In this document: positions 1-64,000 of the stretch, one piece after another
Layout: every line of letters begins with the position of its first letter
Position numbering within the stretch: position 1 is the stretch's first letter
Source: Anaeromyxobacter dehalogenans 2CP-C
GTDB taxonomy: Bacteria > Myxococcota > Myxococcia > Myxococcales > Anaeromyxobacteraceae
Length of the DNA: 64,000 nt
Assembly (NCBI RefSeq): GCF_000013385.1
Contig: NC_007760.1
Coordinates: forward strand, 1-64,000
Direction of reading: 5' to 3'
The notes under the pieces: model-generated
The model's input: the letters and a program-made list of their open reading frames with translations, nothing else
What the model was told of the DNA's origin: nothing
Database searches by the model: none
Program-made: the position numbers and the translations under genes

Positions 1-21
1 CGGTCCTTGGGGGACTTGGGG

Positions 22-1395
22 ATGGAAGCACCTGCGAGCGCACTCGTGGAAACGCCGCTCGACGATCTCTGGTCCCGCATCGACGGGTTCCTTCGCGCCC
101 GCTGCCGCGAGGACCTGTACGAGCGCTGGTTCGAGCCGCTCCGCCCCGTCTCGCTGGGCGAGGGCCGGCTCCAGATCGGCGCGCCGGACAAGTTCCACCG
201 CGACTTCGTCGAGGACAATTACCGGGGCTGGTTCGAGGAGTTCATCCCGGAGCTGACCGGCGAGCGCCTCCGGATCGCGTTCGCGGTGGACGACGCGCCG
301 CGGCCGATCGGCGCGCCGGCCTCCCCGCCGCCCGCCGCCGTGGCGGCGCGCGCGGCCGAGCCGCACCTCGAGCCGCGCGACTCGCGCCCGAACCCGCGCT
401 ACGCGTTCGACACCTTCGTGGTCGGCGCCTCCAACCACTTCGCCTTCGCCGCCGCCCAGGCCGTCGCCGCCAACCCCGGCCGCACCTGGAACCCGCTCTT
501 CCTCCACGGCGACTCCGGCCTCGGCAAGACGCACCTGCTCCACGCGGTCGCCCACGCGATCCTCGAGAAGAGCGGCGGCCGCGTCGCCATCGTCTCCTCC
601 GAGCGCTACACCAACGACTTCGTCGCCGCCCTCTCCAGGGGCACGATGGACGAGTTCCGCCGCAAGTACCGCGAGTGCTCGGCGCTGCTGGTGGACGACG
701 TGCAGTTCCTCGCCGGCAAGGACAAGACGGCGGAGGAGTTCTTCCACACGTTCAACGAGCTCCACGACCACCACGTCCAGATCGTGCTCTCCAGCGATCG
801 CTCGCCGAAGGAGCTGAAGGGCCTCGACGAGCGGCTCTGCTCGCGGTTCGAGTGGGGCATGCGGGTGCAGATCGAGGTGCCGGAGTTCGAGACCCGCGCC
901 GCCATCCTCCAGAAGAAGGCGGACGTGGAGAAGATCGACCTGCCGGACGACGTCACCCAGCTGCTCGCCCAGCACATCCGGTCGAACGTCCGCGAGCTCG
1001 AGGGCGCGCTCATGCGCCTCGCCGCGTTCGCCTCGCTGAAGAGCGAGCCGATCACGGTGCCGCTCGCCCGCGACGTCCTCTCCGACGTCATCCCGCCGCC
1101 CGGCTACCGCCCGCCCATCGAGAAGATCCAGGAGGCGGTCGCCGGCCACTACGGGCTCACCGTGGCGAAGCTGACCAGCGCGTCGCGCGAGCAGAAGATC
1201 GCGTTCCCGCGCCAGGTGGCGATGTACCTCTGCCGCGAGCTGGCGAAGGAGAAGTTCCAGTCCATCGCCGAGAAGTTCAACAAGAAGGACCACACCACCG
1301 TCATCGCCGCGGTGGACCGCGTGAAGGGCCTCCTCGAGTCGGACGACGCCGTCCGCACCGCCGTGGCCCAGCTCTCGGCGAAGCTGGCCCCCTAG
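22..1395 (+). CDS. dnaA: Chromosomal replication initiator protein DnaA
   Basis: DnaA is the AAA+ initiator that binds DnaA boxes and opens the origin. The 457-residue product has a short N-terminal domain, a brief Pro/Ala-rich linker near residues 95-120, the Walker A motif GDSGLGKT (about 163-170), Walker B LLVDDVQF (about 222-229), and the C-terminal helix-turn-helix signature with DHTTVIAAVDRV near residue 425. I chose ATG at 22 because the upstream in-frame TTG at 7 would add only five residues and sits inside the G-rich likely ribosome-binding site. It is followed by dnaN, recF and gyrB, the classic origin-proximal order. Only 21 bases precede the start, so its promoter lies outside the window. 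Confidence 0.97.
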   Translation: MEAPASALVETPLDDLWSRIDGFLRARCREDLYERWFEPLRPVSLGEGRLQIGAPDKFHRDFVEDNYRGWFEEFIPELTGERLRIAFAVDDAPRPIGAPASPPPAAVAARAAEPHLEPRDSRPNPRYAFDTFVVGASNHFAFAAAQAVAANPGRTWNPLFLHGDSGLGKTHLLHAVAHAILEKSGGRVAIVSSERYTNDFVAALSRGTMDEFRRKYRECSALLVDDVQFLAGKDKTAEEFFHTFNELHDHHVQIVLSSDRSPKELKGLDERLCSRFEWGMRVQIEVPEFETRAAILQKKADVEKIDLPDDVTQLLAQHIRSNVRELEGALMRLAAFASLKSEPITVPLARDVLSDVIPPPGYRPPIEKIQEAVAGHYGLTVAKLTSASREQKIAFPRQVAMYLCRELAKEKFQSIAEKFNKKDHTTVIAAVDRVKGLLESDDAVRTAVAQLSAKLAP

Positions 1396-1470
1396 GCGCC
1401 ATCGCCCCGCCACGCCCTCGCGCGGCCCGCCTCGCGGCCACGGAGGCCGTGGTGCGTCCTCGCGCCTTCC

Positions 1471-1560
1471 CTCACCCTGAGCGTAGGCGGCCCGAAGGCT
1501 CGCCCGAGTCGAAGGGTCACCCTGAGCGTAGGTTCCCGGCGGCCGCGACCGGAGTCGAAC
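1471..1560. repeat. Dispersed palindromic repeat, two tandem copies
   Basis: Two abutting units begin CACCCTGAGCGTAGG. The first runs through CCGAAGGCTCGCCCGAG to GTCGAAGGGT; the second is diverged and ends GGAGTCGAAC. The same pattern recurs near 46054-46100, and shorter forms occur near 12829-12855 and 56164-56192. Outer arms CCCT/AGGG and inner arms can fold into a hairpin, as in REP-like elements. Function is unknown. Confidence 0.6.
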
Positions 1561-1651
1561 GGCCGGCCTCGGTCGCCCCGCACCCGGAACAGCCTGTGGG
1601 AAGGCGGTGGAAGGTGCGTCGATCCGGCTGGGGACGGGCTGTGGGCGAGCG

Positions 1652-1681
1652 TTGACACCTTCTCTCGCGGCGCGCTACACA
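1652..1681 (+). promoter_or_regulatory. Sigma-70-like promoter for dnaN
   Basis: TTGACA (1652-1657) and TACACA (1676-1681) are separated by 18 bases. The -35 box is a perfect match and stands out in this GC-rich DNA. It would start transcription near 1688, about 120 bases before dnaN. Confidence 0.55.
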
Positions 1682-1810
1682 ACCCACACCCAGCTGGATC
1701 CACGGGTTTTTCCGGGGAAGAAACTCGAGCAGGATCAGGGCGCTCGGCCGCTTTTCCACATCGGTCCTCCCCCTGCTTCGACGACGGATCTCAAAGAAGA
1801 GGATCATCCC

Positions 1811-2938
1811 ATGGAACTGAAGATCGGCGCCCAGGAGCTCGCGAAGGCCCTCGGCCGCTCGCAGGGCATCGTCGAGAAGAAGAGCACGATGCCGATCCTC
1901 TCCCACGTCCTGCTCGAGGCGAAGAAGGGCGACCAGCTCGTCGTCTCCGCCACCGACCTCGACCTGGCGGTCTCCTCCGAGCACGCCTGCGAGGTGCTGA
2001 AGGAGGGCGCGGTGGCCGTCTCGGCCCGCCACCTCTACGAGATCGTCCGCGCCCTGCCCGAGCAGACCGTCACGCTCAAGAAGGCGCACAACAACTACCT
2101 CGAGGTGAAGAGCGGCCCGTCCGAGTTCCGGATCGTCGGCCTGCCCGCCGAGGACTTCCCGGCGCTGCCCCGCTTCGACAAGGTGCCGTTCGCCGACGTG
2201 GACCCGGCGCTGCTGCTCGAGATGATCGAGCGGACCTTCTTCGCCGTCTCGAACGACGAGACCCGCTACAACCTGAACGGCGTCTACTTCGAGCCGGCCG
2301 GCGACGCGCTCCGCCTGGTCGCCACCGACGGCCACCGCCTGTCGCTCTCCGAGCGCACCGTGGGCGCCACCTTCGGCCTGAAGCGCGGCGTGATCCTGCC
2401 GAAGAAGGGGCTCGCCGAGCTGAAGAAGCTGCTCGCCGAGGCGGCCGAGTCCGGCGAGGAGAAGCCGGAGGCGAAGCTCGGGTTCGTGGAGAACAGCGCC
2501 ATCTTCCGCCGGCCGAACGTGGTGCTCGTGATGCGGCTCATCGAGGGGCTGTTCCCGGACTACAAGCAGGTCATCCCGAAGGCCGGCGAGAAGGTCTTCA
2601 AGGTGGGCCGCGCCCGCTTCCTCGAGACGCTTCGGCGCATCTCGCTGCTCTCGTCCGACAAGGCGCACGCCGTGAAGCTGGACCTCTCGAAGGACCTGCT
2701 CCGCGTCCTCTCGCAGAACCCGGACCTGGGAGAGGCGAAGGAGGAGGTGCCGGTGGAGTACGCGGGCGAGCCGCTCAAGATCGGCTTCAACGCGCGCTAC
2801 ATCATGGAGGTCCTCCAGGCGGTGAAGTCGAACGAGGTCGTGTTCGAGCTCGCCGACGACCTCTCCCCGGGCGTCCTGAAGGGCGGCGAGGAGGCGGACC
2901 AGGGCTTCACCGCCGTCGTGATGCCGATGCGCATCTGA
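1811..2938 (+). CDS. dnaN: DNA polymerase III beta subunit (sliding clamp)
   Basis: The clamp encircles DNA and tethers polymerase III. The 375-residue length is typical of bacterial DnaN, made of three similar clamp domains. Recognisable family stretches include KKSTMPILSHVLLEA near the N-terminus, the SNDETRYNLNGVYFE segment of domain 2, and the C-terminal ending AVVMPMRI, the usual M-P-M/x-R form. ATG at 1811 is preceded by AGAAGAGG about eight bases upstream. Longer in-frame upstream reading runs into promoter DNA and is unlikely to be translated. recF follows after 19 bases, suggesting cotranscription. Confidence 0.97.
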   Translation: MELKIGAQELAKALGRSQGIVEKKSTMPILSHVLLEAKKGDQLVVSATDLDLAVSSEHACEVLKEGAVAVSARHLYEIVRALPEQTVTLKKAHNNYLEVKSGPSEFRIVGLPAEDFPALPRFDKVPFADVDPALLLEMIERTFFAVSNDETRYNLNGVYFEPAGDALRLVATDGHRLSLSERTVGATFGLKRGVILPKKGLAELKKLLAEAAESGEEKPEAKLGFVENSAIFRRPNVVLVMRLIEGLFPDYKQVIPKAGEKVFKVGRARFLETLRRISLLSSDKAHAVKLDLSKDLLRVLSQNPDLGEAKEEVPVEYAGEPLKIGFNARYIMEVLQAVKSNEVVFELADDLSPGVLKGGEEADQGFTAVVMPMRI

Positions 2939-2957
2939 CGGTCCGTGGTTCACCTGA

Positions 2958-6651
<3,694 letters not shown>

Positions 6652-6732
6652 CGGGCGCGGCCGGGACGCCGGACCGCTCCGGCCCCCGCGCACCGCACCC
6701 GAGTTCACCGCTAGCAGAGGAAGGAGCCGCCC

Positions 6733-7728
6733 ATGCCCCGCGCCGCCATCGTCGCACTCGGCACGCACGTCCCCGACCGCGTGGTCACCAACGAGGAGCT
6801 CACGCGCCACATGGAGACCACCGACGCGTGGATCCAGGAGCGCACCGGGATCCAGGAGCGCCGCTGGGTCCGCGAGGGCACCGGCAACTCGGACCTCGCG
6901 CTCGAGGCCACCAAGAAGGCGCTCGACAAGGCCGGCTGGAAGCCGACCGACATCGAGGCGATCGTCTACGCCTCGCTCTCGCCCGACCACATGTTCCCGG
7001 GCGACGGCTGCTTCCTGAACGCGAAGCTCGGCATCCCCGGCGTGCCGGCCATCGACATCCGCAACCAGTGCACCGGCTTCCTCTACGGCCTCTCGGTGGC
7101 GGACGCCTGGATCCGCACCGGCATGTACCGGCGCATCCTGCTGGTCGGCTCGGAGGTCCACTCGACCGGCCTCGACGTCACCACCCGCGGCCGCGACGTG
7201 GCGGTGATCTTCGGCGACGGCGCGGGCGCGGCGCTGCTCGAGGCGACCGACGACCCGGGCCGCGGCGTGCTCTCCTGCCACCTGCACGCGGACGGCCGCT
7301 TCGCGCGCGACCTGTTCACCGACGCGCCCGGGTCGATCTACCACCCGCGCGTCCAGCCGCGGATGCTCGAGGACGCCAGCATCTTCCCGCACATGGAGGG
7401 GCAGAAGGTCTTCAAGCATGCGGTCGTGCGCATGCCCGAGGTGCTGAAGGAGGCGTTCGACAAGAACGGCGTGGGCCCGCAGGACCTGAAGGTCCTCGTC
7501 CCGCACCAGGCGAACCTCCGCATCGCGCAGATGGTCCAGCGCTCGCTCGGGCTGCGCGACGACCAGGTGTTCAACAACATCCAGCGCTACGGCAACACCA
7601 CCGCGGCCTCCATCCCGCTCGCGCTCGCCGAGGCGGTCGAGGCGCGCGGCGTCGTCCGCGGAGACCTGGTGGGACTGTGCGCCTTCGGGGCCGGCTTTAC
7701 TTGGGCCAGCGCCCTGGTACGCTGGTGA
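6733..7728 (+). CDS. 3-oxoacyl-ACP synthase III (FabH-type) family protein
   Basis: This is a thiolase-fold condensing enzyme of 331 residues, the usual KASIII size. FabH condenses acyl-CoA with malonyl-ACP to start fatty acid synthesis; related enzymes serve hydrocarbon or secondary-metabolite pathways. The Cys-His-Asn triad is visible: C113 in IRNQCTGF, H258 in LVPHQANLRIAQ and N288 in YGNTTAASIP. A strong AGGAAGGAG lies before ATG 6733. It follows gyrB by 81 bases and is not inside a fab cluster, so a specialised KASIII is as likely as housekeeping FabH. Confidence 0.85.
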   Translation: MPRAAIVALGTHVPDRVVTNEELTRHMETTDAWIQERTGIQERRWVREGTGNSDLALEATKKALDKAGWKPTDIEAIVYASLSPDHMFPGDGCFLNAKLGIPGVPAIDIRNQCTGFLYGLSVADAWIRTGMYRRILLVGSEVHSTGLDVTTRGRDVAVIFGDGAGAALLEATDDPGRGVLSCHLHADGRFARDLFTDAPGSIYHPRVQPRMLEDASIFPHMEGQKVFKHAVVRMPEVLKEAFDKNGVGPQDLKVLVPHQANLRIAQMVQRSLGLRDDQVFNNIQRYGNTTAASIPLALAEAVEARGVVRGDLVGLCAFGAGFTWASALVRW

Positions 7729-7819
7729 CGGCTTGATCGCGGTCAGCGGGTGAGGGCCACTCAACAGCGCGTCGGGAGCGCAAAGTCCGGAGCAGCGCGC
7801 GCGTGTCCGTGAAGCATCC

Positions 7820-7893
7820 TGAGGCGTCGTCTAATGGCAGGACCGCGGACTTTGGATCCGCTCATGAAGGTTCGAATCCTTCCGCCTCAGCCA
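7820..7893 (+). tRNA. tRNA-Gln (anticodon TTG)
   Basis: A 7-bp acceptor stem pairs TGAGGCG (7820-7826) with CGCCTCA (7883-7889), with discriminator G at 7890 and an encoded CCA at 7891-7893. The anticodon stem GCGGA/TCCGC encloses loop CTTTGGA, giving anticodon TTG (7852-7854), which reads CAA. The T loop TTCGAAT is canonical. Confidence 0.95.
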
Positions 7894-7937
7894 GCTCTCC
7901 CTCCCGGGCGGCGAACGCGCACGACGAGGTGAGGCCC

Positions 7938-8459
7938 GTGGCGGCACCTTCGCACGTCCTGTTGATCGGCCTCGGCAACGTGGGCCCCAAGACGCTCGCC
8001 GAGGCGGCGCAGGCGCTCCGCGACGTGTACGGGCTCGCCAGCAAGGCCGGCCCGTCGCTGGACCGCCCGCAGTACGCGTTCAACAAGGACCGCGGCCAGT
8101 ACCACGCGCCCGCCATCGTCCGCCGGCTGGCCGCGCTGCGCGCCGGCGCGGGCGGCGTCCCGGTGCTGGGCGTGGTGGACGTGGACCTGTTCCTGCCGGA
8201 CGCGGCCTACGTGCTCGGCGACGCGGACCGCGACGCGGGCGCGGCGGTGTACTCGGTGTCGCGCCTCGGCGCGGCCGACCCGGCGCTGGCCCGGCGGCGG
8301 ATCCAGGTGGAGGCGGTGCACGGCGTGGGGCACCTGCTCGGCCTCTCGCACTGCCTCGACTTCCGCTGCGCCATGTTCCTCTCGCGCGACGCCGCCGACA
8401 GCGACCGCAAGGGGCCGGGGCTCTGCGCGAGCTGCCGCACCTCGCTCGCCCGTCCGTGA
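7938..8459 (+). CDS. Archaemetzincin-like protein (M54 family) lacking the catalytic Glu
   Basis: The 173-residue protein matches the compact archaemetzincin fold in its C-terminal metal motif: H128-G-V-G-H132-LLG-LS-H138-C139-x4-C144-x-M146, with C163-x-x-C166 after a 16-residue spacer. Family members normally carry HExxH, where Glu is the general base; here the second position is Gly (codon GGC). All zinc ligands and the structural Cys set (C139, C144, C163, C166) remain, so metal binding looks preserved while peptidase activity is doubtful. GTG 7938 is chosen because it follows GAGGTGAGG and lies after the tRNA; longer in-frame reading would run through the tRNA gene. The stop overlaps the next start (GTGA). 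Confidence 0.8.
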   Translation: MAAPSHVLLIGLGNVGPKTLAEAAQALRDVYGLASKAGPSLDRPQYAFNKDRGQYHAPAIVRRLAALRAGAGGVPVLGVVDVDLFLPDAAYVLGDADRDAGAAVYSVSRLGAADPALARRRIQVEAVHGVGHLLGLSHCLDFRCAMFLSRDAADSDRKGPGLCASCRTSLARP

Positions 8460-9259
8460 AGAGCCTCTGCCAGCGGGACGGCATGAGCTGCGGCGCGTGC
8501 TGCGGCCTGTACAACGCCGAGGACCTCTCCCGCCCCTCGCTCCACGCCGAGCTCGCGCGGCGCACCCGGGTCCTCCGCGAGGTCGAGCGCACCCCGGCCG
8601 CGTTCCACGCCGCCGCGGCCGCGCTCGCCGTCGGCGGGCCCGCGCCGCTCTTCCCGTCGGTGCGCGTCTGCCCGCTGCTCGGCTTCCTCGACGAGGCCGA
8701 GTCGCGCGTCGGGTGCCTGGCGCACCCGGCCGCGAACGGCGGCGTGGACCTGCGCGACTGCGGCGTCTACGACGTCGCCACCTGCGACGCGTTCCTCTGC
8801 CCGAGCCACGCCTGGCTCTCGGAGGAGGAGGCGGCCATCGCCGCGGCCGCGTGCGACGACTACCACCTGTACGGCCTCGTCATCACCGACGTCGAGTTCG
8901 TCCGGGCGGCGCTCGCCGGGGTGGCGGTCCGCGCCGGCGCGCGGGTCGAGCTGCGCCACCTCGAGCACCCGCCGTTCCGCGCCGCGCTCCGCGAGCTCTT
9001 CGCGCTGAAGGAGGAGCTCGCGCCCGGCTCCGACGGCCTGTTCGGCGCGTTCCGGCCGGGGGCCGACGGCGAGCCGGTGGCGCGGCGCATCGACTACGAG
9101 GCGCTCGGACGCACCGGCGGCTCGCCCCACGACCGGATCCTCACCTGCGTGGGCGCGGACCCGCGCTCCGGCAACGACCTCGAGGCGCTCGAGGCCGAGG
9201 TGCGCCGACGGCTCGACGCCTGCGCGGAGGTGTTCGGGGGGACGCGTCCCCCCGGCTAG
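8456..9259 (+). CDS. Conserved Cys-rich protein of unknown function
   Basis: The 267-residue protein starts with C5-x6-C12-x2-C15-C16 (SCGACCGLYN). This resembles the N-terminal cluster of the YkgJ-like CxxCxxCC putative metal-chelating family, though the spacing is not a full match. Further Cys residues occur in the VCPLLGF, RVGCLAHP, RDCGVYD, ATCDAFLC and LTCVGAD segments, so a metal site built from dispersed Cys is plausible. There is no signal peptide or membrane segment. The GTG start overlaps the archaemetzincin-like stop by four bases, implying translational coupling. The stop codon shares a CTAG with the convergent gene downstream. Confidence 0.65.
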   Translation: MKSLCQRDGMSCGACCGLYNAEDLSRPSLHAELARRTRVLREVERTPAAFHAAAAALAVGGPAPLFPSVRVCPLLGFLDEAESRVGCLAHPAANGGVDLRDCGVYDVATCDAFLCPSHAWLSEEEAAIAAAACDDYHLYGLVITDVEFVRAALAGVAVRAGARVELRHLEHPPFRAALRELFALKEELAPGSDGLFGAFRPGADGEPVARRIDYEALGRTGGSPHDRILTCVGADPRSGNDLEALEAEVRRRLDACAEVFGGTRPPG

Positions 9260-11391
9260 GCCTCGCCCCGCGGCGCGGCCGGGGTGCTCTCGGGCGCCGC
9301 GGCGGGCGCGGACTCGGCGCGCTTCGGCAGCCCGAGCGCCACGATCTCGGCGACGTCCAGCACCCGCAGCGTCTCCTCGCGGCCGGTCTCGTTCACGCCG
9401 TCCTTCATCATGGTGAGGCAGAACGGGCAGCCGGTGGCGATGACGCCGCCCGCCTTGCCGAGCGTCGCGGCGGCCTCCTCCACCCGGTTCTGGTTCACGC
9501 GGGCGCCGAGCTTCTCCTCCAGCCAGAAGCGGCCGCCGCCGGCGCCGCAGCAGAAGCCCTGCCGGCGGTTTCGCGGCATCTCCGCCACCTGCACGCCCGC
9601 CGCGGCGAGCGCTTCGCGCGGCGCCTCGGTGACGCCGTTCCATCGCGCCAGGTAGCAGGGATCGTGGAACGTCACCTGGCCGAGCCCCTCCGCCACCCCG
9701 GGCGCGAGCCGCCCGTCCTTCACCAGGCGCGCGATGAGGTCGGCGTGGTGCACCACCTCGTAGCGGCCGCCGAACTGCGGCAGCTCGTTCGCGATGGTGT
9801 TGAGGCAGTGCGGGCACTGCACCAGGATCTTCTTCACCCCGTGGCCGTTCAGCGTCTCGGTGAGCGCGGTGGCCTGCATCTGGAACAGGTACTCGTTGCC
9901 GAGCCGCCGGGCCGCGTCGCCGGTGCAGGTCTCCTCCTCGCCCAGGATCGCGAAGGACACCTTCGCCTCGCGCAGGATCCGCACGATGGCGCGCGAGACC
10001 TTCTTCTGCCGGTCGTCGAACGCGCCGGCGCAGCCCACGAAGAACAGCCACTCGTGGTCGCCGCCGTCGGCGGCGCGCGGCACGTCCAGGTCCTCGCACC
10101 ACTCGGTGCGCTTGTTCGAGCCGATGCCCCAGGGGTTGCCCTGCGTCTCGATCCCCTTGAACACGCGCTGCGCCTCGTCGGGGAAGACCGAGTCCACCTG
10201 CACCGCCTGCCGGCGCATGTCCACCAGGCGCGGCACGTTCTCGATGAGGACCGGGCAGGCGGTCTCGCACCAGCCGCAGGTGGTGCAGGCCCAGAACGTC
10301 TCCGGCGGGATCACCTCGGAGATGGGCGGGAGCGCGCCCGCCGCCGCCTCGCGGACCGCGGGGTCCTTCGCGCGCGCCAGCGCGGTGAGCGCCGGCGCCA
10401 CCTCGGCGAGGTGGTGGCGGATCGACCGGTTCACCTCCTTGTGGCTGAGCGGCTTGCCGGTGACGTAGGTGGGGCAGTGGGTCTGGCAGCGGCCGCACTC
10501 GGTGCAGCTGTAGACGTCCCAGGCCTCCTTCCACGACAGGTCCTTCACGGTGGCGGTGCCGTAGCTCGCGTCCTCCGCCTCGAGGTCGAGCTTGCGGAGC
10601 GCGCCCGCCGGCGGGAGCCGCGCGAAGAACACGTTCGGCAGGCCGGTGATGATGTGGAAGTGCTTGCCGTAGGGCAGCACGTTGCCGAAGACGAGGATGA
10701 GCGCGAGGTGGAGCCAGAACGACGCCTCGCCCACCGCGCTCACCGTGCCCGCCGACGCGCCGATCCCGTGGTAGAGCGCGGCGCCGAGCGAGCCGGCCGG
10801 CGCGAGCCAGTCGAAGCGGGGCGCGGGGAGCTGGAAGCCGGCGCCGGCGAGCAGGTCGCCGAGGCCGAGCGGGTCCTCGCGCAGCACGTGCAGCGCGCCG
10901 TCGAACAGGACGTCCGTGATCATCAGGCCGGCGATGAAGAAGAGGATCACCACGCCCTCGGTCGAGCGCGTGACCCGGTCCGGCCGCGTGACGAGCCTCC
11001 GCCACAGGAAGCCCAGCACCGCGACGAGCGCGAGCAGCACCATCACGTCCTTCACGAGCCCGTAGGCGCGGCCGAGGCCGGAGTCCGGCGCGAGCAGCGG
11101 CAGGTGGAAGCCCGCCGAGAAGCCCATGCCGAACATCGTGACGGTGCGGAGCGCGAGGACCAGGAACGCCGCGAAGATGACGACGTGGAGCAGGCCCGGG
11201 CGGCGCTCCTCGGGATCGACGAGGCGCCGCTGGCCGAGGCCGTAGCGGACGAGGGCCCGGAGTCGCTCCCCCGGCCGGTCGGTGCGCACGTCCCGCCGCA
11301 GCGCGAGAAGCGGCATGACGCGGCGGGTCATCGTGAAGGTGAAGACCGCGGCCGCGACGACGAGCATCGCGCTGGTGAGGGCTGGATTCAT
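9256..11391 (-). CDS. Membrane-bound FeS oxidoreductase with CCG domains (candidate ETF:menaquinone oxidoreductase)
   Basis: The 711-residue protein joins an N-terminal membrane region (hydrophobic segments near residues 5-22, 67-90, 113-130, 147-165 and 222-240), resembling the cytochrome b subunit of nitrate/heterodisulfide reductases, to a cytosolic part. That part has two [4Fe-4S] motifs, C296-x2-C299-x2-C302-x3-C306P and C369-x2-C372-x2-C375-x3-C379P, then two CCG domains (FVGCAG, CPHCLNT, DPCYL, FCCGAGGG, GCPFCL). The same architecture is known from DUF224-type proteins that pass electrons from EtfAB to menaquinone in Syntrophomonas and Geobacter. An etfBA operon lies at 59.6-61.4 kb. 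Function is inferred from architecture. It is monocistronic and divergent from nothing close by. Confidence 0.8.
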   Translation of the reverse strand: MNPALTSAMLVVAAAVFTFTMTRRVMPLLALRRDVRTDRPGERLRALVRYGLGQRRLVDPEERRPGLLHVVIFAAFLVLALRTVTMFGMGFSAGFHLPLLAPDSGLGRAYGLVKDVMVLLALVAVLGFLWRRLVTRPDRVTRSTEGVVILFFIAGLMITDVLFDGALHVLREDPLGLGDLLAGAGFQLPAPRFDWLAPAGSLGAALYHGIGASAGTVSAVGEASFWLHLALILVFGNVLPYGKHFHIITGLPNVFFARLPPAGALRKLDLEAEDASYGTATVKDLSWKEAWDVYSCTECGRCQTHCPTYVTGKPLSHKEVNRSIRHHLAEVAPALTALARAKDPAVREAAAGALPPISEVIPPETFWACTTCGWCETACPVLIENVPRLVDMRRQAVQVDSVFPDEAQRVFKGIETQGNPWGIGSNKRTEWCEDLDVPRAADGGDHEWLFFVGCAGAFDDRQKKVSRAIVRILREAKVSFAILGEEETCTGDAARRLGNEYLFQMQATALTETLNGHGVKKILVQCPHCLNTIANELPQFGGRYEVVHHADLIARLVKDGRLAPGVAEGLGQVTFHDPCYLARWNGVTEAPREALAAAGVQVAEMPRNRRQGFCCGAGGGRFWLEEKLGARVNQNRVEEAAATLGKAGGVIATGCPFCLTMMKDGVNETGREETLRVLDVAEIVALGLPKRAESAPAAAPESTPAAPRGEA

Positions 11392-11455
11392 GACGCAGGA
11401 CGCTATCCGCGTCCCGCGCGGGAGGGCAAGTTACCCGTCAGGTGCCACGAACGAA

Positions 11456-11484
11456 GAGGGCCGCCCTGGTGAGGGGCGGCCCTC
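11456..11484 (-). terminator. Hairpin terminator downstream of the Pro-rich lipoprotein gene
   Basis: GAGGGCCGCCC and GGGCGGCCCTC form an 11-bp perfect stem around a 7-base loop, 25 bases past the stop of the minus-strand gene ending at 11509. No clear T tract follows, as is common at this GC content. Confidence 0.6.
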
Positions 11485-11508
11485 CTGGAAGGCCCGCGAA
11501 GCGGGGGG

Positions 11509-12537
11509 CTAGAGGCGCTGGAAGCGGCGGTCCTTCAGATCGTCCTGCTGCCGCGACTTCCGGTCGTCCTTCTTGCCGCCGTCGCCCTTGTCGCCCTTGT
11601 CGTCCCGGCGGCCCTGGCCGTTACCGCCGCCGCGGGCGTCGTCCCGCGGCGCCGGGGCGGGAGCCGGGGCCGGCGCGGCGCGGCCGGGCGGCGTCCCACC
11701 GTGGCCGGGGGGCTGGACGTTTCCTCGGTCGTTTCCTCGGCCGGGCGCGGGGTAGGCCGGCGCGGCCTGGCCGGGCGGCGTGCCGCCGTGTCCCGGGGGC
11801 AGGGTCCCGTGGCCGGGGGCGTCGTCGCGGTGGCCGCGCTCGTCGGGGGCCGGCGCCGGCGCCGGGGCGGGGACGGGGCGGCCGGGGTACGGGGCCGGGG
11901 CCGGCAGTGGAGCGGGGGCCGGCGCGGGCGCGGGGCGGCCCGGGTACGGGCGATCCGGATACGGGGCCGGGGCGGGCGCGGGGGCCGGGGCCGGCCGGCC
12001 GGGATACGGGGCGGGCGCGGGACGGCCCGGGTACGGCGCCGGCGCGGGGGCCGGTGCGGGCCGCGACGGATACGGCGCCGGGCGCGAGGGCCAGTAGGCC
12101 GGCGGCGGCGGGCGCTCGGGGCGCCAGTTGCCGCGGTAGGCCCAGCCGCGCCCGCGACGCCATTGCCAGTCGTTGCCGCGCGGTGGGTAGTAGTCGTGGC
12201 GATGCGGGCCGCGGACGTAGCACCAGCCGCCGCCCGGCACCGGGTGGCCTTCCCAGTACGTGAAGACGAGCGGGCCCCGGTAGAAGTAGTAGCCGCCGTC
12301 GAGCACGTAGGCCGACGGCTGGTCGGGGTAGTAGTCGTGCCAGTGCGCGCCGGGCTCGTAGCACCAGCCGCCGCCGAACGTGTCGGGCACGAAGTGCTCG
12401 CCGTAGTACCAGACCTGCAGCGGCTGCGGCGGCGCGGGCATCGCGACCGGCGGCGGCTCGGACGGCACCGGCGTCGCGACCACGCAGCCCGAGGCGGCGA
12501 TCGCGAGCGGCGCGAGGATGGCGAGGGTGCGCTTCAT
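11509..12537 (-). CDS. Pro/Ala-rich lipoprotein with repeated PAPAPYPGR units
   Basis: The 342-residue product opens MKRTLAILAPLAIAASGC, a lipoprotein signal with Cys18 as the lipidation site. Residues 20-120 contain two related units, GGWCYEPGAHWHDYYP and GGWCYVRGPHRHDYYP (about 56-71 and 103-118), rich in Tyr, Trp and His. The middle is a long low-complexity run of Pro-Ala dipeptides punctuated by YPGRP. The tail is highly charged (KDDRKSRQQDDLKDRRFQRL). I chose ATG 12537 because it gives the signal peptide and follows GAGGAG. Pro-Ala runs often span the periplasm, so an envelope-tethering role is possible but unproven. Confidence 0.75.
   Translation of the reverse strand: MKRTLAILAPLAIAASGCVVATPVPSEPPPVAMPAPPQPLQVWYYGEHFVPDTFGGGWCYEPGAHWHDYYPDQPSAYVLDGGYYFYRGPLVFTYWEGHPVPGGGWCYVRGPHRHDYYPPRGNDWQWRRGRGWAYRGNWRPERPPPPAYWPSRPAPYPSRPAPAPAPAPYPGRPAPAPYPGRPAPAPAPAPAPYPDRPYPGRPAPAPAPAPLPAPAPYPGRPVPAPAPAPAPDERGHRDDAPGHGTLPPGHGGTPPGQAAPAYPAPGRGNDRGNVQPPGHGGTPPGRAAPAPAPAPAPRDDARGGGNGQGRRDDKGDKGDGGKKDDRKSRQQDDLKDRRFQRL
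11630..12110. repeat. Degenerate tandem repeat encoding Pro-Ala-Tyr-Pro-Gly-Arg units
   Basis: Within the lipoprotein gene, GC-only words of the GCCGGGGCGGG/GGCGCGGG type recur with CCGGGGTACGGG-like interruptions. At protein level they spell runs of PA and YPGRP. Such DNA is prone to slippage, so copy number may differ between strains. Confidence 0.6.
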
Positions 12538-12880
12538 GGTGGGCTCCTCGGAGCGGCGCGCTCCACGGGATCGACGGGCGGCGCGCCGTCGAAATTCGAG
12601 CGCGAGCATAGCAGCGGCCATGCCACCGCCGAACCCCGCGGAACGACGCGCGTGGGCGCGGATGTGCGCGCGCGCCCGCGGCACGGCGTGAAGCGGGCGC
12701 ACGCCGGGTGGCTGGTCGGTGGCGGCATGCTCCAGCGCCGCGCAGCGGCGCCCGCGGGGACCTTGCGCGCGCCCGCGACGGCGGGCGCGCAAGGTCACGG
12801 GCCCCGCGAAGCAGGAGTGGGGCCCCGACGCCCTTCGGCGAGCTCAGGGCGGCGGGGCGAGGGCGCAGCCCTCGTCGTGA
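12538..12880. other. Intergenic region between the Pro-rich lipoprotein and DsbA-fold genes
   Basis: This 343-base stretch holds no supported gene. The lipoprotein ribosome-binding site GAGGAG lies just upstream of 12537. A long hairpin sits at 12760-12795, and a CGCCCTTCGGCGAGCTCAGG repeat-like element near 12829-12852 resembles the dispersed repeat seen elsewhere. Both lie just past the 3' end of the minus-strand gene that stops at 12881. Confidence 0.5.
12760..12795. terminator. GC-rich hairpin downstream of the DsbA-fold gene
   Basis: ACCTTGCGCGC...GCCCGC pairs with GCGGGCGCGCAAGGT around a short GAC-type loop, with one two-base bulge. It lies about 86 bases past the stop at 12881 and may end its transcript. 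No T tract is present. Confidence 0.4.
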
Positions 12881-13549
12881 TCAGTGGAGTGTCTTGAGAG
12901 GTGCGAGGCCGAGCCTGGCCGACGCGTACCGCTGCAGCACGGTCCGGTACTCGTCCACCGAGCGCGGGCCGGTCACCAGCCACTCGTCGCCGATGACGAG
13001 CGCAGGCGCGCCGCGGATGCCCTTGTCGAACGCGCTCTCGTGGACCTCGCGCACGCGCCGCTCGGTGGCGGGCGCGGCCAGCGCGCCGGCGAAGCGGTGC
13101 AGGTCGAGCCCGGCCCGGTCGGCGAGCTCGAGCAGCACGTCGGTGCGCGCCACGTTGAGCCCGCGCACCAGCGACGCCTCGCGGATGGCGTGGCGCAGCG
13201 CGGCCTCGCGGCCAGGGCCCTGCAGCCGCGCGGCGGCGAGCGCGGTGAGCGCCGGGATGGAGGTGAGCGGCGGATCCGGCGAGAGCCAGAGGTCGTCGGT
13301 GACCGCCGCCGCCTCGGGCTCGCGCGCGGCCTTGCGCGCGGCGCGGGCGAGCGCGCGCCGCTCGGACTTGGTCATGGCGCGCGGCTCGAGCCGGGTGGGG
13401 TACGGCTCGAGCTGGAGCGCGCCGAACGCGCCCTCGACGTCCTCGAGCGCGGCGAGGATGCGCCGCTCGGCCACCAGGCACCACGGTGAGAGCGGATCCT
13501 CGTAGAGGACCAGCGCGACGGGTTGTGCGTGACGGTAGTGGGGGGACAC
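12881..13549 (-). CDS. DsbA-family (FrnE/HCCA isomerase-like) thioredoxin-fold protein
   Basis: The 222-residue protein begins VALVLYEDPLSPWCLVAE, the first strand and active-site turn of FrnE-like DsbA proteins, where CPWC is common. Here the first Cys is Ser (SPWC), so a classical dithiol-disulfide cycle is not possible with this motif alone. The rest fits the helical insertion and C-terminal segment RGAPALVIGDEWLVTGPRSVDEY, with the cis-Pro region in GAPAL. There is no signal peptide, so it is probably cytoplasmic. It starts at GTG with a weak ribosome-binding site. Substrate unknown. Confidence 0.72.
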   Translation of the reverse strand: MSPHYRHAQPVALVLYEDPLSPWCLVAERRILAALEDVEGAFGALQLEPYPTRLEPRAMTKSERRALARAARKAAREPEAAAVTDDLWLSPDPPLTSIPALTALAAARLQGPGREAALRHAIREASLVRGLNVARTDVLLELADRAGLDLHRFAGALAAPATERRVREVHESAFDKGIRGAPALVIGDEWLVTGPRSVDEYRTVLQRYASARLGLAPLKTLH

Positions 13550-13669
13550 GACGGGCGCGGATTCTACTCGGGCGCGCGCGCCGCGCAGAAGCGACGGGCG
13601 GCTGCCTGCTCCCCCGTGTCACGCGAGCCGGCGACTGCGCGCGACACCCACACGACGCAGGGTGAAGCG

Positions 13670-14653
13670 TCAGGCGAGGTGGCCGCTCGCGTACCCCGAC
13701 TGCCGCGCGCTCGCGAACTCCACCGCGTGCCGCACGTACAGGGCCGCGATGTCGAGCCCGGTGGCCGCCTCCAGCCCCTCGAAGCCCGGCGAGCTGTTGA
13801 CCTCCATGATCTTCGGGCCGGTGCGGGCCTCGAGCATGTCCACGCCCGCCACCTCGAGCCCCATGACCCGGGCCGCCTTCACCGCGGTCTCCGCGTACTC
13901 GCGCCCGAGCTCGAGCGACTCGGCCACCCCGCCGCGGTGGATGTTGGAGCGGAACTCGCCGGCGCGCGCGGTGCGCCGCATGGCCGCCACCACCCGGTCG
14001 CCGACCACCAGCGCGCGGACGTCCCGGCCCTTCGACTCGGCCACCAGCTCCTGCAGCAGGATCTCCTGGCCGAGGGTCCAGAGCGTGTCGAGCAGCCCGC
14101 GCACCTCCAGCTCGGTGTTGGCGATCATCACGCCCACGCCCTGGCTCCCCTGGATGAGCTTGATGATGCAGGGCAGCCCGCCCACCATCTGCACCGCCTC
14201 CGGCACCTCCTCGCGGTAGCGGCACATCACCGTGCGCGGGATGTCGATGCCGAAGCGGGAGAGGAGCTGCAGGGCGCGCAGCTTGTCGCGCGAGCGGCCG
14301 ATGGGCGTGGCGGCGGCCAGCACCGGGACGCCCATCAGGTCGAACTGGTTCACCACCGCGACGCCGTAGCCGGTGATGGAGGCGCCGATCCGGGGGATGA
14401 CCACGTGGACGTCGGTCGCGAGGACCTCCTCGCCCAGGTAGAAGATCCGCGGCCGGTCGCGCGCCAGCACCATGTTGCAGCGCAGGGTGTCGAGCACGCG
14501 CGGGGCGTGGCCGAGGGCGGTCGCCGCCTCGATCAGGCGGCGGGTGGAGTAGAGCCGCGGGTTGCGCGACAGGATGGCGACGCCGAGCCCGCCTTCCGGG
14601 CGCGGGCGGGCGGCGGCGCGCTTCGCGCGGGCGGTCTTCTTGCCAGGGGGCAT
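13670..14653 (-). CDS. rimK: RimK-family ATP-grasp alpha-L-glutamate ligase
   Basis: RimK enzymes add glutamate residues to ribosomal protein S6 or related acceptors using ATP. The 327-residue product has the N-terminal segment VAILSRNPRLYSTRRLIEAA, very like RimK, followed by the ATP-grasp core: KLRALQLLSRFGI, GLPCIIKLIQGSQGVGVM (ATP-binding loop) and VAGVDMLEARTGPKIMEVNSSPGFEGLE with the Mg-binding E and N. I chose ATG 14653, since the Lys/Arg-rich leader is short and the preceding region is promoter-like. Whether the target is S6 or another protein cannot be told from sequence. Confidence 0.88.
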   Translation of the reverse strand: MPPGKKTARAKRAAARPRPEGGLGVAILSRNPRLYSTRRLIEAATALGHAPRVLDTLRCNMVLARDRPRIFYLGEEVLATDVHVVIPRIGASITGYGVAVVNQFDLMGVPVLAAATPIGRSRDKLRALQLLSRFGIDIPRTVMCRYREEVPEAVQMVGGLPCIIKLIQGSQGVGVMIANTELEVRGLLDTLWTLGQEILLQELVAESKGRDVRALVVGDRVVAAMRRTARAGEFRSNIHRGGVAESLELGREYAETAVKAARVMGLEVAGVDMLEARTGPKIMEVNSSPGFEGLEAATGLDIAALYVRHAVEFASARQSGYASGHLA

Positions 14654-14720
14654 GGGCGCGGGAAGGTTAGCGGCCTTCCCCCGCCCCCGCAACGCGCCGC
14701 GCCGCGCGGAAAACCGTTCG

Positions 14721-14749
14721 TTGATCCCGCCCCCCTCGGCTGCTAGAAC
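14721..14749 (+). promoter_or_regulatory. Sigma-70-like promoter for the ileS-lspA-lgt operon
   Basis: TTGATC (14721-14726) and TAGAAC (14744-14749) have a 17-base spacer. Transcription would begin near 14756, which excludes the in-frame TTG at 14752 and supports GTG 14776 as the ileS start. Confidence 0.55.
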
Positions 14750-14775
14750 CCTTGTCTTTCCGAGGCGAAAGAGCC

Positions 14776-17616
14776 GTGGACTCCAAATACAGCGTCAACC
14801 TCCCGAAGACCGACTTCCCGATGAAGGCGAACCTCCCGCAGCGGGAGCCGGAGATCCTGCGCCAGTGGGAGGAGCAGGCGATCTTCCAGCGCCTCGTCGC
14901 CCAGAACGCGGGCAGGCCCGGGGCGAAGCGGTTCGTCCTTCACGACGGCCCGCCCTACGCGAACGGCGACATCCACATCGGCCACGCCCTCAACAAGATC
15001 CTGAAGGACGTGGTGGTGAAGTACCGCAACCTGAACGGCGAGGTGGCGGACTACATCCCGGGCTGGGACTGCCACGGCCTGCCCATCGAGCTGAAGGTGG
15101 ACAAGGAGCTCGGGCCGAAGAAGCGCGAGCTCGATCGCCCGGCCATCATCGAGGCCTGCCGCAAGTACGCGCAGAAGTGGATCGAGAAGCAGCGCGAGTC
15201 GTTCAAGCGCCTCGGCGTGTTCGGCCGGTGGGAGACGCCGTACGCGACGATGTCGCGCGGCTACGAGGCGGAGATCGTCCGCACGTTCGCCCGCGCCGCC
15301 GAGAAGGGCTTCCTCTACCGCGGCAAGAAGCCGGTCTACTGGTGCATCACCGACCGGACGGCGCTCGCCGAGGCCGAGGTCGAGTACGAGCAGCACCGCT
15401 CGCCGTCGATCTACGTCGCGTTCGACCTGGTCTCGAAGCTGCCCGACCCGAAGCTCGCCGGCCGCCCGGCGCGCCTCGTCATCTGGACCACCACGCCCTG
15501 GACGCTGCCCGCCAACCTGGCGGTGGCCGCGCACCCGGAGTTCACCTACGTCGCCTACGACCTGAACGGCCAGGTGGTGGTGGTGGCGAAGGACCTGCTC
15601 GCCGGCTTCCTCGCCGACGTGGCGCCCGGCGAGCTGTCGGTGACGGACGTCCCGGCGCCGCACTCGCCTCCCGCCCACGAGGCCGCCACCGGCGGCGGCG
15701 GCACCGTGCTCGCGCCGCACCTCGCCCACCCCGAGCGCGTGCTCGCCCACCTCGACGGCAGCGCGCTCGAGGGGCTGCGCTACCGGCACCCGTTCCTCGA
15801 CCGCGAGTCGCAGGTGATCCTCGGCGATCACGTGACGCTCGAGGCCGGCACCGGCCTCGTGCACACCGCGCCCGGGCACGGCCAGGAGGACTACGTCGTC
15901 GGCCTGCGCTACGGGCTCGAGGTGCTGAACCCGGTGGACGGCGCCGGCCGCTTCACCGAGCGGGCGGGCAAGTACGCGGGCAAGAAGATCTTCGAGGCGA
16001 ACCCCGAGATCGTCGCCGACCTCGCCGCCTCCGGGCACCTGCTCTCCGACCCGAAGGCCAGCCTCGAGCACAGCTACCCGCACTGCTGGCGCTGCCACAA
16101 CCCGGTGGTGTTCCGCGCCACCGACCAGTGGTTCCTCTCGCTCGAGCACGCGGACCTCCGCAAGGCGACGCTCGCCGAGATCGACCGGGTGCGCTGGATC
16201 CCGCACTGGGGCCGCGAGCGCATCCACAACATGATCGAGAACCGGCCCGACTGGTGCGTCTCGCGCCAGCGGACCTGGGGCGTGCCGATCCCGGTGTTCT
16301 ACTGCGAGGGCTGCAACGAGGCGCTGCTCTCGCCGCCGGTGATGGAGCGCGTGGCGGCGGCGTTCGAGGCGGAGGGCATGGAGGCGTGGTACCGCCACCC
16401 ACCCGCCGACTTCACCCAGGGTGCCGCCTGCCCGAAGTGCGGAAAGACCGAGTTCCGCCGCGAGCAGGACATCCTCGACGTGTGGTGGGACTCGGGCGTG
16501 TCCTGGGCGGCGGTGATCGAGCGCGAGGGCCTCGAGCTGCCGGTGGACCTGTACCTCGAGGGCTCCGACCAGCACCGCGGCTGGTTCCACTCGTCGCTGC
16601 TCACCTCCATGGCGTTGCGCGGCGCGGCGCCCTACCGCGCGGTGCTCACCCACGGCTTCATCCTCGACCAGCACGGCAAGGCGATGTCGAAGAGCGCCGG
16701 CAACGGGATCGAGCCGTCGGAGATCATCAAGAAGTACGGCGCGGACATCCTGCGGCTGTGGGTGAGCGCCTCCGACTACCGCGACGACATCGGCCTCGGC
16801 GACCAGATCCTGGCCGGCCTGGCCGAGGGCTACCGCAAGATCCGCAACACCATCCGCTACGCGCTCGGCGCGCTCGACGGCTTCGACCCGGCGCGCGACG
16901 CGGTGCCGGAGGCGGAGCTCGAGCCCATCGACCGCTGGGCGCTCGCGCGCCTCGCCGCCTGGGACGAGAAGGTGGCGAAGGCGTACGAGGACTACGAGTT
17001 CCACCTCGCCTACCACGCCACCATGCAGTTCTGCGCGGTGGAGCTGTCGGCGCTCTACTTCGACGTCATCAAGGACCGCCTCTACACCTGGAAGGCCGAC
17101 GGGCGGCAGCGCCGCTCGGCGCAGACGGCGCTCCACGCCATCGCGCAGGACCTCATCCGGCTGCTCGCGCCCATCCTGTCCTTCACCGCGAGCGAGGCCT
17201 GGTCCTACCTGCCGGGCCGGCCCACCGAGAGCGTGTGGCTGGCCGGCCTGCCGCGCCGCGCGCGCCCGGCCGACGCCGACGCGCTCGAGGCGCGCTACGG
17301 GAAGCTCTTCGAGGTGCGCGGGGTGGTGCAGTCGAAGCTGGAGGAGGCGCGCCGCGCGAAGCTCATCGGCTCGGGCCTCGAGGCGATGGTGACGGTCCGC
17401 GCCGAGGGCGAGCAGCGGCGGCTCCTCGAGGAGGCGCGCGCCGAGCTGCCCGCGCTGTTCATCGTCTCGAAGGTGGTGCTCGCCGCCGGCCCGCTGTCCG
17501 CCGAGGTGGCGCGCGCGCCGGGCGTGAAGTGCGAGCGGTGCTGGATCTACGCGGAGGAGGTGGGCCGCGACGCGGCCCACCCGACGCTGTGCGCGAAGTG
17601 CGTGGGCAACCTGTGA
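14776..17616 (+). CDS. ileS: Isoleucyl-tRNA synthetase
   Basis: This class I synthetase charges tRNA-Ile and edits valine. The 946-residue protein starts MDSKYSVNLPKTDFPM, aligned with the usual short IleRS N-terminus. HIGH is at residues 67-70 (GDIHIGHALNK), the KMSKS-type loop KAMSKS at 635-640, and the editing domain (TTPWTLPANLA) between them. The C-terminal zinc finger is C919-x2-C922 and C939-x2-C942. The bacterial type 1 layout with its zinc tail is complete. lspA begins in the stop codon (TGATG), so the genes are translationally coupled, an arrangement also known in Escherichia coli. Confidence 0.97.
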   Translation: MDSKYSVNLPKTDFPMKANLPQREPEILRQWEEQAIFQRLVAQNAGRPGAKRFVLHDGPPYANGDIHIGHALNKILKDVVVKYRNLNGEVADYIPGWDCHGLPIELKVDKELGPKKRELDRPAIIEACRKYAQKWIEKQRESFKRLGVFGRWETPYATMSRGYEAEIVRTFARAAEKGFLYRGKKPVYWCITDRTALAEAEVEYEQHRSPSIYVAFDLVSKLPDPKLAGRPARLVIWTTTPWTLPANLAVAAHPEFTYVAYDLNGQVVVVAKDLLAGFLADVAPGELSVTDVPAPHSPPAHEAATGGGGTVLAPHLAHPERVLAHLDGSALEGLRYRHPFLDRESQVILGDHVTLEAGTGLVHTAPGHGQEDYVVGLRYGLEVLNPVDGAGRFTERAGKYAGKKIFEANPEIVADLAASGHLLSDPKASLEHSYPHCWRCHNPVVFRATDQWFLSLEHADLRKATLAEIDRVRWIPHWGRERIHNMIENRPDWCVSRQRTWGVPIPVFYCEGCNEALLSPPVMERVAAAFEAEGMEAWYRHPPADFTQGAACPKCGKTEFRREQDILDVWWDSGVSWAAVIEREGLELPVDLYLEGSDQHRGWFHSSLLTSMALRGAAPYRAVLTHGFILDQHGKAMSKSAGNGIEPSEIIKKYGADILRLWVSASDYRDDIGLGDQILAGLAEGYRKIRNTIRYALGALDGFDPARDAVPEAELEPIDRWALARLAAWDEKVAKAYEDYEFHLAYHATMQFCAVELSALYFDVIKDRLYTWKADGRQRRSAQTALHAIAQDLIRLLAPILSFTASEAWSYLPGRPTESVWLAGLPRRARPADADALEARYGKLFEVRGVVQSKLEEARRAKLIGSGLEAMVTVRAEGEQRRLLEEARAELPALFIVSKVVLAAGPLSAEVARAPGVKCERCWIYAEEVGRDAAHPTLCAKCVGNL

Positions 17617-18236
17617 TGCGGCGACCGGTCTCGAAGTGGGCGCTCCTCGCCCTCCTGTTCACGGCGCTGCTCGCCGCGGACCAGTGGACGAAGTACCTGG
17701 CCGTGGAGCGCCTCACCGTGGTGTTCGAGCGCGGCGGCGACGAGACGCTCGCGGAGCGGGTCCGCGGCTTCTACACGTACCGTCACCTCGAGCCGCTCTC
17801 CACCGAGCCGTACTACGTGTGGCGGCCGGTGTGGCGGATGAACTACGTGGAGAACCCCGGCGCGGCGTGGGGCCTGTTCCGCGGCCACTCGCAGTTCTTC
17901 CGCAACGCGTTCTTCACGCTCGTGTCGGTCGCCGCGGTGGCGTTCATCCTCCACTACTACCGCAAGCTCCGGCAGGACCAGCGCTACCTGCAGGTGGCGC
18001 TCGGGCTCGTGCTGGCCGGCGCGGTCGGCAACTTCGTGGACCGGCTCGCCCGCCGCTACGTCATCGACTTCATCGAGTGGTACTGGTGGAACCGGCCCGA
18101 CATCCGCTGGCCCACCTTCAACGTCGCCGACTCGCTCATCGTGGTGGGCGTCGCCATGCTCGTCCTGCACCCCGGCTCGAGGCGCGAGGCGGCGCGCGCG
18201 CCGGCGCGGCGCGACGCGGCGGCCGAGCGCGTCTAG
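17616..18236 (+). CDS. lspA: Lipoprotein signal peptidase (signal peptidase II)
   Basis: LspA is the inner-membrane aspartyl protease that removes signal peptides from diacylated prolipoproteins. The 206-residue protein has four hydrophobic segments, and the catalytic Asp pair is visible as D151 (YVIDFI) and D172 (FNVADS). The conserved NYVENPGAAWG and GNFVDR blocks are present. The loop between the first membrane segment and NYVENPG is about 40 residues longer than in Escherichia coli, carrying a Tyr-rich VRGFYTYRHLEP region. It overlaps ileS by one base; lgt follows after 12 bases. Confidence 0.95.
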   Translation: MRRPVSKWALLALLFTALLAADQWTKYLAVERLTVVFERGGDETLAERVRGFYTYRHLEPLSTEPYYVWRPVWRMNYVENPGAAWGLFRGHSQFFRNAFFTLVSVAAVAFILHYYRKLRQDQRYLQVALGLVLAGAVGNFVDRLARRYVIDFIEWYWWNRPDIRWPTFNVADSLIVVGVAMLVLHPGSRREAARAPARRDAAAERV

Positions 18237-18248
18237 CCCTCGCCCCGC

Positions 18249-19154
18249 ATGCTCCCCGTCCTCTTCCGGATCCCGCTGCCCGGCGGCGCCTCGCTGCCGC
18301 TCCACACCTACGGGCTGCTCATCGCCATCGGCTTCATGGTGGGCATCTGGCTGGCCCAGCGCGAGGCGGTCCGGCGCGGGCAGGATCCCCGGCGGCTCGC
18401 CGACCTGGCGTTCTGGATCCTGGTCTCGGCGCTGGTGGGCAGCCGCGTCTACTACATGCTCGTGAACCCCGGCGAGTTCTTCTCGCCGGCGCGGTTCCTG
18501 GTCGAGACGCCGTTCGGGCGCATCCCGCGCGTGCTCGCGATCTGGCAGGGCGGGCTCGTCTTCTACGGCGGGTTCATCGGGGCGGCGCTCACCGCGGCCT
18601 GGTACCTGCGCCGCCACCGGATGGGCTTCCTCGAGCACGCCGACACGCTCATCCCCTCGGTGGCGCTCGGACACTTCTTCGGGCGGCTCGGCTGCTTCGG
18701 CGCCGGCTGCTGCTGGGGCGACGTCGCCCACGGCCACCTGCCCTGGGCCGCCCGCTTCCCGCCCGAGTCGCTCGCGTTCCAGTCGTTCGCCGACCGGCCC
18801 GATCCGGGCCAGTACCTGGCGCCCGACCGGCTCGCCACGCTGCCGCTCCACCCCACCCAGCTCTACGAGGCGTTCGGCGAGCTCGGGCTGTTCCTCCTGC
18901 TCGTGCTCGTGGTCCGCCCCCGGAAGCGGTTCCACGGCCAGGTGCTCGCCGCGTGGCTGATGCTGTACGCGGTGCTGCGCACCGGCGTGGAGGCGTTCCG
19001 CGGCGACGTGGAGCGCGGCGTCATCCTCGGGCTCGGGGTGGGCCAGTGGACGTCGATCGCGATCTTCGCGGCAGGTGCGACGGTGTGGGCGCGCGCGCGC
19101 CGTCCCGCGCCGGCCGGCGCCGGCCCGGCCGCGGCGCCCGCCGGCGGGCGTTGA
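18249..19154 (+). CDS. lgt: Prolipoprotein diacylglyceryl transferase
   Basis: Lgt transfers diacylglycerol from phosphatidylglycerol to the lipobox Cys, the first step of lipoprotein maturation. The 301-residue polytopic protein has the N-terminal HTYGLLIAIGF motif and the Lgt signature region GHFFGRLGCFGAGCCWG (near 141-157). The GRxGN of many Lgt proteins is GRLGC here, as in other delta-type members. HPTQLYEAFGE and the late Arg-rich segment RTGVEAFRGD follow. Placing lgt after lspA groups the first two maturation steps in one transcript. Confidence 0.93.
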   Translation: MLPVLFRIPLPGGASLPLHTYGLLIAIGFMVGIWLAQREAVRRGQDPRRLADLAFWILVSALVGSRVYYMLVNPGEFFSPARFLVETPFGRIPRVLAIWQGGLVFYGGFIGAALTAAWYLRRHRMGFLEHADTLIPSVALGHFFGRLGCFGAGCCWGDVAHGHLPWAARFPPESLAFQSFADRPDPGQYLAPDRLATLPLHPTQLYEAFGELGLFLLLVLVVRPRKRFHGQVLAAWLMLYAVLRTGVEAFRGDVERGVILGLGVGQWTSIAIFAAGATVWARARRPAPAGAGPAAAPAGGR

Positions 19155-19180
19155 TGTCCGGGCGCCGGCGCCGATAGACT
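19151..19180 (+). promoter_or_regulatory. Sigma-70-like promoter overlapping the lgt stop
   Basis: TTGATG (19151-19156) and TAGACT (19175-19180) are separated by 18 bases. The predicted transcript would start almost at the GTG 19187 start of the next gene, implying a leaderless or very short leader, or a slightly different start site. Confidence 0.4.
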
Positions 19181-19186
19181 CGGCCC

Positions 19187-19912
19187 GTGGCGCTCCCTCC
19201 GCAGAAGCCCGGACGTCCCGCCGGTCCCCCGCCGTCCGCGGAGGAGGCCGCGCGCGCCGCGCGCCACGCCACCGACGAGCTCACCGACGAGACCGCCAAG
19301 CTGGAGGAGGAGCTCGAGGCGCTGAAGGCGAGGTACGAGCAGTACTTCCTCGGCACCGAGCGGCGCGAGCCCGCGCGCTGGCGCGACGAGGTGCGCAAGA
19401 AGGTGCTCCGGCTGAAGGGCGCGTTCACCCGCAACACCGGGCTCCGCTTCCGGATCCAGTCGCTCCACGCGCGCTACCTGTCCTATGAGCGGCTGTGGCA
19501 GCGGAGCGTGCGCGAGCGCGAGGAGGGCACCTACCGGCGCGACCTCGTGAAGGCGCGGCGCCGCGCGGGCGAGGCCGAGGCCGCGCCCGGCAACGCGGCC
19601 GCCCCGGCGCCCGCCGCGACGCCGTCACCATCGGTGAACGCCTCGGCGCCGCCGGCCCGCACCCCTGCGCCGCCGACATCGGCGCCGCCCGCCGGCGGCG
19701 ACGAGGCGCGGATGCGAGCGCTCTACGACGCGTACATCGCGGCGAAGCGGCAGTGCAACGAGGACGTCTCGCGGCTCAGCTACGACGTGGTCGCCCGCAG
19801 CGTGGCGAAGCAGGTCCCCGAGGTCATGGCGCGGTTCAAGGCCAAGGCGGTGGACTTCCGCGTCGAGGTGAAGGACGGCAAGGCGATCCTGAAGGCGATC
19901 CCCCGCGTCTGA
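19187..19912 (+). CDS. Coiled-coil protein of unknown function (myxobacterial MXAN_5187-like C-terminal region)
   Basis: The 241-residue protein has an N-terminal helical region with coiled-coil character (TAKLEEELEALKARYEQYFLGTERREP), a basic helix-rich stretch to about residue 130, a Pro/Ala-rich linker (about 135-170), and a C-terminal domain MRALYDAYIAAKRQCNEDVSRLSYDVV. From memory this architecture resembles proteins called MXAN_5187 family in myxobacteria; I cannot verify this here. No signal peptide or membrane segment is seen. Function unknown. Confidence 0.7.
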   Translation: MALPPQKPGRPAGPPPSAEEAARAARHATDELTDETAKLEEELEALKARYEQYFLGTERREPARWRDEVRKKVLRLKGAFTRNTGLRFRIQSLHARYLSYERLWQRSVREREEGTYRRDLVKARRRAGEAEAAPGNAAAPAPAATPSPSVNASAPPARTPAPPTSAPPAGGDEARMRALYDAYIAAKRQCNEDVSRLSYDVVARSVAKQVPEVMARFKAKAVDFRVEVKDGKAILKAIPRV

Positions 19913-20111
19913 CGCGGTTCGCGACCCCCGTACCCGGCGTCCGCCGGCGCTCGTCGTGAAACCCCACGACGTGGCGCGGGGCGGGCATCGCGCCCCGGAC
20001 GTGCGGCACGAAGGACATTCTCCTGTGGTGAAGCGGATCTCGGTGCCGACCACCGCGCGGGTGCCCTGTCACCGCCGGGAGGTTCCCTCGCACATGGTAA
20101 GTGACCAACGT

Positions 20112-20143
20112 CCTCCCCGAGCGTCTGCTGATGTGGGGGGAGG
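20112..20143 (+). promoter_or_regulatory. Hairpin that could occlude a ribosome-binding site
   Basis: CCTCCCC (20112-20118) is complementary to GGGGAGG (20137-20143), which is the Shine-Dalgarno-like tract just before the TTG start at 20149. The 18-base loop carries an ATG-containing segment. Pairing would hide the ribosome-binding site. Confidence 0.3.
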
Positions 20144-20148
20144 GGAGC

Positions 20149-20520
20149 TTGCGAGCGCTTTTGCCGTCGATCGCCGCCGTCCTGCTCTGCGCTGCGTGCG
20201 GCAGGTCCGACGCGGACGCGCGCCGGGCGCGGCTCGGGGCCGAGCGTCGCGCGCTCGAGGCGACGCTCGATCACCTCGAGGATCGCCTCATCGTGAACCA
20301 GGCGCGCGTGCGCTTCTGGCGGGAGATGCAGGCGCGCCACGAGAGCGTCACCGCCGTCGCCTGCACCTCGCAGGAGGAGCACGCCATCGAGATGGCGCGC
20401 CACGTCCTGCCCGACGAGCCCGCCCGCCGCGCCGGCCGCCGCGCCTCGATCGACCGCGCCCGCGTGGCCGCCGCCCCCCGCGCCCCGGCCCCGGTGCCCG
20501 TCCGCGCCGCCGCCCCCTAG
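20149..20520 (+). CDS. Small putative lipoprotein, unknown function
   Basis: From TTG 20149 the product is 123 residues and begins MRALLPSIAAVLLCAACGRS, a lipoprotein signal peptide with lipobox LCAAC. A charged helical region (LGAERRALEATLDHLEDRL) follows, and a Pro/Ala/Arg-rich tail ends the protein. The TTG is preferred over GTG 20101 and ATG 20131 because GGGGAGGGG precedes it and the signal peptide then has a normal length. The start remains uncertain. The family was not recognised. Confidence 0.55.
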   Translation: MRALLPSIAAVLLCAACGRSDADARRARLGAERRALEATLDHLEDRLIVNQARVRFWREMQARHESVTAVACTSQEEHAIEMARHVLPDEPARRAGRRASIDRARVAAAPRAPAPVPVRAAAP

Positions 20521-20676
20521 CCGTCCTCGCGCCCGTCCCGCTTGCTTCCCCCGCCGGCCCGCGCCCCGGGCCAGCGTCTACCGCTCGTAGACGTTTTCGG
20601 TTTGCGTCCGGCCCCGTTCGATCGTAAAAGGGCTGCCCGCGGCTGGCGCCTCGCCGGCTGCAAGCGCTGTTAAAAC

Positions 20677-20749
20677 GCCTGGGTAGCTCAGTCGGTAGAG
20701 CAGGGGACTGAAAATCCCCGTGTCGCTGGTTCGATTCCGGCCCCAGGCA
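20677..20749 (+). tRNA. tRNA-Phe (anticodon GAA)
   Basis: Acceptor GCCTGGG (20677-20683) pairs with CCCAGGC (20742-20748), discriminator A at 20749. The anticodon stem GGGGA/TCCCC encloses CTGAAAA, anticodon GAA at 20710-20712. T stem GCTGG/CCGGC with loop TTCGATT is canonical. CCA is not encoded, unlike the tRNA-Gln at 7820. Confidence 0.95.
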
Positions 20750-20772
20750 CACCATCAAAGCTCGAACATCTC

Positions 20773-20802
20773 GGCCCGCCAGATCGCAAGGTCTGGCGGG
20801 CC
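20773..20802. terminator. Perfect 11-bp hairpin between tRNA-Phe and a convergent gene
   Basis: GGCCCGCCAGA (20773-20783) and TCTGGCGGGCC (20792-20802) form an 11-bp stem with an 8-base loop. It lies 24 bases after tRNA-Phe and 32 bases past the stop of the minus-strand gene at 20834, so it can serve both strands. Confidence 0.65.
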
Positions 20803-20833
20803 GTCTGGTATCCGGCCACCGCGCGCCGCCGGA

Positions 20834-21325
20834 TCACGCGGCGGAGCGGAACGGGTCCAGCCGCTCCGGTTCGCCGAAGCCGCGCGAGGAGCGCGGCGGG
20901 CGGATGCCGGCGCCGGCGCGACGTCCTTGGACCGCCGCGACCACGGCGTCGGCCACCGCGTCCGGCCCGAGGCGCGGGTCCACCACCTCGTCCACGCCGA
21001 GCGCGGCGAGCTCGTCGCGCAGGGACGGGCTCGGGTCGCTCGCGAGGACCACGATGGCGAGCTCCTGCTCTCCGCCGGCCCGGCGGACGAGGTCGGCGAA
21101 CGCGCGGGCGTCGCGGCCGGGAAGATCGAGCGCCACGACCAGCGCGTCGAGCGAGAGGAGCTCCTCGAGCAGGAGCGCGAGGCCGCTCGCGCCGTCGGCC
21201 GCCGAGATGGACGCCATGTCCCGGGCGCCGAGCGCCCAGCCCAGCTCGGCGCGCACCGAGACCTCCGGGTGGAGGACGAGCGCGCGAGGGGGCGGATCCG
21301 GCATCACATCGAACGTCGGGTTCAT
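20834..21325 (-). CDS. Degenerate response-regulator receiver-like protein
   Basis: The 163-residue product has a receiver-like pattern of alternating strands and helices: RALVLHPEVSVRAELGWAL, LDALVVALDLPGRDARAF, LAIVVLASDPSPSLRDELAALGVDEVV. The usual acidic pair after strand 1 is absent (LHPE), a possible phospho-acceptor Asp remains in ALDLPG, and the invariant Lys after strand 5 is missing (VDPRL). It is therefore a pseudo-receiver or a weakly phosphorylated domain. There is no output domain, only a short Arg/Pro tail. ATG 21325 has AGGAGG eight bases upstream. Confidence 0.65.
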   Translation of the reverse strand: MNPTFDVMPDPPPRALVLHPEVSVRAELGWALGARDMASISAADGASGLALLLEELLSLDALVVALDLPGRDARAFADLVRRAGGEQELAIVVLASDPSPSLRDELAALGVDEVVDPRLGPDAVADAVVAAVQGRRAGAGIRPPRSSRGFGEPERLDPFRSAA

Positions 21326-21557
21326 CGCGAACCTCCTGGTGCCCCCGCCCCCGCGGGCACATCACACCAGGATGCGAGCCGCGTACCAGGGTGGCGGGCC
21401 CCGGGATCGCGAGGGAATCCGCGAGCCGGCGCGCGCGATCGTCGAGGAACCGCCACGATCCGTGAGGCGCGCGCACGTCAGGCGCGGCCTCGTCGCCGGG
21501 GTAGGGCGCTGTGGCCGTTCACTCGCGCGCGCTCCTGGCGAAGAATGGCCCCCGTCG

Positions 21558-21920
21558 ATGAGCTACGACTACACCGTCTTCCGCGCGCCCGCCGAGGGAC
21601 CGATGGACGCGTGGCCGGCCGAGGCGCCACCCGCGCTCGGCTCGCTCGCGGAGGTGAGGCAGCGGCTCGACGCGCTGCTGCACCAGGTGACGTGGACGCA
21701 GCACGCGTCCACCTGGCTCGGCCGCTGCGAGGCGGGCCCGCGCAGCGCGGAGCTGCAGCTGACGCCGGAGGCGGACGGCCAGGTCCGCTTCGTGACGATC
21801 CGGCGCGTGGAGCGGGCGCTCGTCGAGGAGCTCTGCGCCGGCCTCGGCGTCGTGGCAGTCGATCCGCAGGAGATGAGGCTGTACCGCCCCGAGGCACGCG
21901 CCTGGAGCGACGCGCGGTGA
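21558..21920 (+). CDS. Hypothetical protein, 120 residues
   Basis: From ATG 21558 the product is MSYDYTVFRAPAEGPMDAW and onward. It has an acidic, globular character with no signal peptide, membrane segment or Cys-rich motif. The RQRLDALLHQVTWTQHASTWLGR segment and the ending VVAVDPQEMRLYRPEA look like a small single-domain protein. The ribosome-binding site is weak, and in-frame reading extends well upstream, so the start is my estimate. Family not recognised. Confidence 0.5.
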   Translation: MSYDYTVFRAPAEGPMDAWPAEAPPALGSLAEVRQRLDALLHQVTWTQHASTWLGRCEAGPRSAELQLTPEADGQVRFVTIRRVERALVEELCAGLGVVAVDPQEMRLYRPEARAWSDAR

Positions 21921-21964
21921 ACACCGTCCCCAGCGTCGCGGGCCGTCCGGCCTCCGGCGCGGCG

Positions 21965-22762
21965 CTAGTGGTTGCAGTCCCCGGGAACGCGCGGGCTGTC
22001 GTTGTCCACCCAGTCCAGGCGCTTCCCGTCGTACGCGTCCCCCTGCGCGCCGTCCCAGTGCGTCTCGCGGAGCACGACCACGAGGTTTTGGTTGTCGGTG
22101 CTGTACAGCGACACGACCAGCTCGTTCGCGGCGATGGTGGTGATGTTGCGCATCTCGTAGTCGTGCGGCGTCGTCCACACGCCGGAGCAGAACGTGCCGG
22201 GGGCGCACCAGGAGCCGGTGCGCGGGAGGAGCGTCGTCCAGGTGCCGTAGTGCGGGTACGCGAGGGCGCCGCCGTACACCTTCTGCCGCTTGAACTTCAC
22301 CTGGAACGTGGAGGTACGCCAGGTGAAGTCTATCTTCCCGTCGTAGCAGTCGTTCGCCCACCCGCCCCTCCAGATGGCGCTGTCGTTCCGCTCCACCCGG
22401 ACGGTGAACGGCGCCGGGCGGAAGCCCTGGGTCACGTCCTGGCAGGTGTTCGGGTTCAGCTCCGCGTCGGAGCAGAGCTTGTAGAAGGGGGGATCCGCGC
22501 AATCCCACCGGACCATGCCGGGAGCATAGGCGACCGAGTACTTGGCCATGGTCGCGTTGATGTCGGCGGCGCCCTCGAGCGCCGCGTCGCTGAGGTTGAC
22601 GAGCGTCAGCGAGAAGAGGTCGGAGTAGAGCCCCTGCGCGTCCAGCTTGGTGAAGATCCCTCCCGCGGGGACGTCGGCGGACGTGCACTGGCCGGCGGTC
22701 CGGCCGGGCGTGGCGAGGAGGACCCCGAAGGCGAGGCTGCAGGCCACGGTCTTGGTGGACAT
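21965..22762 (-). CDS. Secreted Cys-rich protein of unknown function
   Basis: The 265-residue product begins MSTKTVACSLAFGVLLATPGRTAGQ, a Sec-type signal peptide, and the mature part carries eight Cys, consistent with disulfides in an exported protein. Trp/Tyr-rich segments (SAIWRGGWANDCYDGKIDFTWR, YGTWTTLLPRTGSWC) suggest a beta-rich fold. ATG 22762 follows GAGGAGGGAG. It lies 14 bases downstream of another secreted unknown, so the two form an operon. Asn and Gln content is higher than in neighbouring proteins, which may mark a foreign origin. Function unknown. Confidence 0.65.
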   Translation of the reverse strand: MSTKTVACSLAFGVLLATPGRTAGQCTSADVPAGGIFTKLDAQGLYSDLFSLTLVNLSDAALEGAADINATMAKYSVAYAPGMVRWDCADPPFYKLCSDAELNPNTCQDVTQGFRPAPFTVRVERNDSAIWRGGWANDCYDGKIDFTWRTSTFQVKFKRQKVYGGALAYPHYGTWTTLLPRTGSWCAPGTFCSGVWTTPHDYEMRNITTIAANELVVSLYSTDNQNLVVVLRETHWDGAQGDAYDGKRLDWVDNDSPRVPGDCNH

Positions 22763-22776
22763 GTCGCTCCCTCCTC

Positions 22777-24162
22777 TCACTCGTCGTCCGTCAGCCGGGC
22801 GCGCGCGGCGACGATCACCATGTGCAGCGCCTTGTGCGCGTCCTTGTCCAGCACGCCGCCCGACCGCACGGTCAGGACCGCCGCTCGAAGCTGCTCGCGC
22901 GCCTCGGGGGCGAGCGCCAGCACGACCTCGCGGATCGCGAGGAGGCCGGCGCGGTCGTACTTCTCGTAGAACTTCCGGTACTCCGCGACGAGCTTCGCCG
23001 CGCCCGGATCGCGCTGCGGGCGCGAGGCCAGGCTCGCGTGGGCGAGCCCGGCGACGTCCGCGCTCAGGTACTGATCCCGCGTCCAGATCGTCACGTTGAC
23101 GATCGGCACCGAGCCCCACTTCCCCGCACACGCTGACCCGCCCTCGCTGTGGGGCAGGTACCTGCGCCCCCGAAGGACGTGGATGGTCGTGATCAGCTCG
23201 GACGCGCCCGGCCCGGCCGCGTCGGCCCACTGCGCGTCGGTGCCGTCGTCGGCCGTGCCGGAGACGGTCTGGGGGGTGCAGATCCGGGGATCGGGCAGCG
23301 CCGGCGACGGCGCTGTCAGCTCGTTCTCGACGAGGTTGTTGTTCGACAGGTAGCAGTCCTGGCTGGGATCGGACCGCGTGAACGGCGCGGGGATGGGATA
23401 CGAGGCGACGTACATCTCGATCCCGTCGTCGGGCGCGACCTGCTCCTCCTCGAACCGCGCCGGATCCGCCATGTCGGCGGCGGCGATGAAGAGGCCGTAC
23501 CAGTTGAGGGGATTGAAGGGATCCGTGATCACGCCGGCGAAGGCGACGGCCATGGTCATCGTGCCCACGAAGTCGGAGCCGAAGAACCCGGCGTACAGCG
23601 ACTCCCCGGGATCGTCGAGCGGCCGCGTCACCCAGAGGCCCAGGTGCACGTCGTCGTGCCGCGGGGTGCACTCGCCGCCGAGGGGCGGCGGCGGGCACAC
23701 CCACGACTGCACCCCGCGCACCACCCAGCTGACCCGGCTCTGCTCGACGCGGCCGGCGCGCTCGTTCCACGAGAACACCATCTCGTACGGGCGCGTCACC
23801 GTGTTGACGTAACCGTCGGTGTAGGCTTCCGGCGGGACGCCCGGGATGACCGCCGGGACGCCCACCGGCGCGAAGAAGAACGCCTTCGCCGTGAGGCGGT
23901 CCCGGTCCAGGACGTCCGCCAGCGTCGTGCCGACCTGGTACTGGTCGCCGTACGCGGTGGAGGTCGCCTCGGTGTGCTCGATGCGGTACGGCGTCAGGTT
24001 CAGGATCCGGACGACGACCGTCCGCGCGATCCCTTCGTACGTGACGAGGTCCGTCTGCATCTCCCCGGCGGTGCCGTAGGGGAAGTAGTTGGTCTGCGCG
24101 GTCGCTGCGAGCGGCAGCAGGATCGCGACCATCAGGACGTGCAGCCTGGACGTGCGGCTCAC
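22777..24162 (-). CDS. Secreted protein of unknown function, first gene of a two-gene operon
   Basis: The 461-residue product starts at GTG with GGGAGGAG upstream and has an N-terminal signal peptide ending near ATAQ (about residue 22). The mature protein is Tyr/Phe/Asn-rich over its first 330 residues (NYFPYGTAGEMQTDLVTYEG and similar), with five Cys. It ends in a helical, Ala-rich region (YRKFYEKYDRAGLLAIREVV to LTDDE). No catalytic motif was recognised. The NLVENELTAP region and the many Asp-Pro and Asp-Asp turns could fit a calcium-binding beta protein, but that is speculative. Confidence 0.65.
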   Translation of the reverse strand: MSRTSRLHVLMVAILLPLAATAQTNYFPYGTAGEMQTDLVTYEGIARTVVVRILNLTPYRIEHTEATSTAYGDQYQVGTTLADVLDRDRLTAKAFFFAPVGVPAVIPGVPPEAYTDGYVNTVTRPYEMVFSWNERAGRVEQSRVSWVVRGVQSWVCPPPPLGGECTPRHDDVHLGLWVTRPLDDPGESLYAGFFGSDFVGTMTMAVAFAGVITDPFNPLNWYGLFIAAADMADPARFEEEQVAPDDGIEMYVASYPIPAPFTRSDPSQDCYLSNNNLVENELTAPSPALPDPRICTPQTVSGTADDGTDAQWADAAGPGASELITTIHVLRGRRYLPHSEGGSACAGKWGSVPIVNVTIWTRDQYLSADVAGLAHASLASRPQRDPGAAKLVAEYRKFYEKYDRAGLLAIREVVLALAPEAREQLRAAVLTVRSGGVLDKDAHKALHMVIVAARARLTDDE

Positions 24163-24511
24163 GGCTCCTCCCTTCCCGCGGCGCGCCCGAGAAGCGCCGC
24201 GCTGACAGCGCCCGGCGACCCCGGCACGGTGATGTTCCGCGCATTCGCGTCGCGACGCCTGAGGTACGGGGTCTCGCGCCACCGCATTACGTCCGCGGGA
24301 GGTGCGACCGCCCGGCCCGCCGCCGGCCGGCGGGGCGGCGCCGCGCGGCGCGCGCGGGTCGCCTCGAAGGGCGACGGCCCCATCAGGCCCGGAAAAGGGA
24401 CCGGCACCGCGGGCATATGCCGCGACACAGGCCCAGGCTCGCGCGGCCGCCCGCCTTCTCCCCGGAAAGTCGCGCGCCAACGAGCACGGACCTCGCTCAC
24501 GAGGGCAAGAC
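24163..24511. other. Divergent intergenic region
   Basis: This 349-base region separates the minus-strand secreted-protein operon from the plus-strand histidine kinase gene, so it should hold both promoters. I see the ribosome-binding site GGGAGGAG just upstream of 24162, and AT-richer words near 24228-24245 and 24281-24290. No convincing -35/-10 pair, RNA gene or further ORF is visible. Confidence 0.4.
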
Positions 24512-25921
24512 ATGGCGAGTCCGGGTCCAGACCTTCGGTCGAGGCGGTTCCTGTTCGGCGGGTACGTGGTGGTGGTGGCGAGCTTCCTCGCGGCGTCGCT
24601 CTACACCGCCGAGCACGTCCGGGAGATCGACGTCGCCTCCGACGAGATCGCGCGCGACGCCATGCCGACGATCCGGTGCCTCGCGGAGGCGCGCCACGAG
24701 CTCGGCCAGTTCGAGATCGAGGCCGCGGCGTTCGTCAGGGCGCCGGTCCCCGCGCCCTCGCGCGCCGCGGCGGAGGCGGCGCTCCGCGCGGTGGGCGAGC
24801 AGGTGGGCATCTACCTCGCGCTGCCGCTCTTCCCCGGCGAGCGGCCGTTCTGGGAGGACGTGCAGCGCGGGGCGTCACGGCTCATGGGCGCCGCCAACCG
24901 GATGCTCGGGGAGGCCGACGGGGGCGACGCGCGGCTCGCCGGCGACACCTACCTCCGGGAGGTGGTGCCGGCGGCGAAGCGGCTGCACGAGGTCCTGTCA
25001 CGCGACCTCGACTTCAACGCCCGGAACGGCGGCCAGCTGGCGGAGCACATCAAGTCGGTGCGCGCGCGGGGCCTGTGGCTCAGCCTCTCGCTCGGCGTCC
25101 TCTGCGCGTCGATCGCGCTGCTGGCGGGCCTGATCGTCGCCGGGCAGCTCCGCCGCCACGACGCGCTGGTGATCGCGCACGAGCGCATGATGGAGGAGCG
25201 CGCCGGCGAGCTGGAGGCGTTCGCGGGGCGGGTCGCGCACGACATCATGAACCCGATCGCGAGCGCGCAGATGGCGATCGAGCTCGAGCTCCGCGACCAG
25301 GAGGCGGAGGGGGCGCCCGCGGGTGAGCGCCTCGAGCGCGCCCGGCGGAGCCTCCGGCGCATCCAGACCCTCGTGGCGGGGCTGCTCGGGTTCGCCCGCG
25401 CCGGGGCCCGGCCCGAGACGGGCGCGACCGCGGAGCTGGCCGAGGTGGTCCAGGACGTGCTGTCCGGTGCGGAGGCGCGTGCGACCGACGCCGGGATGAC
25501 GCTCGTCGCCGAGGTCGCACCGGCCACGGTCGCGTGCGCGAAGGGCGTGCTCATCAGCCTGGTCGCGAACCTGGTGGAGAACGCCGTGAAGTACGCGCGA
25601 CGCGGTGGGCGCGTCGTCGTTCGGACGAGGGCGAACGACGACGCCGTCCGCGTCGAGGTCGAGGACGACGGTCCGGGGCTCCCGCCAGACCTGGGAGACC
25701 GCGTCTTCGAGCCGTACGTCCGCGGAGGCGCGAGGGACGTGCCGGGGCTGGGGCTCGGGCTCGCCACGGTGAAGCGCCTCGCCGAAGCGCACGGCGGGCG
25801 CGTCGGCGTCCGCTCGGAGCCGGGCCGGGGAGCCACGTTCTGGTTCGAGCTCCCGCGCGCATCCGCCGGCGAGGCGCCAGGCGGCGCCGACCGGACGCCG
25901 GCCGCTCACAGGTCCGCGTAG
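24512..25921 (+). CDS. Membrane sensor histidine kinase
   Basis: The 469-residue protein has two membrane segments (about 13-31 and 187-211) bracketing a helical periplasmic sensor region. The catalytic core follows: an H-box with H243 in GRVAHDIMNPIAS, an N-box ENAVKYARRGG, a G1 box VEDDGPGLPPDL and a G2 box GLGLGLATVKRLAEAHGG. All key residues for autophosphorylation are present. No response regulator is adjacent; the nearest receiver-like protein (20834-21325) is degenerate, so the partner is probably elsewhere. The 3' end overlaps the convergent VOC gene by 16 bases. Signal unknown. Confidence 0.85.
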   Translation: MASPGPDLRSRRFLFGGYVVVVASFLAASLYTAEHVREIDVASDEIARDAMPTIRCLAEARHELGQFEIEAAAFVRAPVPAPSRAAAEAALRAVGEQVGIYLALPLFPGERPFWEDVQRGASRLMGAANRMLGEADGGDARLAGDTYLREVVPAAKRLHEVLSRDLDFNARNGGQLAEHIKSVRARGLWLSLSLGVLCASIALLAGLIVAGQLRRHDALVIAHERMMEERAGELEAFAGRVAHDIMNPIASAQMAIELELRDQEAEGAPAGERLERARRSLRRIQTLVAGLLGFARAGARPETGATAELAEVVQDVLSGAEARATDAGMTLVAEVAPATVACAKGVLISLVANLVENAVKYARRGGRVVVRTRANDDAVRVEVEDDGPGLPPDLGDRVFEPYVRGGARDVPGLGLGLATVKRLAEAHGGRVGVRSEPGRGATFWFELPRASAGEAPGGADRTPAAHRSA

Positions 25922-26295
25922 ATCTCGAGGACGTTCCCGTCGGGATCGCGGAAGAACAGGGTGCGGTGGCCCCAGGGCTGATCGGTCGGCGGCGAGACGA
26001 TGGGCACCTCCAGGCGGCGCAGCTCCTCGGCGCAGGCGTCCACCACGGAGGGTGCCACGCGGAAGGCGAGCTGCACCGACAGCGCGCCCTCGGGCGTCGG
26101 CGGGTCGTCGAACAGGCCGCCGCGCTCCGTGAGCACGAGCAGGTTGGAGCCGACGCGGAACTCGACCCAGCCGGGCCCGAGCTCGCGCGCGATGGGGAAG
26201 CCCATCACCGCCGAGTAGAATCGGCGCATGTGCTCGGGGTTGCGGGCGAACAGGATGGTGTAGTCGAGCTGGCGGATGGTCTGGAGCGCGGTCAT
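25906..26295 (-). CDS. VOC-family (glyoxalase/dioxygenase fold) protein
   Basis: The 129-residue protein has the VOC layout: LDYTILFARNPEHMRRFYSAVMGFPIAREL at the start and WGHRTLFFRDPDGNVLEIYADL at the end, where the late Glu is a typical metal ligand. Possible metal positions are visible, but the substrate cannot be inferred. Members include glyoxalase I, antibiotic-resistance proteins and dioxygenases. It is divergent from an HTH regulator whose start lies 35 bases away, suggesting control by that regulator. Confidence 0.82.
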   Translation of the reverse strand: MTALQTIRQLDYTILFARNPEHMRRFYSAVMGFPIARELGPGWVEFRVGSNLLVLTERGGLFDDPPTPEGALSVQLAFRVAPSVVDACAEELRRLEVPIVSPPTDQPWGHRTLFFRDPDGNVLEIYADL

Positions 26296-26330
26296 CGGTG
26301 CACCTCGGGGACGGCGTGGTGGAGGCAGGG

Positions 26331-27236
26331 ATGGTGATGCCGGTGAGCATCGCGAAGAAGGTGCCCGCGGATGCGGGTGGTGGCGCTACCACCCTCGCGG
26401 CCCGCGCGCTCGGCGACTTCCTGCGTCGCATGCGGTCGCGCCCGGCGCTGGCGGTCGCGGGCGCCGTCCGCCGGCGCGTGACGGGTCTCCGCCGCGAGGA
26501 GGTCGCGGTCGCGGCGGGCATCAGCATCACCTGGTACACGTGGCTCGAGCAGGGACGCCCGGTGCGCACCTCGCGGCGGACCGTGCGCGCCCTCGCCCGC
26601 GCGCTGCGGCTGGGCGAGGCAGAGGCGGCGCACCTCTCCCGCCTCGCCGAGGCGGTGGCGGCCGCAGCACCGCGCTGGCGGCGGACGGCGCAGGCCTCGC
26701 CGGCCCTGCGGGCGATGGTGGACGGCCTTGGGGATGCGCCCGCGTACGTGGTGAACGGCCGCTGGGACGTGCTTCACGCCAACGCGGCCGCCCGGGCCAC
26801 GCTCGGGCCGTTCGACGGGAGCCCGGGCATCACCGACAACGTCCTGGTGCGCCTGTTCCTCGATCCGGGCTGGCGCGCGCGCTTCCTGGACTGGGAGGCG
26901 GTGGCGTCCTCCGCGGTGGCGCAGTTCCGGGCGGCCGGTGGGCGCCTGGTGGCGCACCCGGACTGGAACGCGTTCGTGGCGAACCTCGCCGCGCGCAGCC
27001 CGGAGTTCGGGCGGGCGTGGGAGGCGCAGGCCCTCGCCGACCCGCACCTCCGGCGGAAGCGCCTGGCGGCCCCGGGCGGCGAGCCGCTCGAGCTGCTCTA
27101 CGCCTCCTTCGCGCCGGACGGCGAGCCGGAGGACGTCCGGGTGGTGCTCTACGTCCCGGCGGACGACGCGGCGCGCGCGGCGCTGGTGCGGGCGATGCGT
27201 CCGCCCGGCCCGGCCCCTCGCCGCGCCGCGCGGTAG
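26331..27236 (+). CDS. XRE-family regulator with MmyB-like ligand-binding domain
   Basis: The 301-residue protein has an N-terminal helix-turn-helix (LGDFLRRMRSR..RRVTGLRREEVAVAAGISITWYTWLEQGR) typical of this XRE subgroup, then a C-terminal MmyB-like domain with NGRWDVLHANAAARATLG and DPGWRARFLDWEAVAS, which binds small, often fatty-acid-like ligands in characterised relatives. ATG 26331 follows GGAGG with a 5-base spacer. It is divergent from the VOC gene and probably represses both itself and that gene. Confidence 0.85.
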   Translation: MVMPVSIAKKVPADAGGGATTLAARALGDFLRRMRSRPALAVAGAVRRRVTGLRREEVAVAAGISITWYTWLEQGRPVRTSRRTVRALARALRLGEAEAAHLSRLAEAVAAAAPRWRRTAQASPALRAMVDGLGDAPAYVVNGRWDVLHANAAARATLGPFDGSPGITDNVLVRLFLDPGWRARFLDWEAVASSAVAQFRAAGGRLVAHPDWNAFVANLAARSPEFGRAWEAQALADPHLRRKRLAAPGGEPLELLYASFAPDGEPEDVRVVLYVPADDAARAALVRAMRPPGPAPRRAAR

Positions 27237-27255
27237 GCGCCGCACGGGACGGCGG

Positions 27256-27285
27256 TTGGCCCCGACCGCGGTCCTGCGCTAGATC
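27256..27285 (+). promoter_or_regulatory. Sigma-70-like promoter for proS
   Basis: TTGGCC (27256-27261) and TAGATC (27280-27285) are separated by 18 bases. The transcript would begin within about four bases of the ATG at 27294, so the leader would be minimal. Confidence 0.4.
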
Positions 27286-27293
27286 CTCCCGCC

Positions 27294-28826
27294 ATGAGCG
27301 ACGCCAGCGCCGAGACCGCGATCCGCCCGACCCGGGCCGAGAACTTCTCCGAGTGGTACCTCGAGGTGATCAAGGCCGCCGATCTGGCCGAGAGCTCGAG
27401 CGTCCGCGGCTGCATGGTGATCAAGCCGTGGGGGTACGCGCTCTGGGAGCACGTGCAGCGCGTGCTCGACGGCATGTTCAAGGCGACCGGCCACGTGAAC
27501 GCCTACTTCCCGCTGTTCATCCCGCTCTCGCTGCTCGAGAAGGAGGCCGCGCACGTCGAGGGGTTCGCGAAGGAGTGCGCGGTGGTCACCCACCACCGGC
27601 TCGAGGCGCGCGACGGGAAGCTGGTGCCGGTGGGCGAGCTCGAGGAGCCGCTCATCGTGCGGCCGACCTCGGAGACCATCATCGGCGAGAGCTTCGCCCG
27701 CTGGGTGCAGAGCTACCGGGACCTGCCGCTGCTCATCAACCAGTGGGCCAACGTCGTCCGCTGGGAGATGCGGACCCGGATGTTCCTGCGGACCGCCGAG
27801 TTCCTCTGGCAGGAGGGCCACACCGCGCACGCGACCGAGCCGGAGGCGATCGACGAGACCATGCAGATGCTGGGGATCTACGCCCGCTTCGCCGAGGAGT
27901 GGATGGCGCTGCCGGTCGTGCAGGGCGAGAAGACCGAGAGCGAGCGGTTCCCGGGCGCGGTCCGCACCTACTGCATCGAGGCGATGATGCAGGACCGCAA
28001 GGCGCTGCAGGCCGGCACCTCGCACTTCCTCGGCCAGAACTTCGCGAAGGCCTCCGGGATCCAGTTCCAGGACGAGAAGGGCACGCTCACGCACGCCTGG
28101 ACGACGTCCTGGGGTCTCTCGACCCGGATGATCGGCGCGATGATCATGACCCACGGCGACGACGACGGCATGGTCTGCCCGCCGCGCCTCGCGCCGCAGC
28201 AGGTGGTGATCATCCCGGTGATCCAGAAGCCCGAGGTCCGCGAGCAGGTGCTCGCGTGGTGCACCGCGCTGAAGCGCGAGCTGGAGGCGCAGACGTACGC
28301 GGGCGCGCCGGTGCGCGTCCACCTCGACGCGCGCGACCTCCAGGGCGCGAAGAAGTCCTGGGAGTGGATCAAGAAGGGCACGCCGGTCCGCCTCGAGGTC
28401 GGCCCGAGGGACATCGAGAAGGGCGCGGTGTTCATGGGCCGGCGGGACCGGAAGCCGAGGGAGAAGCAGAGCGTCCCGCGGGCCGAGCTCGTCGCCGGCG
28501 TTGGCGCGCTGCTGCAGGAGATCCAGGACGCGCTGCTCGAGCGCGCGCGGACGATGCGCGCGGCGCACACGCGCGTCATCGACACCAAGGACGAGTTCTA
28601 CGCGTACTTCACGCCCCCGCCGACCCGGCGCCCGAACGACCCGACGCCCATCCACGGCGGGTTCGCGCTGGCGCACTTCGCCGGGGACCCGGCGGTCGAG
28701 GCCCGCATCAAGGAGGACCTCGGCGTCACGGTGCGCTGCATCCCGCTCGAGCCGGGCGAGCCCGGCACCTGCGCGTTCACGGGGCAGCCGAGCCCGAAGC
28801 GGGTGGTGTGGGCGAAGTCGTACTGA
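27294..28826 (+). CDS. proS: Prolyl-tRNA synthetase, eukaryote/archaeal type
   Basis: This class II synthetase charges tRNA-Pro. The 510-residue protein starts FSEWYLEVIKAADLAE, has motif 1 near IKPWGYALWEHVQ, motif 2 in NQWANVVRWEMRTRMFLRTAEF, and motif 3 in TSWGLSTRMIGAMIMTHGDDDG. It lacks the INS editing insertion of the long bacterial ProRS and ends RVVWAKSY, the C-terminal aromatic typical of the archaeal/eukaryotic form that is also found in some bacteria. It overlaps the convergent lipoprotein gene by 50 bases. Confidence 0.95.
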   Translation: MSDASAETAIRPTRAENFSEWYLEVIKAADLAESSSVRGCMVIKPWGYALWEHVQRVLDGMFKATGHVNAYFPLFIPLSLLEKEAAHVEGFAKECAVVTHHRLEARDGKLVPVGELEEPLIVRPTSETIIGESFARWVQSYRDLPLLINQWANVVRWEMRTRMFLRTAEFLWQEGHTAHATEPEAIDETMQMLGIYARFAEEWMALPVVQGEKTESERFPGAVRTYCIEAMMQDRKALQAGTSHFLGQNFAKASGIQFQDEKGTLTHAWTTSWGLSTRMIGAMIMTHGDDDGMVCPPRLAPQQVVIIPVIQKPEVREQVLAWCTALKRELEAQTYAGAPVRVHLDARDLQGAKKSWEWIKKGTPVRLEVGPRDIEKGAVFMGRRDRKPREKQSVPRAELVAGVGALLQEIQDALLERARTMRAAHTRVIDTKDEFYAYFTPPPTRRPNDPTPIHGGFALAHFAGDPAVEARIKEDLGVTVRCIPLEPGEPGTCAFTGQPSPKRVVWAKSY

Positions 28827-29313
28827 CGCCCTCGACGCGCGTCTTCCCGTCGCGGTCCACCTCGAGGCGGATGCGCGGGCTTGCTTGCGCGTCGTGCAGC
28901 ACGATGCTCGCGACGCCCTGCTCCACGCCCATCGTGATCCGCTCCTTCCAGTCGTGGCGGAAGGTGATGCTCGGCTCGCCCTTCACGAGCCCGACGCACA
29001 TCGCCTCGTAGGCGTCCTTGATGTCGAAGCAGAGGCCGCGGATGTCCACCGGCTCGAGCATGCCGAGCCCGGCGACCTCGTAGCCGTCCGAGTCCATGAA
29101 CTGGATCCCGAACGCGTCCACCGCGCGGCGCTCGGCGCCCTTGGGCGGTGGCAGCGGCGCGCCGAGGCGCAGCCGCGGGCGGCCCTGCGCGTCCACGATG
29201 GTGAGCTCGCGAGCGGTGAGCGCCGCGGGCGGCGCCTCGGCGCGCCGGGCGCCGGCGCAGGCGGTGAGGAGGGCGGCGGCGACGACGGTGGCGGCTCGGG
29301 ATGAGAGGTACAA
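28777..29313 (-). CDS. Putative lipoprotein, unknown function
   Basis: From TTG 29313 the 178-residue product begins MYLSSRAATVVAAALLTACAG, a lipoprotein signal with lipobox LTAC. The mature part includes RELTIVDAQGRPRLRLGAPL, VDAFGIQFMDSDGYEVAGLGML and ASIVLHDAQASPRIRLEVDRDGKTRV, repeated motifs of the kind DxxGxxRLRL that suggest tandem small beta units. No ATG fits the signal peptide in this frame, so TTG with a weak GGAG is the best start. The 3' end overlaps proS. Family not recognised. Confidence 0.55.
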   Translation of the reverse strand: MYLSSRAATVVAAALLTACAGARRAEAPPAALTARELTIVDAQGRPRLRLGAPLPPPKGAERRAVDAFGIQFMDSDGYEVAGLGMLEPVDIRGLCFDIKDAYEAMCVGLVKGEPSITFRHDWKERITMGVEQGVASIVLHDAQASPRIRLEVDRDGKTRVEGVSTTSPTPPASGSAAP

Positions 29314-29509
29314 GGCGGCTCCACGGTGGCTGGGGGCTGGAGGCGCATGATGACCCGGGGCCTCACGCTCCGTCTCTGTGCCGGACGGGGTCTGCACACG
29401 CCAGCCCGCGCGCCCGCTGCCCCGGCCCGCGTCCGTCCTCCGCGGCTGCCCGCAAGAGCCCGGCGGGGCGTCCGCGGCGCCGCAAACCACCCGGCCACGG
29501 AGGTCGTCC

Positions 29510-30589
29510 ATGGAAAGAACGGGTCGGGGGTTCGTCGGCGCGGTGCTCCTCGCTTGCCTCGCGGTCGCGACGTCGGCGCGCGGCGCGGAGTCGTACACGG
29601 TGGTGGCCGGAGGGCTCGAGAGCCCGCGCGGCCTGGCGTTCGGGCCGGGCGGGCGGCTCTACGTGGCGCAGGCCGGCTCGGGCGGTACGACGGGCAAGAT
29701 CAGCGAGATCCGCGGGGCGGGCACGGCCTCGCCCGCGATCCGCGACGTGGTGACGGGCCTCGTCTCCGCGGGGGACGAGGGGGAGTTCGTGGGGGTGGAC
29801 GGGCTGTCGGCGCTCGGCAACGGCACGCTCTACGCGATCATGGCGCTCTCGAACGAGGCCACCGGCTTCGCCTCCGCGCTCGGGCATCTCCTGCAGGTGA
29901 ACCCCGCAGGCAGGGTCCGCAGCGTCGCGGACGTCGGCGACTTCGACTTCGACTGGACGGCCGAGCACGTGGAGCTCGCCCCGGACGACTTCCCGGACGC
30001 GAACCCCTACGCCGTGCTGGCCGCCGGTGGGCGCGTCTACGTCGCCGACGCGGGCGCGAACACGCTCGACCTGGTCCGCCCGGACGGCTCGATCCAGGTC
30101 CTCGCGTACTTCCCGAACCCGCTCGCGCCGGACGGGACGCCGGTGAAGGACGCGACGCCGACGTGCATCGCCGAGGGACCCGACGGCGCGCTCTACGTCG
30201 GGACGCTCGCGCTGGCGGCGAGCCTTCGGTTCGGGCCGTCGGCCGCGGTGTACCGGGTCGATCCGGGCGCGGCGCTCCCGGGCGACCTCGAGGTGACCCT
30301 GAACCTCGCGACGCCATGGGCCACGGGTCTCCCGCCGATCAACGGCTGCGCCTTCGGCCCGGACGGCAGCTTCTACGCCTCGCTCCTCGCCACCGGCCCG
30401 GACCTCGCGAACCCGCACAGCGACGTCGTGAAGATCCCGTTCGACGACCCGACCGCGCGCGAGCTGCTCACCGGCGGGGAGCTGATGTTCCCCGCCGGCG
30501 TGGCGGTCGGGCCGGACGGCGCGGTGTACGTGTCCAACCACGCCGCGTTCGTCCCGGACGGCCAGGTGGTGCGGCTGGCGCGGCGGTGA
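29510..30589 (+). CDS. Secreted ScyD/ScyE-like beta-propeller protein
   Basis: The 359-residue protein has a signal peptide ending near ARGAES (about residue 27), then a repeated propeller pattern: VVAGGLESPRGLAFGPGGRLYVAQAG, GDEGEFVGVDGLSAL, PTCIAEGPDGALYVGTL, GCAFGPDGSFYASLL and PAGVAVGPDGAVYVSNHA. Repeats of the GxDG-x-LYV type are typical of NHL/SGL propellers, and the overall form matches the ScyD/ScyE family. The name comes from scytonemin clusters, but this locus has no other scytonemin genes, so the function here is unknown. ATG 29510 follows GGAGG. Confidence 0.78.
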   Translation: MERTGRGFVGAVLLACLAVATSARGAESYTVVAGGLESPRGLAFGPGGRLYVAQAGSGGTTGKISEIRGAGTASPAIRDVVTGLVSAGDEGEFVGVDGLSALGNGTLYAIMALSNEATGFASALGHLLQVNPAGRVRSVADVGDFDFDWTAEHVELAPDDFPDANPYAVLAAGGRVYVADAGANTLDLVRPDGSIQVLAYFPNPLAPDGTPVKDATPTCIAEGPDGALYVGTLALAASLRFGPSAAVYRVDPGAALPGDLEVTLNLATPWATGLPPINGCAFGPDGSFYASLLATGPDLANPHSDVVKIPFDDPTARELLTGGELMFPAGVAVGPDGAVYVSNHAAFVPDGQVVRLARR

Positions 30590-30622
30590 TCGCAGCGTCC
30601 CCGCGCGCCGCGCGTGGCCGCG

Positions 30623-31612
30623 TCAGGCGGCCTTCGGCGACCGCGCGGGGGCTTCGCCCTCGACGATGGCCCGCGCCGTCGCCGTCACCGCCTCGGCGGC
30701 CGGCGTGGGCCCCACGCCGAACGCGGCGCGGAAGCGGCGGTCGTCGGGCACGTACGGCACCTTCCACTGGTAGGTCATCTCGGCGACGGCGCCGAGGGTC
30801 GGATCGAGGAGGCCGCCCACGCGCAGCAGCCAGTCCGGGACCGCGCGGAGCCGGGCAGGCCTGCCGAGCGCGGCCCCGATCGCCTCCACCAGGCCGCGGG
30901 TGCTGCCGGTCCAGGCGACCGGCAGGTGCCACGCCCTCCCCAGCGCGGCGTCGTGCGTGCCGAGCACGGCGAGGCCGCGCGCCACGTCGGCGACGTACGA
31001 GTATGCGTGGGGCAGGTCGGGGTCGCCGAACGCCTCGAACGGCTTCCCGGCGCGGAGCCGGGCTGCGAGCCGGTCGCCGAGCAACGCGGCCGCGCCGGCG
31101 CCTGGGCCGAAGAAGTCGGAGGCGCGGCCGGTGGTCGCGCGCAGGTCCCCGCGGGCGTGGGCCTCGAGCAGCTCGAGCGCCAGGAGCGCGCGCAGCTCGC
31201 CCTTGTGGCTGCAAGGGGCGAGCGGCGCGTCCTCGTCGAAGGGCGAGGTGGCCGGCCGGCCGTACATGTACAGGCAGTCCAGCGCGACGAGGCGCGCGCC
31301 GGCGCGGGCCGCGGCCTCGCGGATCCCACGCCGGAGCGGGGCGAGCAGCTCGTCCCAGCGGTGGTAGTCGGGCGGGTTGGTGCAGTCGTAGACCACGTCG
31401 GCGCCGCGGCAGGCCTCGCCCGCGAACAGCGGGTCGGTGGCGTCGCCGCTCAGCCAGCGGAGGCCGGGGAGCGCCGGGCCGGGCGGGCCGCGGCGGGCCA
31501 GGCGGACGGAGTGGCCGAGCGCGAGCAGCTCCCGCGCGAGGCGGCGGCCGACCTGGCCGGCGCCGAACACGACGTGGAGCTCCGGGGGAAGGGATGGATC
31601 GGGACGGGGCAT
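30623..31612 (-). CDS. NAD-dependent epimerase/dehydratase-like protein
   Basis: The 329-residue product is an extended-SDR Rossmann protein: [22 protein letters not shown] provides the dinucleotide-binding GxGxx[27 protein letters not shown] the next strand, and LDCLYMYG the region where the catalytic Tyr of YxxxK would lie. A full YxxxK is not clear, so redox activity is uncertain. ATG 31612 has GAGAGGA just upstream. It is divergent from a LysR regulator 79 bases away, a typical regulator-target layout. Confidence 0.8.
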
Positions 31613-31691
31613 GCGGGGTCCTCTCGAGCGGGAACCTACGAACCGCGAAAACGCGGTGCACGCGGCGAGTGTGCCGGGTACCCTTGCGATC

Positions 31692-32633
31692 ATGCAAAGC
31701 CCTCCGCCCGCGCCCCCGCCCGCCGGCGCGCTCGACTGGGATCACGCGCGCGTCCTCCGCGCGCTCCTCGAGGCGCGCTCGCTCTCCGGCGCGGGCGCGC
31801 GCCTGGGCGTGAACGCGTCCACCGTCTCCCGCCGCCTCGCCGCGCTCGAGGCCGCGCTCGGCGCGCGCCTCTTCGATCGGACCCCGGACGGCGTGCTCCC
31901 CACCGCGCTGGCCGAGTCGCTCGCGCCGCACGCGGAGGCGATGGAGCGCGCCGCGAACGCGCTCGCGCTGGCGGCGCAGGGGCGCGAGCTCGCGGCCGAG
32001 GGCGAGGTGCGGCTCACCGCGGCGCCGGGGGTGGCCGAGTACCTGCTCGCCCCGGCGTTGCCGCGCCTGCTCGCGGCGCACCCCGGCGTGCGCCTGACGA
32101 TCGACGCCACCATCGGCTACGCCGACCTGACCCGGCGCGAGGCGGACCTGGCCGTCCGCGGGGTGCTCCCGGCGTCCGGCGACCTCCTCGCCCGGAAGCT
32201 CGGCACCGCCACCGGCGGCGTGTTCGGCGCGCCGCGCCAGGCCCGCGCGCTCGGCACGCTCCGCAGCCTCGACGCCGCGCGGTGGATCACCTGGGGCGAG
32301 GACCTCGCCCACCTCGAGCTCACCCGCTGCATCCTCGACCACGTGCCCCCGGAGCGGATCGCGCTCCGCACCAGCCACATGGGCACGCAGATGGCCGCGG
32401 CGCGCGCCGGGGTCGGGCTGGTGCTCGCCGACCGCAACATGGCGCTCGCCTGCGGCCTCGCCGAGGTCCGGCTCTCGCCGGCGGTCCGGCGGCAGCTGCC
32501 GTCCCCGCGCGCCGGCGACCTGTGGCTGGTGGTCCACCGGGCGCTCCGCGAGGTGCCGCGGATCGCCGCCGTGTGGGACTTCGTGCTCGACCAGGCGCGG
32601 CGGCTGGGGCTGACGCCGGGCAATCCCGCCTGA
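31692..32633 (+). CDS. LysR-family transcriptional regulator
   Basis: The 313-residue protein has an N-terminal winged HTH ([58 protein letters not shown]) and a LysR effector-binding domain with the [10 protein letters not shown] and [14 protein letters not shown] regions. The HTH wording [13 protein letters not shown] is close to the LysR subset annotated near redox genes. It is divergent from the epimerase gene, its likely target. A TTGC-N6-GCAA inverted repeat at 31684-31697 spans its own ATG and could be an autoregulatory site. Confidence 0.88.
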
Positions 32634-32743
32634 CCGGCGTCGGCCGCGGCAGCTCGCCGCATGCACACCGAGGGTCATCCCGGGACTCAGGAGGTGGTGC
32701 GGCAAACGAGCGCATGTCCGTCTGCTCGCCGGTCTTCTAGCGT

Positions 32744-32799
32744 GGGTGATCACAGCCGCGGGGTTGGGGGAAACCCCCGGCTGACCTACCCAGGGGGAA
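32744..32799 (+). promoter_or_regulatory. Structured leader RNA before the multiheme lipoprotein gene
   Basis: Nested complementary arms are visible: GGGT (32744-32747) with ACCC (32788-32791), CAGCC (32753-32757) with GGCTG (32779-32783), and GGGGG (32766-32770) with CCCCC (32774-32778) around an AAA loop. An 8-base bulge GCGGGGTT lies between arms two and three. The ribosome-binding tract AGGGGGAA (32792-32799) starts right after the last arm. The consensus of GEMM-type cyclic-dinucleotide riboswitches was looked for and not found, so the class is unassigned. Confidence 0.4.
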
Positions 32800-32804
32800 T
32801 ACCC

Positions 32805-35033
32805 ATGCGCCAGCCGGTGCACCGCCACTCGCGCGGCGGCCTCCACGCGCCTCGCGGGAACGCCTCGTCTCGCCTCCATCCGATCACCGCGACCGCCGTC
32901 GCGCTCGCCGCCCTCCTGGTCTCCGGCTGCGGGCCGGAGGAGGCGCCGGCGTCTTCGGCCCAGGCCGGCGACCCGGCACCGCGCAAGATCGTCGAGCCCG
33001 CGCCGGCGCCGCTGCCGCCGCGGTTCACCACCCAGGCGCTCCCGGTGGCGGGCGAGGTGTGCGTCGGCTCGGCGGCGCACGACAAGCATGCGGCGTCCGG
33101 CATCGGCTGCGCCGCGTGCCACCCGTGCGGCGGCGCGCTCGGGTTCGCGAACCCGGTCACGTTCCCGGGCGGCACCACCAGCGCGAACGGCACGATCGTG
33201 AGCGACGCCTCGGGGACCACCTGCTCCGTCGGCTGCCACGCGCCGCTCGGCGCCGAGCCGCATGGGGTGACCTGGACCGCCGGCCCGCTGCAGTGCGTGA
33301 CCTGCCACACGGACGTCGGCGCGATCGATCCGGCGACCGCGCTCTCCGCGCACCCGCTGCCGGACGCCAGCTCGGGGACGAGCTGCCAGTCCTGCCACGA
33401 CACCTCCCAGCACCTGAGCGGCGAGGTCCGCATGGTGGACGGCGGCGGCGGCAGCGCGGCCGTCACCTGCACCGGCTGCCACTCCGGCCAGGGTCAGACG
33501 CTCTCCGGCGAGACGCCGCCGTTGCTGGTCGGCTGGGACGACCTCGCATCCGGCGACTTCCACGGCGACCGGCCCGGCACCTGCCGGTTCGACGTCCTCG
33601 ACGCCGCCGGCCAGCGCTCCCTCGGCCGCGGCGCGTATCCCTGTCCGCCGAACCAGCCCGACCAGCCCGGCGCGCTGCGGATCACGCCGCGCTGGTGGTA
33701 CGCGAACGGCACCTCGGGCGCGTTCGCCTGGATCTGCACGCTGCAGCCGGTGGACGCGGCCGGGAACCCGGTCGGCGCGCCGCGCACCGGGCAGCCCTGC
33801 CCGGAGGGCACGATCCAGAACTCCACCTGCAGCAGCAACCCCGCAGCCCCGAGCTGCTACCCGACCACCCTCGTGACGCGCGGCTTCGGCGGGACGCTGC
33901 TCGCGCCGTACGCGCGCGGCCAGGGCGCCATCGCCTGCGCGCGCTGCCACGACTTCCACGCCAGCAACAACGCCTTCCTGCTCGCCGCCGAGGTGAACGG
34001 CGTCACCATCCCGCCGGGCAGCATCGACCGCGCCGGCGTGGGCGCGCAGGCGCTGTGCACCGCCTGCCATCAGGGTGACCGTCACGAGGTGTGCAAGGCC
34101 TGCCACCGCGAGCGGTGGGTCACCGACGGCTCGTACTCGTGGTTCGAGGGCGCGCCGGCGGACCCGGCCCCGGACGGCGCCGCGTGCTTCTTCTGCCACG
34201 GGCACGAGGGCATCCAGCAGATGGAGGTCACCTCGCCGGCGTACCCGCCGAACCACCCCTACTCGAGCGGCCAGCCCCAGAGCGCCTGCACGCACTGCCA
34301 CGACGGGTGGGCGCCGCCGCCCACGGAGTACGTGGCGCCGCGCTTCCAGGCGGGCCCCACCGCGACGAACCTGACGGCGACGACGGCCACCGTGACCTGG
34401 ACCAGCAGCGAGAAGGCGACGTCGTACGTCGAGTACGGCGTGGGCACCGCCGGCCACGTGGTTGGCGACGACGCGTTCGTCGTCCAGCACTCGATCCAGC
34501 TCACCGGCCTGACGCCCGGGACCACCTACGTCTGGCGCGTCCGCACGAGCGACGTGTTCCGGAACGTGACGCATACGGCCCTGCAGTCGTTCACCACGCC
34601 GGCCGAGGGCGCGCTGCCGAGCCCGGACCTGGGCGCGGTCGAGGCCAGCTTCGAGGTGGGCACGTACGAGGCGACCGTGCCGCTGGTCTGGTTCCCGGTG
34701 ACCGCACCGGCGGGCGCGGTGCTCCAGTACGAGGTCCAGCTCGCCTCCGACGCCGCGTTCACGTACCTGCAGAACGGCTCGCTCACGGGTCCGGGCGTGC
34801 CGGGAAGCTCGGTGGGCAGCACCGGCTGGGTGAACGGGACGCCGACCACCTCGGGTGGGCGCCCCGCCCTCCAGGTGCCGGCGCGGCTGTTCAACATCCC
34901 GCAGGACTGGTGCGGGCCGTACGCGCCGCGGATGTACTACTGGCGCGTGCGCGTCCGCGACCAGGCGGGCCACGAGTCGGGCTGGTCCACGCCGGGCAGC
35001 TTCGGCGCGTTCGCCTGGGACATGTGGTGCTGA
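32805..35033 (+). CDS. Multiheme c-type cytochrome lipoprotein with a fibronectin type III domain
   Basis: The 742-residue protein has a lipoprotein signal with Cys42 in VSGCGPEE. It carries ten heme-binding motifs: nine CxxCH (CAACH, CVTCH, CQSCH, CTGCH, CARCH, CTACH, CKACH, CFFCH, CTHCH) and one expanded CSVGCH (CxxxCH). A fibronectin type III domain follows (TATNLTATTATVTWTSSEKA to TTYVWRVRTSDVF), and the C-terminus repeats a similar beta-sandwich (YYWRVRVRDQAGHESGWSTPG). This combination is typical of outer-surface electron-transfer proteins of metal-reducing bacteria. The partner is not evident nearby. The leader is structured (see 32744-32799). Confidence 0.88.
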   Translation: MRQPVHRHSRGGLHAPRGNASSRLHPITATAVALAALLVSGCGPEEAPASSAQAGDPAPRKIVEPAPAPLPPRFTTQALPVAGEVCVGSAAHDKHAASGIGCAACHPCGGALGFANPVTFPGGTTSANGTIVSDASGTTCSVGCHAPLGAEPHGVTWTAGPLQCVTCHTDVGAIDPATALSAHPLPDASSGTSCQSCHDTSQHLSGEVRMVDGGGGSAAVTCTGCHSGQGQTLSGETPPLLVGWDDLASGDFHGDRPGTCRFDVLDAAGQRSLGRGAYPCPPNQPDQPGALRITPRWWYANGTSGAFAWICTLQPVDAAGNPVGAPRTGQPCPEGTIQNSTCSSNPAAPSCYPTTLVTRGFGGTLLAPYARGQGAIACARCHDFHASNNAFLLAAEVNGVTIPPGSIDRAGVGAQALCTACHQGDRHEVCKACHRERWVTDGSYSWFEGAPADPAPDGAACFFCHGHEGIQQMEVTSPAYPPNHPYSSGQPQSACTHCHDGWAPPPTEYVAPRFQAGPTATNLTATTATVTWTSSEKATSYVEYGVGTAGHVVGDDAFVVQHSIQLTGLTPGTTYVWRVRTSDVFRNVTHTALQSFTTPAEGALPSPDLGAVEASFEVGTYEATVPLVWFPVTAPAGAVLQYEVQLASDAAFTYLQNGSLTGPGVPGSSVGSTGWVNGTPTTSGGRPALQVPARLFNIPQDWCGPYAPRMYYWRVRVRDQAGHESGWSTPGSFGAFAWDMWC

Positions 35034-35103
35034 GGTCCCCTTCGCCCCGGGGCGCCTCGCGCGCCCCGGGGCGCGCGCGCTGAGCCGCGCCTCCGCGCGT
35101 CGC

Positions 35104-37059
35104 TCAGGCCGCCCGGCCCGGCCCGGCGCCGAGGAGCGCCTGCGGCCTCGCGGCGGGGGTCGCCGCGCGCTCGGGCTCGCCGGTGCGGAACCAGGCTGCG
35201 GACCTGCGCAGGGCCTCGGCCTCCTCGGCGAGCCGGGCGGCGGTGGAGGCGAGCTCCTCGGACGACGACGCGCTCGCCTGGATGGCGGCGTCGAGCTGGC
35301 CGATGGCGCCGGTCACCTCGTGCGCGCCGGCGGAGATCTCCTCGGTCGCGCCGGCCATGCCGCGCACCAGCTCCGAGGTGCGCGCGATGTCCGGGACCAC
35401 GGCGTCGAGCGCCTCCCCGGCGAGGCGCGCGGCCTGCACGGTGGAGGCGCCGAGCGCGCCGATCTCGGCGGCGGCGGCCCGGCTCCGCTCGGCGAGCCGC
35501 CGGATCTCGGTCGCGACCACCGCGAACCCGCGTCCGTGCACGCCGCTGCGCGCGGCCTCGATGGCGGCGTTCAGCGCGAGCAGGTTGGTCTGGTGCGCGA
35601 TCTCCTCGATCACCGCCGTGCGCCCGGCGATCTCCTGCACCGCCTCGACGGCGCGGCGCACCGCCTTGCCGCCCGCCGCCGCGGACGCGGCCGAGCGGGC
35701 CGCCAGCGACTCGGTCTCGGCCGCCCCGCCGGCCACGTCGCGCACCCGCGCGGCGAGCTCGGTGGTGGCGCCGCTGGCGGTCTCGGCCCCGGCCGCCTGC
35801 TCCGAGGCGCCCTCGGCGATCTGCGCGGTGGACGCGGACAGGGCCTGGCAGGCCTCGGCGACGGCGTCGGAGGCGGAGCGCAGCGTGCCGACGACGGCGC
35901 GGAGCGCCCGCACCATCTCGTTCAGCGCCTCGCCGAGCGCGCCCACCTCGTCCCGCGCGCGCACCTCGAGCTCGCTCGCGAGGTCGCCGCCCGCCACCCG
36001 CTCGGCGAAGCGCGCGGTGCGCGCCAGCGGCTCGAGCACCAGGCGCCGCACCAGCCAGAGCGCCAGGCCCGCCAGCACGGCCACCAGCGCGGCGCCGCCC
36101 ACCGACAGCAGGAGCCCGAGGCGCCGCCCGTCGTGCTTCAGCTCCTCCTCCGGCACCGCCCCGCAGACCAGCCATTCCCACGGCTCGAACACCTGGCAGG
36201 TCGCGAGCTCGGCGCGCGCCGCGCCCTTCGCGTCGGCGCCCGCGATGCGCAGCCCCTCGGCGGCGCCGCCCCGGGCGGCGAGCGCGGGCGCGAGCCCGTC
36301 CGGCGCGGCCTCGCCGGCGCGGGTGGGGTGCACGATCATCCGGTTTCGCCCGGCGCCGCCGGAGGCGTCCACCACGAGGAAGTAGCCCTGGTCGCCGGTG
36401 CGCACCGCGCGGATCCGCTCGCGCAGCGCGGCGAGCCCCTCGGTGAAGTCCACGCCCACGAACAGCGCGCCGATGACCTTCCCGTCCTGGAGGATGGGCT
36501 CGTAGCGCGTGAAGAAGTCGCGGCCGAACAGCACCGCCTTGCCGGTGTAGGGCTCGCCCTCGAGCAGGTGCCGGTGCGCCGGGTGGTCGGCGCCGAGGAA
36601 CGTGCCCACCGCCCGCCGGCCGTCGTCGCGCTGCACCGAGGTGGTGATGCGCACGAAGTCGCCCCCGGCGCGCGCGAAGACCGTCGCGACCGCGCCGCTC
36701 GTGGCGGTGAAGCGATCGACCGTGGGGTAGTCGAGATCCACCATCCGTTCACCGGCGGCGAGGCCGGGGAGCGCCACGCCCTCGACGTACGCGGCGCGCG
36801 ACGGGTCCGAGCGGATGCCCTCCGGGTAGGAGGCGCGGAAGACCCGGAGCAGGTCGGCGGTCGCCCTGGCCAGGCTGGCGTCGTAGACCCCGACCATGTC
36901 GCGCACCAGCGCCACGCGGCCGCGCAGCGCGTCGGCGGTCTGCTGCTCGACGGTGCGCGCCGTGAAGGCCGCCGAGACCGCGGTGAAGCCGCCGAGGACG
37001 AGGGCGAACGCGAGGCCGATGCTGACGACGAGCTTGGTGGCGAGGGAGGCGGAGCGCAT
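35104..37059 (-). CDS. Methyl-accepting chemotaxis protein with a periplasmic Cache-type sensor
   Basis: The 651-residue protein has a membrane segment at about 9-31, a periplasmic region to about 310 (with the sCache-like patterns [17 protein letters not shown] and [18 protein letters not shown]), a second membrane segment at about 313-337, a HAMP domain, and the cytoplasmic signalling helix with the hairpin tip [41 protein letters not shown]. No C-terminal CheR-binding pentapeptide is seen. It is a stand-alone receptor with no che genes nearby. ATG 37059 follows GAGG. Confidence 0.9.
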
Positions 37060-37328
37060 GCAGGGTGGACCTCGCCGGGCGGTCGCTGGCCCGGTCCCAG
37101 GGGGGTGAAACGACGGGTACTGCGGCCACCCGGGGTCCGCCGGACCTCGGGCTGGCGACCCGCCGCCCGGCCGGATCCCGGCGGCGGGCGGGCCGCTGCG
37201 CCCAGGGGCGGCTGGCCTGCGGAGCTGGCCGCGGCACCGGCTGCAAGCGACGGACCCCGCGCCGCCGAACGCCCGGCCGCGCAGCGCCGTGCGGCGGACG
37301 TGCGCAACGTTCGGCGGGAGGAGCGCCC

Positions 37329-38351
37329 ATGCGCCGTTCGACCGCACTGTCGCTGACCGCCGCGCTCGCCGCCGGCGCCTGGCTCGCCGCGCGCCGGCTG
37401 CGCCGCCGCCGTCCCCTCGCGGGCGGGGTGGCGCTCGTCACGGGCGGCTCGCGCGGCCTGGGGCTGGTGCTGGCCCGCGAGCTGGGCCGCCGCGGCATGC
37501 GGATCGTCCTCTGCGCGCGCGACGAGGAGGAGCTGGAGCGCGCGCGCGGCGGCCTCGCGCAGGAGGGGATCGACGCGACCGCGCTGCCCGGCGACGTGAC
37601 CGACGAGGACGGGATGCGCACGCTCGTCGCCGACGTGGAGGAGAACCTCGGCCCGGTGGACCTGCTCGTGAACAGCGCCGGGATCATCCAGGTCGGTCCG
37701 GCCGAGGCCATGGCGGTGGAGGACTACCGGCACGCCATGGACGTGCTGTTCTTCGGTCCCCTGCACGCCGCCGAGGCGGTGCTGCCGGGCATGCGGGCGC
37801 GCCGCCGCGGGACGATCGTGAACGTCACCTCGATCGGCGCCGCGGTGGGGATCCCGCACCTCGCCCCGTACGACGCGGCCAAGTTCGCGGCGCGCGGCTG
37901 GTCGGAGGCGCTCGGGGCCGAGGCCGCCAAGCACGGCATCGACGTCATCACGGTGGTGCCCGGGCTGATGCGCACCGGCTCCTTCGGCCGCGCGCTGGTG
38001 AAGGGGCGCCGCTACGCGGAGGCGAGCCTGTTCTCGCTGCTCGCCTCGCTCCCGCTCGTCACCGTCTCGGCGGAGCGGGCGGCGCGGCGCATCGTGCGCG
38101 CGATCGAGCACGGCGAGCGCTTCGTGATCATCGGGCTGCCGGCGCGCCTGCTCCGGCTCGCCCACTCGATCATGCCCGGCGCCATCGTGGCGATCCTGGG
38201 CTTCGTGAACCGGTTCCTGCCCACCGCCGCCCCCGGGGCGCGCCACGGGATCGCGCTCCCGGCCGAGCTGTTCCGCCGCGGGCTGGCGCGCTCGATCCTG
38301 ACCGCGCTCGGCGAGCGGGCCGCCCGCAGGTACAACGAGGAGCCCGCCTGA
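37329..38351 (+). CDS. Short-chain dehydrogenase/reductase
   Basis: The 340-residue protein carries a short N-terminal hydrophobic stretch ([21 protein letters not shown]), likely a membrane anchor, then a classical SDR domain: VTGGSRGLG cofactor motif, NSAG, catalytic Ser in [10 protein letters not shown] and YDAAK giving the Tyr-Lys pair. The C-terminal part ([21 protein letters not shown]) resembles SDR proteins acting near membranes on lipids or polyketides. ATG 37329 has GGGAGGAGCG upstream. It stands alone; the substrate is unknown. Confidence 0.85.
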
Positions 38352-38376
38352 GGCCGCGCCGGGTCGCCTGACGCGA

Positions 38377-38410
38377 GAAGGCCCCCCCGCCGCGAGGCGA
38401 GGGGGCCTTC
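38377..38410. terminator. Bidirectional hairpin terminator
   Basis: GAAGGCCCCC and GGGGGCCTTC form a 10-bp stem with a GC-rich loop, between the convergent SDR gene (ends 38351) and FadL-like gene (ends 38433). Confidence 0.7.
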
Positions 38411-38432
38411 GAGTCCGCGGGCCGGCCGGCGA

Positions 38433-39656
38433 CTACCGGCCGCCGAGGTCGGTGCGCCAGGTGAAGCCGAGCGCCACGATCCAGATGTCCGTCTTGTAGC
38501 TGCCCGGGAACGCGGTGGTCCCCGTGGCCGTCTGCTTGTCGCGGTCGCCGTAGAAGAACGCGCCGTTCAGGCCCAGGTTCGAGCCCACGTTCCAGCCGGC
38601 GCCGACCGAATAGCCCGTCGTGTTCGAGTCGGGCAGCGTCGGCGAGAGCGTGTTCGTGCGCAGGCCCGACCAGTCGCGCATCAGGCCCGCGCGGAGCCGC
38701 AGGCTGGGGAGCGCGGTCCACTCGACGCCGCCGCGGATCACGTTGCCGTTGCGGTAGTCGCGCGGCACCTCGATGGTGGTGGTCTCGCCCTCGAAGACGT
38801 CGCTCTGGTACACGACGAACCGCGACCAGGAGTACTGCAGGGTCACCAGCACCGGCTTCACCACCCGCCACGCCAGGCCCGTGTCGATGCGGTTCGGGAA
38901 GGTGAGGTCCTGCTCCACCTTCTGGTCCTGCGTGGTCGGGCCGACCAGCGAGGGCGGCACCTGGAAGTGCGCGTCGCCCTTCATGTGCATGGTCCCCTTG
39001 TGCTTGTAGTCGAACCCGAGCGTGAGGTTCTCGAGCGGCTTCACCTCCGCGGAGAGCTGGTAGGCGAAGCCGCCGCCCTTGGTGTCGAGCTCGGCGTAGG
39101 CGTCGGGGAACGGCTGGATGCCCTGCTTCAGGTACTGGATGCCCTCGTAGTAGATGGCGCCGCCGCCGACGCGCAGCCACGGCATCAGCTCGTAGCCGCC
39201 GTTCAGGTAGAAGCCGAGCATGCGGCGCTCGACCGTGATGATGCGGCCGCGCCCCTCCCACTGGTCGTCCCACTTCATCTGGCCGCCGCCGGGCGTGGCG
39301 ACGCCGAAGCCGAAGCCGAGGCCGCGCCCGGCCAGCTTCGTGCCGTAGGCGGCGTACAGCGCCACCGGCGGCGTGGGCGCGAACTTGGTGGTCTCCTTGC
39401 CCGGGTAGGCGTCGGTGCCGGTCCACTTGGTGCGGATGCTCAGCATCGAGCCGGCGAGCGACAGGTTGAGCCCGGAGAGCTTGGAGAGCGCGGCCGGGTT
39501 CTGGAACGTGGCCGCCGCGTCCTCCTGGGCGGCCACGCCCGAGGACGAGAGCGCGAGGTCGCGCGGGTTGATGTTGATGACCTCGAACCCGCTGGCCAGC
39601 GCGACGGCCGGGGCGGCGAGGACGGCGAGGAAGGCGATCCGGAAGGTCTTCCGCAT
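38433..39656 (-). CDS. OmpP1/FadL-family outer-membrane transport protein
   Basis: The 407-residue protein starts MRKTFRIAFLAVLAAPAVALASGFEVININPRDLALSSSGVAAQEDAAATFQNPAALSKL. This shows a signal peptide and the conserved N-terminal hatch motif with NPAA of FadL proteins. Alternating amphipathic strands end in FTWRTDLGGR, where the terminal residue is not the usual Phe. FadL proteins import long-chain fatty acids or hydrophobic compounds. It follows the lipase gene by 13 bases in the same operon. ATG 39656 has GAGGTGA upstream. Confidence 0.9.
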   Translation of the reverse strand: MRKTFRIAFLAVLAAPAVALASGFEVININPRDLALSSSGVAAQEDAAATFQNPAALSKLSGLNLSLAGSMLSIRTKWTGTDAYPGKETTKFAPTPPVALYAAYGTKLAGRGLGFGFGVATPGGGQMKWDDQWEGRGRIITVERRMLGFYLNGGYELMPWLRVGGGAIYYEGIQYLKQGIQPFPDAYAELDTKGGGFAYQLSAEVKPLENLTLGFDYKHKGTMHMKGDAHFQVPPSLVGPTTQDQKVEQDLTFPNRIDTGLAWRVVKPVLVTLQYSWSRFVVYQSDVFEGETTTIEVPRDYRNGNVIRGGVEWTALPSLRLRAGLMRDWSGLRTNTLSPTLPDSNTTGYSVGAGWNVGSNLGLNGAFFYGDRDKQTATGTTAFPGSYKTDIWIVALGFTWRTDLGGR

Positions 39657-39669
39657 GGTCGTCACCTCG

Positions 39670-42618
39670 TTACGGCAGGGTCACCGGCGAAACCGGCGCG
39701 GACAGGTCGAAGAGGAACTGCGCGGCGTCGTCGCGCACCTGCCCGCCGATCGAGTTCGGGAGCAGCGTGTCGTTCAGCACGCCGTGCGGGACGCAGTTGT
39801 TCGGGGCGGAGGCCGAGACGTAGAGGGTGCTCGGCGCGCTGGCGAGCGCCAGCAGCTCGTCGCCGTAGGGCAGCGGGACGCCCCCCACCACCGTGGTCGC
39901 GTTCGGCACCACCGGGTCGCACTTCGCGAGCTGGCCGAGCACGTCGGTGGTGGCGTGGACGAGGCCGGTGCCGCCCAGGCCCGCCGGAGGCGCGGCGAGC
40001 AGCGGGCTCGCCAGCTTGGTGCGGACGTGCGCGGCGTAGTTGAGCGGCTCGGCCGGATCGAGGATCCACTTCGCCAGGATGAGCGTCTGCAGGTAGCGCG
40101 ACGCGACCGCCGGGTTGGTGGGGATCTGCGACCGGTCGATGCCGAGCGAGAGGAACAGCTCGTTCACCGAGGTCGCGAAGGCGGGCGCGTTCGTGAACAC
40201 GTCCACGAGCGTGCCGCCCGGCACGTTCAGCACGCCGCGGGCGAAGCGCGGGTTGGTGGCGAGCAGCTCGGTCCCGATGATGCCGCCGAGCGAGATGCCC
40301 TCGTAGTGGACCTCGGTCGGGTTCACCGCGAAGCCGCGCTGGAACAGCGCCGCCGCCAGCGGATCCTGCGCCGGCTGCGGGAACGGCGTCGGCGGCCGCG
40401 CCACGGCCAGCACCAGGGCGGCCTGGTCGATGTGGTCCTGGCGGATGGCGTCGCGGATGCGGAAGAAGTTGCCCGAGATGAAGTAGTTCCCGGATGCGAC
40501 GGTGGAGAGGTTCGTGCCGCGCAGGTGGCCGGTGGTGCAGGTGCCCGGCGGGATCGCGTCGCCCTGGCCGGCCTTGGCCTGGTCCGGCGTGCACACGCCG
40601 TCGGCGGTGCCGTCGGTGGTGCACTCGCTGTTCTCCATGCAGTACGCGCGGTCGCCGTGGTACGGCGCGTCGATCGCGGCGACGAGGAAGCCCCTCGCCG
40701 CGAGCGAGTTCGCCACCGTGAGCATCTGGAGGCGGCCGCCGGAGAGGCCGTGGTGGAAGACCACCAGCGGCCGCACGCAGGGGGTCGCGGTGGTGCAGGC
40801 CGCGTCGGACGGGTAGGCCACCACCGCCGGGATCGCCTTCGGCGCCCACTGGGTGGTGTCGGGGTTGAGCGCGCCCGTGGCCGGGTCGATGGCGTCGATG
40901 GTCGGCACCATGGCGGTGAGGAACCCGCCCACGTTCGGGAACAGCGCCGCCTGGGCGGCCGCGTCGAAGCCCAGGGTGGCGAGGTCGAGCGGGGCGACGC
41001 CCTGGCCGACGAACGCGGTGGGGGTCCGGTACGGCAGCGCCGAGAGGCCCACCGAGACGTCGGTGACGGTCTGCGTCTGGACCGTGTACGCCATCACCAC
41101 GTTGTCCCGGGTGACGGCGCCGCCGGTGAGCGCGCCGAGGTTGGCGAGGAGCGGCTCGAGCCCGGCCCGCAGGTTGGCGAGCGCGGTCGCGTCGGCGTTG
41201 GACACGCCGGAGAGCTGCGAGACGCCGTCCACCGCGGGCGGGTTGGTGAACGTGAAGAGGATGTTGGCGAGCGTGGAGCGCTTGAGCGCGTTCCCGGCGA
41301 GGTCCTTCACGCCGTCGGTGATGACCACCGCGTAGTTCCGCTTCTCCTTGAGCGGCGGGGTGGGGACGATGCCGACGCCCGGCACCGGCACGGCCACGCC
41401 GGGCTGGAGGCCGATGGCGGTGGTGACGGCCACGTCGGCGCCGCCCACCTGCACGGTGCGGTTCAGCGCCGGCGGCTGGGTGAGGTACTCGGCCGTGGCG
41501 GGGGCGCCGGCGCCGAGCGCGGCGGCCACGTCGCGCATGCGGCGCGGGGCGCCCGCGCCCTCGGGCAGCTCGAACAGGAGCACCGTCTGCGCGTTCACGC
41601 TGGAGGCGGCGACCGGCGCGCTGAGCGGCGCGAGCATCATGCCGGTCGTGGAGAAGCCGTCCAGCGTGGCGAGGCCGGCGGCGGCCGGGCCGAACGCGGG
41701 GACGTTGCGGACGTAGAAGCGGGTGGGCGGGTCGTTGGCGGGCCGGGTGCCGTCGAGCAGGAACGTCGAGGGCAGCGGGATCTGCCCGGAGCCGGAGTCG
41801 GTGAGCGGCTGGGCCGCGGCCGGCGCGATGCCGAAGGTGGCGATGGCCGCGACCTCGGAGGGCGCGAACGTCGGCGCCACGGCGGCGAACGCCGGGGTCA
41901 CGCTCGTGTCCACGGAGGCGGTCCAGCGGCCCCCGACGTCGCTCCACGTGAGCGGGCTCCACAGCGTCTTGCGCACGGCCTCGAGCTGGGCCACCAGCGC
42001 CGGGGTCAGCCCGGGCGGCTGGTTCTCGTGCACGGTGAGGTCCTTGTTCTGCGCCGCGATCGCGATCGCCTGGTCGGCGTTCACCGGCAGCGCGCCCTGG
42101 GCGGCGGTGGTCTTCACGCCGGACGGGCCGCCGCGCACCGCGACGACGTAGCGGCCGGGCGCGAAGCGGCGGCTGCCGCTCGCGTCCGCCTTCTTGCGGA
42201 GCACGAGGCGCCCCGCGGTGGCGCTGCCCACCTCGAACTCGACCGCCTGAGGGGCCCCGTCCACCTTGAGGAGCGCCACCGTGGACGGCGTGACCGTGGC
42301 GGGGTCGAGGTCCGGCGGGGTCGTCTCGACGTAGGCGCTGCCGTTCCAGTTCACGGCCCGGAACGGGACGGTGATGGCGACCTCCTGATCGCTCGGGAAC
42401 CCGCCCGCGTCGATGAAGGACTGGAGCAGCTCCTTCTGCGCGCTGTCGGGGAGCGTGGGCACGGCCTGCAGGACCAGGTCGTTGGGCGTCGGGATGTTCG
42501 GCGACGCGAAGGTGGCGATCACGAGCTGCGGGGCGGGCTTCTCCTGCTTCACGTCGGTGCAGGCGAGCAGCGACACGAAGACGAGGGCCAGCGGGGGACC
42601 GTAGCGGCGAAGCGGCAT
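39670..42618 (-). CDS. Large lipase/esterase lipoprotein resembling VolA/Pla-1 family
   Basis: The 982-residue product has a lipoprotein signal with Cys20 in VSLLACTDV, then about 600 residues of beta-rich sequence with Ig-like features, and a C-terminal alpha/beta-hydrolase: VVFHHGLSGG (oxyanion region), nucleophile S776 in EGISLGGIIG, and a late His in NNCVPHGVLND. The layout and the partner are like VolA, the surface lysophospholipase lipoprotein of Vibrio cholerae, which is encoded next to a fadL gene. ATG 42618 follows GAGGAGG. The FadL-like gene follows after 13 bases, so an operon for lipid capture and uptake is likely. The substrate is inferred only. Confidence 0.85.
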   Translation of the reverse strand: MPLRRYGPPLALVFVSLLACTDVKQEKPAPQLVIATFASPNIPTPNDLVLQAVPTLPDSAQKELLQSFIDAGGFPSDQEVAITVPFRAVNWNGSAYVETTPPDLDPATVTPSTVALLKVDGAPQAVEFEVGSATAGRLVLRKKADASGSRRFAPGRYVVAVRGGPSGVKTTAAQGALPVNADQAIAIAAQNKDLTVHENQPPGLTPALVAQLEAVRKTLWSPLTWSDVGGRWTASVDTSVTPAFAAVAPTFAPSEVAAIATFGIAPAAAQPLTDSGSGQIPLPSTFLLDGTRPANDPPTRFYVRNVPAFGPAAAGLATLDGFSTTGMMLAPLSAPVAASSVNAQTVLLFELPEGAGAPRRMRDVAAALGAGAPATAEYLTQPPALNRTVQVGGADVAVTTAIGLQPGVAVPVPGVGIVPTPPLKEKRNYAVVITDGVKDLAGNALKRSTLANILFTFTNPPAVDGVSQLSGVSNADATALANLRAGLEPLLANLGALTGGAVTRDNVVMAYTVQTQTVTDVSVGLSALPYRTPTAFVGQGVAPLDLATLGFDAAAQAALFPNVGGFLTAMVPTIDAIDPATGALNPDTTQWAPKAIPAVVAYPSDAACTTATPCVRPLVVFHHGLSGGRLQMLTVANSLAARGFLVAAIDAPYHGDRAYCMENSECTTDGTADGVCTPDQAKAGQGDAIPPGTCTTGHLRGTNLSTVASGNYFISGNFFRIRDAIRQDHIDQAALVLAVARPPTPFPQPAQDPLAAALFQRGFAVNPTEVHYEGISLGGIIGTELLATNPRFARGVLNVPGGTLVDVFTNAPAFATSVNELFLSLGIDRSQIPTNPAVASRYLQTLILAKWILDPAEPLNYAAHVRTKLASPLLAAPPAGLGGTGLVHATTDVLGQLAKCDPVVPNATTVVGGVPLPYGDELLALASAPSTLYVSASAPNNCVPHGVLNDTLLPNSIGGQVRDDAAQFLFDLSAPVSPVTLP

Positions 42619-42661
42619 CTGCGGCCTCCTCGGGTGCGCGAGGAACGGGGTTTCGGTGAAA

Positions 42662-42730
42662 ATTGGGGAACCAATCCTGTTTCTCCTTCGCTGACTGAGA
42701 AGTCAAGAATTGGCGGGACACGTCCAATTC
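42662..42730. promoter_or_regulatory. Paired TTGG/CCAA inverted repeats upstream of the lipase operon
   Basis: Two inverted repeats lie in an unusually AT-rich stretch: ATTGG-N4-CCAAT (42662-42675) and GAATTGG-N10-CCAATTC (42707-42730). A TTGACT -35-like box sits at 42701-42706 on the minus strand. Their position about 45-110 bases before the lipase start suggests an operator region. Confidence 0.45.
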
Positions 42731-42896
42731 GTGACGCAATCGGCCAAATCGGGATGACGCAATGCGTCCGCGCCGTGCGTCCCGGTCGGTGCCACGGCCC
42801 CCCTTTCGGAAGCGAGTTGGAGTCCCGCGCGGGGCCAGCTACCATGGCGGGCTCGGTCGCCCTGTACCCGCCGCACCTGACCAGAGGGGGTCACGC

Positions 42897-44528
42897 GTGA
42901 ACCTGGAGCTGCTCACGCTCGCCGTCGGCGCGTACGCCGCCGTGCTCGCCTTCCTGGGCTGGCTCGGGTACCGCCGCACGCGGAGCGCCGCCGATTACCT
43001 GGTGGGCGGGCGCGAGATCCACCCGGTGCTGATGGCGCTCGCCTACGGCTCCACCTTCATCTCCACCTCGGCCATCGTGGGCTTCGCCGGCGTCGCCGCG
43101 CTCATGGGCATGGGCCTGCTCTGGCTCACCATGCTCAACATCCTGCTGGGCGTGTTCGTCGCGTTCGTGGTGTTCGGCCGCCCGACGCGGCGGCTGGGCG
43201 CCGCGCTCGACGCGCACACGTTCCCGGAGCTGCTCGGGCGCCGCTACCGCTCCCGCTTCATCCAGGGCTTCGCCGGCGGGACCATCGCGCTGCTCATGCC
43301 GCTCTACGCCGCCGCGGTGCTCATCGGCGGGGCGCGCTTCCTCGAGGTGCAGCTCCGGCTCGACTACCACATGGCGCTGTTCGTGTTCGCGGCCATCACC
43401 GTCGGCTACGTGCTGTTCGGCGGGCTGAAGGGCGTCGTCTACACCGACGCGTTCCAGGCGGTGCTGATGGTGTGCGGCATGCTGGTGCTGCTCGTCGCCA
43501 CCTACGCGCAGGTGGGCGGGCTCTCCGCGCACCAGGCGCTCACCGATCTCGCCGACCAGGTCCCGCCGGCGCTGCGCGCGCAGGGGCACCGCGGCTGGAC
43601 CGCCATGCCCGCGGCCGGCTCGCCGCTGTGGTGGCAGATGGTGTCCACCATCGTCCTCGGCGTGGGCATCGGCGTCCTCGCGCAGCCGCAGCTCACGGTC
43701 CGCTTCATGACGGTGAAGAGCGGGCGCGAGCTGCACCGCGCGCTCGTGCCCGGCGGGCTGTTCCTGCTGCTCATGGCCGGCGTGGCGTACGTGGTCGGCT
43801 CGCTCACCAACCTCTGGTACTTCCAGCGCACCGGGAAGATCGCGCTCGCGATCATGACCGACCCGGCCACCGGCAAGCCGAACGTGGACCGGCTCATGCC
43901 GCTCTACACGCAGGCGGCCATGCCGGAGTGGTTCGCCTACCTGTTCATGCTGGCGCTGCTCGCCGCGGCGATGTCCACGCTCTCGGCGCAGTTCCACGCC
44001 ATCGGCACCGCCATCGGCCGCGACCTCTACGAGCAGGCGTTCCGGCTGGGCGGCGGGGCCGAGCGGACGGTGCTGCTGGCGCGCGCCGGGATCCTGGCGG
44101 GCTTCGCCGGCACGGTGCTGCTCGCCTGGAACCTCGGGCCGGGCGTCATCGCCATCGCCACCGCGCTCTTCTTCGGCATGTGCGCCGCGACGTTCCTGCC
44201 GGCGTTCGTCTCGGCGCTGTTCTGGGCCCGCTCCACCCGCGCCGGCGTGATCGCCGGGATGCTGGCCGGCTTCGGCGCCTGGGCGCTGTGGGTGCTGTTC
44301 GTGCACGAGCGGGAGTCGGCCGCGCTCGGCGTGGTGAAGGCGCTCACCGGCCGGACCAGCCTCGGCGCCGGGACCACCTGGGCGCTCGTCGATCCCATCG
44401 TGGTGGCGCTGCCGATCGCGGCGCTGGTGACGGTGGTGGGCTCGCTCGCCGGCCGCGCCGCGCCCGGCGCGGAGACGGGCGGCCCGGCCCGGACGCGGGA
44501 AGGAGGGCTCGATGCTGGGCTTCGGTGA
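42897..44528 (+). CDS. Sodium:solute symporter family transporter
   Basis: The 543-residue polytopic protein has about 13 hydrophobic segments and the SSS-family signature regions: YRRTRSAADYLVGGREIHPVLMALAYGSTFISTSAIVGFAG near the N-terminus (Na+ and substrate contacts) and YTDAFQAVLMVCGMLVLL. The family moves sugars, amino acids, organic acids or ions with Na+. GTG 42897 follows CAGAGGGGG. The gene overlaps a 53-codon downstream gene by 17 bases, and a porin gene is next. The substrate is unknown. Confidence 0.9.
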   Translation: MNLELLTLAVGAYAAVLAFLGWLGYRRTRSAADYLVGGREIHPVLMALAYGSTFISTSAIVGFAGVAALMGMGLLWLTMLNILLGVFVAFVVFGRPTRRLGAALDAHTFPELLGRRYRSRFIQGFAGGTIALLMPLYAAAVLIGGARFLEVQLRLDYHMALFVFAAITVGYVLFGGLKGVVYTDAFQAVLMVCGMLVLLVATYAQVGGLSAHQALTDLADQVPPALRAQGHRGWTAMPAAGSPLWWQMVSTIVLGVGIGVLAQPQLTVRFMTVKSGRELHRALVPGGLFLLLMAGVAYVVGSLTNLWYFQRTGKIALAIMTDPATGKPNVDRLMPLYTQAAMPEWFAYLFMLALLAAAMSTLSAQFHAIGTAIGRDLYEQAFRLGGGAERTVLLARAGILAGFAGTVLLAWNLGPGVIAIATALFFGMCAATFLPAFVSALFWARSTRAGVIAGMLAGFGAWALWVLFVHERESAALGVVKALTGRTSLGAGTTWALVDPIVVALPIAALVTVVGSLAGRAAPGAETGGPARTREGGLDAGLR

Positions 44529-44673
44529 TCTCGGCGTCACGGCGGCGTTCGTGCTCACGCTCGCGAGCGCGGCGCTGTGCGTGGTGTACGGCCTCCTCCA
44601 CTGGAACGACGACGACGCCCCGCTGCCCCCGCCGGTCCACCCGCGCGGCGAGGCCGAGCTCGACGACCTCTGA
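44512..44673 (+). CDS. Symporter small accessory protein, 53 residues
   Basis: This gene is easy to miss because it is short and overlaps the symporter stop by 17 bases. ATG 44512 has a strong GGAAGGAGGG immediately upstream. The product starts MLGFGDLGVTAAFVLTLASA, with one hydrophobic helix (about residues 9-29), then a short tail HWNDDDAPLPPP and an acidic end EAELDDL. Its position and form match the small accessory subunits known with SSS-family symporters. It would sit in the inner membrane beside the transporter. Confidence 0.75.
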   Translation: MLGFGDLGVTAAFVLTLASAALCVVYGLLHWNDDDAPLPPPVHPRGEAELDDL

Positions 44674-44717
44674 TCCGATCCGCCCGCACCGCCCGACCCC
44701 GTCCCACGGAGCCCTCG

Positions 44718-45995
44718 ATGCGCCGAATCCACCTCGCCCTCGCCGTGCTCGCGACCCTGGCCGCGCTGCCGCCCGCCCGCGCCCAGCCCGCGCCCGCCGC
44801 TCCGCCCGCGCCGCAGGCGCCGGCCCCCGCCGCCCCGGCGCCCGCGCCGGCCGCGAAGCCGCCCGGCGTCACGGTGGACCTCTCCGGCTGGCTGATCGCG
44901 AACGCCTACTGGAGCGACGGCGGCCTGAACGCGAGCGACCTGCCGCAGTGGGCGACGACCGCGCACTCCACCGCGGGCATGACCGTGCGGCAGAGCCGGG
45001 TGCGCGCCGCGCTGGGGCTGCCGGTGGACGGGCTGCTCGGGGGCGCGGTGCTGAAGGGCCTCGTCGAGGCCGACTTCATGGGCACCTACGTGAACTCCGA
45101 CGCGTCGATGCCGCAGGTCCGGCTGCGCCACGCGTACCTCACCGCCGCCTGCGCGCGCGGGAACCTGACCCTGCTCGTCGGCCAGACCTGGTCGCTGTTC
45201 GGCGGCCCCTGGTTCGCGGCCAGCCTCGGGCACGTGGCGCTGCCCCGCTTCGCCGGCGCGGGCTACCTGTACCGGCGCGCGCCGCAGGTCCGGCTCACCG
45301 CCGAGGCGGGCCGCGGCCGCGACGTCGGGGTGACCGCGGCGGTGGCGGCGCTCGCCTCGAGCGGCGACAAGGCGACCTCGCAGAACCAGCTCGTGGGCGA
45401 GCGCGCCGGGGTGCCGGACGCGGAGGGCCGGCTGGCGCTGGTGCTCCGCCGCGCCGGGAAGGCGTGGCTCGAGGTCGGCGCCTCGGGTCGCTTCGGGCAG
45501 CAGCTCTGGAAGCTGGACGGGCTCTCGACGCCGCGCGAGGAGCGGCTCACCGGGTGGGGCGTCGCGGCCGACGGCCGGCTCGAGGTGCCGCACCTCGTCG
45601 TGCAGGGCGGGACGTTCATGGGCGAGGTGCTGGGCGGCTACGGCTCGGTGGCGCCGGTGGTGCGGCCGACCAAGGACGCGACGGACGCGACGAAGCTCGA
45701 CGCGATCTCGCCGGTGCGGACCGGCGGCTTCTGGGCGCAGGCGGTGGTGACGCCGATCCCGGTGCTGCAGCTCCTCGGCGGCTACGGGATCGAGGAGCCG
45801 CGCACCTCCGACCTGCCCGCGGGCGCCGAGGCCACCACCATCGAGCGCAACCAGCAGGTCTCGGGCGGCGCCATCCTGGCGCTCACCTCGCGCTGGAAGG
45901 TCTCGCTCGAGGGCACGCTCTACACGACCGAGACGCTCGACGGCGCGCGCCGCGAGAGCACGCAGGTCGAGGTGGGCTCGCTGTACGCGTTCTGA
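44718..45995 (+). CDS. Outer-membrane porin-like beta-barrel protein
   Basis: The 425-residue protein has a signal peptide ending near PARAQP (about residue 23), a Pro/Ala-rich spacer, and then a barrel domain with aromatic strands: VTVDLSGWLIANAYWSD, QVRLRHAYLTAACARGNLTLLVGQTWSLFG, SGRFGQQLWKLD, TSRWKVSLEGTLYTTETL. It ends VEVGSLYAF, with the C-terminal Phe usual for outer-membrane porins. It follows the symporter and its accessory peptide, suggesting a joined outer- and inner-membrane uptake route. Confidence 0.82.
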   Translation: MRRIHLALAVLATLAALPPARAQPAPAAPPAPQAPAPAAPAPAPAAKPPGVTVDLSGWLIANAYWSDGGLNASDLPQWATTAHSTAGMTVRQSRVRAALGLPVDGLLGGAVLKGLVEADFMGTYVNSDASMPQVRLRHAYLTAACARGNLTLLVGQTWSLFGGPWFAASLGHVALPRFAGAGYLYRRAPQVRLTAEAGRGRDVGVTAAVAALASSGDKATSQNQLVGERAGVPDAEGRLALVLRRAGKAWLEVGASGRFGQQLWKLDGLSTPREERLTGWGVAADGRLEVPHLVVQGGTFMGEVLGGYGSVAPVVRPTKDATDATKLDAISPVRTGGFWAQAVVTPIPVLQLLGGYGIEEPRTSDLPAGAEATTIERNQQVSGGAILALTSRWKVSLEGTLYTTETLDGARRESTQVEVGSLYAF

Positions 45996-46003
45996 GCGGC
46001 CCT

Positions 46004-46100
46004 GGATCCGCTCGTCCTGAGCCCGTCGAACCACGAGCGGATCCTCACCCTCGCTCACCCTGAGCGTAGGCGAGCCGAAGGCTCGCCGGAGTCGAAGGGT
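46004..46100. repeat. Convergent hairpin and dispersed CCCTGAGC...GTCGAAGGG repeat
   Basis: GGATCCGCTCGT (46004-46015) pairs with ACGAGCGGATCC (46033-46044) in a perfect 12-bp stem whose loop carries CCTGAGCCCGTCGAA. A second unit runs from CACCCTGAGCGTAGGCGAGCC through GAA to GGCTCGCCGGAGTCGAAGGGT (to about 46100) with an inner 8-bp stem. Both lie between the convergent porin and paaK genes and may terminate both. Confidence 0.6.
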
Positions 46101-46126
46101 CGGGATGAGCGGCCGGAGTCGAGGGC

Positions 46127-47452
46127 CTACGCCGGCCCCACCTTCCGGTGATCGAGCACCCGCCGCGCCTTGCCGGCGGAGCGCTCGAGCGTGTTCGGCG
46201 CCACCAGCTCCACGATCATCCGGATGCCGGTGACCGCGTGGATCTCGCGATCGATGCGGTCGCGCAGGCCCACCATCTCGCGCATCTCGTCGCGGAAGTC
46301 CTCGGGCCGGACCTCCACCTTCACCACCGCCTCGTCGAGCGCGCCGGGGCGCGAGACCTCGATGAGGTAGTGCGGGGCGGTGCCCTCGACGCGGAGCAGC
46401 GCCTCCTCCACCTGCGACGGGAACACGTTCACGCCGCGGATGATGAGCATGTCGTCGGAGCGCCCGCGCACCCGGCTCATGCGGACGCCGGTGCGGCCGC
46501 ACGGGCACGGGGAGCGGTCGAGCGCGGCGAGGTCGCGGGTGCGGTACCGCAGCACCGGCATGGCCTCCTTGGTGAGCGAGGTGAAGACGAGCTCGCCCAC
46601 CTCGCCGTCCGGCACCGGCTCGAGCGTGACCGGGTCGAGGCACTCGACGATGAAGTGGTCCTCCTGCACGTGCATGCCGTCGCGCGCGGGGCACTCGCCG
46701 GCCACGCCCGGCCCGATCACCTCCGAGAGCCCGTAGTTGTTGAACGCCAGGATCCCGAGCGAGCGCTCGATCTCGCCGCGCATCTCCTCGGTCCAGGGCT
46801 CGCCGCCGAAGTGGCCGTACCGGAGCGGCAGGTCGCCCGGCTTCAGCCCCTCGGCCCGCGCCACCTCGCCCACGTGCAGCGCGTAGGACGGCGTGCTGAT
46901 GAGCACGTCGGCGGAGAGGTCGCAGATGAGCCGCACCTGGCGCGGCGTGTTCCCGCCGCCGGACGGGACCACCGCGGCGCCCACCCGCTCGATGCCGTAG
47001 TGCAGCCCGAAGCCGCCGGTGAACAGGCCGTAGCCGAAGGCGACGTGGACGGTGTGCTCGGGCCGGAGGCCGCCCGCCACCAGGAAGCGCGCCACCAGGC
47101 CGGTCCAGGTGTCGAGGTCGCGGCGGGTGTAGGCGACGAAGGTGGGGCGGCCGGTGGTGCCCGACGAGCCGTGGATGCGCACCACCTGCTCGCGCGGCAC
47201 CGCCAGCAGGCCGAGCGGGTAGCTCTGCCGGAGGTCGTCCTTCACCGTGAACGGCAGGCGCCGCACGTCGTCCGGGCCGCGCAGGTCCTCGTCGCGGACG
47301 CCGGCGCGCTCCAGCGCCTTGCGGTGGTGCGGCACCGCGCGGGCGCGGCGGACGGTCTCGGCGAGGCGGCGGCCCTGGAGCGCGGCGAGCGCGTCACGGT
47401 CGAGCGTCTCCTCCGGATCGAGGATCCGGTTCTCGAGCGCGAAGCGGGCCAT
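46127..47452 (-). CDS. paaK: Phenylacetate-CoA ligase family protein (second paaK of the cluster)
   Basis: The 441-residue AMP-forming ligase activates phenylacetate or another aryl acid with CoA. It has the AMP-binding P-loop RIHGSSGTTGRPTFVAYT, the AFGYGLFTGGFGLHYG segment, EPWTEEMR and the adenylate region NNYGLSEVIGPGVAGEC. The C-terminal part contains RGRSDDMLIIRGVNVFPSQVEEALL and a final Lys-rich GKARRVLDHRKV. Length is normal. It is the last gene of an iorA-iorB-paaK-ACT-paaK operon. Confidence 0.93.
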   Translation of the reverse strand: MARFALENRILDPEETLDRDALAALQGRRLAETVRRARAVPHHRKALERAGVRDEDLRGPDDVRRLPFTVKDDLRQSYPLGLLAVPREQVVRIHGSSGTTGRPTFVAYTRRDLDTWTGLVARFLVAGGLRPEHTVHVAFGYGLFTGGFGLHYGIERVGAAVVPSGGGNTPRQVRLICDLSADVLISTPSYALHVGEVARAEGLKPGDLPLRYGHFGGEPWTEEMRGEIERSLGILAFNNYGLSEVIGPGVAGECPARDGMHVQEDHFIVECLDPVTLEPVPDGEVGELVFTSLTKEAMPVLRYRTRDLAALDRSPCPCGRTGVRMSRVRGRSDDMLIIRGVNVFPSQVEEALLRVEGTAPHYLIEVSRPGALDEAVVKVEVRPEDFRDEMREMVGLRDRIDREIHAVTGIRMIVELVAPNTLERSAGKARRVLDHRKVGPA

Positions 47453-47455
47453 CGG

Positions 47456-47899
47456 CTAGGCCCCCGCGCGCGCGAACAGCTCGGCCGCGCCCACCAGGCG
47501 GACGCCGCGCGCCTGCAGGAGCGCGGCGGCCCGGTCCGGATCCGAGAGGCGGAAGACGAGCGTGGCGTGCTCGCCGCGGCTCCGCACCGAGTACGCGTAC
47601 ATGTACTCGATGCCCAGGCCGCAGGCCTCGAAGCCCTGCAGCACCTCGGCGAGGCCGCCCGGCCGGTCGGGGACGTCCACCGCCAGCACGTCGGTGACGT
47701 TCACCACCACGCCGGCCTGCTCGAGCACCTGCCTGGCGCGCGTGTGGTCCTTCACGATGAGGCGCAGGATCCCGAACTGCTGCGTGTCGGCGAGCGACAG
47801 GGTGAGGATGTCGATGCCCGCGTCGCCCAGCACCTGGCACGGGACCCGGAGCTGCCCGGGGCGGTTCTCGAGGAAGAGCGAGAGCTGACGGATCTTCAT
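47456..47899 (-). CDS. Tandem ACT-domain protein
   Basis: The 147-residue protein holds two ACT units: MKIRQLSLFLENRPGQLRVPCQVLGDAGIDILTLSLAD and NVTDVLAVDVPDRPGGLAEVLQGFEACGLGIEYMYAYS. ACT domains bind amino acids and regulate enzymes. Its place between two paaK genes, near iorAB, fits a sensor of aromatic amino acids, a recurring neighbour in such clusters. The stop lies three bases before the next gene. Confidence 0.88.
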   Translation of the reverse strand: MKIRQLSLFLENRPGQLRVPCQVLGDAGIDILTLSLADTQQFGILRLIVKDHTRARQVLEQAGVVVNVTDVLAVDVPDRPGGLAEVLQGFEACGLGIEYMYAYSVRSRGEHATLVFRLSDPDRAAALLQARGVRLVGAAELFARAGA

Positions 47900-47918
47900 G
47901 CCGGCCTCCGGTGCGGGA

Positions 47919-49244
47919 TCAGATGTTGCGACGGTCGATGACGCGCTTCGCCTTCCCCTCGCTGCGCTGCAGCGTGCGCGGGGCCACCAGCGTCACCTGC
48001 GCGCGGATGCCGAGCACCTGCTCGAGCGCGGTGGCGAGGTGCTCCTGCAGGCGCTGCAGGCCGCGGATCTCGTCGGAGAACACCTCCGGCGTGACCTCGA
48101 CCTGCACCTCCATCTCGTCGAGGCCCTTCGCGCGGGTGAGGACGATCTGGTAGTGCGGCAGCGTCCCCTCGACCTGCAGCAGCGCGGTCTCCACCTGCGA
48201 CGGGAACACGTTCACGCCGCGGATGATGAACATGTCGTCGGAGCGCCGGCCGATGCGGCGGATGCGCCGGAGCGTGCGGCCGCACGCGCAGGGCGTCGGG
48301 TCGAGGGCGGTGATGTCCCGGGTCCGGTAACGGATCATGGGCATCGCCTGCTTCGAGAGCGTGGTGAGCACGAGCTCGCCCTCCGCGCCGTCCGGCAGCA
48401 CCGCGCCGGTCTCCGGGTCCACGATCTCCGGGTAGAAGTGGTCCTCGAACAGGTGGAGCCCGTCGCGGTGGACGCACTCGATGCCCACGCCCGGCCCGAT
48501 GATCTCGGAGAGCCCGTAGATGTCGTGGGCGCGGATGCCGGCCTCGCGCTCGATGTGCGCGCGCATCGACTCCGACCAGGGCTCGGCCCCGAACACGCCC
48601 ACCTTCAGCCGGCCGAAGCCGATCTTCGCGTCGCGGGCGCGCTCGATGAGGTGCACCATGTACGACGGCGTGCAGCAGATGGCGGTGACGCCGAAGTCCT
48701 GCAGCACCATGAGCTGGCGCTCGGTGTTGCCGCCGGAGATGGGGATCACCGTCGCGCCGAGCGCCTCGCCGCCGTAGTGCGCGCCGAGGCCGCCGGTGAA
48801 CAGGCCGTAGCCGTAGGCGTTCTGGATGAGGTCGCCCTGGTGCAGCCCGCAGGCGGCGAACGCGCGGACCATCACGCTCGTCCACACCTCCAGGTCCGCC
48901 GCGGTGTAGGCCACCACGATGGGCTTGCCGGTGGTGCCGGACGACGCGTGCAGCCGGACGATCTCCTCCACCGGCGAGGCGAACAGGCCGAACGGGTAGG
49001 TGTCGCGCAGGTCGGCCTTCACCGTGAACGGCAGGCGCGCCAGGTCCTCGAGCGCGTGGAGCGCGTCGGGGAAGACGCCGCGGGCCTCCATGCGCTGGCG
49101 GAGGAGCGGGACCTTCTCGTAGGCGCGCGCCACCACGGCGCGGAGCCGGGCGAGCTGCAGCTGCTCGAGCTCGCGGCGGGGGAGGAAGTCGGGGGCGCTG
49201 GCCGGGTGGAAGGCGCTGCCGGCGTCGTTCCAGGAGGTGGTCAC
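47919..49244 (-). CDS. paaK: Phenylacetate-CoA ligase family protein (first paaK of the cluster)
   Basis: The 441-residue protein parallels the other ligase: RLHASSGTTGKPIVVAYT, QNAYGYGLFTGGLGAHYGGEALG, EPWSESMR, DIYGLSEIIGPGVGIEC and RIGRRSDDMFIIRGVNVFPSQVETALL. Divergence across the length indicates an old duplication. It lies 12 bases from iorB. Two such ligases beside iorAB could handle phenyl- and indoleacetate-type acids. Confidence 0.93.
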   Translation of the reverse strand: MTTSWNDAGSAFHPASAPDFLPRRELEQLQLARLRAVVARAYEKVPLLRQRMEARGVFPDALHALEDLARLPFTVKADLRDTYPFGLFASPVEEIVRLHASSGTTGKPIVVAYTAADLEVWTSVMVRAFAACGLHQGDLIQNAYGYGLFTGGLGAHYGGEALGATVIPISGGNTERQLMVLQDFGVTAICCTPSYMVHLIERARDAKIGFGRLKVGVFGAEPWSESMRAHIEREAGIRAHDIYGLSEIIGPGVGIECVHRDGLHLFEDHFYPEIVDPETGAVLPDGAEGELVLTTLSKQAMPMIRYRTRDITALDPTPCACGRTLRRIRRIGRRSDDMFIIRGVNVFPSQVETALLQVEGTLPHYQIVLTRAKGLDEMEVQVEVTPEVFSDEIRGLQRLQEHLATALEQVLGIRAQVTLVAPRTLQRSEGKAKRVIDRRNI

Positions 49245-49256
49245 GGGGCCTCCCGG

Positions 49257-49745
49257 TCAGCGCGCGGCGGCGGCGGTCTCCCGGCCGAGCCGGAAGGCCG
49301 CGTCGTTCACGGCGTGGAGCCGCTCGGGCAGCGCGGCGTGGATGGCGGCGAGCCAGTGGGCCTCGTCGAGGTCGAGGTGGTGCGAGAGCAGGCCGAGCAG
49401 CGCCACGTTGAGGCTGCGGCGGTTCGGGAGCCGCGCCTCGTCCACCGCGTCCGGCGGGATGAGCAGGCCGCCGGGCCGGAGCAGGGGGCGGGTCACCTCC
49501 AGCTCGGACGGCGCCAGCACGAGCAGGAAGTCCGCCTCGCCGGCCGGGACCATGGGCGAGAGCACCTGCGCGCCGAAGCGGACGTCGGTGGTGACCGAGC
49601 CGCCGCGCTGGCTCATGCCGTGGACCTCGGCCTTCTTCACGTCGAGGCCGGCGCGGAAGGCGGTGTCGGCCAGGATCTCGGAGGCCTTGATGACGCCCTG
49701 GCCGCCCAGGCCGGCGACGACCACGTTCACGGTCCGGCTAGGCAT
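49257..49745 (-). CDS. iorB: Indolepyruvate oxidoreductase subunit beta
   Basis: IorB pairs with IorA to oxidise aryl pyruvates to aryl acetyl-CoA. The 162-residue protein begins NVVVAGLGGQGVIKASEILADTAFRAGLDVKKAEVHGMSQRGGSVTTDVRFG, the conserved N-terminal region of the gamma-type subunit. It is shorter than many homologues (about 190-200 residues), though no obvious motif is missing. It overlaps the end of iorA by eight bases, so the two subunits are translationally coupled. Confidence 0.93.
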   Translation of the reverse strand: MPSRTVNVVVAGLGGQGVIKASEILADTAFRAGLDVKKAEVHGMSQRGGSVTTDVRFGAQVLSPMVPAGEADFLLVLAPSELEVTRPLLRPGGLLIPPDAVDEARLPNRRSLNVALLGLLSHHLDLDEAHWLAAIHAALPERLHAVNDAAFRLGRETAAAAR

Positions 49746-51378
49746 CGGACACCTCCCCGGCGCCGGCGCAGCCCGCGCACGCCAGCGCGGCGCGCTTCTC
49801 GTCGGCCGCCTTCTCGTACCTGCGGATGTCGGCGGCGGCGAGGATGCAGGGCCGCCGCGCGATGATGACGGACAGCTTCGGCTCGGCGAGGCGCTCCTTC
49901 AGGAGCTCCTCCCAGCCGGCCGGATCGGCCACGGGGTCGATCACGTCCACGTTCGCGACGCCGAGCGCCCGGGCCAGCCCCTCGATCGACACCTTGCCGG
50001 TGGGCTCGTGGTCGAGCGTGCGGCCGGTGCCGGGGTGCTCCTGCTGGCCGGTCATGGCGGTGGTGCCGTTGTCGAGCACGACCAGCACGTGCCCGGTGGG
50101 CGGCGGGTTGTAGACCATCTCGACGAGGCCGTTCAGGCCGGTGTGGATGAACGTCGAGTCGCCGATGATCGAGACCACCCGGCGCGCGTCCGCCTCCGGC
50201 AGCACGTGGCGCAGGCCGAGGCCGACGCCGAGCGAGGCGCCCATGGCGACGCAGGTGTCGATGCCCTGGTACGGCGGCAGGACGCCCAGCGTGTAGCAGC
50301 CGATGTCGCCCGCCACGATGCAGTCGAGCTTGCGGAGCGTGGCGTAGACCGGGTGGTACGGGCAGGCCTCGCACAGCGCCGGCGGCCGGCCCTTCGGCAG
50401 CTCCGGCTCGGGCGACGGGTCGCGGGCCAGGATGCGGCGCACGCGCTGCACGTCCAGCTCGCCGAAGCGGTACGGCGCCTCCTTCGACTCCACCGCGATG
50501 CCCGCGGCGCGGATCGCGTCGGCGAAGACGGGGTCGCCCTCCTCCACCACCACGCAGCGATCGACGCTGGCCGCGAAGGCGCGGATCTTCTCGAGGGGGA
50601 GCGGGTAGACGGTCTTCAACTCGAGCCGGCTCGCCGAGGGCGCGGCCTCGGCCACGTGCCGCGCGGTCACGCCGGAGGTGATGACGCCGAGCGCGCGATC
50701 GCCCTTCACCCAGACGTTGAGCGGGGTCTCCTCGGCGAACGCCTGGAGCGCCTCCAGCTTCTTGCGGAGCCGGCGGTGCGCGGGGCGGGCGTACGCCGGG
50801 ATCATCACGCGGCCGGGGATGTCGCGCACGAACGCCGGCGCGGGCGGGGCGGGCAGGTCGGCGCGGCGCGCGGCCAGCGTCTTCGAGTGGCAGACGCGCG
50901 TGGTCATGCGGAGGATCACCGGGATCGCGAAGCGCTCGGACAGCTCGAACGCGGCCACGGTGAGGTCGTACGCCTCCTGCGAGTCGGCGGGCTCGAGCAT
51001 GGGCAGCCCGGCCGCGACGGCGTAGTGCCGGTTGTCCTGCTCGTTCTGCGAGGAGGCCATGCCCGGATCGTCGGCGCTCACCACCACCAGCCCGCCCTTC
51101 ACGCCGGTGTACGCGGCGGTGAACAGCGGGTCGGCGGCCACGTTCAGCCCGACGTGCTTCATGGTCACGAGCGCGCGCGCGCCGCCGAACGCGGCCCCGA
51201 GGCCCACCTCGAGCGCCACCTTCTCGTTCGGCGCCCACTGGGCGCGGCCGCCGAGCGCGTCGAGCGCCTGGAGGATCTCGGTCGAGGGGGTGCCGGGATA
51301 GCCGGTGCCGAGCCGGACGCCCGCGTCGCGGGCCGCCGCCGCCACCGCCTCGTCGCCGGATAGAAGCCGCCGTTCCAT
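49738..51378 (-). CDS. iorA: Indolepyruvate oxidoreductase subunit alpha, lacking the C-terminal ferredoxin domain
   Basis: IorA carries the TPP site. The 546-residue protein has the N-terminal pyrimidine-binding domain (LLSGDEAVAAAARDAGVRLGTGYPGTPSTEI) and the TPP/Mg domain (GDIGCYTLGVLPPYQGIDTCVAMGASLG, GDSTFIHTGLNGLVEMVYN). Most IorA proteins add two [4Fe-4S] ferredoxin clusters at the C-terminus and are about 600-650 residues. Here the end is short and has only ARRPCIL and ACAGCAGAGE, without a CxxCxxCxxxCP motif. The central CEACPYHP pair is retained. How electrons leave this complex is therefore unclear. ATG 51378 follows GAGAGGAG. Confidence 0.92.
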   Translation of the reverse strand: MERRLLSGDEAVAAAARDAGVRLGTGYPGTPSTEILQALDALGGRAQWAPNEKVALEVGLGAAFGGARALVTMKHVGLNVAADPLFTAAYTGVKGGLVVVSADDPGMASSQNEQDNRHYAVAAGLPMLEPADSQEAYDLTVAAFELSERFAIPVILRMTTRVCHSKTLAARRADLPAPPAPAFVRDIPGRVMIPAYARPAHRRLRKKLEALQAFAEETPLNVWVKGDRALGVITSGVTARHVAEAAPSASRLELKTVYPLPLEKIRAFAASVDRCVVVEEGDPVFADAIRAAGIAVESKEAPYRFGELDVQRVRRILARDPSPEPELPKGRPPALCEACPYHPVYATLRKLDCIVAGDIGCYTLGVLPPYQGIDTCVAMGASLGVGLGLRHVLPEADARRVVSIIGDSTFIHTGLNGLVEMVYNPPPTGHVLVVLDNGTTAMTGQQEHPGTGRTLDHEPTGKVSIEGLARALGVANVDVIDPVADPAGWEELLKERLAEPKLSVIIARRPCILAAADIRRYEKAADEKRAALACAGCAGAGEVSDA

Positions 51379-51503
51379 CGTTCGGGTTCTCCTCTCGCGC
51401 GCCCGGATGACGGGGCGTGCAGGCCGCCCCCGGTCCGGGATACAACCCGGCCCGGCCGCGGTCGTCGCTGACGTGGACCCGGCATGATACCTGAACGGGG
51501 CTG

Positions 51504-52427
51504 ATGATTCCCATCCCTACCCTGGCCCGGCTGACCGCGGAGGCCCGGACCGCCGGACCGCTCCGGCTGGTGGTGGCGGCCGCCGCGAGCGACTCCGCCC
51601 TGGCGGCCGCGGCGCTGGCCCGCCGCCAGCGGATCGCCGACGCGGTGCTGGTGGGCGGGCGCTCGGAGATCGCGGCGAGGCTGCGGGCGCTCGGCGAGGA
51701 CCCGGCGCTCTTCGAGCTGCACGAGGCCGCGAACGACGAGGACGCGGCGCGCCGCGCGGTCGCCATGGTCCGGGGCGGCGAGGCGGCGGTCCTGATGAAG
51801 GGCCGGCTCCAGACCGCCGCGCTCCTCGAGGCCATCCTGGATCGCACGGACGGGCTCCGCGACGGGCGGCTCCTCTCGGACGTGCTGGTGGCCGATCACC
51901 CGCTCTCGGCCGCGCCGCGGCTGCTCGGGGTCACCGACGGCGGCGTGAACGTGGCGCCCGACCTCGGGCAGAAGCGGGCCATCGTGGAGAACGCCGCGGC
52001 GCTGTTCCGCGCGCTCGGCCACGACCGGCCGCGGGTGGCCTGCCTGTGCGCGGTCGAGACGGTGACCGACGCCATGCCGCACACCCGCGACGCGGCCGCG
52101 CTCGCGGCGATGAACGCGCGCGGGGAGCTGCCGGGCTGCGTGGTGGGGGGCCCGTTCGCGCTCGACAACGCGCTCTCGGCCGACGCGGCGCGGGCGAAGG
52201 GCATCGACCACCCGGTGGCGGGCCGGGCCGACCTCCTGCTCGTGCCGACCATCGAGGTCGGGAACGCGCTCGGGAAGGCGTTCACGTACCTCGCGCACCG
52301 GAGCGTGGCCCACGTGATCGTGGGCGCCCGCGCGCCGGTGCTCATCCCGTCGCGGGTCGAGCGCCCCGAGGACAAGCTCTGCTCGATCGCGCTCGGCGTC
52401 CTGGCCGCGGCGAGGGGCGCCCCGTGA
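51504..52427 (+). CDS. ptb: Phosphate butyryltransferase family protein
   Basis: Ptb interconverts butyryl-CoA (or another acyl-CoA) and the acyl phosphate. The 307-residue protein has the family core: DGLRDGRLLSDVLVAD, VTDGGVNVAPDLGQKRAIVENAAALFRALG and the C-terminal VPTIEVGNALGKAFTYLAHRSVAHVIVGARAPVLIPSR. It overlaps buk by four bases (GTGA) and is divergent from iorA across 125 bases. Substrate range is probably wider than butyrate. Confidence 0.9.
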   Translation: MIPIPTLARLTAEARTAGPLRLVVAAAASDSALAAAALARRQRIADAVLVGGRSEIAARLRALGEDPALFELHEAANDEDAARRAVAMVRGGEAAVLMKGRLQTAALLEAILDRTDGLRDGRLLSDVLVADHPLSAAPRLLGVTDGGVNVAPDLGQKRAIVENAAALFRALGHDRPRVACLCAVETVTDAMPHTRDAAALAAMNARGELPGCVVGGPFALDNALSADAARAKGIDHPVAGRADLLLVPTIEVGNALGKAFTYLAHRSVAHVIVGARAPVLIPSRVERPEDKLCSIALGVLAAARGAP

Positions 52428-53530
52428 GCGCCAGCGCGGGGCCGCACGGGCCGCTGGTGCTCGCGGTGAACCCGGGGGCCGGGTCCACCAAGCTCGGCCT
52501 GTTCCGCGGGGGCGGGCTGGTCCGCGAGGAGAAGGTGCTGCACCCCGAGGCGATGGCGCGGCCCGCGGCGCGGATCTGGGACGAGCTGCCCGGGCGCGTC
52601 GCCGCGGCGGAGGACTTCCTCGCTCGCGCCGGGGTGCGGGCGGGCGACCTCGCCGCGGTGGCCGGGCGCGGCGGGCTGCTCCCGCCGCTCGCCGCCGGCG
52701 CGTACCTCGTGGACGACGCGCTCGTCGCCGAGCTGGAGCGGGCCGCGCACGGGGAGCACGCCTCGAACCTGGGCGCGCCCATGGCGCGGGCGCTCGCCGC
52801 GCCGCACGGGTGCCCGGCGCTGGTCGTGGACCCGGTCTCGGTGGACGAGCTCGCGCCGGTGGCGCGCGTCACCGGCCTCGCCGGGGTGGAGCGCACCAGC
52901 TTCGCGCACGCGCTCAACCTGCGCGCGGTGGCGCGGCGCCACGCGGCCTCGGCCGGCCGGCCGCTCGAGGCGCTCGCGCTCGTGCTCGCGCACCTCGGCA
53001 CCGGCATCTCGCTCTGCGCCCTGGCCGGCGGCCGGATGGTGGACGTGGTGAACCCGCGCGACGAGGGGCCGTTCTCCGGCGACCGGGCCGGCGGCGTGCC
53101 GGCCACCGCGCTCGTGGACCTGTGCTTCGCGCCGGGCGCCGACGCACGGACGGTGAAGCGGCGGCTGTTCGGCGACGGCGGGCTCTACGCGCACCTCGGC
53201 ACGCGCGACGTCCGCGAGGCGCTGGCGCGGGCCGGGCGCGGGGACGCCCGGGCCGCGCTGCTCGTGGACGCGATGTGCTACCAGGCCGCGAAGGCCGTGG
53301 CGGCGATGGCCGTCGCGCTCGACGGCCGGGTGGACGCGATCGTGCTCACCGGCGGCCTCGCCCACCTCGCGCCGGTGGTCGAGGGCGTCCGGCGCCGGGT
53401 GGCGTGGATCGCGCCGGTGGAGGTCCACCCGGGCGAGGACGAGCTGCGGGCGCTCGCCGAGGGCGCGCTGCGCGTCCTCTCGGGCGAGGAGCCGGCGCGG
53501 CCCTACGCGCCGCTCGCGCCCGATCGCTGA
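52424..53530 (+). CDS. buk: Butyrate kinase
   Basis: Buk transfers phosphate from the acyl phosphate to ADP, making ATP and the free acid. The 368-residue ASKHA-fold kinase has LAVNPGAGSTKLGLF (phosphate 1 motif), VLAHLGTGISLCALAGGRMVDVVNPRDEGPFSGDRAGG and IVLTGGLAHLAPVVEGV. Its start overlaps ptb. The 3' end overlaps the convergent MocR gene by 28 bases. With IorAB upstream, it could recover ATP from aryl- or branched-acyl-CoA. Confidence 0.92.
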   Translation: MSASAGPHGPLVLAVNPGAGSTKLGLFRGGGLVREEKVLHPEAMARPAARIWDELPGRVAAAEDFLARAGVRAGDLAAVAGRGGLLPPLAAGAYLVDDALVAELERAAHGEHASNLGAPMARALAAPHGCPALVVDPVSVDELAPVARVTGLAGVERTSFAHALNLRAVARRHAASAGRPLEALALVLAHLGTGISLCALAGGRMVDVVNPRDEGPFSGDRAGGVPATALVDLCFAPGADARTVKRRLFGDGGLYAHLGTRDVREALARAGRGDARAALLVDAMCYQAAKAVAAMAVALDGRVDAIVLTGGLAHLAPVVEGVRRRVAWIAPVEVHPGEDELRALAEGALRVLSGEEPARPYAPLAPDR

Positions 53531-54981
53531 CCCCGGCGCGGCAGCGCCCCGGCCAGCCGGCGCACCGCCTCCGCCAGCTCGCGCGCGTCGAGGCGCCCGA
53601 AGCCGAGCCGCAGGAACGGGCGCGCCCGGCGGTCGTGCGCGAACAGCCGCCCCGGCTGCACCGCCACCCCGGCGCGGAGCGCCCGCGCCGCCCAGGCGCC
53701 GGGGTCGATGCCGGGCGCGACGCGGCACCAGAGCGCCATGCCGCCCGCCGGCGTCCGGAAGGAGAGCGCGCCGCCGAGGCGCGCCCCGAGCTCGGCCGCG
53801 AGCGCCTCGCGCCGGCCCGCGTAGACGCGGCGGGTCCGCCAGGCGTGCCGCTGCGCCTCGCCCTCCTCGAACAGCTCGGCCACGGCGGCCTCCACCGCGA
53901 GGTCGCCCTGCCGATCGAGGAAGCGGCGGTGCGCGGTGAGCCGCTCGATCGCGTCCGGCGGGCCGGCCAGCCAGCCGAGGCGCAGGCCCGGGGCGAGGAC
54001 CTTGGAGAGCGTGCCCACGTAGACCACCACCCCGGCGCCGTCGGCGCTGGCGAGCGGCGGCACCGGCCGGCCCTCGTAGTGGAACTCGGCGTCGTAGTCG
54101 TCCTCGAGCACGAGCAGCCGCGCGCGGCGGGCGAGGTCGAGCAGCGCGAGCCGCCGGGCGGGCGCGAGCGTGACGGTGGTCGGGTACTGGTGGTGCGGGG
54201 TGAGGTAGACCGCGCGGATCGCGCCGGCCGCCGCGAGCGCCTCGAGCCGCTCCACCTCGAGCCCGCGCGCGTCCACCGGCACCGGCACGGTGCGCAGGCC
54301 GGCCAGGCGCAGCGACTCCCACGCCGGCCGGTAGCCGAGCGCCTCGACCGCGACGCCGTCGCCGGGGGAGAGCAGCGCCCGCCCGGCCAGGGAGAGCGCC
54401 ATCTGCGCGCCGCGGGTGACGAGGATCCCGTCCGCGTCCACGGCCAGGCCGCGCGCCTCGCCCAGCATGCGCGCGAGCGCGGCCCGCAGGCGCGGGTGGC
54501 CGGCGGCGTCGCCGTAGGCGAGGTGCTCGCGCCGGCGCAGCGCCCGGCGGTAGGCGCTCCCGAGCGCGGCCACCGGCACGAGCCGCGGATCGGGGGTGCC
54601 GCCGAGGAGCTCGAGCGTGCCGGGCGGCAGCGCCTCCCAGGTGGCGTCGGACGGGGCGGGGGGCAGATCGAAGCCGGCGCGCGCGGCCGGGCCGGGCGCG
54701 CCCGCGGCGCCGCGGGGCACCGGCGGGAGGTCGCGCGAGACGAGCGTGGCGCGGGCCGGATCGGACGCGATCCAGCCCTCCGCGGCCAGCTCGCCGTAGG
54801 CGGCGAGCACGGTGTTGCGGTGGACGCCGAGCGTCCGCGCCAGCGCGCGGCTGGAGGGGAGCGGCGCGCCGGGGCGGAGCGCGCCGGCGCGGATCCGCGC
54901 GGCGAGCGCGCGGGCGATCTGCACCGAGAGCGGGGCCGGGTCGGCGCGGTCGAGCGCGAGCGGGGTCTGCCAGGTCCGCAC
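53503..54981 (-). CDS. MocR/GabR-type PLP-dependent transcriptional regulator
   Basis: The 492-residue protein fuses an N-terminal GntR winged HTH (LSVQIARALAARIRAGALRPGAPLPSSRALARTLGVHRNTVLAAYGELAAEGW) to an aminotransferase-fold domain with PLP-site features, including the Schiff-base Lys in VGTLSKVLAPGLRLGWLAG. These regulators sense PLP or amine ligands; several control pyridoxal genes. It is divergent from a PNPOx-GNAT fusion 65 bases away, a pairing consistent with vitamin B6 control. It starts at GTG. Confidence 0.92.
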   Translation of the reverse strand: MRTWQTPLALDRADPAPLSVQIARALAARIRAGALRPGAPLPSSRALARTLGVHRNTVLAAYGELAAEGWIASDPARATLVSRDLPPVPRGAAGAPGPAARAGFDLPPAPSDATWEALPPGTLELLGGTPDPRLVPVAALGSAYRRALRRREHLAYGDAAGHPRLRAALARMLGEARGLAVDADGILVTRGAQMALSLAGRALLSPGDGVAVEALGYRPAWESLRLAGLRTVPVPVDARGLEVERLEALAAAGAIRAVYLTPHHQYPTTVTLAPARRLALLDLARRARLLVLEDDYDAEFHYEGRPVPPLASADGAGVVVYVGTLSKVLAPGLRLGWLAGPPDAIERLTAHRRFLDRQGDLAVEAAVAELFEEGEAQRHAWRTRRVYAGRREALAAELGARLGGALSFRTPAGGMALWCRVAPGIDPGAWAARALRAGVAVQPGRLFAHDRRARPFLRLGFGRLDARELAEAVRRLAGALPRRGQRSGASGA

Positions 54982-55025
54982 TGGTCCACCGAATTACTCG
55001 AAACTGGACCTTCTCGCCAGACCAG
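54980..55025. promoter_or_regulatory. Repeated ACTGGWCC sites in the MocR divergent region
   Basis: ACTGGTCC (54980-54987) and ACTGGACC (55003-55010) are near-identical in the same orientation 23 bases apart, about two helical turns. A CCAGACCAG block follows at 55017-55025. The first site overlaps the regulator's own start. Such direct repeats are typical of MocR operators. Confidence 0.5.
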
Positions 55026-55046
55026 CCCCGGCGCAGGCTGCCGCGC

Positions 55047-56114
55047 ATGAGACGCGAGCTCTTCCGGGCCGGCCGCGCGGAGGCCCTGGCGCTGCTGCGG
55101 CGGGCGCCCACCGTGCACCTCGCCACCACCACCCCCGAGGGCGCGCCGGTGCTGCGCGCGCTCGACGCCGCCGTGCTCGACGACGGGGTCTGGTTCCACG
55201 GCGCGCGCGCCGGCGAGAAGGCGCGCTGCCTGGGCCGCCCGGCGGTGGTCGCCGCGGAGGAGCTGGTGGCGCACCTGCCCAGCTGGATGGCGGACCCGGT
55301 GCGCGCCTGCCCGGCCACCACGCTCTACCGGAGCGTGCAGGCGCACGGGACGCTGGAGGAGCTGACCGACCCGGCCCGGAAGGCCGAGGTGCTCTCGGCG
55401 CTGATGGCGCGCTGGCAGCCGGAGGGGCGCTACCGGCCCATCCGCGCCGACGATCCGCTCTACGCGGGCGAGCTGCGCGGGATCCTGGTGCTGGGCGTCC
55501 GCCTGGGCGAGGCGCTCGACGGCAAGTGGAAGCTGCTCCAGAACCGCTCGCCCGAGCAGCTCGGCGCGGCGCTCGAGGGGCTGTGGGCGCGCGGCGCGCC
55601 CGGCGACGTCGCCGCCGTCGAGGCGGTCCGGGCCGCGAACCCGGCCGCGCCGGAGCCGGCGTTCCTCGCGGCGGGGATCCCCGGGGTCCGGCTGCACGTC
55701 GCGCTGGGCGAGGGGGACGCGCCGGCGGTCGAGGCGCTCCTCGCCGGGGAGTACTGGTGGGAGGGCGAGCCCGCCGCGCTGGCCGGCCCCTCGCACCTCG
55801 CCTCCACCGCCTGGGTGGGCGCCCGCGACGCGGACGGCGGGCTCGTCGCCTCGGCGCGCGCCATGGCCGATCCGCGCCACGCCTGGATCTACGACGTGGT
55901 GGTGGCGCCGGCCTGGCGCGGGCGCGGCCTCGGCAAGCGGCTCCTGGCGCTGCTCCTCGACCACCCCGCGCTCCGCCGCACCCGCTTCGTGCGCCTCGTC
56001 ACCCGCGACGCGCAGGGCCTCTACGCCTGCTTCGGCTTCGTGGACGCGGCGGGGCAGCGGCGCTTCGGGACCTCCACCGAGATGGTGCTCGTGCGCGACG
56101 GGCGCGGGGCGTGA
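55047..56114 (+). CDS. PNPOx-like flavin split-barrel fused to a GNAT acetyltransferase
   Basis: The 355-residue protein has two parts. Residues about 1-165 match the pyridoxamine-5'-phosphate-oxidase-like split barrel of FMN or F420 type (LLRRAPTVHLATTTPEGAPVLRALDAAVLDDGVWFHGARAGEKARCLG). Residues about 200-350 are GNAT-like, with the acetyl-CoA loop VVVAPAWRGRGLGKRLLALLL and ARRTRFVRLVTRDAQGLYACFGF. The fusion is uncommon. It is divergent from a MocR regulator, suggesting B6 or amine metabolism. Confidence 0.82.
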   Translation: MRRELFRAGRAEALALLRRAPTVHLATTTPEGAPVLRALDAAVLDDGVWFHGARAGEKARCLGRPAVVAAEELVAHLPSWMADPVRACPATTLYRSVQAHGTLEELTDPARKAEVLSALMARWQPEGRYRPIRADDPLYAGELRGILVLGVRLGEALDGKWKLLQNRSPEQLGAALEGLWARGAPGDVAAVEAVRAANPAAPEPAFLAAGIPGVRLHVALGEGDAPAVEALLAGEYWWEGEPAALAGPSHLASTAWVGARDADGGLVASARAMADPRHAWIYDVVVAPAWRGRGLGKRLLALLLDHPALRRTRFVRLVTRDAQGLYACFGFVDAAGQRRFGTSTEMVLVRDGRGA

Positions 56115-56192
56115 GTCCGCTCGGGGTTCGGCGGGCTCACCCCGAGCGGACCCCCTGAGACGCCCTCACCCTGGGCCCGTCGAAGGGTCGCC
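56115..56192. repeat. Convergent 13-bp hairpin plus dispersed repeat
   Basis: GTCCGCTCGGGGT (56115-56127) pairs perfectly with ACCCCGAGCGGAC (56139-56151), likely a terminator for the fusion gene. CTCACCCTGGGCCCGTCGAAGGG follows, a diverged copy of the dispersed repeat, and it overlaps the last codons of the convergent DedA gene, supplying its C-terminal ARGDPSTGPG. Confidence 0.6.
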
Positions 56193-56780
56193 CCGAGCCT
56201 GGACGCGGCGCCGCCGCCGGACCCACGCGGCCACCGCGACGGCCAGCAGCACCGCGCCGAGCACCGCCAGCTCCACCCGGCGCACGCCGCGCTCGGCCGT
56301 GCCGAGGTGGTGCGCGAACAGGTAGCCCACCGAGACCACCAGCGGCACCGAGACGAGCGCGGAGAGCCCGTCGGCGAGGACGAACGTCCGCAGGCGCACC
56401 CCGTGCGTCGCGGCGAGCGCGAACGCGGCCAGCCGCAGGCCGGAGGTGTGCCGCGCCACCGCCACCGAGAGGAACGCGTGGCGCGCGAGGTGGCCCTCCA
56501 GCCGGCCGCGCCGCTCGGGCGTGAGCACCCGGGCCACCATGCGCGTGCGCAGCACGCGGTCCCCGTGCCGGCGCGCCACGAGGAAGAACGCGAGGTCGCC
56601 GAGCACGATCCCGAGCCAGCACGCCGCGATCACGAGCGGGAGGCGCAGGTAGCCCTGGTGCGCGAGCGCCCCGGCGGCGAGCTGGGTGGCCTCCTCGGGG
56701 ATCGGGACGCCCAGCCCCGCGCCGGCCAGCAGGGCCAGCACGGCGAGGTAGCCGAAGCGGGAGAGGAGCGCCTGGAGCAC
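56166..56780 (-). CDS. DedA-family membrane protein
   Basis: The 204-residue protein has about five hydrophobic segments and the DedA signature: GLGVPIPEEATQLAAGAL near the start and ARHTSGLRLAAFALAATHG later. The family supports membrane homeostasis and lipid-carrier flipping; the exact role differs between members. Its last residues are encoded by a repeat element. It lies 42 bases downstream of the DUF4105 gene and may share its transcript. Confidence 0.85.
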   Translation of the reverse strand: MLQALLSRFGYLAVLALLAGAGLGVPIPEEATQLAAGALAHQGYLRLPLVIAACWLGIVLGDLAFFLVARRHGDRVLRTRMVARVLTPERRGRLEGHLARHAFLSVAVARHTSGLRLAAFALAATHGVRLRTFVLADGLSALVSVPLVVSVGYLFAHHLGTAERGVRRVELAVLGAVLLAVAVAAWVRRRRRVQARGDPSTGPG

Positions 56781-56822
56781 TGGGGCAATGTACGCGCCCC
56801 GCCGCGCGGCGGCCCGGGGCGG

Positions 56823-58817
56823 CTAGAAGTAGCCGAGCACCAGCGCGGCGGCCTCGGTGGCGAGCGGCTGCCGGCGGGCCTCGAACGCCAGCGAGAGGTC
56901 GCGCGCGAGGTGCAGCCGGAGCGCGCCGCCCCACGACCAGGTGGTGCGGGGCGCGGCCTCGGGCAGCCAGCGCCAGCGCGCGTCGGCGAGCAGGACCGCG
57001 CGCGATCCGAGGCGGAGCCGCGCCAGCGCCGAGGGGCCGATCCCCGGGCGCCAGCCAGTGCCGCCCGCGCCGGAGAGCCGGGGCGAGGCGCGCAGCTCGA
57101 GGTCGCCGGTGGCGGCGAGGTCGAGGCCGCCCGGCAGCGCCGCCGCCAGCCCGCCGCCGAAGTCGCCCGCGAACGCGACGCACCGGTCGCAGCCGCGGTC
57201 GCGCACGGTGGTGGCGCCGAAGCTCGCCTTCCAGGACGGCCGCGCGTCGAAGCGCGTCACCGGGCTGAGCGAGACGATGCGCACGAGCGCCACGTCGTCG
57301 AGGTCCACCCGCCGCTCGCGCGGCGTCCAGCGCAGGCGCGTGGGGAGGAACTCGATCTGCGCGGTGGGCGGGTAGCCGTCGGCGGGATCGCCGAGGTCGT
57401 GGAGCGCCAGGCGCGCGTCGAGGAGCACCGTCCCGCCCTGGCCGTCGGCGGCGCCGCCGCCCACCCCGAGGCGCAGCGAGCCGTGGCCGCGCTCGGGGCG
57501 GCGCGCCTCCGGGACGGGGAGCGCGAGCGGCGCGCTCGCCACCCCCAGCGCGGCCCGCCGCTCGAGCAGCGCCTGCCGGTCCTGCGCCGCCTTCGGCTCG
57601 AGGCCGCGGATGAGCTCGCGCGCGTGGCGGAGGTCGAGCAGGTCCACCGCCGCGTCGAGCACCTTCGCCTGCCCGTCCGGCGGGGTCCCCGCGGCGAGCG
57701 GCGCGGCCGGGTCGCCGGCGAGCGCCTCCACCTCGCGCAGCTCGGCGCCGGAGAGCCCGCGGGCCCGCGCCTCGAACTGCGTGCGGATGGAGGGGCGGTA
57801 GTGGACGCGCCGCACCAGGCCCGGGTTGCGGAACAGCGCCACCACGGTGTCGGAGGGCAGCACCACCGCGCGGCCCACGTGCGAGAGGAGGTCGAGCCGC
57901 GGCGCGGCGGCCTCGAGCGCGCCGAGCACGTGGTAGCTGCAGTTCTCGTCGAGGTACCAGTAGTCGAACCAGGTGCCGCCCAGCTCCCAGACGTGCGCGC
58001 CGAGCAGCGCCACCTCGCCCTGCGTGAGCTCGAGGTCGTACTCCCACAGATCCCGGGACTCGTAGTCCCCGTACTCGCGGACCTTGTAGTAGTACGGGTA
58101 GTACTTGAACTCGCCCTTGAAGAAGCCGAGCAGCCCCTTCGCCGCGTAGAGCACCGCGTTCCCGGTGTCCACGGTGGCGGCGTAGTCCACCCCGTAGTCG
58201 AGCAGCTCGAAGTGCTTGCCGCCGATCGCCTCCGGCGCCTTGTCGAGCCGGAGCAGGGTGTGGCCGAACGCCGAGGCGGGGTTGTTGAGGTAGTAGGACG
58301 AGAACACCACCGTCACGCCCTGCGGCCGGATCTTCCCGTAGAAGTCCTCGAAGCGCGGGCAGCGGCGCGGCGGCAGGCGGGCGAGGTCGAAGCCGAGCCG
58401 CCCGCCCAGGAACGCGAAGCGCGCCGGGAAGCGGCACTGCGCGTCGTCGAGCTCGTCCGCCTTCGGGCCGGCGTCGAGGAAGCCGGCCAGCGTCGCCTCC
58501 AGCTCGGCGGCCGGATCGGTCTTCCCGTCGCGGGCCCGGAAGAACTTGGCGCCGTCGGCCTCGCTCTTCCAGCCGCCCAGCGGGCGGCGGCGCCAGTGCC
58601 CCAGCTTCAGCCACCCCGGATCCTCCGCCAGCCGGAGCGCGCGGGCCCTCGCGACCAGCTCGGCGAGGTAGGCGGGGTCCGGCGCGGCGTTCGCGGCCGG
58701 GCTCAGGGAGCCCGGCGCCGCGGTGGCGATCGCGGCCGCGGGCGCCGGGCCGGGATCCGCGGACGGCGGGGCGGGCGGGGACGCGAGCGCGAGGGCGAGG
58801 GCGAGCGGGGCGAGCAT
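56823..58817 (-). CDS. DUF4105 (Lnb-like) protein with a C-terminal beta-barrel-like region
   Basis: The 664-residue product has a signal peptide (LAPLALALALASPPAP), then the DUF4105 region with a conserved His in NNPASAFGHTLLRLD and a conserved Cys in YLDENCSYHVLGALE, the presumed catalytic pair. A member of this family, Lnb, was reported as a lipoprotein N-acyltransferase in Bacteroides. The C-terminal third is strand-rich (SLRLGVGGG, FGATTVRDRG, LEARRQPLATEAAALVLGYF) and ends in Phe, as in outer-membrane proteins. Whether it acylates lipoproteins here is not known. Confidence 0.8.
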   Translation of the reverse strand: MLAPLALALALASPPAPPSADPGPAPAAAIATAAPGSLSPAANAAPDPAYLAELVARARALRLAEDPGWLKLGHWRRRPLGGWKSEADGAKFFRARDGKTDPAAELEATLAGFLDAGPKADELDDAQCRFPARFAFLGGRLGFDLARLPPRRCPRFEDFYGKIRPQGVTVVFSSYYLNNPASAFGHTLLRLDKAPEAIGGKHFELLDYGVDYAATVDTGNAVLYAAKGLLGFFKGEFKYYPYYYKVREYGDYESRDLWEYDLELTQGEVALLGAHVWELGGTWFDYWYLDENCSYHVLGALEAAAPRLDLLSHVGRAVVLPSDTVVALFRNPGLVRRVHYRPSIRTQFEARARGLSGAELREVEALAGDPAAPLAAGTPPDGQAKVLDAAVDLLDLRHARELIRGLEPKAAQDRQALLERRAALGVASAPLALPVPEARRPERGHGSLRLGVGGGAADGQGGTVLLDARLALHDLGDPADGYPPTAQIEFLPTRLRWTPRERRVDLDDVALVRIVSLSPVTRFDARPSWKASFGATTVRDRGCDRCVAFAGDFGGGLAAALPGGLDLAATGDLELRASPRLSGAGGTGWRPGIGPSALARLRLGSRAVLLADARWRWLPEAAPRTTWSWGGALRLHLARDLSLAFEARRQPLATEAAALVLGYF

Positions 58818-58840
58818 GCGGGGCGACGAGGGTAAACGAA

Positions 58841-58868
58841 AGGGGAGCCCTCTCGCGAGGGCTCCCCT
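58841..58868 (-). terminator. Hairpin terminator of the DUF3015 gene
   Basis: AGGGGAGCCCTC (58841-58852) and GAGGGCTCCCCT (58857-58868) form a 12-bp stem with a 4-base loop, 24 bases past the minus-strand stop at 58893. It can also serve as a barrier before the DUF4105 gene. Confidence 0.7.
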
Positions 58869-58892
58869 CTCACGAAGCGGAATGCGGCGGGG

Positions 58893-59390
58893 CTAGCTGC
58901 GGCCGCAGCCGAGGGCCGCGTCGCCGTGCAGCGTGTCGAGGATCGCCTTGGTCACGTCCTCGTTCGAGGCGCTCTCGCTCGGGAAGATCGCCTTGAAGTT
59001 CTTCTGCAGCGCGGCGCCGACCGCGTGCGAGTTCTCGCAGGCGTTGATCACGGTGAGCGCGCCGATGGCCTCGCCCTCGCCGCGGGAGATGTCCTTGGCG
59101 AGCGCCTCGCGGTTCGCGTCCACGAAGTTCTTGGTGCCGGCGGTGAACACGCCGCTGCCGCAGTTCGAGGTGCCGGTGGTGATGCCGAAGGTCTGGTTGC
59201 CGAAGGTGCCGTTGGTGGTGGCGGCCAGGATCTGGACCGCGCCCGGGGTGTTGCCGAACGCCATGGAGCCGAGGCCGCAGCCGGCGGTGCCGTAGCGGCC
59301 GGTGCCCTTGATGGCGGAGGCGGTCTGATCAGCGGCGGCGGCCGGCACGGCGAGCAGCGCGGCGACGAGCGCGAGCGTGATGCGGTTCAT
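58893..59390 (-). CDS. DUF3015-family exported protein
   Basis: The 165-residue protein has a signal peptide (RITLALVAALLAVPAAAADQ) and a mature domain with GRYGTAGCGLGSMAFGNTPGAVQILAATTNGTFGNQTFGITTGTSNC, the Gly/Asn/Thr-rich core seen in DUF3015, and NFVDANREALAKDISRGEGE. Four to five Cys suggest disulfides. ATG 59390 follows AGGGAG. The leader contains a perfect GGGGGTTC/GAACCCCC palindrome. Function is unknown. Confidence 0.82.
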   Translation of the reverse strand: MNRITLALVAALLAVPAAAADQTASAIKGTGRYGTAGCGLGSMAFGNTPGAVQILAATTNGTFGNQTFGITTGTSNCGSGVFTAGTKNFVDANREALAKDISRGEGEAIGALTVINACENSHAVGAALQKNFKAIFPSESASNEDVTKAILDTLHGDAALGCGRS

Positions 59391-59409
59391 GTGTCTCCCT
59401 TTCGTTCTC

Positions 59410-59427
59410 GGGGGTTCACGAACCCCC
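59410..59427. promoter_or_regulatory. Palindrome in the leader of the DUF3015 gene
   Basis: GGGGGTTC (59410-59417) and GAACCCCC (59420-59427) are separated by two bases. The element starts 20 bases upstream of the ATG at 59390 and could be an operator or an RNA hairpin next to the ribosome-binding site. Confidence 0.4.
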
Positions 59428-59592
59428 AGTGAAGTCCCCCCACGCATGCTTTCCGTGGAGATCGTTCCCGTATACCGCTGTCTCTCACGCCTGCGAACTT
59501 CGCAGACGACCCTTCTCGGGGCCCTGCCGGACGGGACAGGATTTCGGTTGCGGCACCGTGGCGCACTGCGCAATATGGTCGAGCCCCAGGCT

Positions 59593-59606
59593 TGATTCCG
59601 GAATCA
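59593..59606. promoter_or_regulatory. Perfect 14-bp palindrome before etfB
   Basis: TGATTCCGGAATCA (59593-59606) is a perfect palindrome ending two bases before the AGGAG ribosome-binding site of etfB. TetR-type regulators of acyl-CoA metabolism often bind such sites. It is AT-richer than its surroundings. Confidence 0.45.
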
Positions 59607-59615
59607 GGAGCGATC

Positions 59616-60419
59616 ATGGCCCTCAAGATCGTGGTGACCGCGAAGCGCGTCGAGGACCCGGAGTCGAAGATCCGCGTGAAGCCGGACGGCTCCGGGATCG
59701 TGACCGACGGCGTCAACTACAAGATCAACCCGTTCGACGAGATCGCCGTCGAGGAGGCGCTCCGGCTGAAGGAGCGCCACGGCGGCGAGGTGGTGGTCGC
59801 GTCCATCGGTGGGGAAAGGTCGCAGACGGAGATCCGCGCCGCGCTCGCCATGGGCGCCGACCGCGGGATCCTCGTCCGCCACGACGGCCCGCTCGATCCG
59901 GTGGTGGTGTCGGCGCTGCTCGCCAAGGTGGTCGAGCAGGAGAAGCCCGACCTCGTCATCCTCGGCAAGCAGTCCATCGACGACGACCAGAACCAGGCCG
60001 GCCAGTACCTGGCCGAGCGGCTCGGCTGGCCGCAGGGCACGTTCGCCTCGAAGACCGAGAGCCTGGAGAGCGAGGCCGAGCAGAAGAAGGAGCCGGGCCT
60101 CGTGCTCTCCGCCGACGGCAAGGCGCTCACCGTCGTCCGCGAGGTGGACGGCGGGGTGGAGACGCTGGAGCTGGGCCTGCCGGCGGTGGTGACCACCGAC
60201 CTGCGCCTCAACAAGCCGCGCTTCGCCTCGCTGCCCGGCATCATGAAGGCCAAGAAGAAGCCGCTCCAGGAGCTCGCCGCCGCGTCGCTGGGGGTGGACC
60301 TCGCGCCGCAGGTGGTGGTGAAGCGCCTCTCCGAGCCGCCCGCCCGCAAGGGCGGCGTGAAGGTGGCCGACGTCGAGGAGCTCTGGAAGAAGCTGCACGA
60401 CGAGGCGAAGGTCCTCTAG
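59616..60419 (+). CDS. etfB: Electron transfer flavoprotein subunit beta
   Basis: EtfB, with EtfA, accepts electrons from acyl-CoA dehydrogenases. The 267-residue protein begins LKIVVTAKRVEDPESKIRV and has the family regions NPFDEIAVEEALRLKE, GGERSQTEIRAALAMGADRGILV and LGKQSIDDDQNQAGQYLAERLGWPQGTFASK. Length is typical. ATG 59616 follows CAGGAG. A palindrome lies just upstream. etfA follows after 45 bases. Confidence 0.95.
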   Translation: MALKIVVTAKRVEDPESKIRVKPDGSGIVTDGVNYKINPFDEIAVEEALRLKERHGGEVVVASIGGERSQTEIRAALAMGADRGILVRHDGPLDPVVVSALLAKVVEQEKPDLVILGKQSIDDDQNQAGQYLAERLGWPQGTFASKTESLESEAEQKKEPGLVLSADGKALTVVREVDGGVETLELGLPAVVTTDLRLNKPRFASLPGIMKAKKKPLQELAAASLGVDLAPQVVVKRLSEPPARKGGVKVADVEELWKKLHDEAKVL

Positions 60420-60464
60420 CCCCCCGTCCGCGCCCGGCGCGGCGATCGAACTCCGGAGGCGACA

Positions 60465-61430
60465 ATGTCGAACGTCCTCATCGTGGCCGAGCAGGGCGGC
60501 GGCCAGATCCGCAAGGCGACGCTCCACGCGATCTCGGCCGGCCGCGCCGTCGCCGCCCGCACCGGCGGCGCGCTGCACGTGGCGCTGCTCGGCAACGGCG
60601 TGCGCCCCCTCGCCGACGCGCTCGCCGCTCACGGCGCCGAGGTGCACGTGGCCGACGCGCCCGCGCTCGAGCACCCGCTCGCCGACGCCTGGGCGCCGGT
60701 GATCGCGGAGATCGCGAAGGCCTGCGGGGCGGCGTACGTGGGCGCGGCCGCCACCGCCCAGGGCAAGGACCTCCTCCCCCGCGTCGCGGCCCGGCTCGGC
60801 GCCGGGATGGCGACGGAGGTGCTCGGCTTCGGCGGCGAGGGCGCGGCCGTCACCTTCCGCCGGCCCATGTGGGCGGGCAACGTGCTCGCCGAGGTGGAGA
60901 TCGCGACGCCGGTGAAGGTGTTCACCGTCCGTGCGACGGAGTTCCCGGCGGCCGCCGGGGAGGGCGCCGGCAAGGGCGCGGTGCACGAGGTGGCGGCGGC
61001 GGTGCCGGCCGGCCTGCGCACCCGGCACGTGGGCTTCCGCGAGGTGAAGAGCGAGCGGCCCGAGCTGACCGAGGCGCGCGTGGTGGTGTCGGGCGGCCGC
61101 GGCACGAAGGGCGACTTCAAGCCGGTCGAGGCGCTCGCCGACGCGCTCGGCGCGGCGGTGGGCGCGAGCCGCGCCGCGGTGGACGCGGGCTGGGTGCCGA
61201 ACGACTGGCAGGTGGGGCAGACCGGCAAGGTGGTGGCGCCGGACCTGTACGTGGCGGCGGGCATCTCCGGCGCCATCCAGCACCTCGCCGGCATGAAGGG
61301 CTCGAAGGTGATCGTGGCGGTGAACAAGGACCCGGACGCGCCGGTGTTCCAGGTCGCCGACTACGGCCTGGTGGCGGACCTGTTCCAGGCGCTCCCGGCG
61401 CTCACCGAGAAGGTGAAGGCGTCGAAGTGA
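60465..61430 (+). CDS. etfA: Electron transfer flavoprotein subunit alpha
   Basis: The 321-residue protein has the N-terminal nucleotide-binding-like domain ([31 protein letters not shown]) and the C-terminal FAD domain with [72 protein letters not shown]. All key FAD-contact segments are present. The candidate electron acceptor is the FeS membrane protein at 9256-11391, about 50 kb away. ATG 60465 has GGAGG upstream. Confidence 0.95.
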
Positions 61431-61455
61431 CCGTGCGCGGGACGGCGGTGCGGGC

Positions 61456-62460
61456 GTGACCGAGGCGGATCTCGAAGGGCTCGGCGTCCACCGCATCGCC
61501 ATCCCGGTGCCGTTCCCGCAGGCGGGCGGGCCGGTCAACGCCTACCTGGTCGAGGACGCCGGCGGCGGCCTGCTCATGTTCGACGCCGGCCTGGGCACGC
61601 CCGAGGCGCAGGCGGCGCTCGAGGCCGGGTTCGCGCGGCTGGGCCGCCGCTTCGACGAGGTCACCCGCATCGTGGTCTCGCACGGCCACGTGGACCACTA
61701 CGGCGCCGCGCGCTTCGTGCAGGAGCGGCACGGCGCCCCGGACCTCCCGGTGTTCGGCCACCCGGCCGACGCGCCCAAGATGTCGGAGCAGGGGCCGCGC
61801 TGGCGGGAGCTGGCGCCGCGGCTCGCCGCGTACCTGGCGCGCCAGGGCGTGCCGCCCGAGGTCGTCGAGCTGCTCGCGAAGCAGGGCGAGGGCGGCTTCC
61901 GCTACGCGCGGCGGCTCCCCGAGGTGCGGCCCATCGCCGAGGGGGAGGTGCTGCGCACGCGCCACCTCGCGCTCGAGGTGGTGCACATGCCGGGGCACAC
62001 GCCCGGGCTCCTGTGCCTGTACGAGCGGGAGAAGCGCCTGTTCTTCTCCGACGACCACCTGCTCGAGAAGGTCTCGCCGAACCCGCTCGTCGAGCTCGGG
62101 CCGGACGGCCAGGACGGCTTCTTCCACCCGCTGCTCGCCTACCTCGACAGCCTCCGCCGCCTGCGGGCCCTGGAGGTGGACCTGGTCCTCCCCGGCCACG
62201 GCCCGCCGTTCTCGGGCCACCGCGAGATCATCGACGCGCTCGTCGGCTTCTACGCGAAGCGGCAGGCGCGGATGCTCGAGCTGCTCCGGGCCGGGCCGCG
62301 CACCGCGCACGAGATCGCCCGCGCGCTCTGGCCCCACGCCCGCCCCGCCGACGCGTTCCTCACCCTCTCCGAGACGGTGGCGAACCTGGAGGTGATGGAG
62401 TCGCGCGGCGAGGTGCGGCGCGATCGCGCGGCCGAGCCCTGGCGCTACCTCGCCGCCTGA
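61456..62460 (+). CDS. MBL-fold metallohydrolase
   Basis: The 334-residue protein has the metallo-beta-lactamase metal motif SH76-x-H78-x-D80-H81, a later H in MPGHTPG, and D in FFSDDHLL, giving a two-metal site. A C-terminal helical region (LTLSETVANLEVMESRGEVRR) looks like a winged helix. It follows etfA by 25 bases in the same direction, so it may be part of that operon; similar proteins act as thioesterases. GTG start. Confidence 0.85.
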   Translation: MTEADLEGLGVHRIAIPVPFPQAGGPVNAYLVEDAGGGLLMFDAGLGTPEAQAALEAGFARLGRRFDEVTRIVVSHGHVDHYGAARFVQERHGAPDLPVFGHPADAPKMSEQGPRWRELAPRLAAYLARQGVPPEVVELLAKQGEGGFRYARRLPEVRPIAEGEVLRTRHLALEVVHMPGHTPGLLCLYEREKRLFFSDDHLLEKVSPNPLVELGPDGQDGFFHPLLAYLDSLRRLRALEVDLVLPGHGPPFSGHREIIDALVGFYAKRQARMLELLRAGPRTAHEIARALWPHARPADAFLTLSETVANLEVMESRGEVRRDRAAEPWRYLAA

Positions 62461-62514
62461 CGGGGGCCGCGCCGCCGCTCGACAAGCGCGGCGCCATCGG
62501 GCATTCAAGGCGCC

Positions 62515-63276
<762 letters not shown>

Positions 63277-63292
63277 CGCCGCCCGCCGCGCC

Positions 63293-64000
63293 GTGGCCGA
63301 CCTCGCCCTGCTCGTCCTCACGCTGCTGTGGGGGACCACCTTCGCGCTGGTGAAGGAGGCGCTCGAGATCGCCTCGCCGGGCGTGTTCCTGACCGCCCGC
63401 TTCGGCCTGGCCGCGGTGGCGCTGCTCGCCGCCTGGGCGCTCCGGCCGCGCGCGCCGCTCGGCGACGGGTTCTGGCGCCACGGGATCCTGCTCGGCCTGA
63501 CCATGCTGGTCGGGTTCGTGCTGCAGACGGTGGCGCTCCGGCACACCACGCCCGCGCGCTCCGGGTTCATCACCGGCCTGAACGTGCTGGTGGTGCCGGT
63601 GGTGGCCCGCTGGTTCCTGGGACGCCGGGTGCGCCCCGCCTTCTGGGTGGGCGTCGCGTTCGCGCTGGCCGGGCTGGTGATGCTCACCCGGCCGTTCACG
63701 CCGGGCGCGGTCACGGAGGAGGTCCGCTTCGGCGACCTGCTCACGCTGTTCTGCGCCGTCGCCTACGGGCTCCAGGTGACGTTCACCTCCGAGTGGGCGC
63801 CGCGCCACCCGCTCGCGCCGTTCGTGGCGGTGCAGGTGCTGGTCACGCTGGCGGGGGCGCTCGTGCTCGCGCCGCTGGAGGGGCCGCGCTTCGATCCGGC
63901 CGGGGCCGGCCACTTCGCGCTGGTGGTTGCGTTCACCGGCCTCGTCATGACCGCGCTCGCGTTCTTCGTCATGAACTGGGGCCAGCGCCACACCACCGCC
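63293..64000 (+). CDS. EamA/DMT-family transporter, truncated by the window end
   Basis: The reading frame from GTG 63293 runs 236 codons to the window edge without a stop. The product is polytopic: MADLALLVLTLLWGTTFALVKEAL, then segments around TARFGLAAVALLAAWAL, HGILLGLTMLVGFVLQTVAL, GLNVLVVPVVARWFLG and FWVGVAFALAGLVMLTRPF, with the second EamA repeat beginning near FGDLLTLFCAVAYGLQVTF. Members export amino acids and other metabolites. It begins 16 bases after TerC. The substrate is unknown. Confidence 0.85.
   Translation, partial: MADLALLVLTLLWGTTFALVKEALEIASPGVFLTARFGLAAVALLAAWALRPRAPLGDGFWRHGILLGLTMLVGFVLQTVALRHTTPARSGFITGLNVLVVPVVARWFLGRRVRPAFWVGVAFALAGLVMLTRPFTPGAVTEEVRFGDLLTLFCAVAYGLQVTFTSEWAPRHPLAPFVAVQVLVTLAGALVLAPLEGPRFDPAGAGHFALVVAFTGLVMTALAFFVMNWGQRHTTA

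Follow-up and report, generated by a model that had tools for sequence, protein, structure and literature searches.

A VolA-like lipase lipoprotein and a FadL-family channel encoded side by side in Anaeromyxobacter dehalogenans and other Myxococcota

The stretch of DNA analysed here (the window) comprises bases 1-64000 of the one-contig 5,013,479-bp genome of Anaeromyxobacter dehalogenans 2CP-C, and the relatives used for comparison are Anaeromyxobacteraceae. An earlier note on this DNA had described a lipoprotein hydrolase and a FadL channel in one operon. Both open reading frames were found next to each other on the minus strand (Table 1), and the lipase stop is separated from the fadL start by 4 nt (GTG) or 13 nt (ATG), so that co-transcription is likely. 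The observation made in the earlier note was confirmed in this respect. A G+C-rich inverted repeat 3' of fadL is a possible transcription end; it has no T run, and a terminator scan gave nothing at this repeat. A divergent sodium/solute symporter gene (42870-44528) lies upstream of the pair and a convergent SDR gene (37326-38351) downstream, neither with an obvious link to it. Elsewhere in the window, a predicted outer-membrane protein of 472 aa (44577-45995, plus strand) with a weak match to the DcaP porin (E 0.011) adjoins the symporter gene, and a 790 aa protein with many CxxCH haem motifs (32661-35033, plus strand) is probably a multihaem cytochrome; an NCBIfam search with the latter at E 1e-5 returned no match.

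Table 1. Coordinates of the features discussed in the text (window positions unless a locus is named)
Feature	Position	Strand	Basis
VolA-like lipase/esterase lipoprotein, 982 aa	39670..42618	-	TIGR03502 E=1.8e-27; HH-align to gammaproteobacterial VolA E=1.8e-61, 591 columns
Lipoprotein signal peptide and lipobox LLAC (Cys20; +2 Thr)	42559..42618	-	Sequence; Cys20 present in each of 10 family orthologues
N-terminal domain copy 1, residues 24-262, extra relative to VolA	41833..42549	-	HH-align to VolA N-domain E=2.5e-8, 169 columns
N-terminal domain copy 2, residues 263-466, counterpart of the single VolA N-domain (PxP...LDGFSTT)	41221..41832	-	HH-align E=1.5e-19, 162 columns
Alpha/beta-hydrolase domain, residues 595-975	39694..40836	-	VolA match by HH-align, E=6.4e-38; model resembles CE7 esterases (Z 24) and PAF-AH (Z 20)
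Predicted catalytic Ser776 (GISLGG)	40291..40293	-	Same residue in all 21 aligned sequences, V. campbellii VolA among them
Predicted catalytic Asp901	39916..39918	-	Invariant in 21 sequences
Predicted catalytic His945	39784..39786	-	Invariant in 21 sequences
FadL-family outer-membrane channel	38433..39665, likely start ATG at 39656	-	Pfam Toluene_X 116 bits; AlphaFold model vs E. coli FadL
G+C-rich inverted repeat 3' of fadL, possible transcription end, without T run	38375..38410	-	Sequence
Upstream classical FadL (G034)	L065:1594-3087 and L109:1594-3087	+	PRK10716-like
Upstream classical FadL (G035)	L066:8080-9573	-	PRK10716-like

The lipase starts with MPLRRYGPPLALVFVSLLAC followed by TDV and carries a lipobox at the conserved Cys20, the lipoprotein signal expected of the VolA/Pla-1 superfamily. 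Two N-terminal segments follow, the second ending in a weak Big_5 match. Because both segments match the same single VolA N-domain, their sequences point to a tandem duplication; compared directly, the two copies resemble each other weakly (E=0.002). The Ser-Asp-His triad with a GxSxG motif that characterizes the superfamily is also present in the hydrolase domain. Further invariant positions in the 21-sequence alignment that includes V. campbellii VolA are P281xP283, D320-G321, T515-Q516, R722-D723, R726 and D731. A structure model of the lipase was obtained with a pLDDT of 89 and a pTM of 0.84; the fold search effectively covered model residues 415-974, and the modelled hydrolase resembled CE7 esterases, which are among its closest solved folds (Z about 24), as well as PAF acetylhydrolase (Z about 20).

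The relationship of this protein to VolA was assessed at two levels. Against NCBIfam TIGR03502 ('VolA/Pla-1 family phospholipase'), the window lipase scored 95.9 bits, below the curated cut-off of 383.9 bits for this phospholipase subfamily; V. campbellii VolA scored 847 bits, and all Myxococcota matches as well as many gammaproteobacterial ones also fell below the cut-off. Genuine VolA genes, from V. campbellii, another four Vibrio species and additional gammaproteobacteria, were therefore compared directly. The Anaeromyxobacteraceae lipase profile aligned to gammaproteobacterial VolA with a probability of 100 across the N-terminal domain, the linker and the hydrolase, that is, over the full VolA length. 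By sequence, the window lipase is thus a distant relative of VolA within the broader VolA/Pla-1 superfamily, over the whole length of VolA. An unrelated esterase was rejected since the match takes in the N-domain and linker and not the hydrolase core alone. The VolA-type hydrolase that the earlier note had proposed is supported by this full-length match and the conserved triad; the profile comparison of the hydrolase domain that it had called for gave no grouping with unrelated esterases, and the hydrolase-domain tree, which has long branches, does not settle how the window clade and VolA of gammaproteobacteria branch at depth.

Several other members of the lipase family were noted in the course of these comparisons. 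Two Myxococcota lipases without a FadL neighbour (L081:3804-5903 and L082:4132-6405, both minus strand) fall inside the gammaproteobacterial VolA clade (support 100/97) and resemble VolA far more than the window lipase does, a possible case of transfer. In plasmid records, the window lipase found no match, and a closer Myxococcota lipase used as query matched VolA of V. campbellii and Aeromonas. The VolA-family gene of Aeromonas caviae (L085:3564-7068) is seemingly interrupted by an apparent transposase gene. The volA-like frame of Vibrio variabilis (L136:4063-7176) consists of two overlapping ORFs with a short fadL match upstream, which suggests a frameshift or a sequencing error.

The product of the downstream gene belongs to the FadL family by Pfam PF03349 (Toluene_X/FadL; cut-off 29.7 bits). 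Its AlphaFold model (pLDDT 88) superimposed on E. coli FadL (1T16) with a Z of 47.7 and an rmsd of 2.4 over 380 residues (model residues 22-407), and the other fold matches were lower (TodX, Z 38.8; BamG, Z 33-35). The model predicts a FadL barrel with an N-terminal hatch, an NPA motif and gating residues (F24, NPA 53-55, G124 and D328), and the window protein retains Phe3, the NPA hatch motif, Gly103 and Asp348 of the E. coli channel. In E. coli FadL these residues, together with Arg157 and Lys317 of the high-affinity site, gate the channel and bind ligand. The latter two align to Gln178 and Val297 of the window protein, with a conserved Arg two residues on, in an alignment that is uncertain at about 15-16% identity.

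A FadL-like barrel could also serve mainly in envelope assembly or in export of the lipase, as does the FadL-fold BamG of Bacteroidota, and not in uptake. The window protein matches the BamG model weakly (43.6 bits, below the NCBIfam cut-off of 250), BamG structures are among its fold matches, and one barrel is dedicated to one lipoprotein. This match is however not specific, as V. campbellii FadL scores similarly (38 bits), and E. coli FadL is much nearer in fold. Moreover, V. cholerae VolA reaches the E. coli surface unaided (PMC5500766), and the phenotype of the M. xanthus mutant considered below is a loss of fatty-acid uptake. We regard a role in assembly or export as highly improbable.

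A tree was used to place this channel among other FadL proteins. The FadL linked to volA in Vibrio groups with E. coli FadL (support 100/100), and the clade that holds both (97/91) leaves out the window FadL, which is placed in a different branch. The window protein is therefore not, as judged from the tree, an orthologue of the Vibrio volA-linked FadL and represents another FadL lineage. Two Anaeromyxobacter genomes have an additional, classical FadL that precedes the lipase, and this too falls within the 97/91 clade. The A. dehalogenans genome has just one further FadL (L001:1501-2484; G000:C1:4486435-4487418, minus strand), which does not adjoin a lipase and belongs to a separate long-branch clade common to other family members.

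Conservation of the pair was analysed in the family and beyond. Among 24 family genomes, 24 of 28 lipase matches have a FadL gene directly downstream on the same strand, the four exceptions being two contig-end or fragment cases and two paralogues; the adjacency is therefore not due to chance. In 35 further Myxococcota genomes, FadL accompanies 23 of the 51 sampled lipase-family matches, always downstream and on the same strand. Carriers of the pair include A. oryzae, A. oryzisoli, A. soli, A. terrae and Citreicoccus inhibens, and outside the phylum one Methylomirabilis MAG. The earlier note had asked whether the pair is conserved in predatory relatives: it is kept in predatory and non-predatory Myxococcota alike.

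Other arrangements were also observed. In G034 and G035, both Anaeromyxobacter, the second, classical (PRK10716-like) FadL lies directly upstream of the lipase, giving the order FadL-lipase-FadL, as would be expected if lipase and channel are coupled; in G033 the classical type sits elsewhere (L086). A third arrangement, in which a divergent FadL on the other strand precedes the lipase, occurs in a MAG titled Deltaproteobacteria (L131:3202-6876). In two distant Myxococcota, long-chain acyl-CoA ligase genes divergently flank the pair (L078:7212-9029, plus strand; L079:1522-3663, minus strand), and in L078 the FadL frame, inspected by eye, runs on into a C-terminal extension with an OmpA-like end.

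Experimental data come from Myxococcus xanthus. The Myxococcaceae loci examined have the order OmpA-domain gene, small gene, VolA-like lipase and fadL. In the outer-membrane proteome of M. xanthus, the 'putative lipoprotein' MXAN7039 (34 peptides), the FadL MXAN7040 and the OmpA-domain protein MXAN7037 were all present (PMC3222651). Because the gene order is the same, MXAN_7039/7040 is very probably the M. xanthus counterpart of the pair. A literature search yielded, among its matches, no paper treating VolA and Myxococcus together. Uptake of alkyne-palmitate is lost in the MXAN7040 fadL mutant (PMC4048283), and expression of MXAN_7040 is lowered when M. xanthus preys on Sinorhizobium meliloti (PMC9548883).

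Combined, these results make it probable, in our judgement, that the lipase hydrolyses acyl esters at the cell surface and is coupled to the uptake of fatty acids by FadL, the two forming a variant of the VolA-FadL theme. The lipoprotein serine hydrolase, probably facing outward, would cleave acyl esters near the cell surface, candidate substrates being lysophospholipid, phospholipid or other lipid debris. The freed fatty acid would cross the outer membrane through the FadL encoded just downstream and enter acyl-CoA activation and beta-oxidation, or be reused in membranes; the A. dehalogenans genome encodes 3-hydroxyacyl-CoA dehydrogenases and several homologues of acyl-CoA ligase, each of which scores below the cut-off of the ligase model. 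This analysis established the gene order, the homology, the triad, the fold and the conservation of the pair; we infer the surface exposure of the lipase, its substrate and the transfer of the product from enzyme to channel. Palmitate uptake through MXAN_7040 supports the channel step directly, in a homologue. The TIGR03502 score, the Gln and Val aligned to Arg157 and Lys317, and the decrease of MXAN_7040 at a time when prey lipid is available were counted against this proposal. Scavenging of lipids or fatty acids remains the best-supported role, in line with the lipid scavenging suggested in the earlier note; the note's suggestion that the lipids perhaps come from prey loses ground, as MXAN_7040 is down during predation and the pair occurs throughout the Anaeromyxobacteraceae.

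The same observations bear on two other readings. Firstly, the lipase might trim lipids of the cell's own outer membrane, for remodelling or recycling, with FadL recovering the acyl chains and external lipid having no role. Such a function would fit with the retention of the pair in predators and non-predators and with the lower fadL expression during predation; exogenous palmitate nevertheless enters via M. xanthus FadL, and lipid bodies are normal in the fadL mutant, so internal recycling is independent of FadL. We consider it rather unlikely. Secondly, the hydrolase might act on another ester or on a toxic or signalling acyl compound (plant polyester, acetylated polysaccharide, lactone), the channel importing a non-lipid hydrophobic product. 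CE7 acetyl xylan esterases are among the closest solved folds, the related FadL-family proteins TodX, TbuX and CymD carry aromatics, and Arg157 and Lys317 are not kept. Against this, the lipase matches VolA phospholipases over their full length, PAF-AH is among its sequence and fold matches, the fold of the window FadL resembles that of E. coli FadL more than that of TodX, and the M. xanthus homologue takes up palmitate. This makes a non-lipid substrate slightly less plausible still, and we retain hydrolysis of lipids coupled to fatty-acid uptake.

The pair had been described as recreating the layout of Vibrio cholerae, which does not hold: fadL lies upstream of volA at five loci from Vibrio and at another five from other gammaproteobacteria, whereas in the window and in the sampled Myxococcota the lipase gene is upstream of fadL, and the FadL partner is not orthologous. 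Since both gene order and FadL phylogeny differ, FadL was probably placed beside VolA-type lipases more than once; an old rearrangement with partner exchange is a possible alternative. We tentatively extend this to a wider proposal, for which the case is somewhat short of balanced, in which VolA-type lipases and FadL were paired repeatedly: fadL-first with the classical type in gammaproteobacteria, lipase-first with another lineage in Myxococcota, and, in two Anaeromyxobacter, with a further FadL of the classical type in front of the lipase, the unit being the main lipid-scavenging unit of Myxococcota. If true, a surface lipase with its own channel would be a recurrent module, and these arrangements suggest that coupling of surface lipase and FadL was selected more than once. 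The analysis also connects an uncharacterised family of outer-membrane lipoproteins of myxobacteria with the uptake of fatty acids, a link that extends across the phylum and can be tested, and it indicates a likely function for MXAN_7039, which adjoins a proven fatty-acid channel.

In conclusion, the conserved lipase-FadL unit has a VolA-like plan and probably a VolA-like action, and what is new is its inverted order, its FadL lineage and its duplicated N-domain. With the Vibrio pair (V. cholerae VCA0863-VCA0862; loci examined in V. campbellii, V. maritimus and other Vibrio) it shares a lipoprotein alpha/beta-hydrolase with the same N-domain and hydrolase plan and the same triad, adjoining on one strand a FadL with hatch and gating residues. 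It differs in the three respects just named and in the distance of the lipases, which are about 20% identical, the window protein lying below the NCBIfam cut-off; as for the Vibrio channel itself, a docking study doubts that VCA0862 is active (PMC9496633). E. coli FadL has the same fold and the same Phe3, NPA, Gly103 and Asp348 as the window FadL; it differs in sequence and in Arg157 and Lys317, and, unlike the window gene, E. coli fadL has no adjoining lipase gene. MXAN_7039-MXAN_7040 has the same lipoprotein-then-FadL order, although the FadLs of the Myxococcaceae pairs share only about 23% identity with that of the window; its products are outer-membrane proteins, and its FadL is needed for palmitate uptake.
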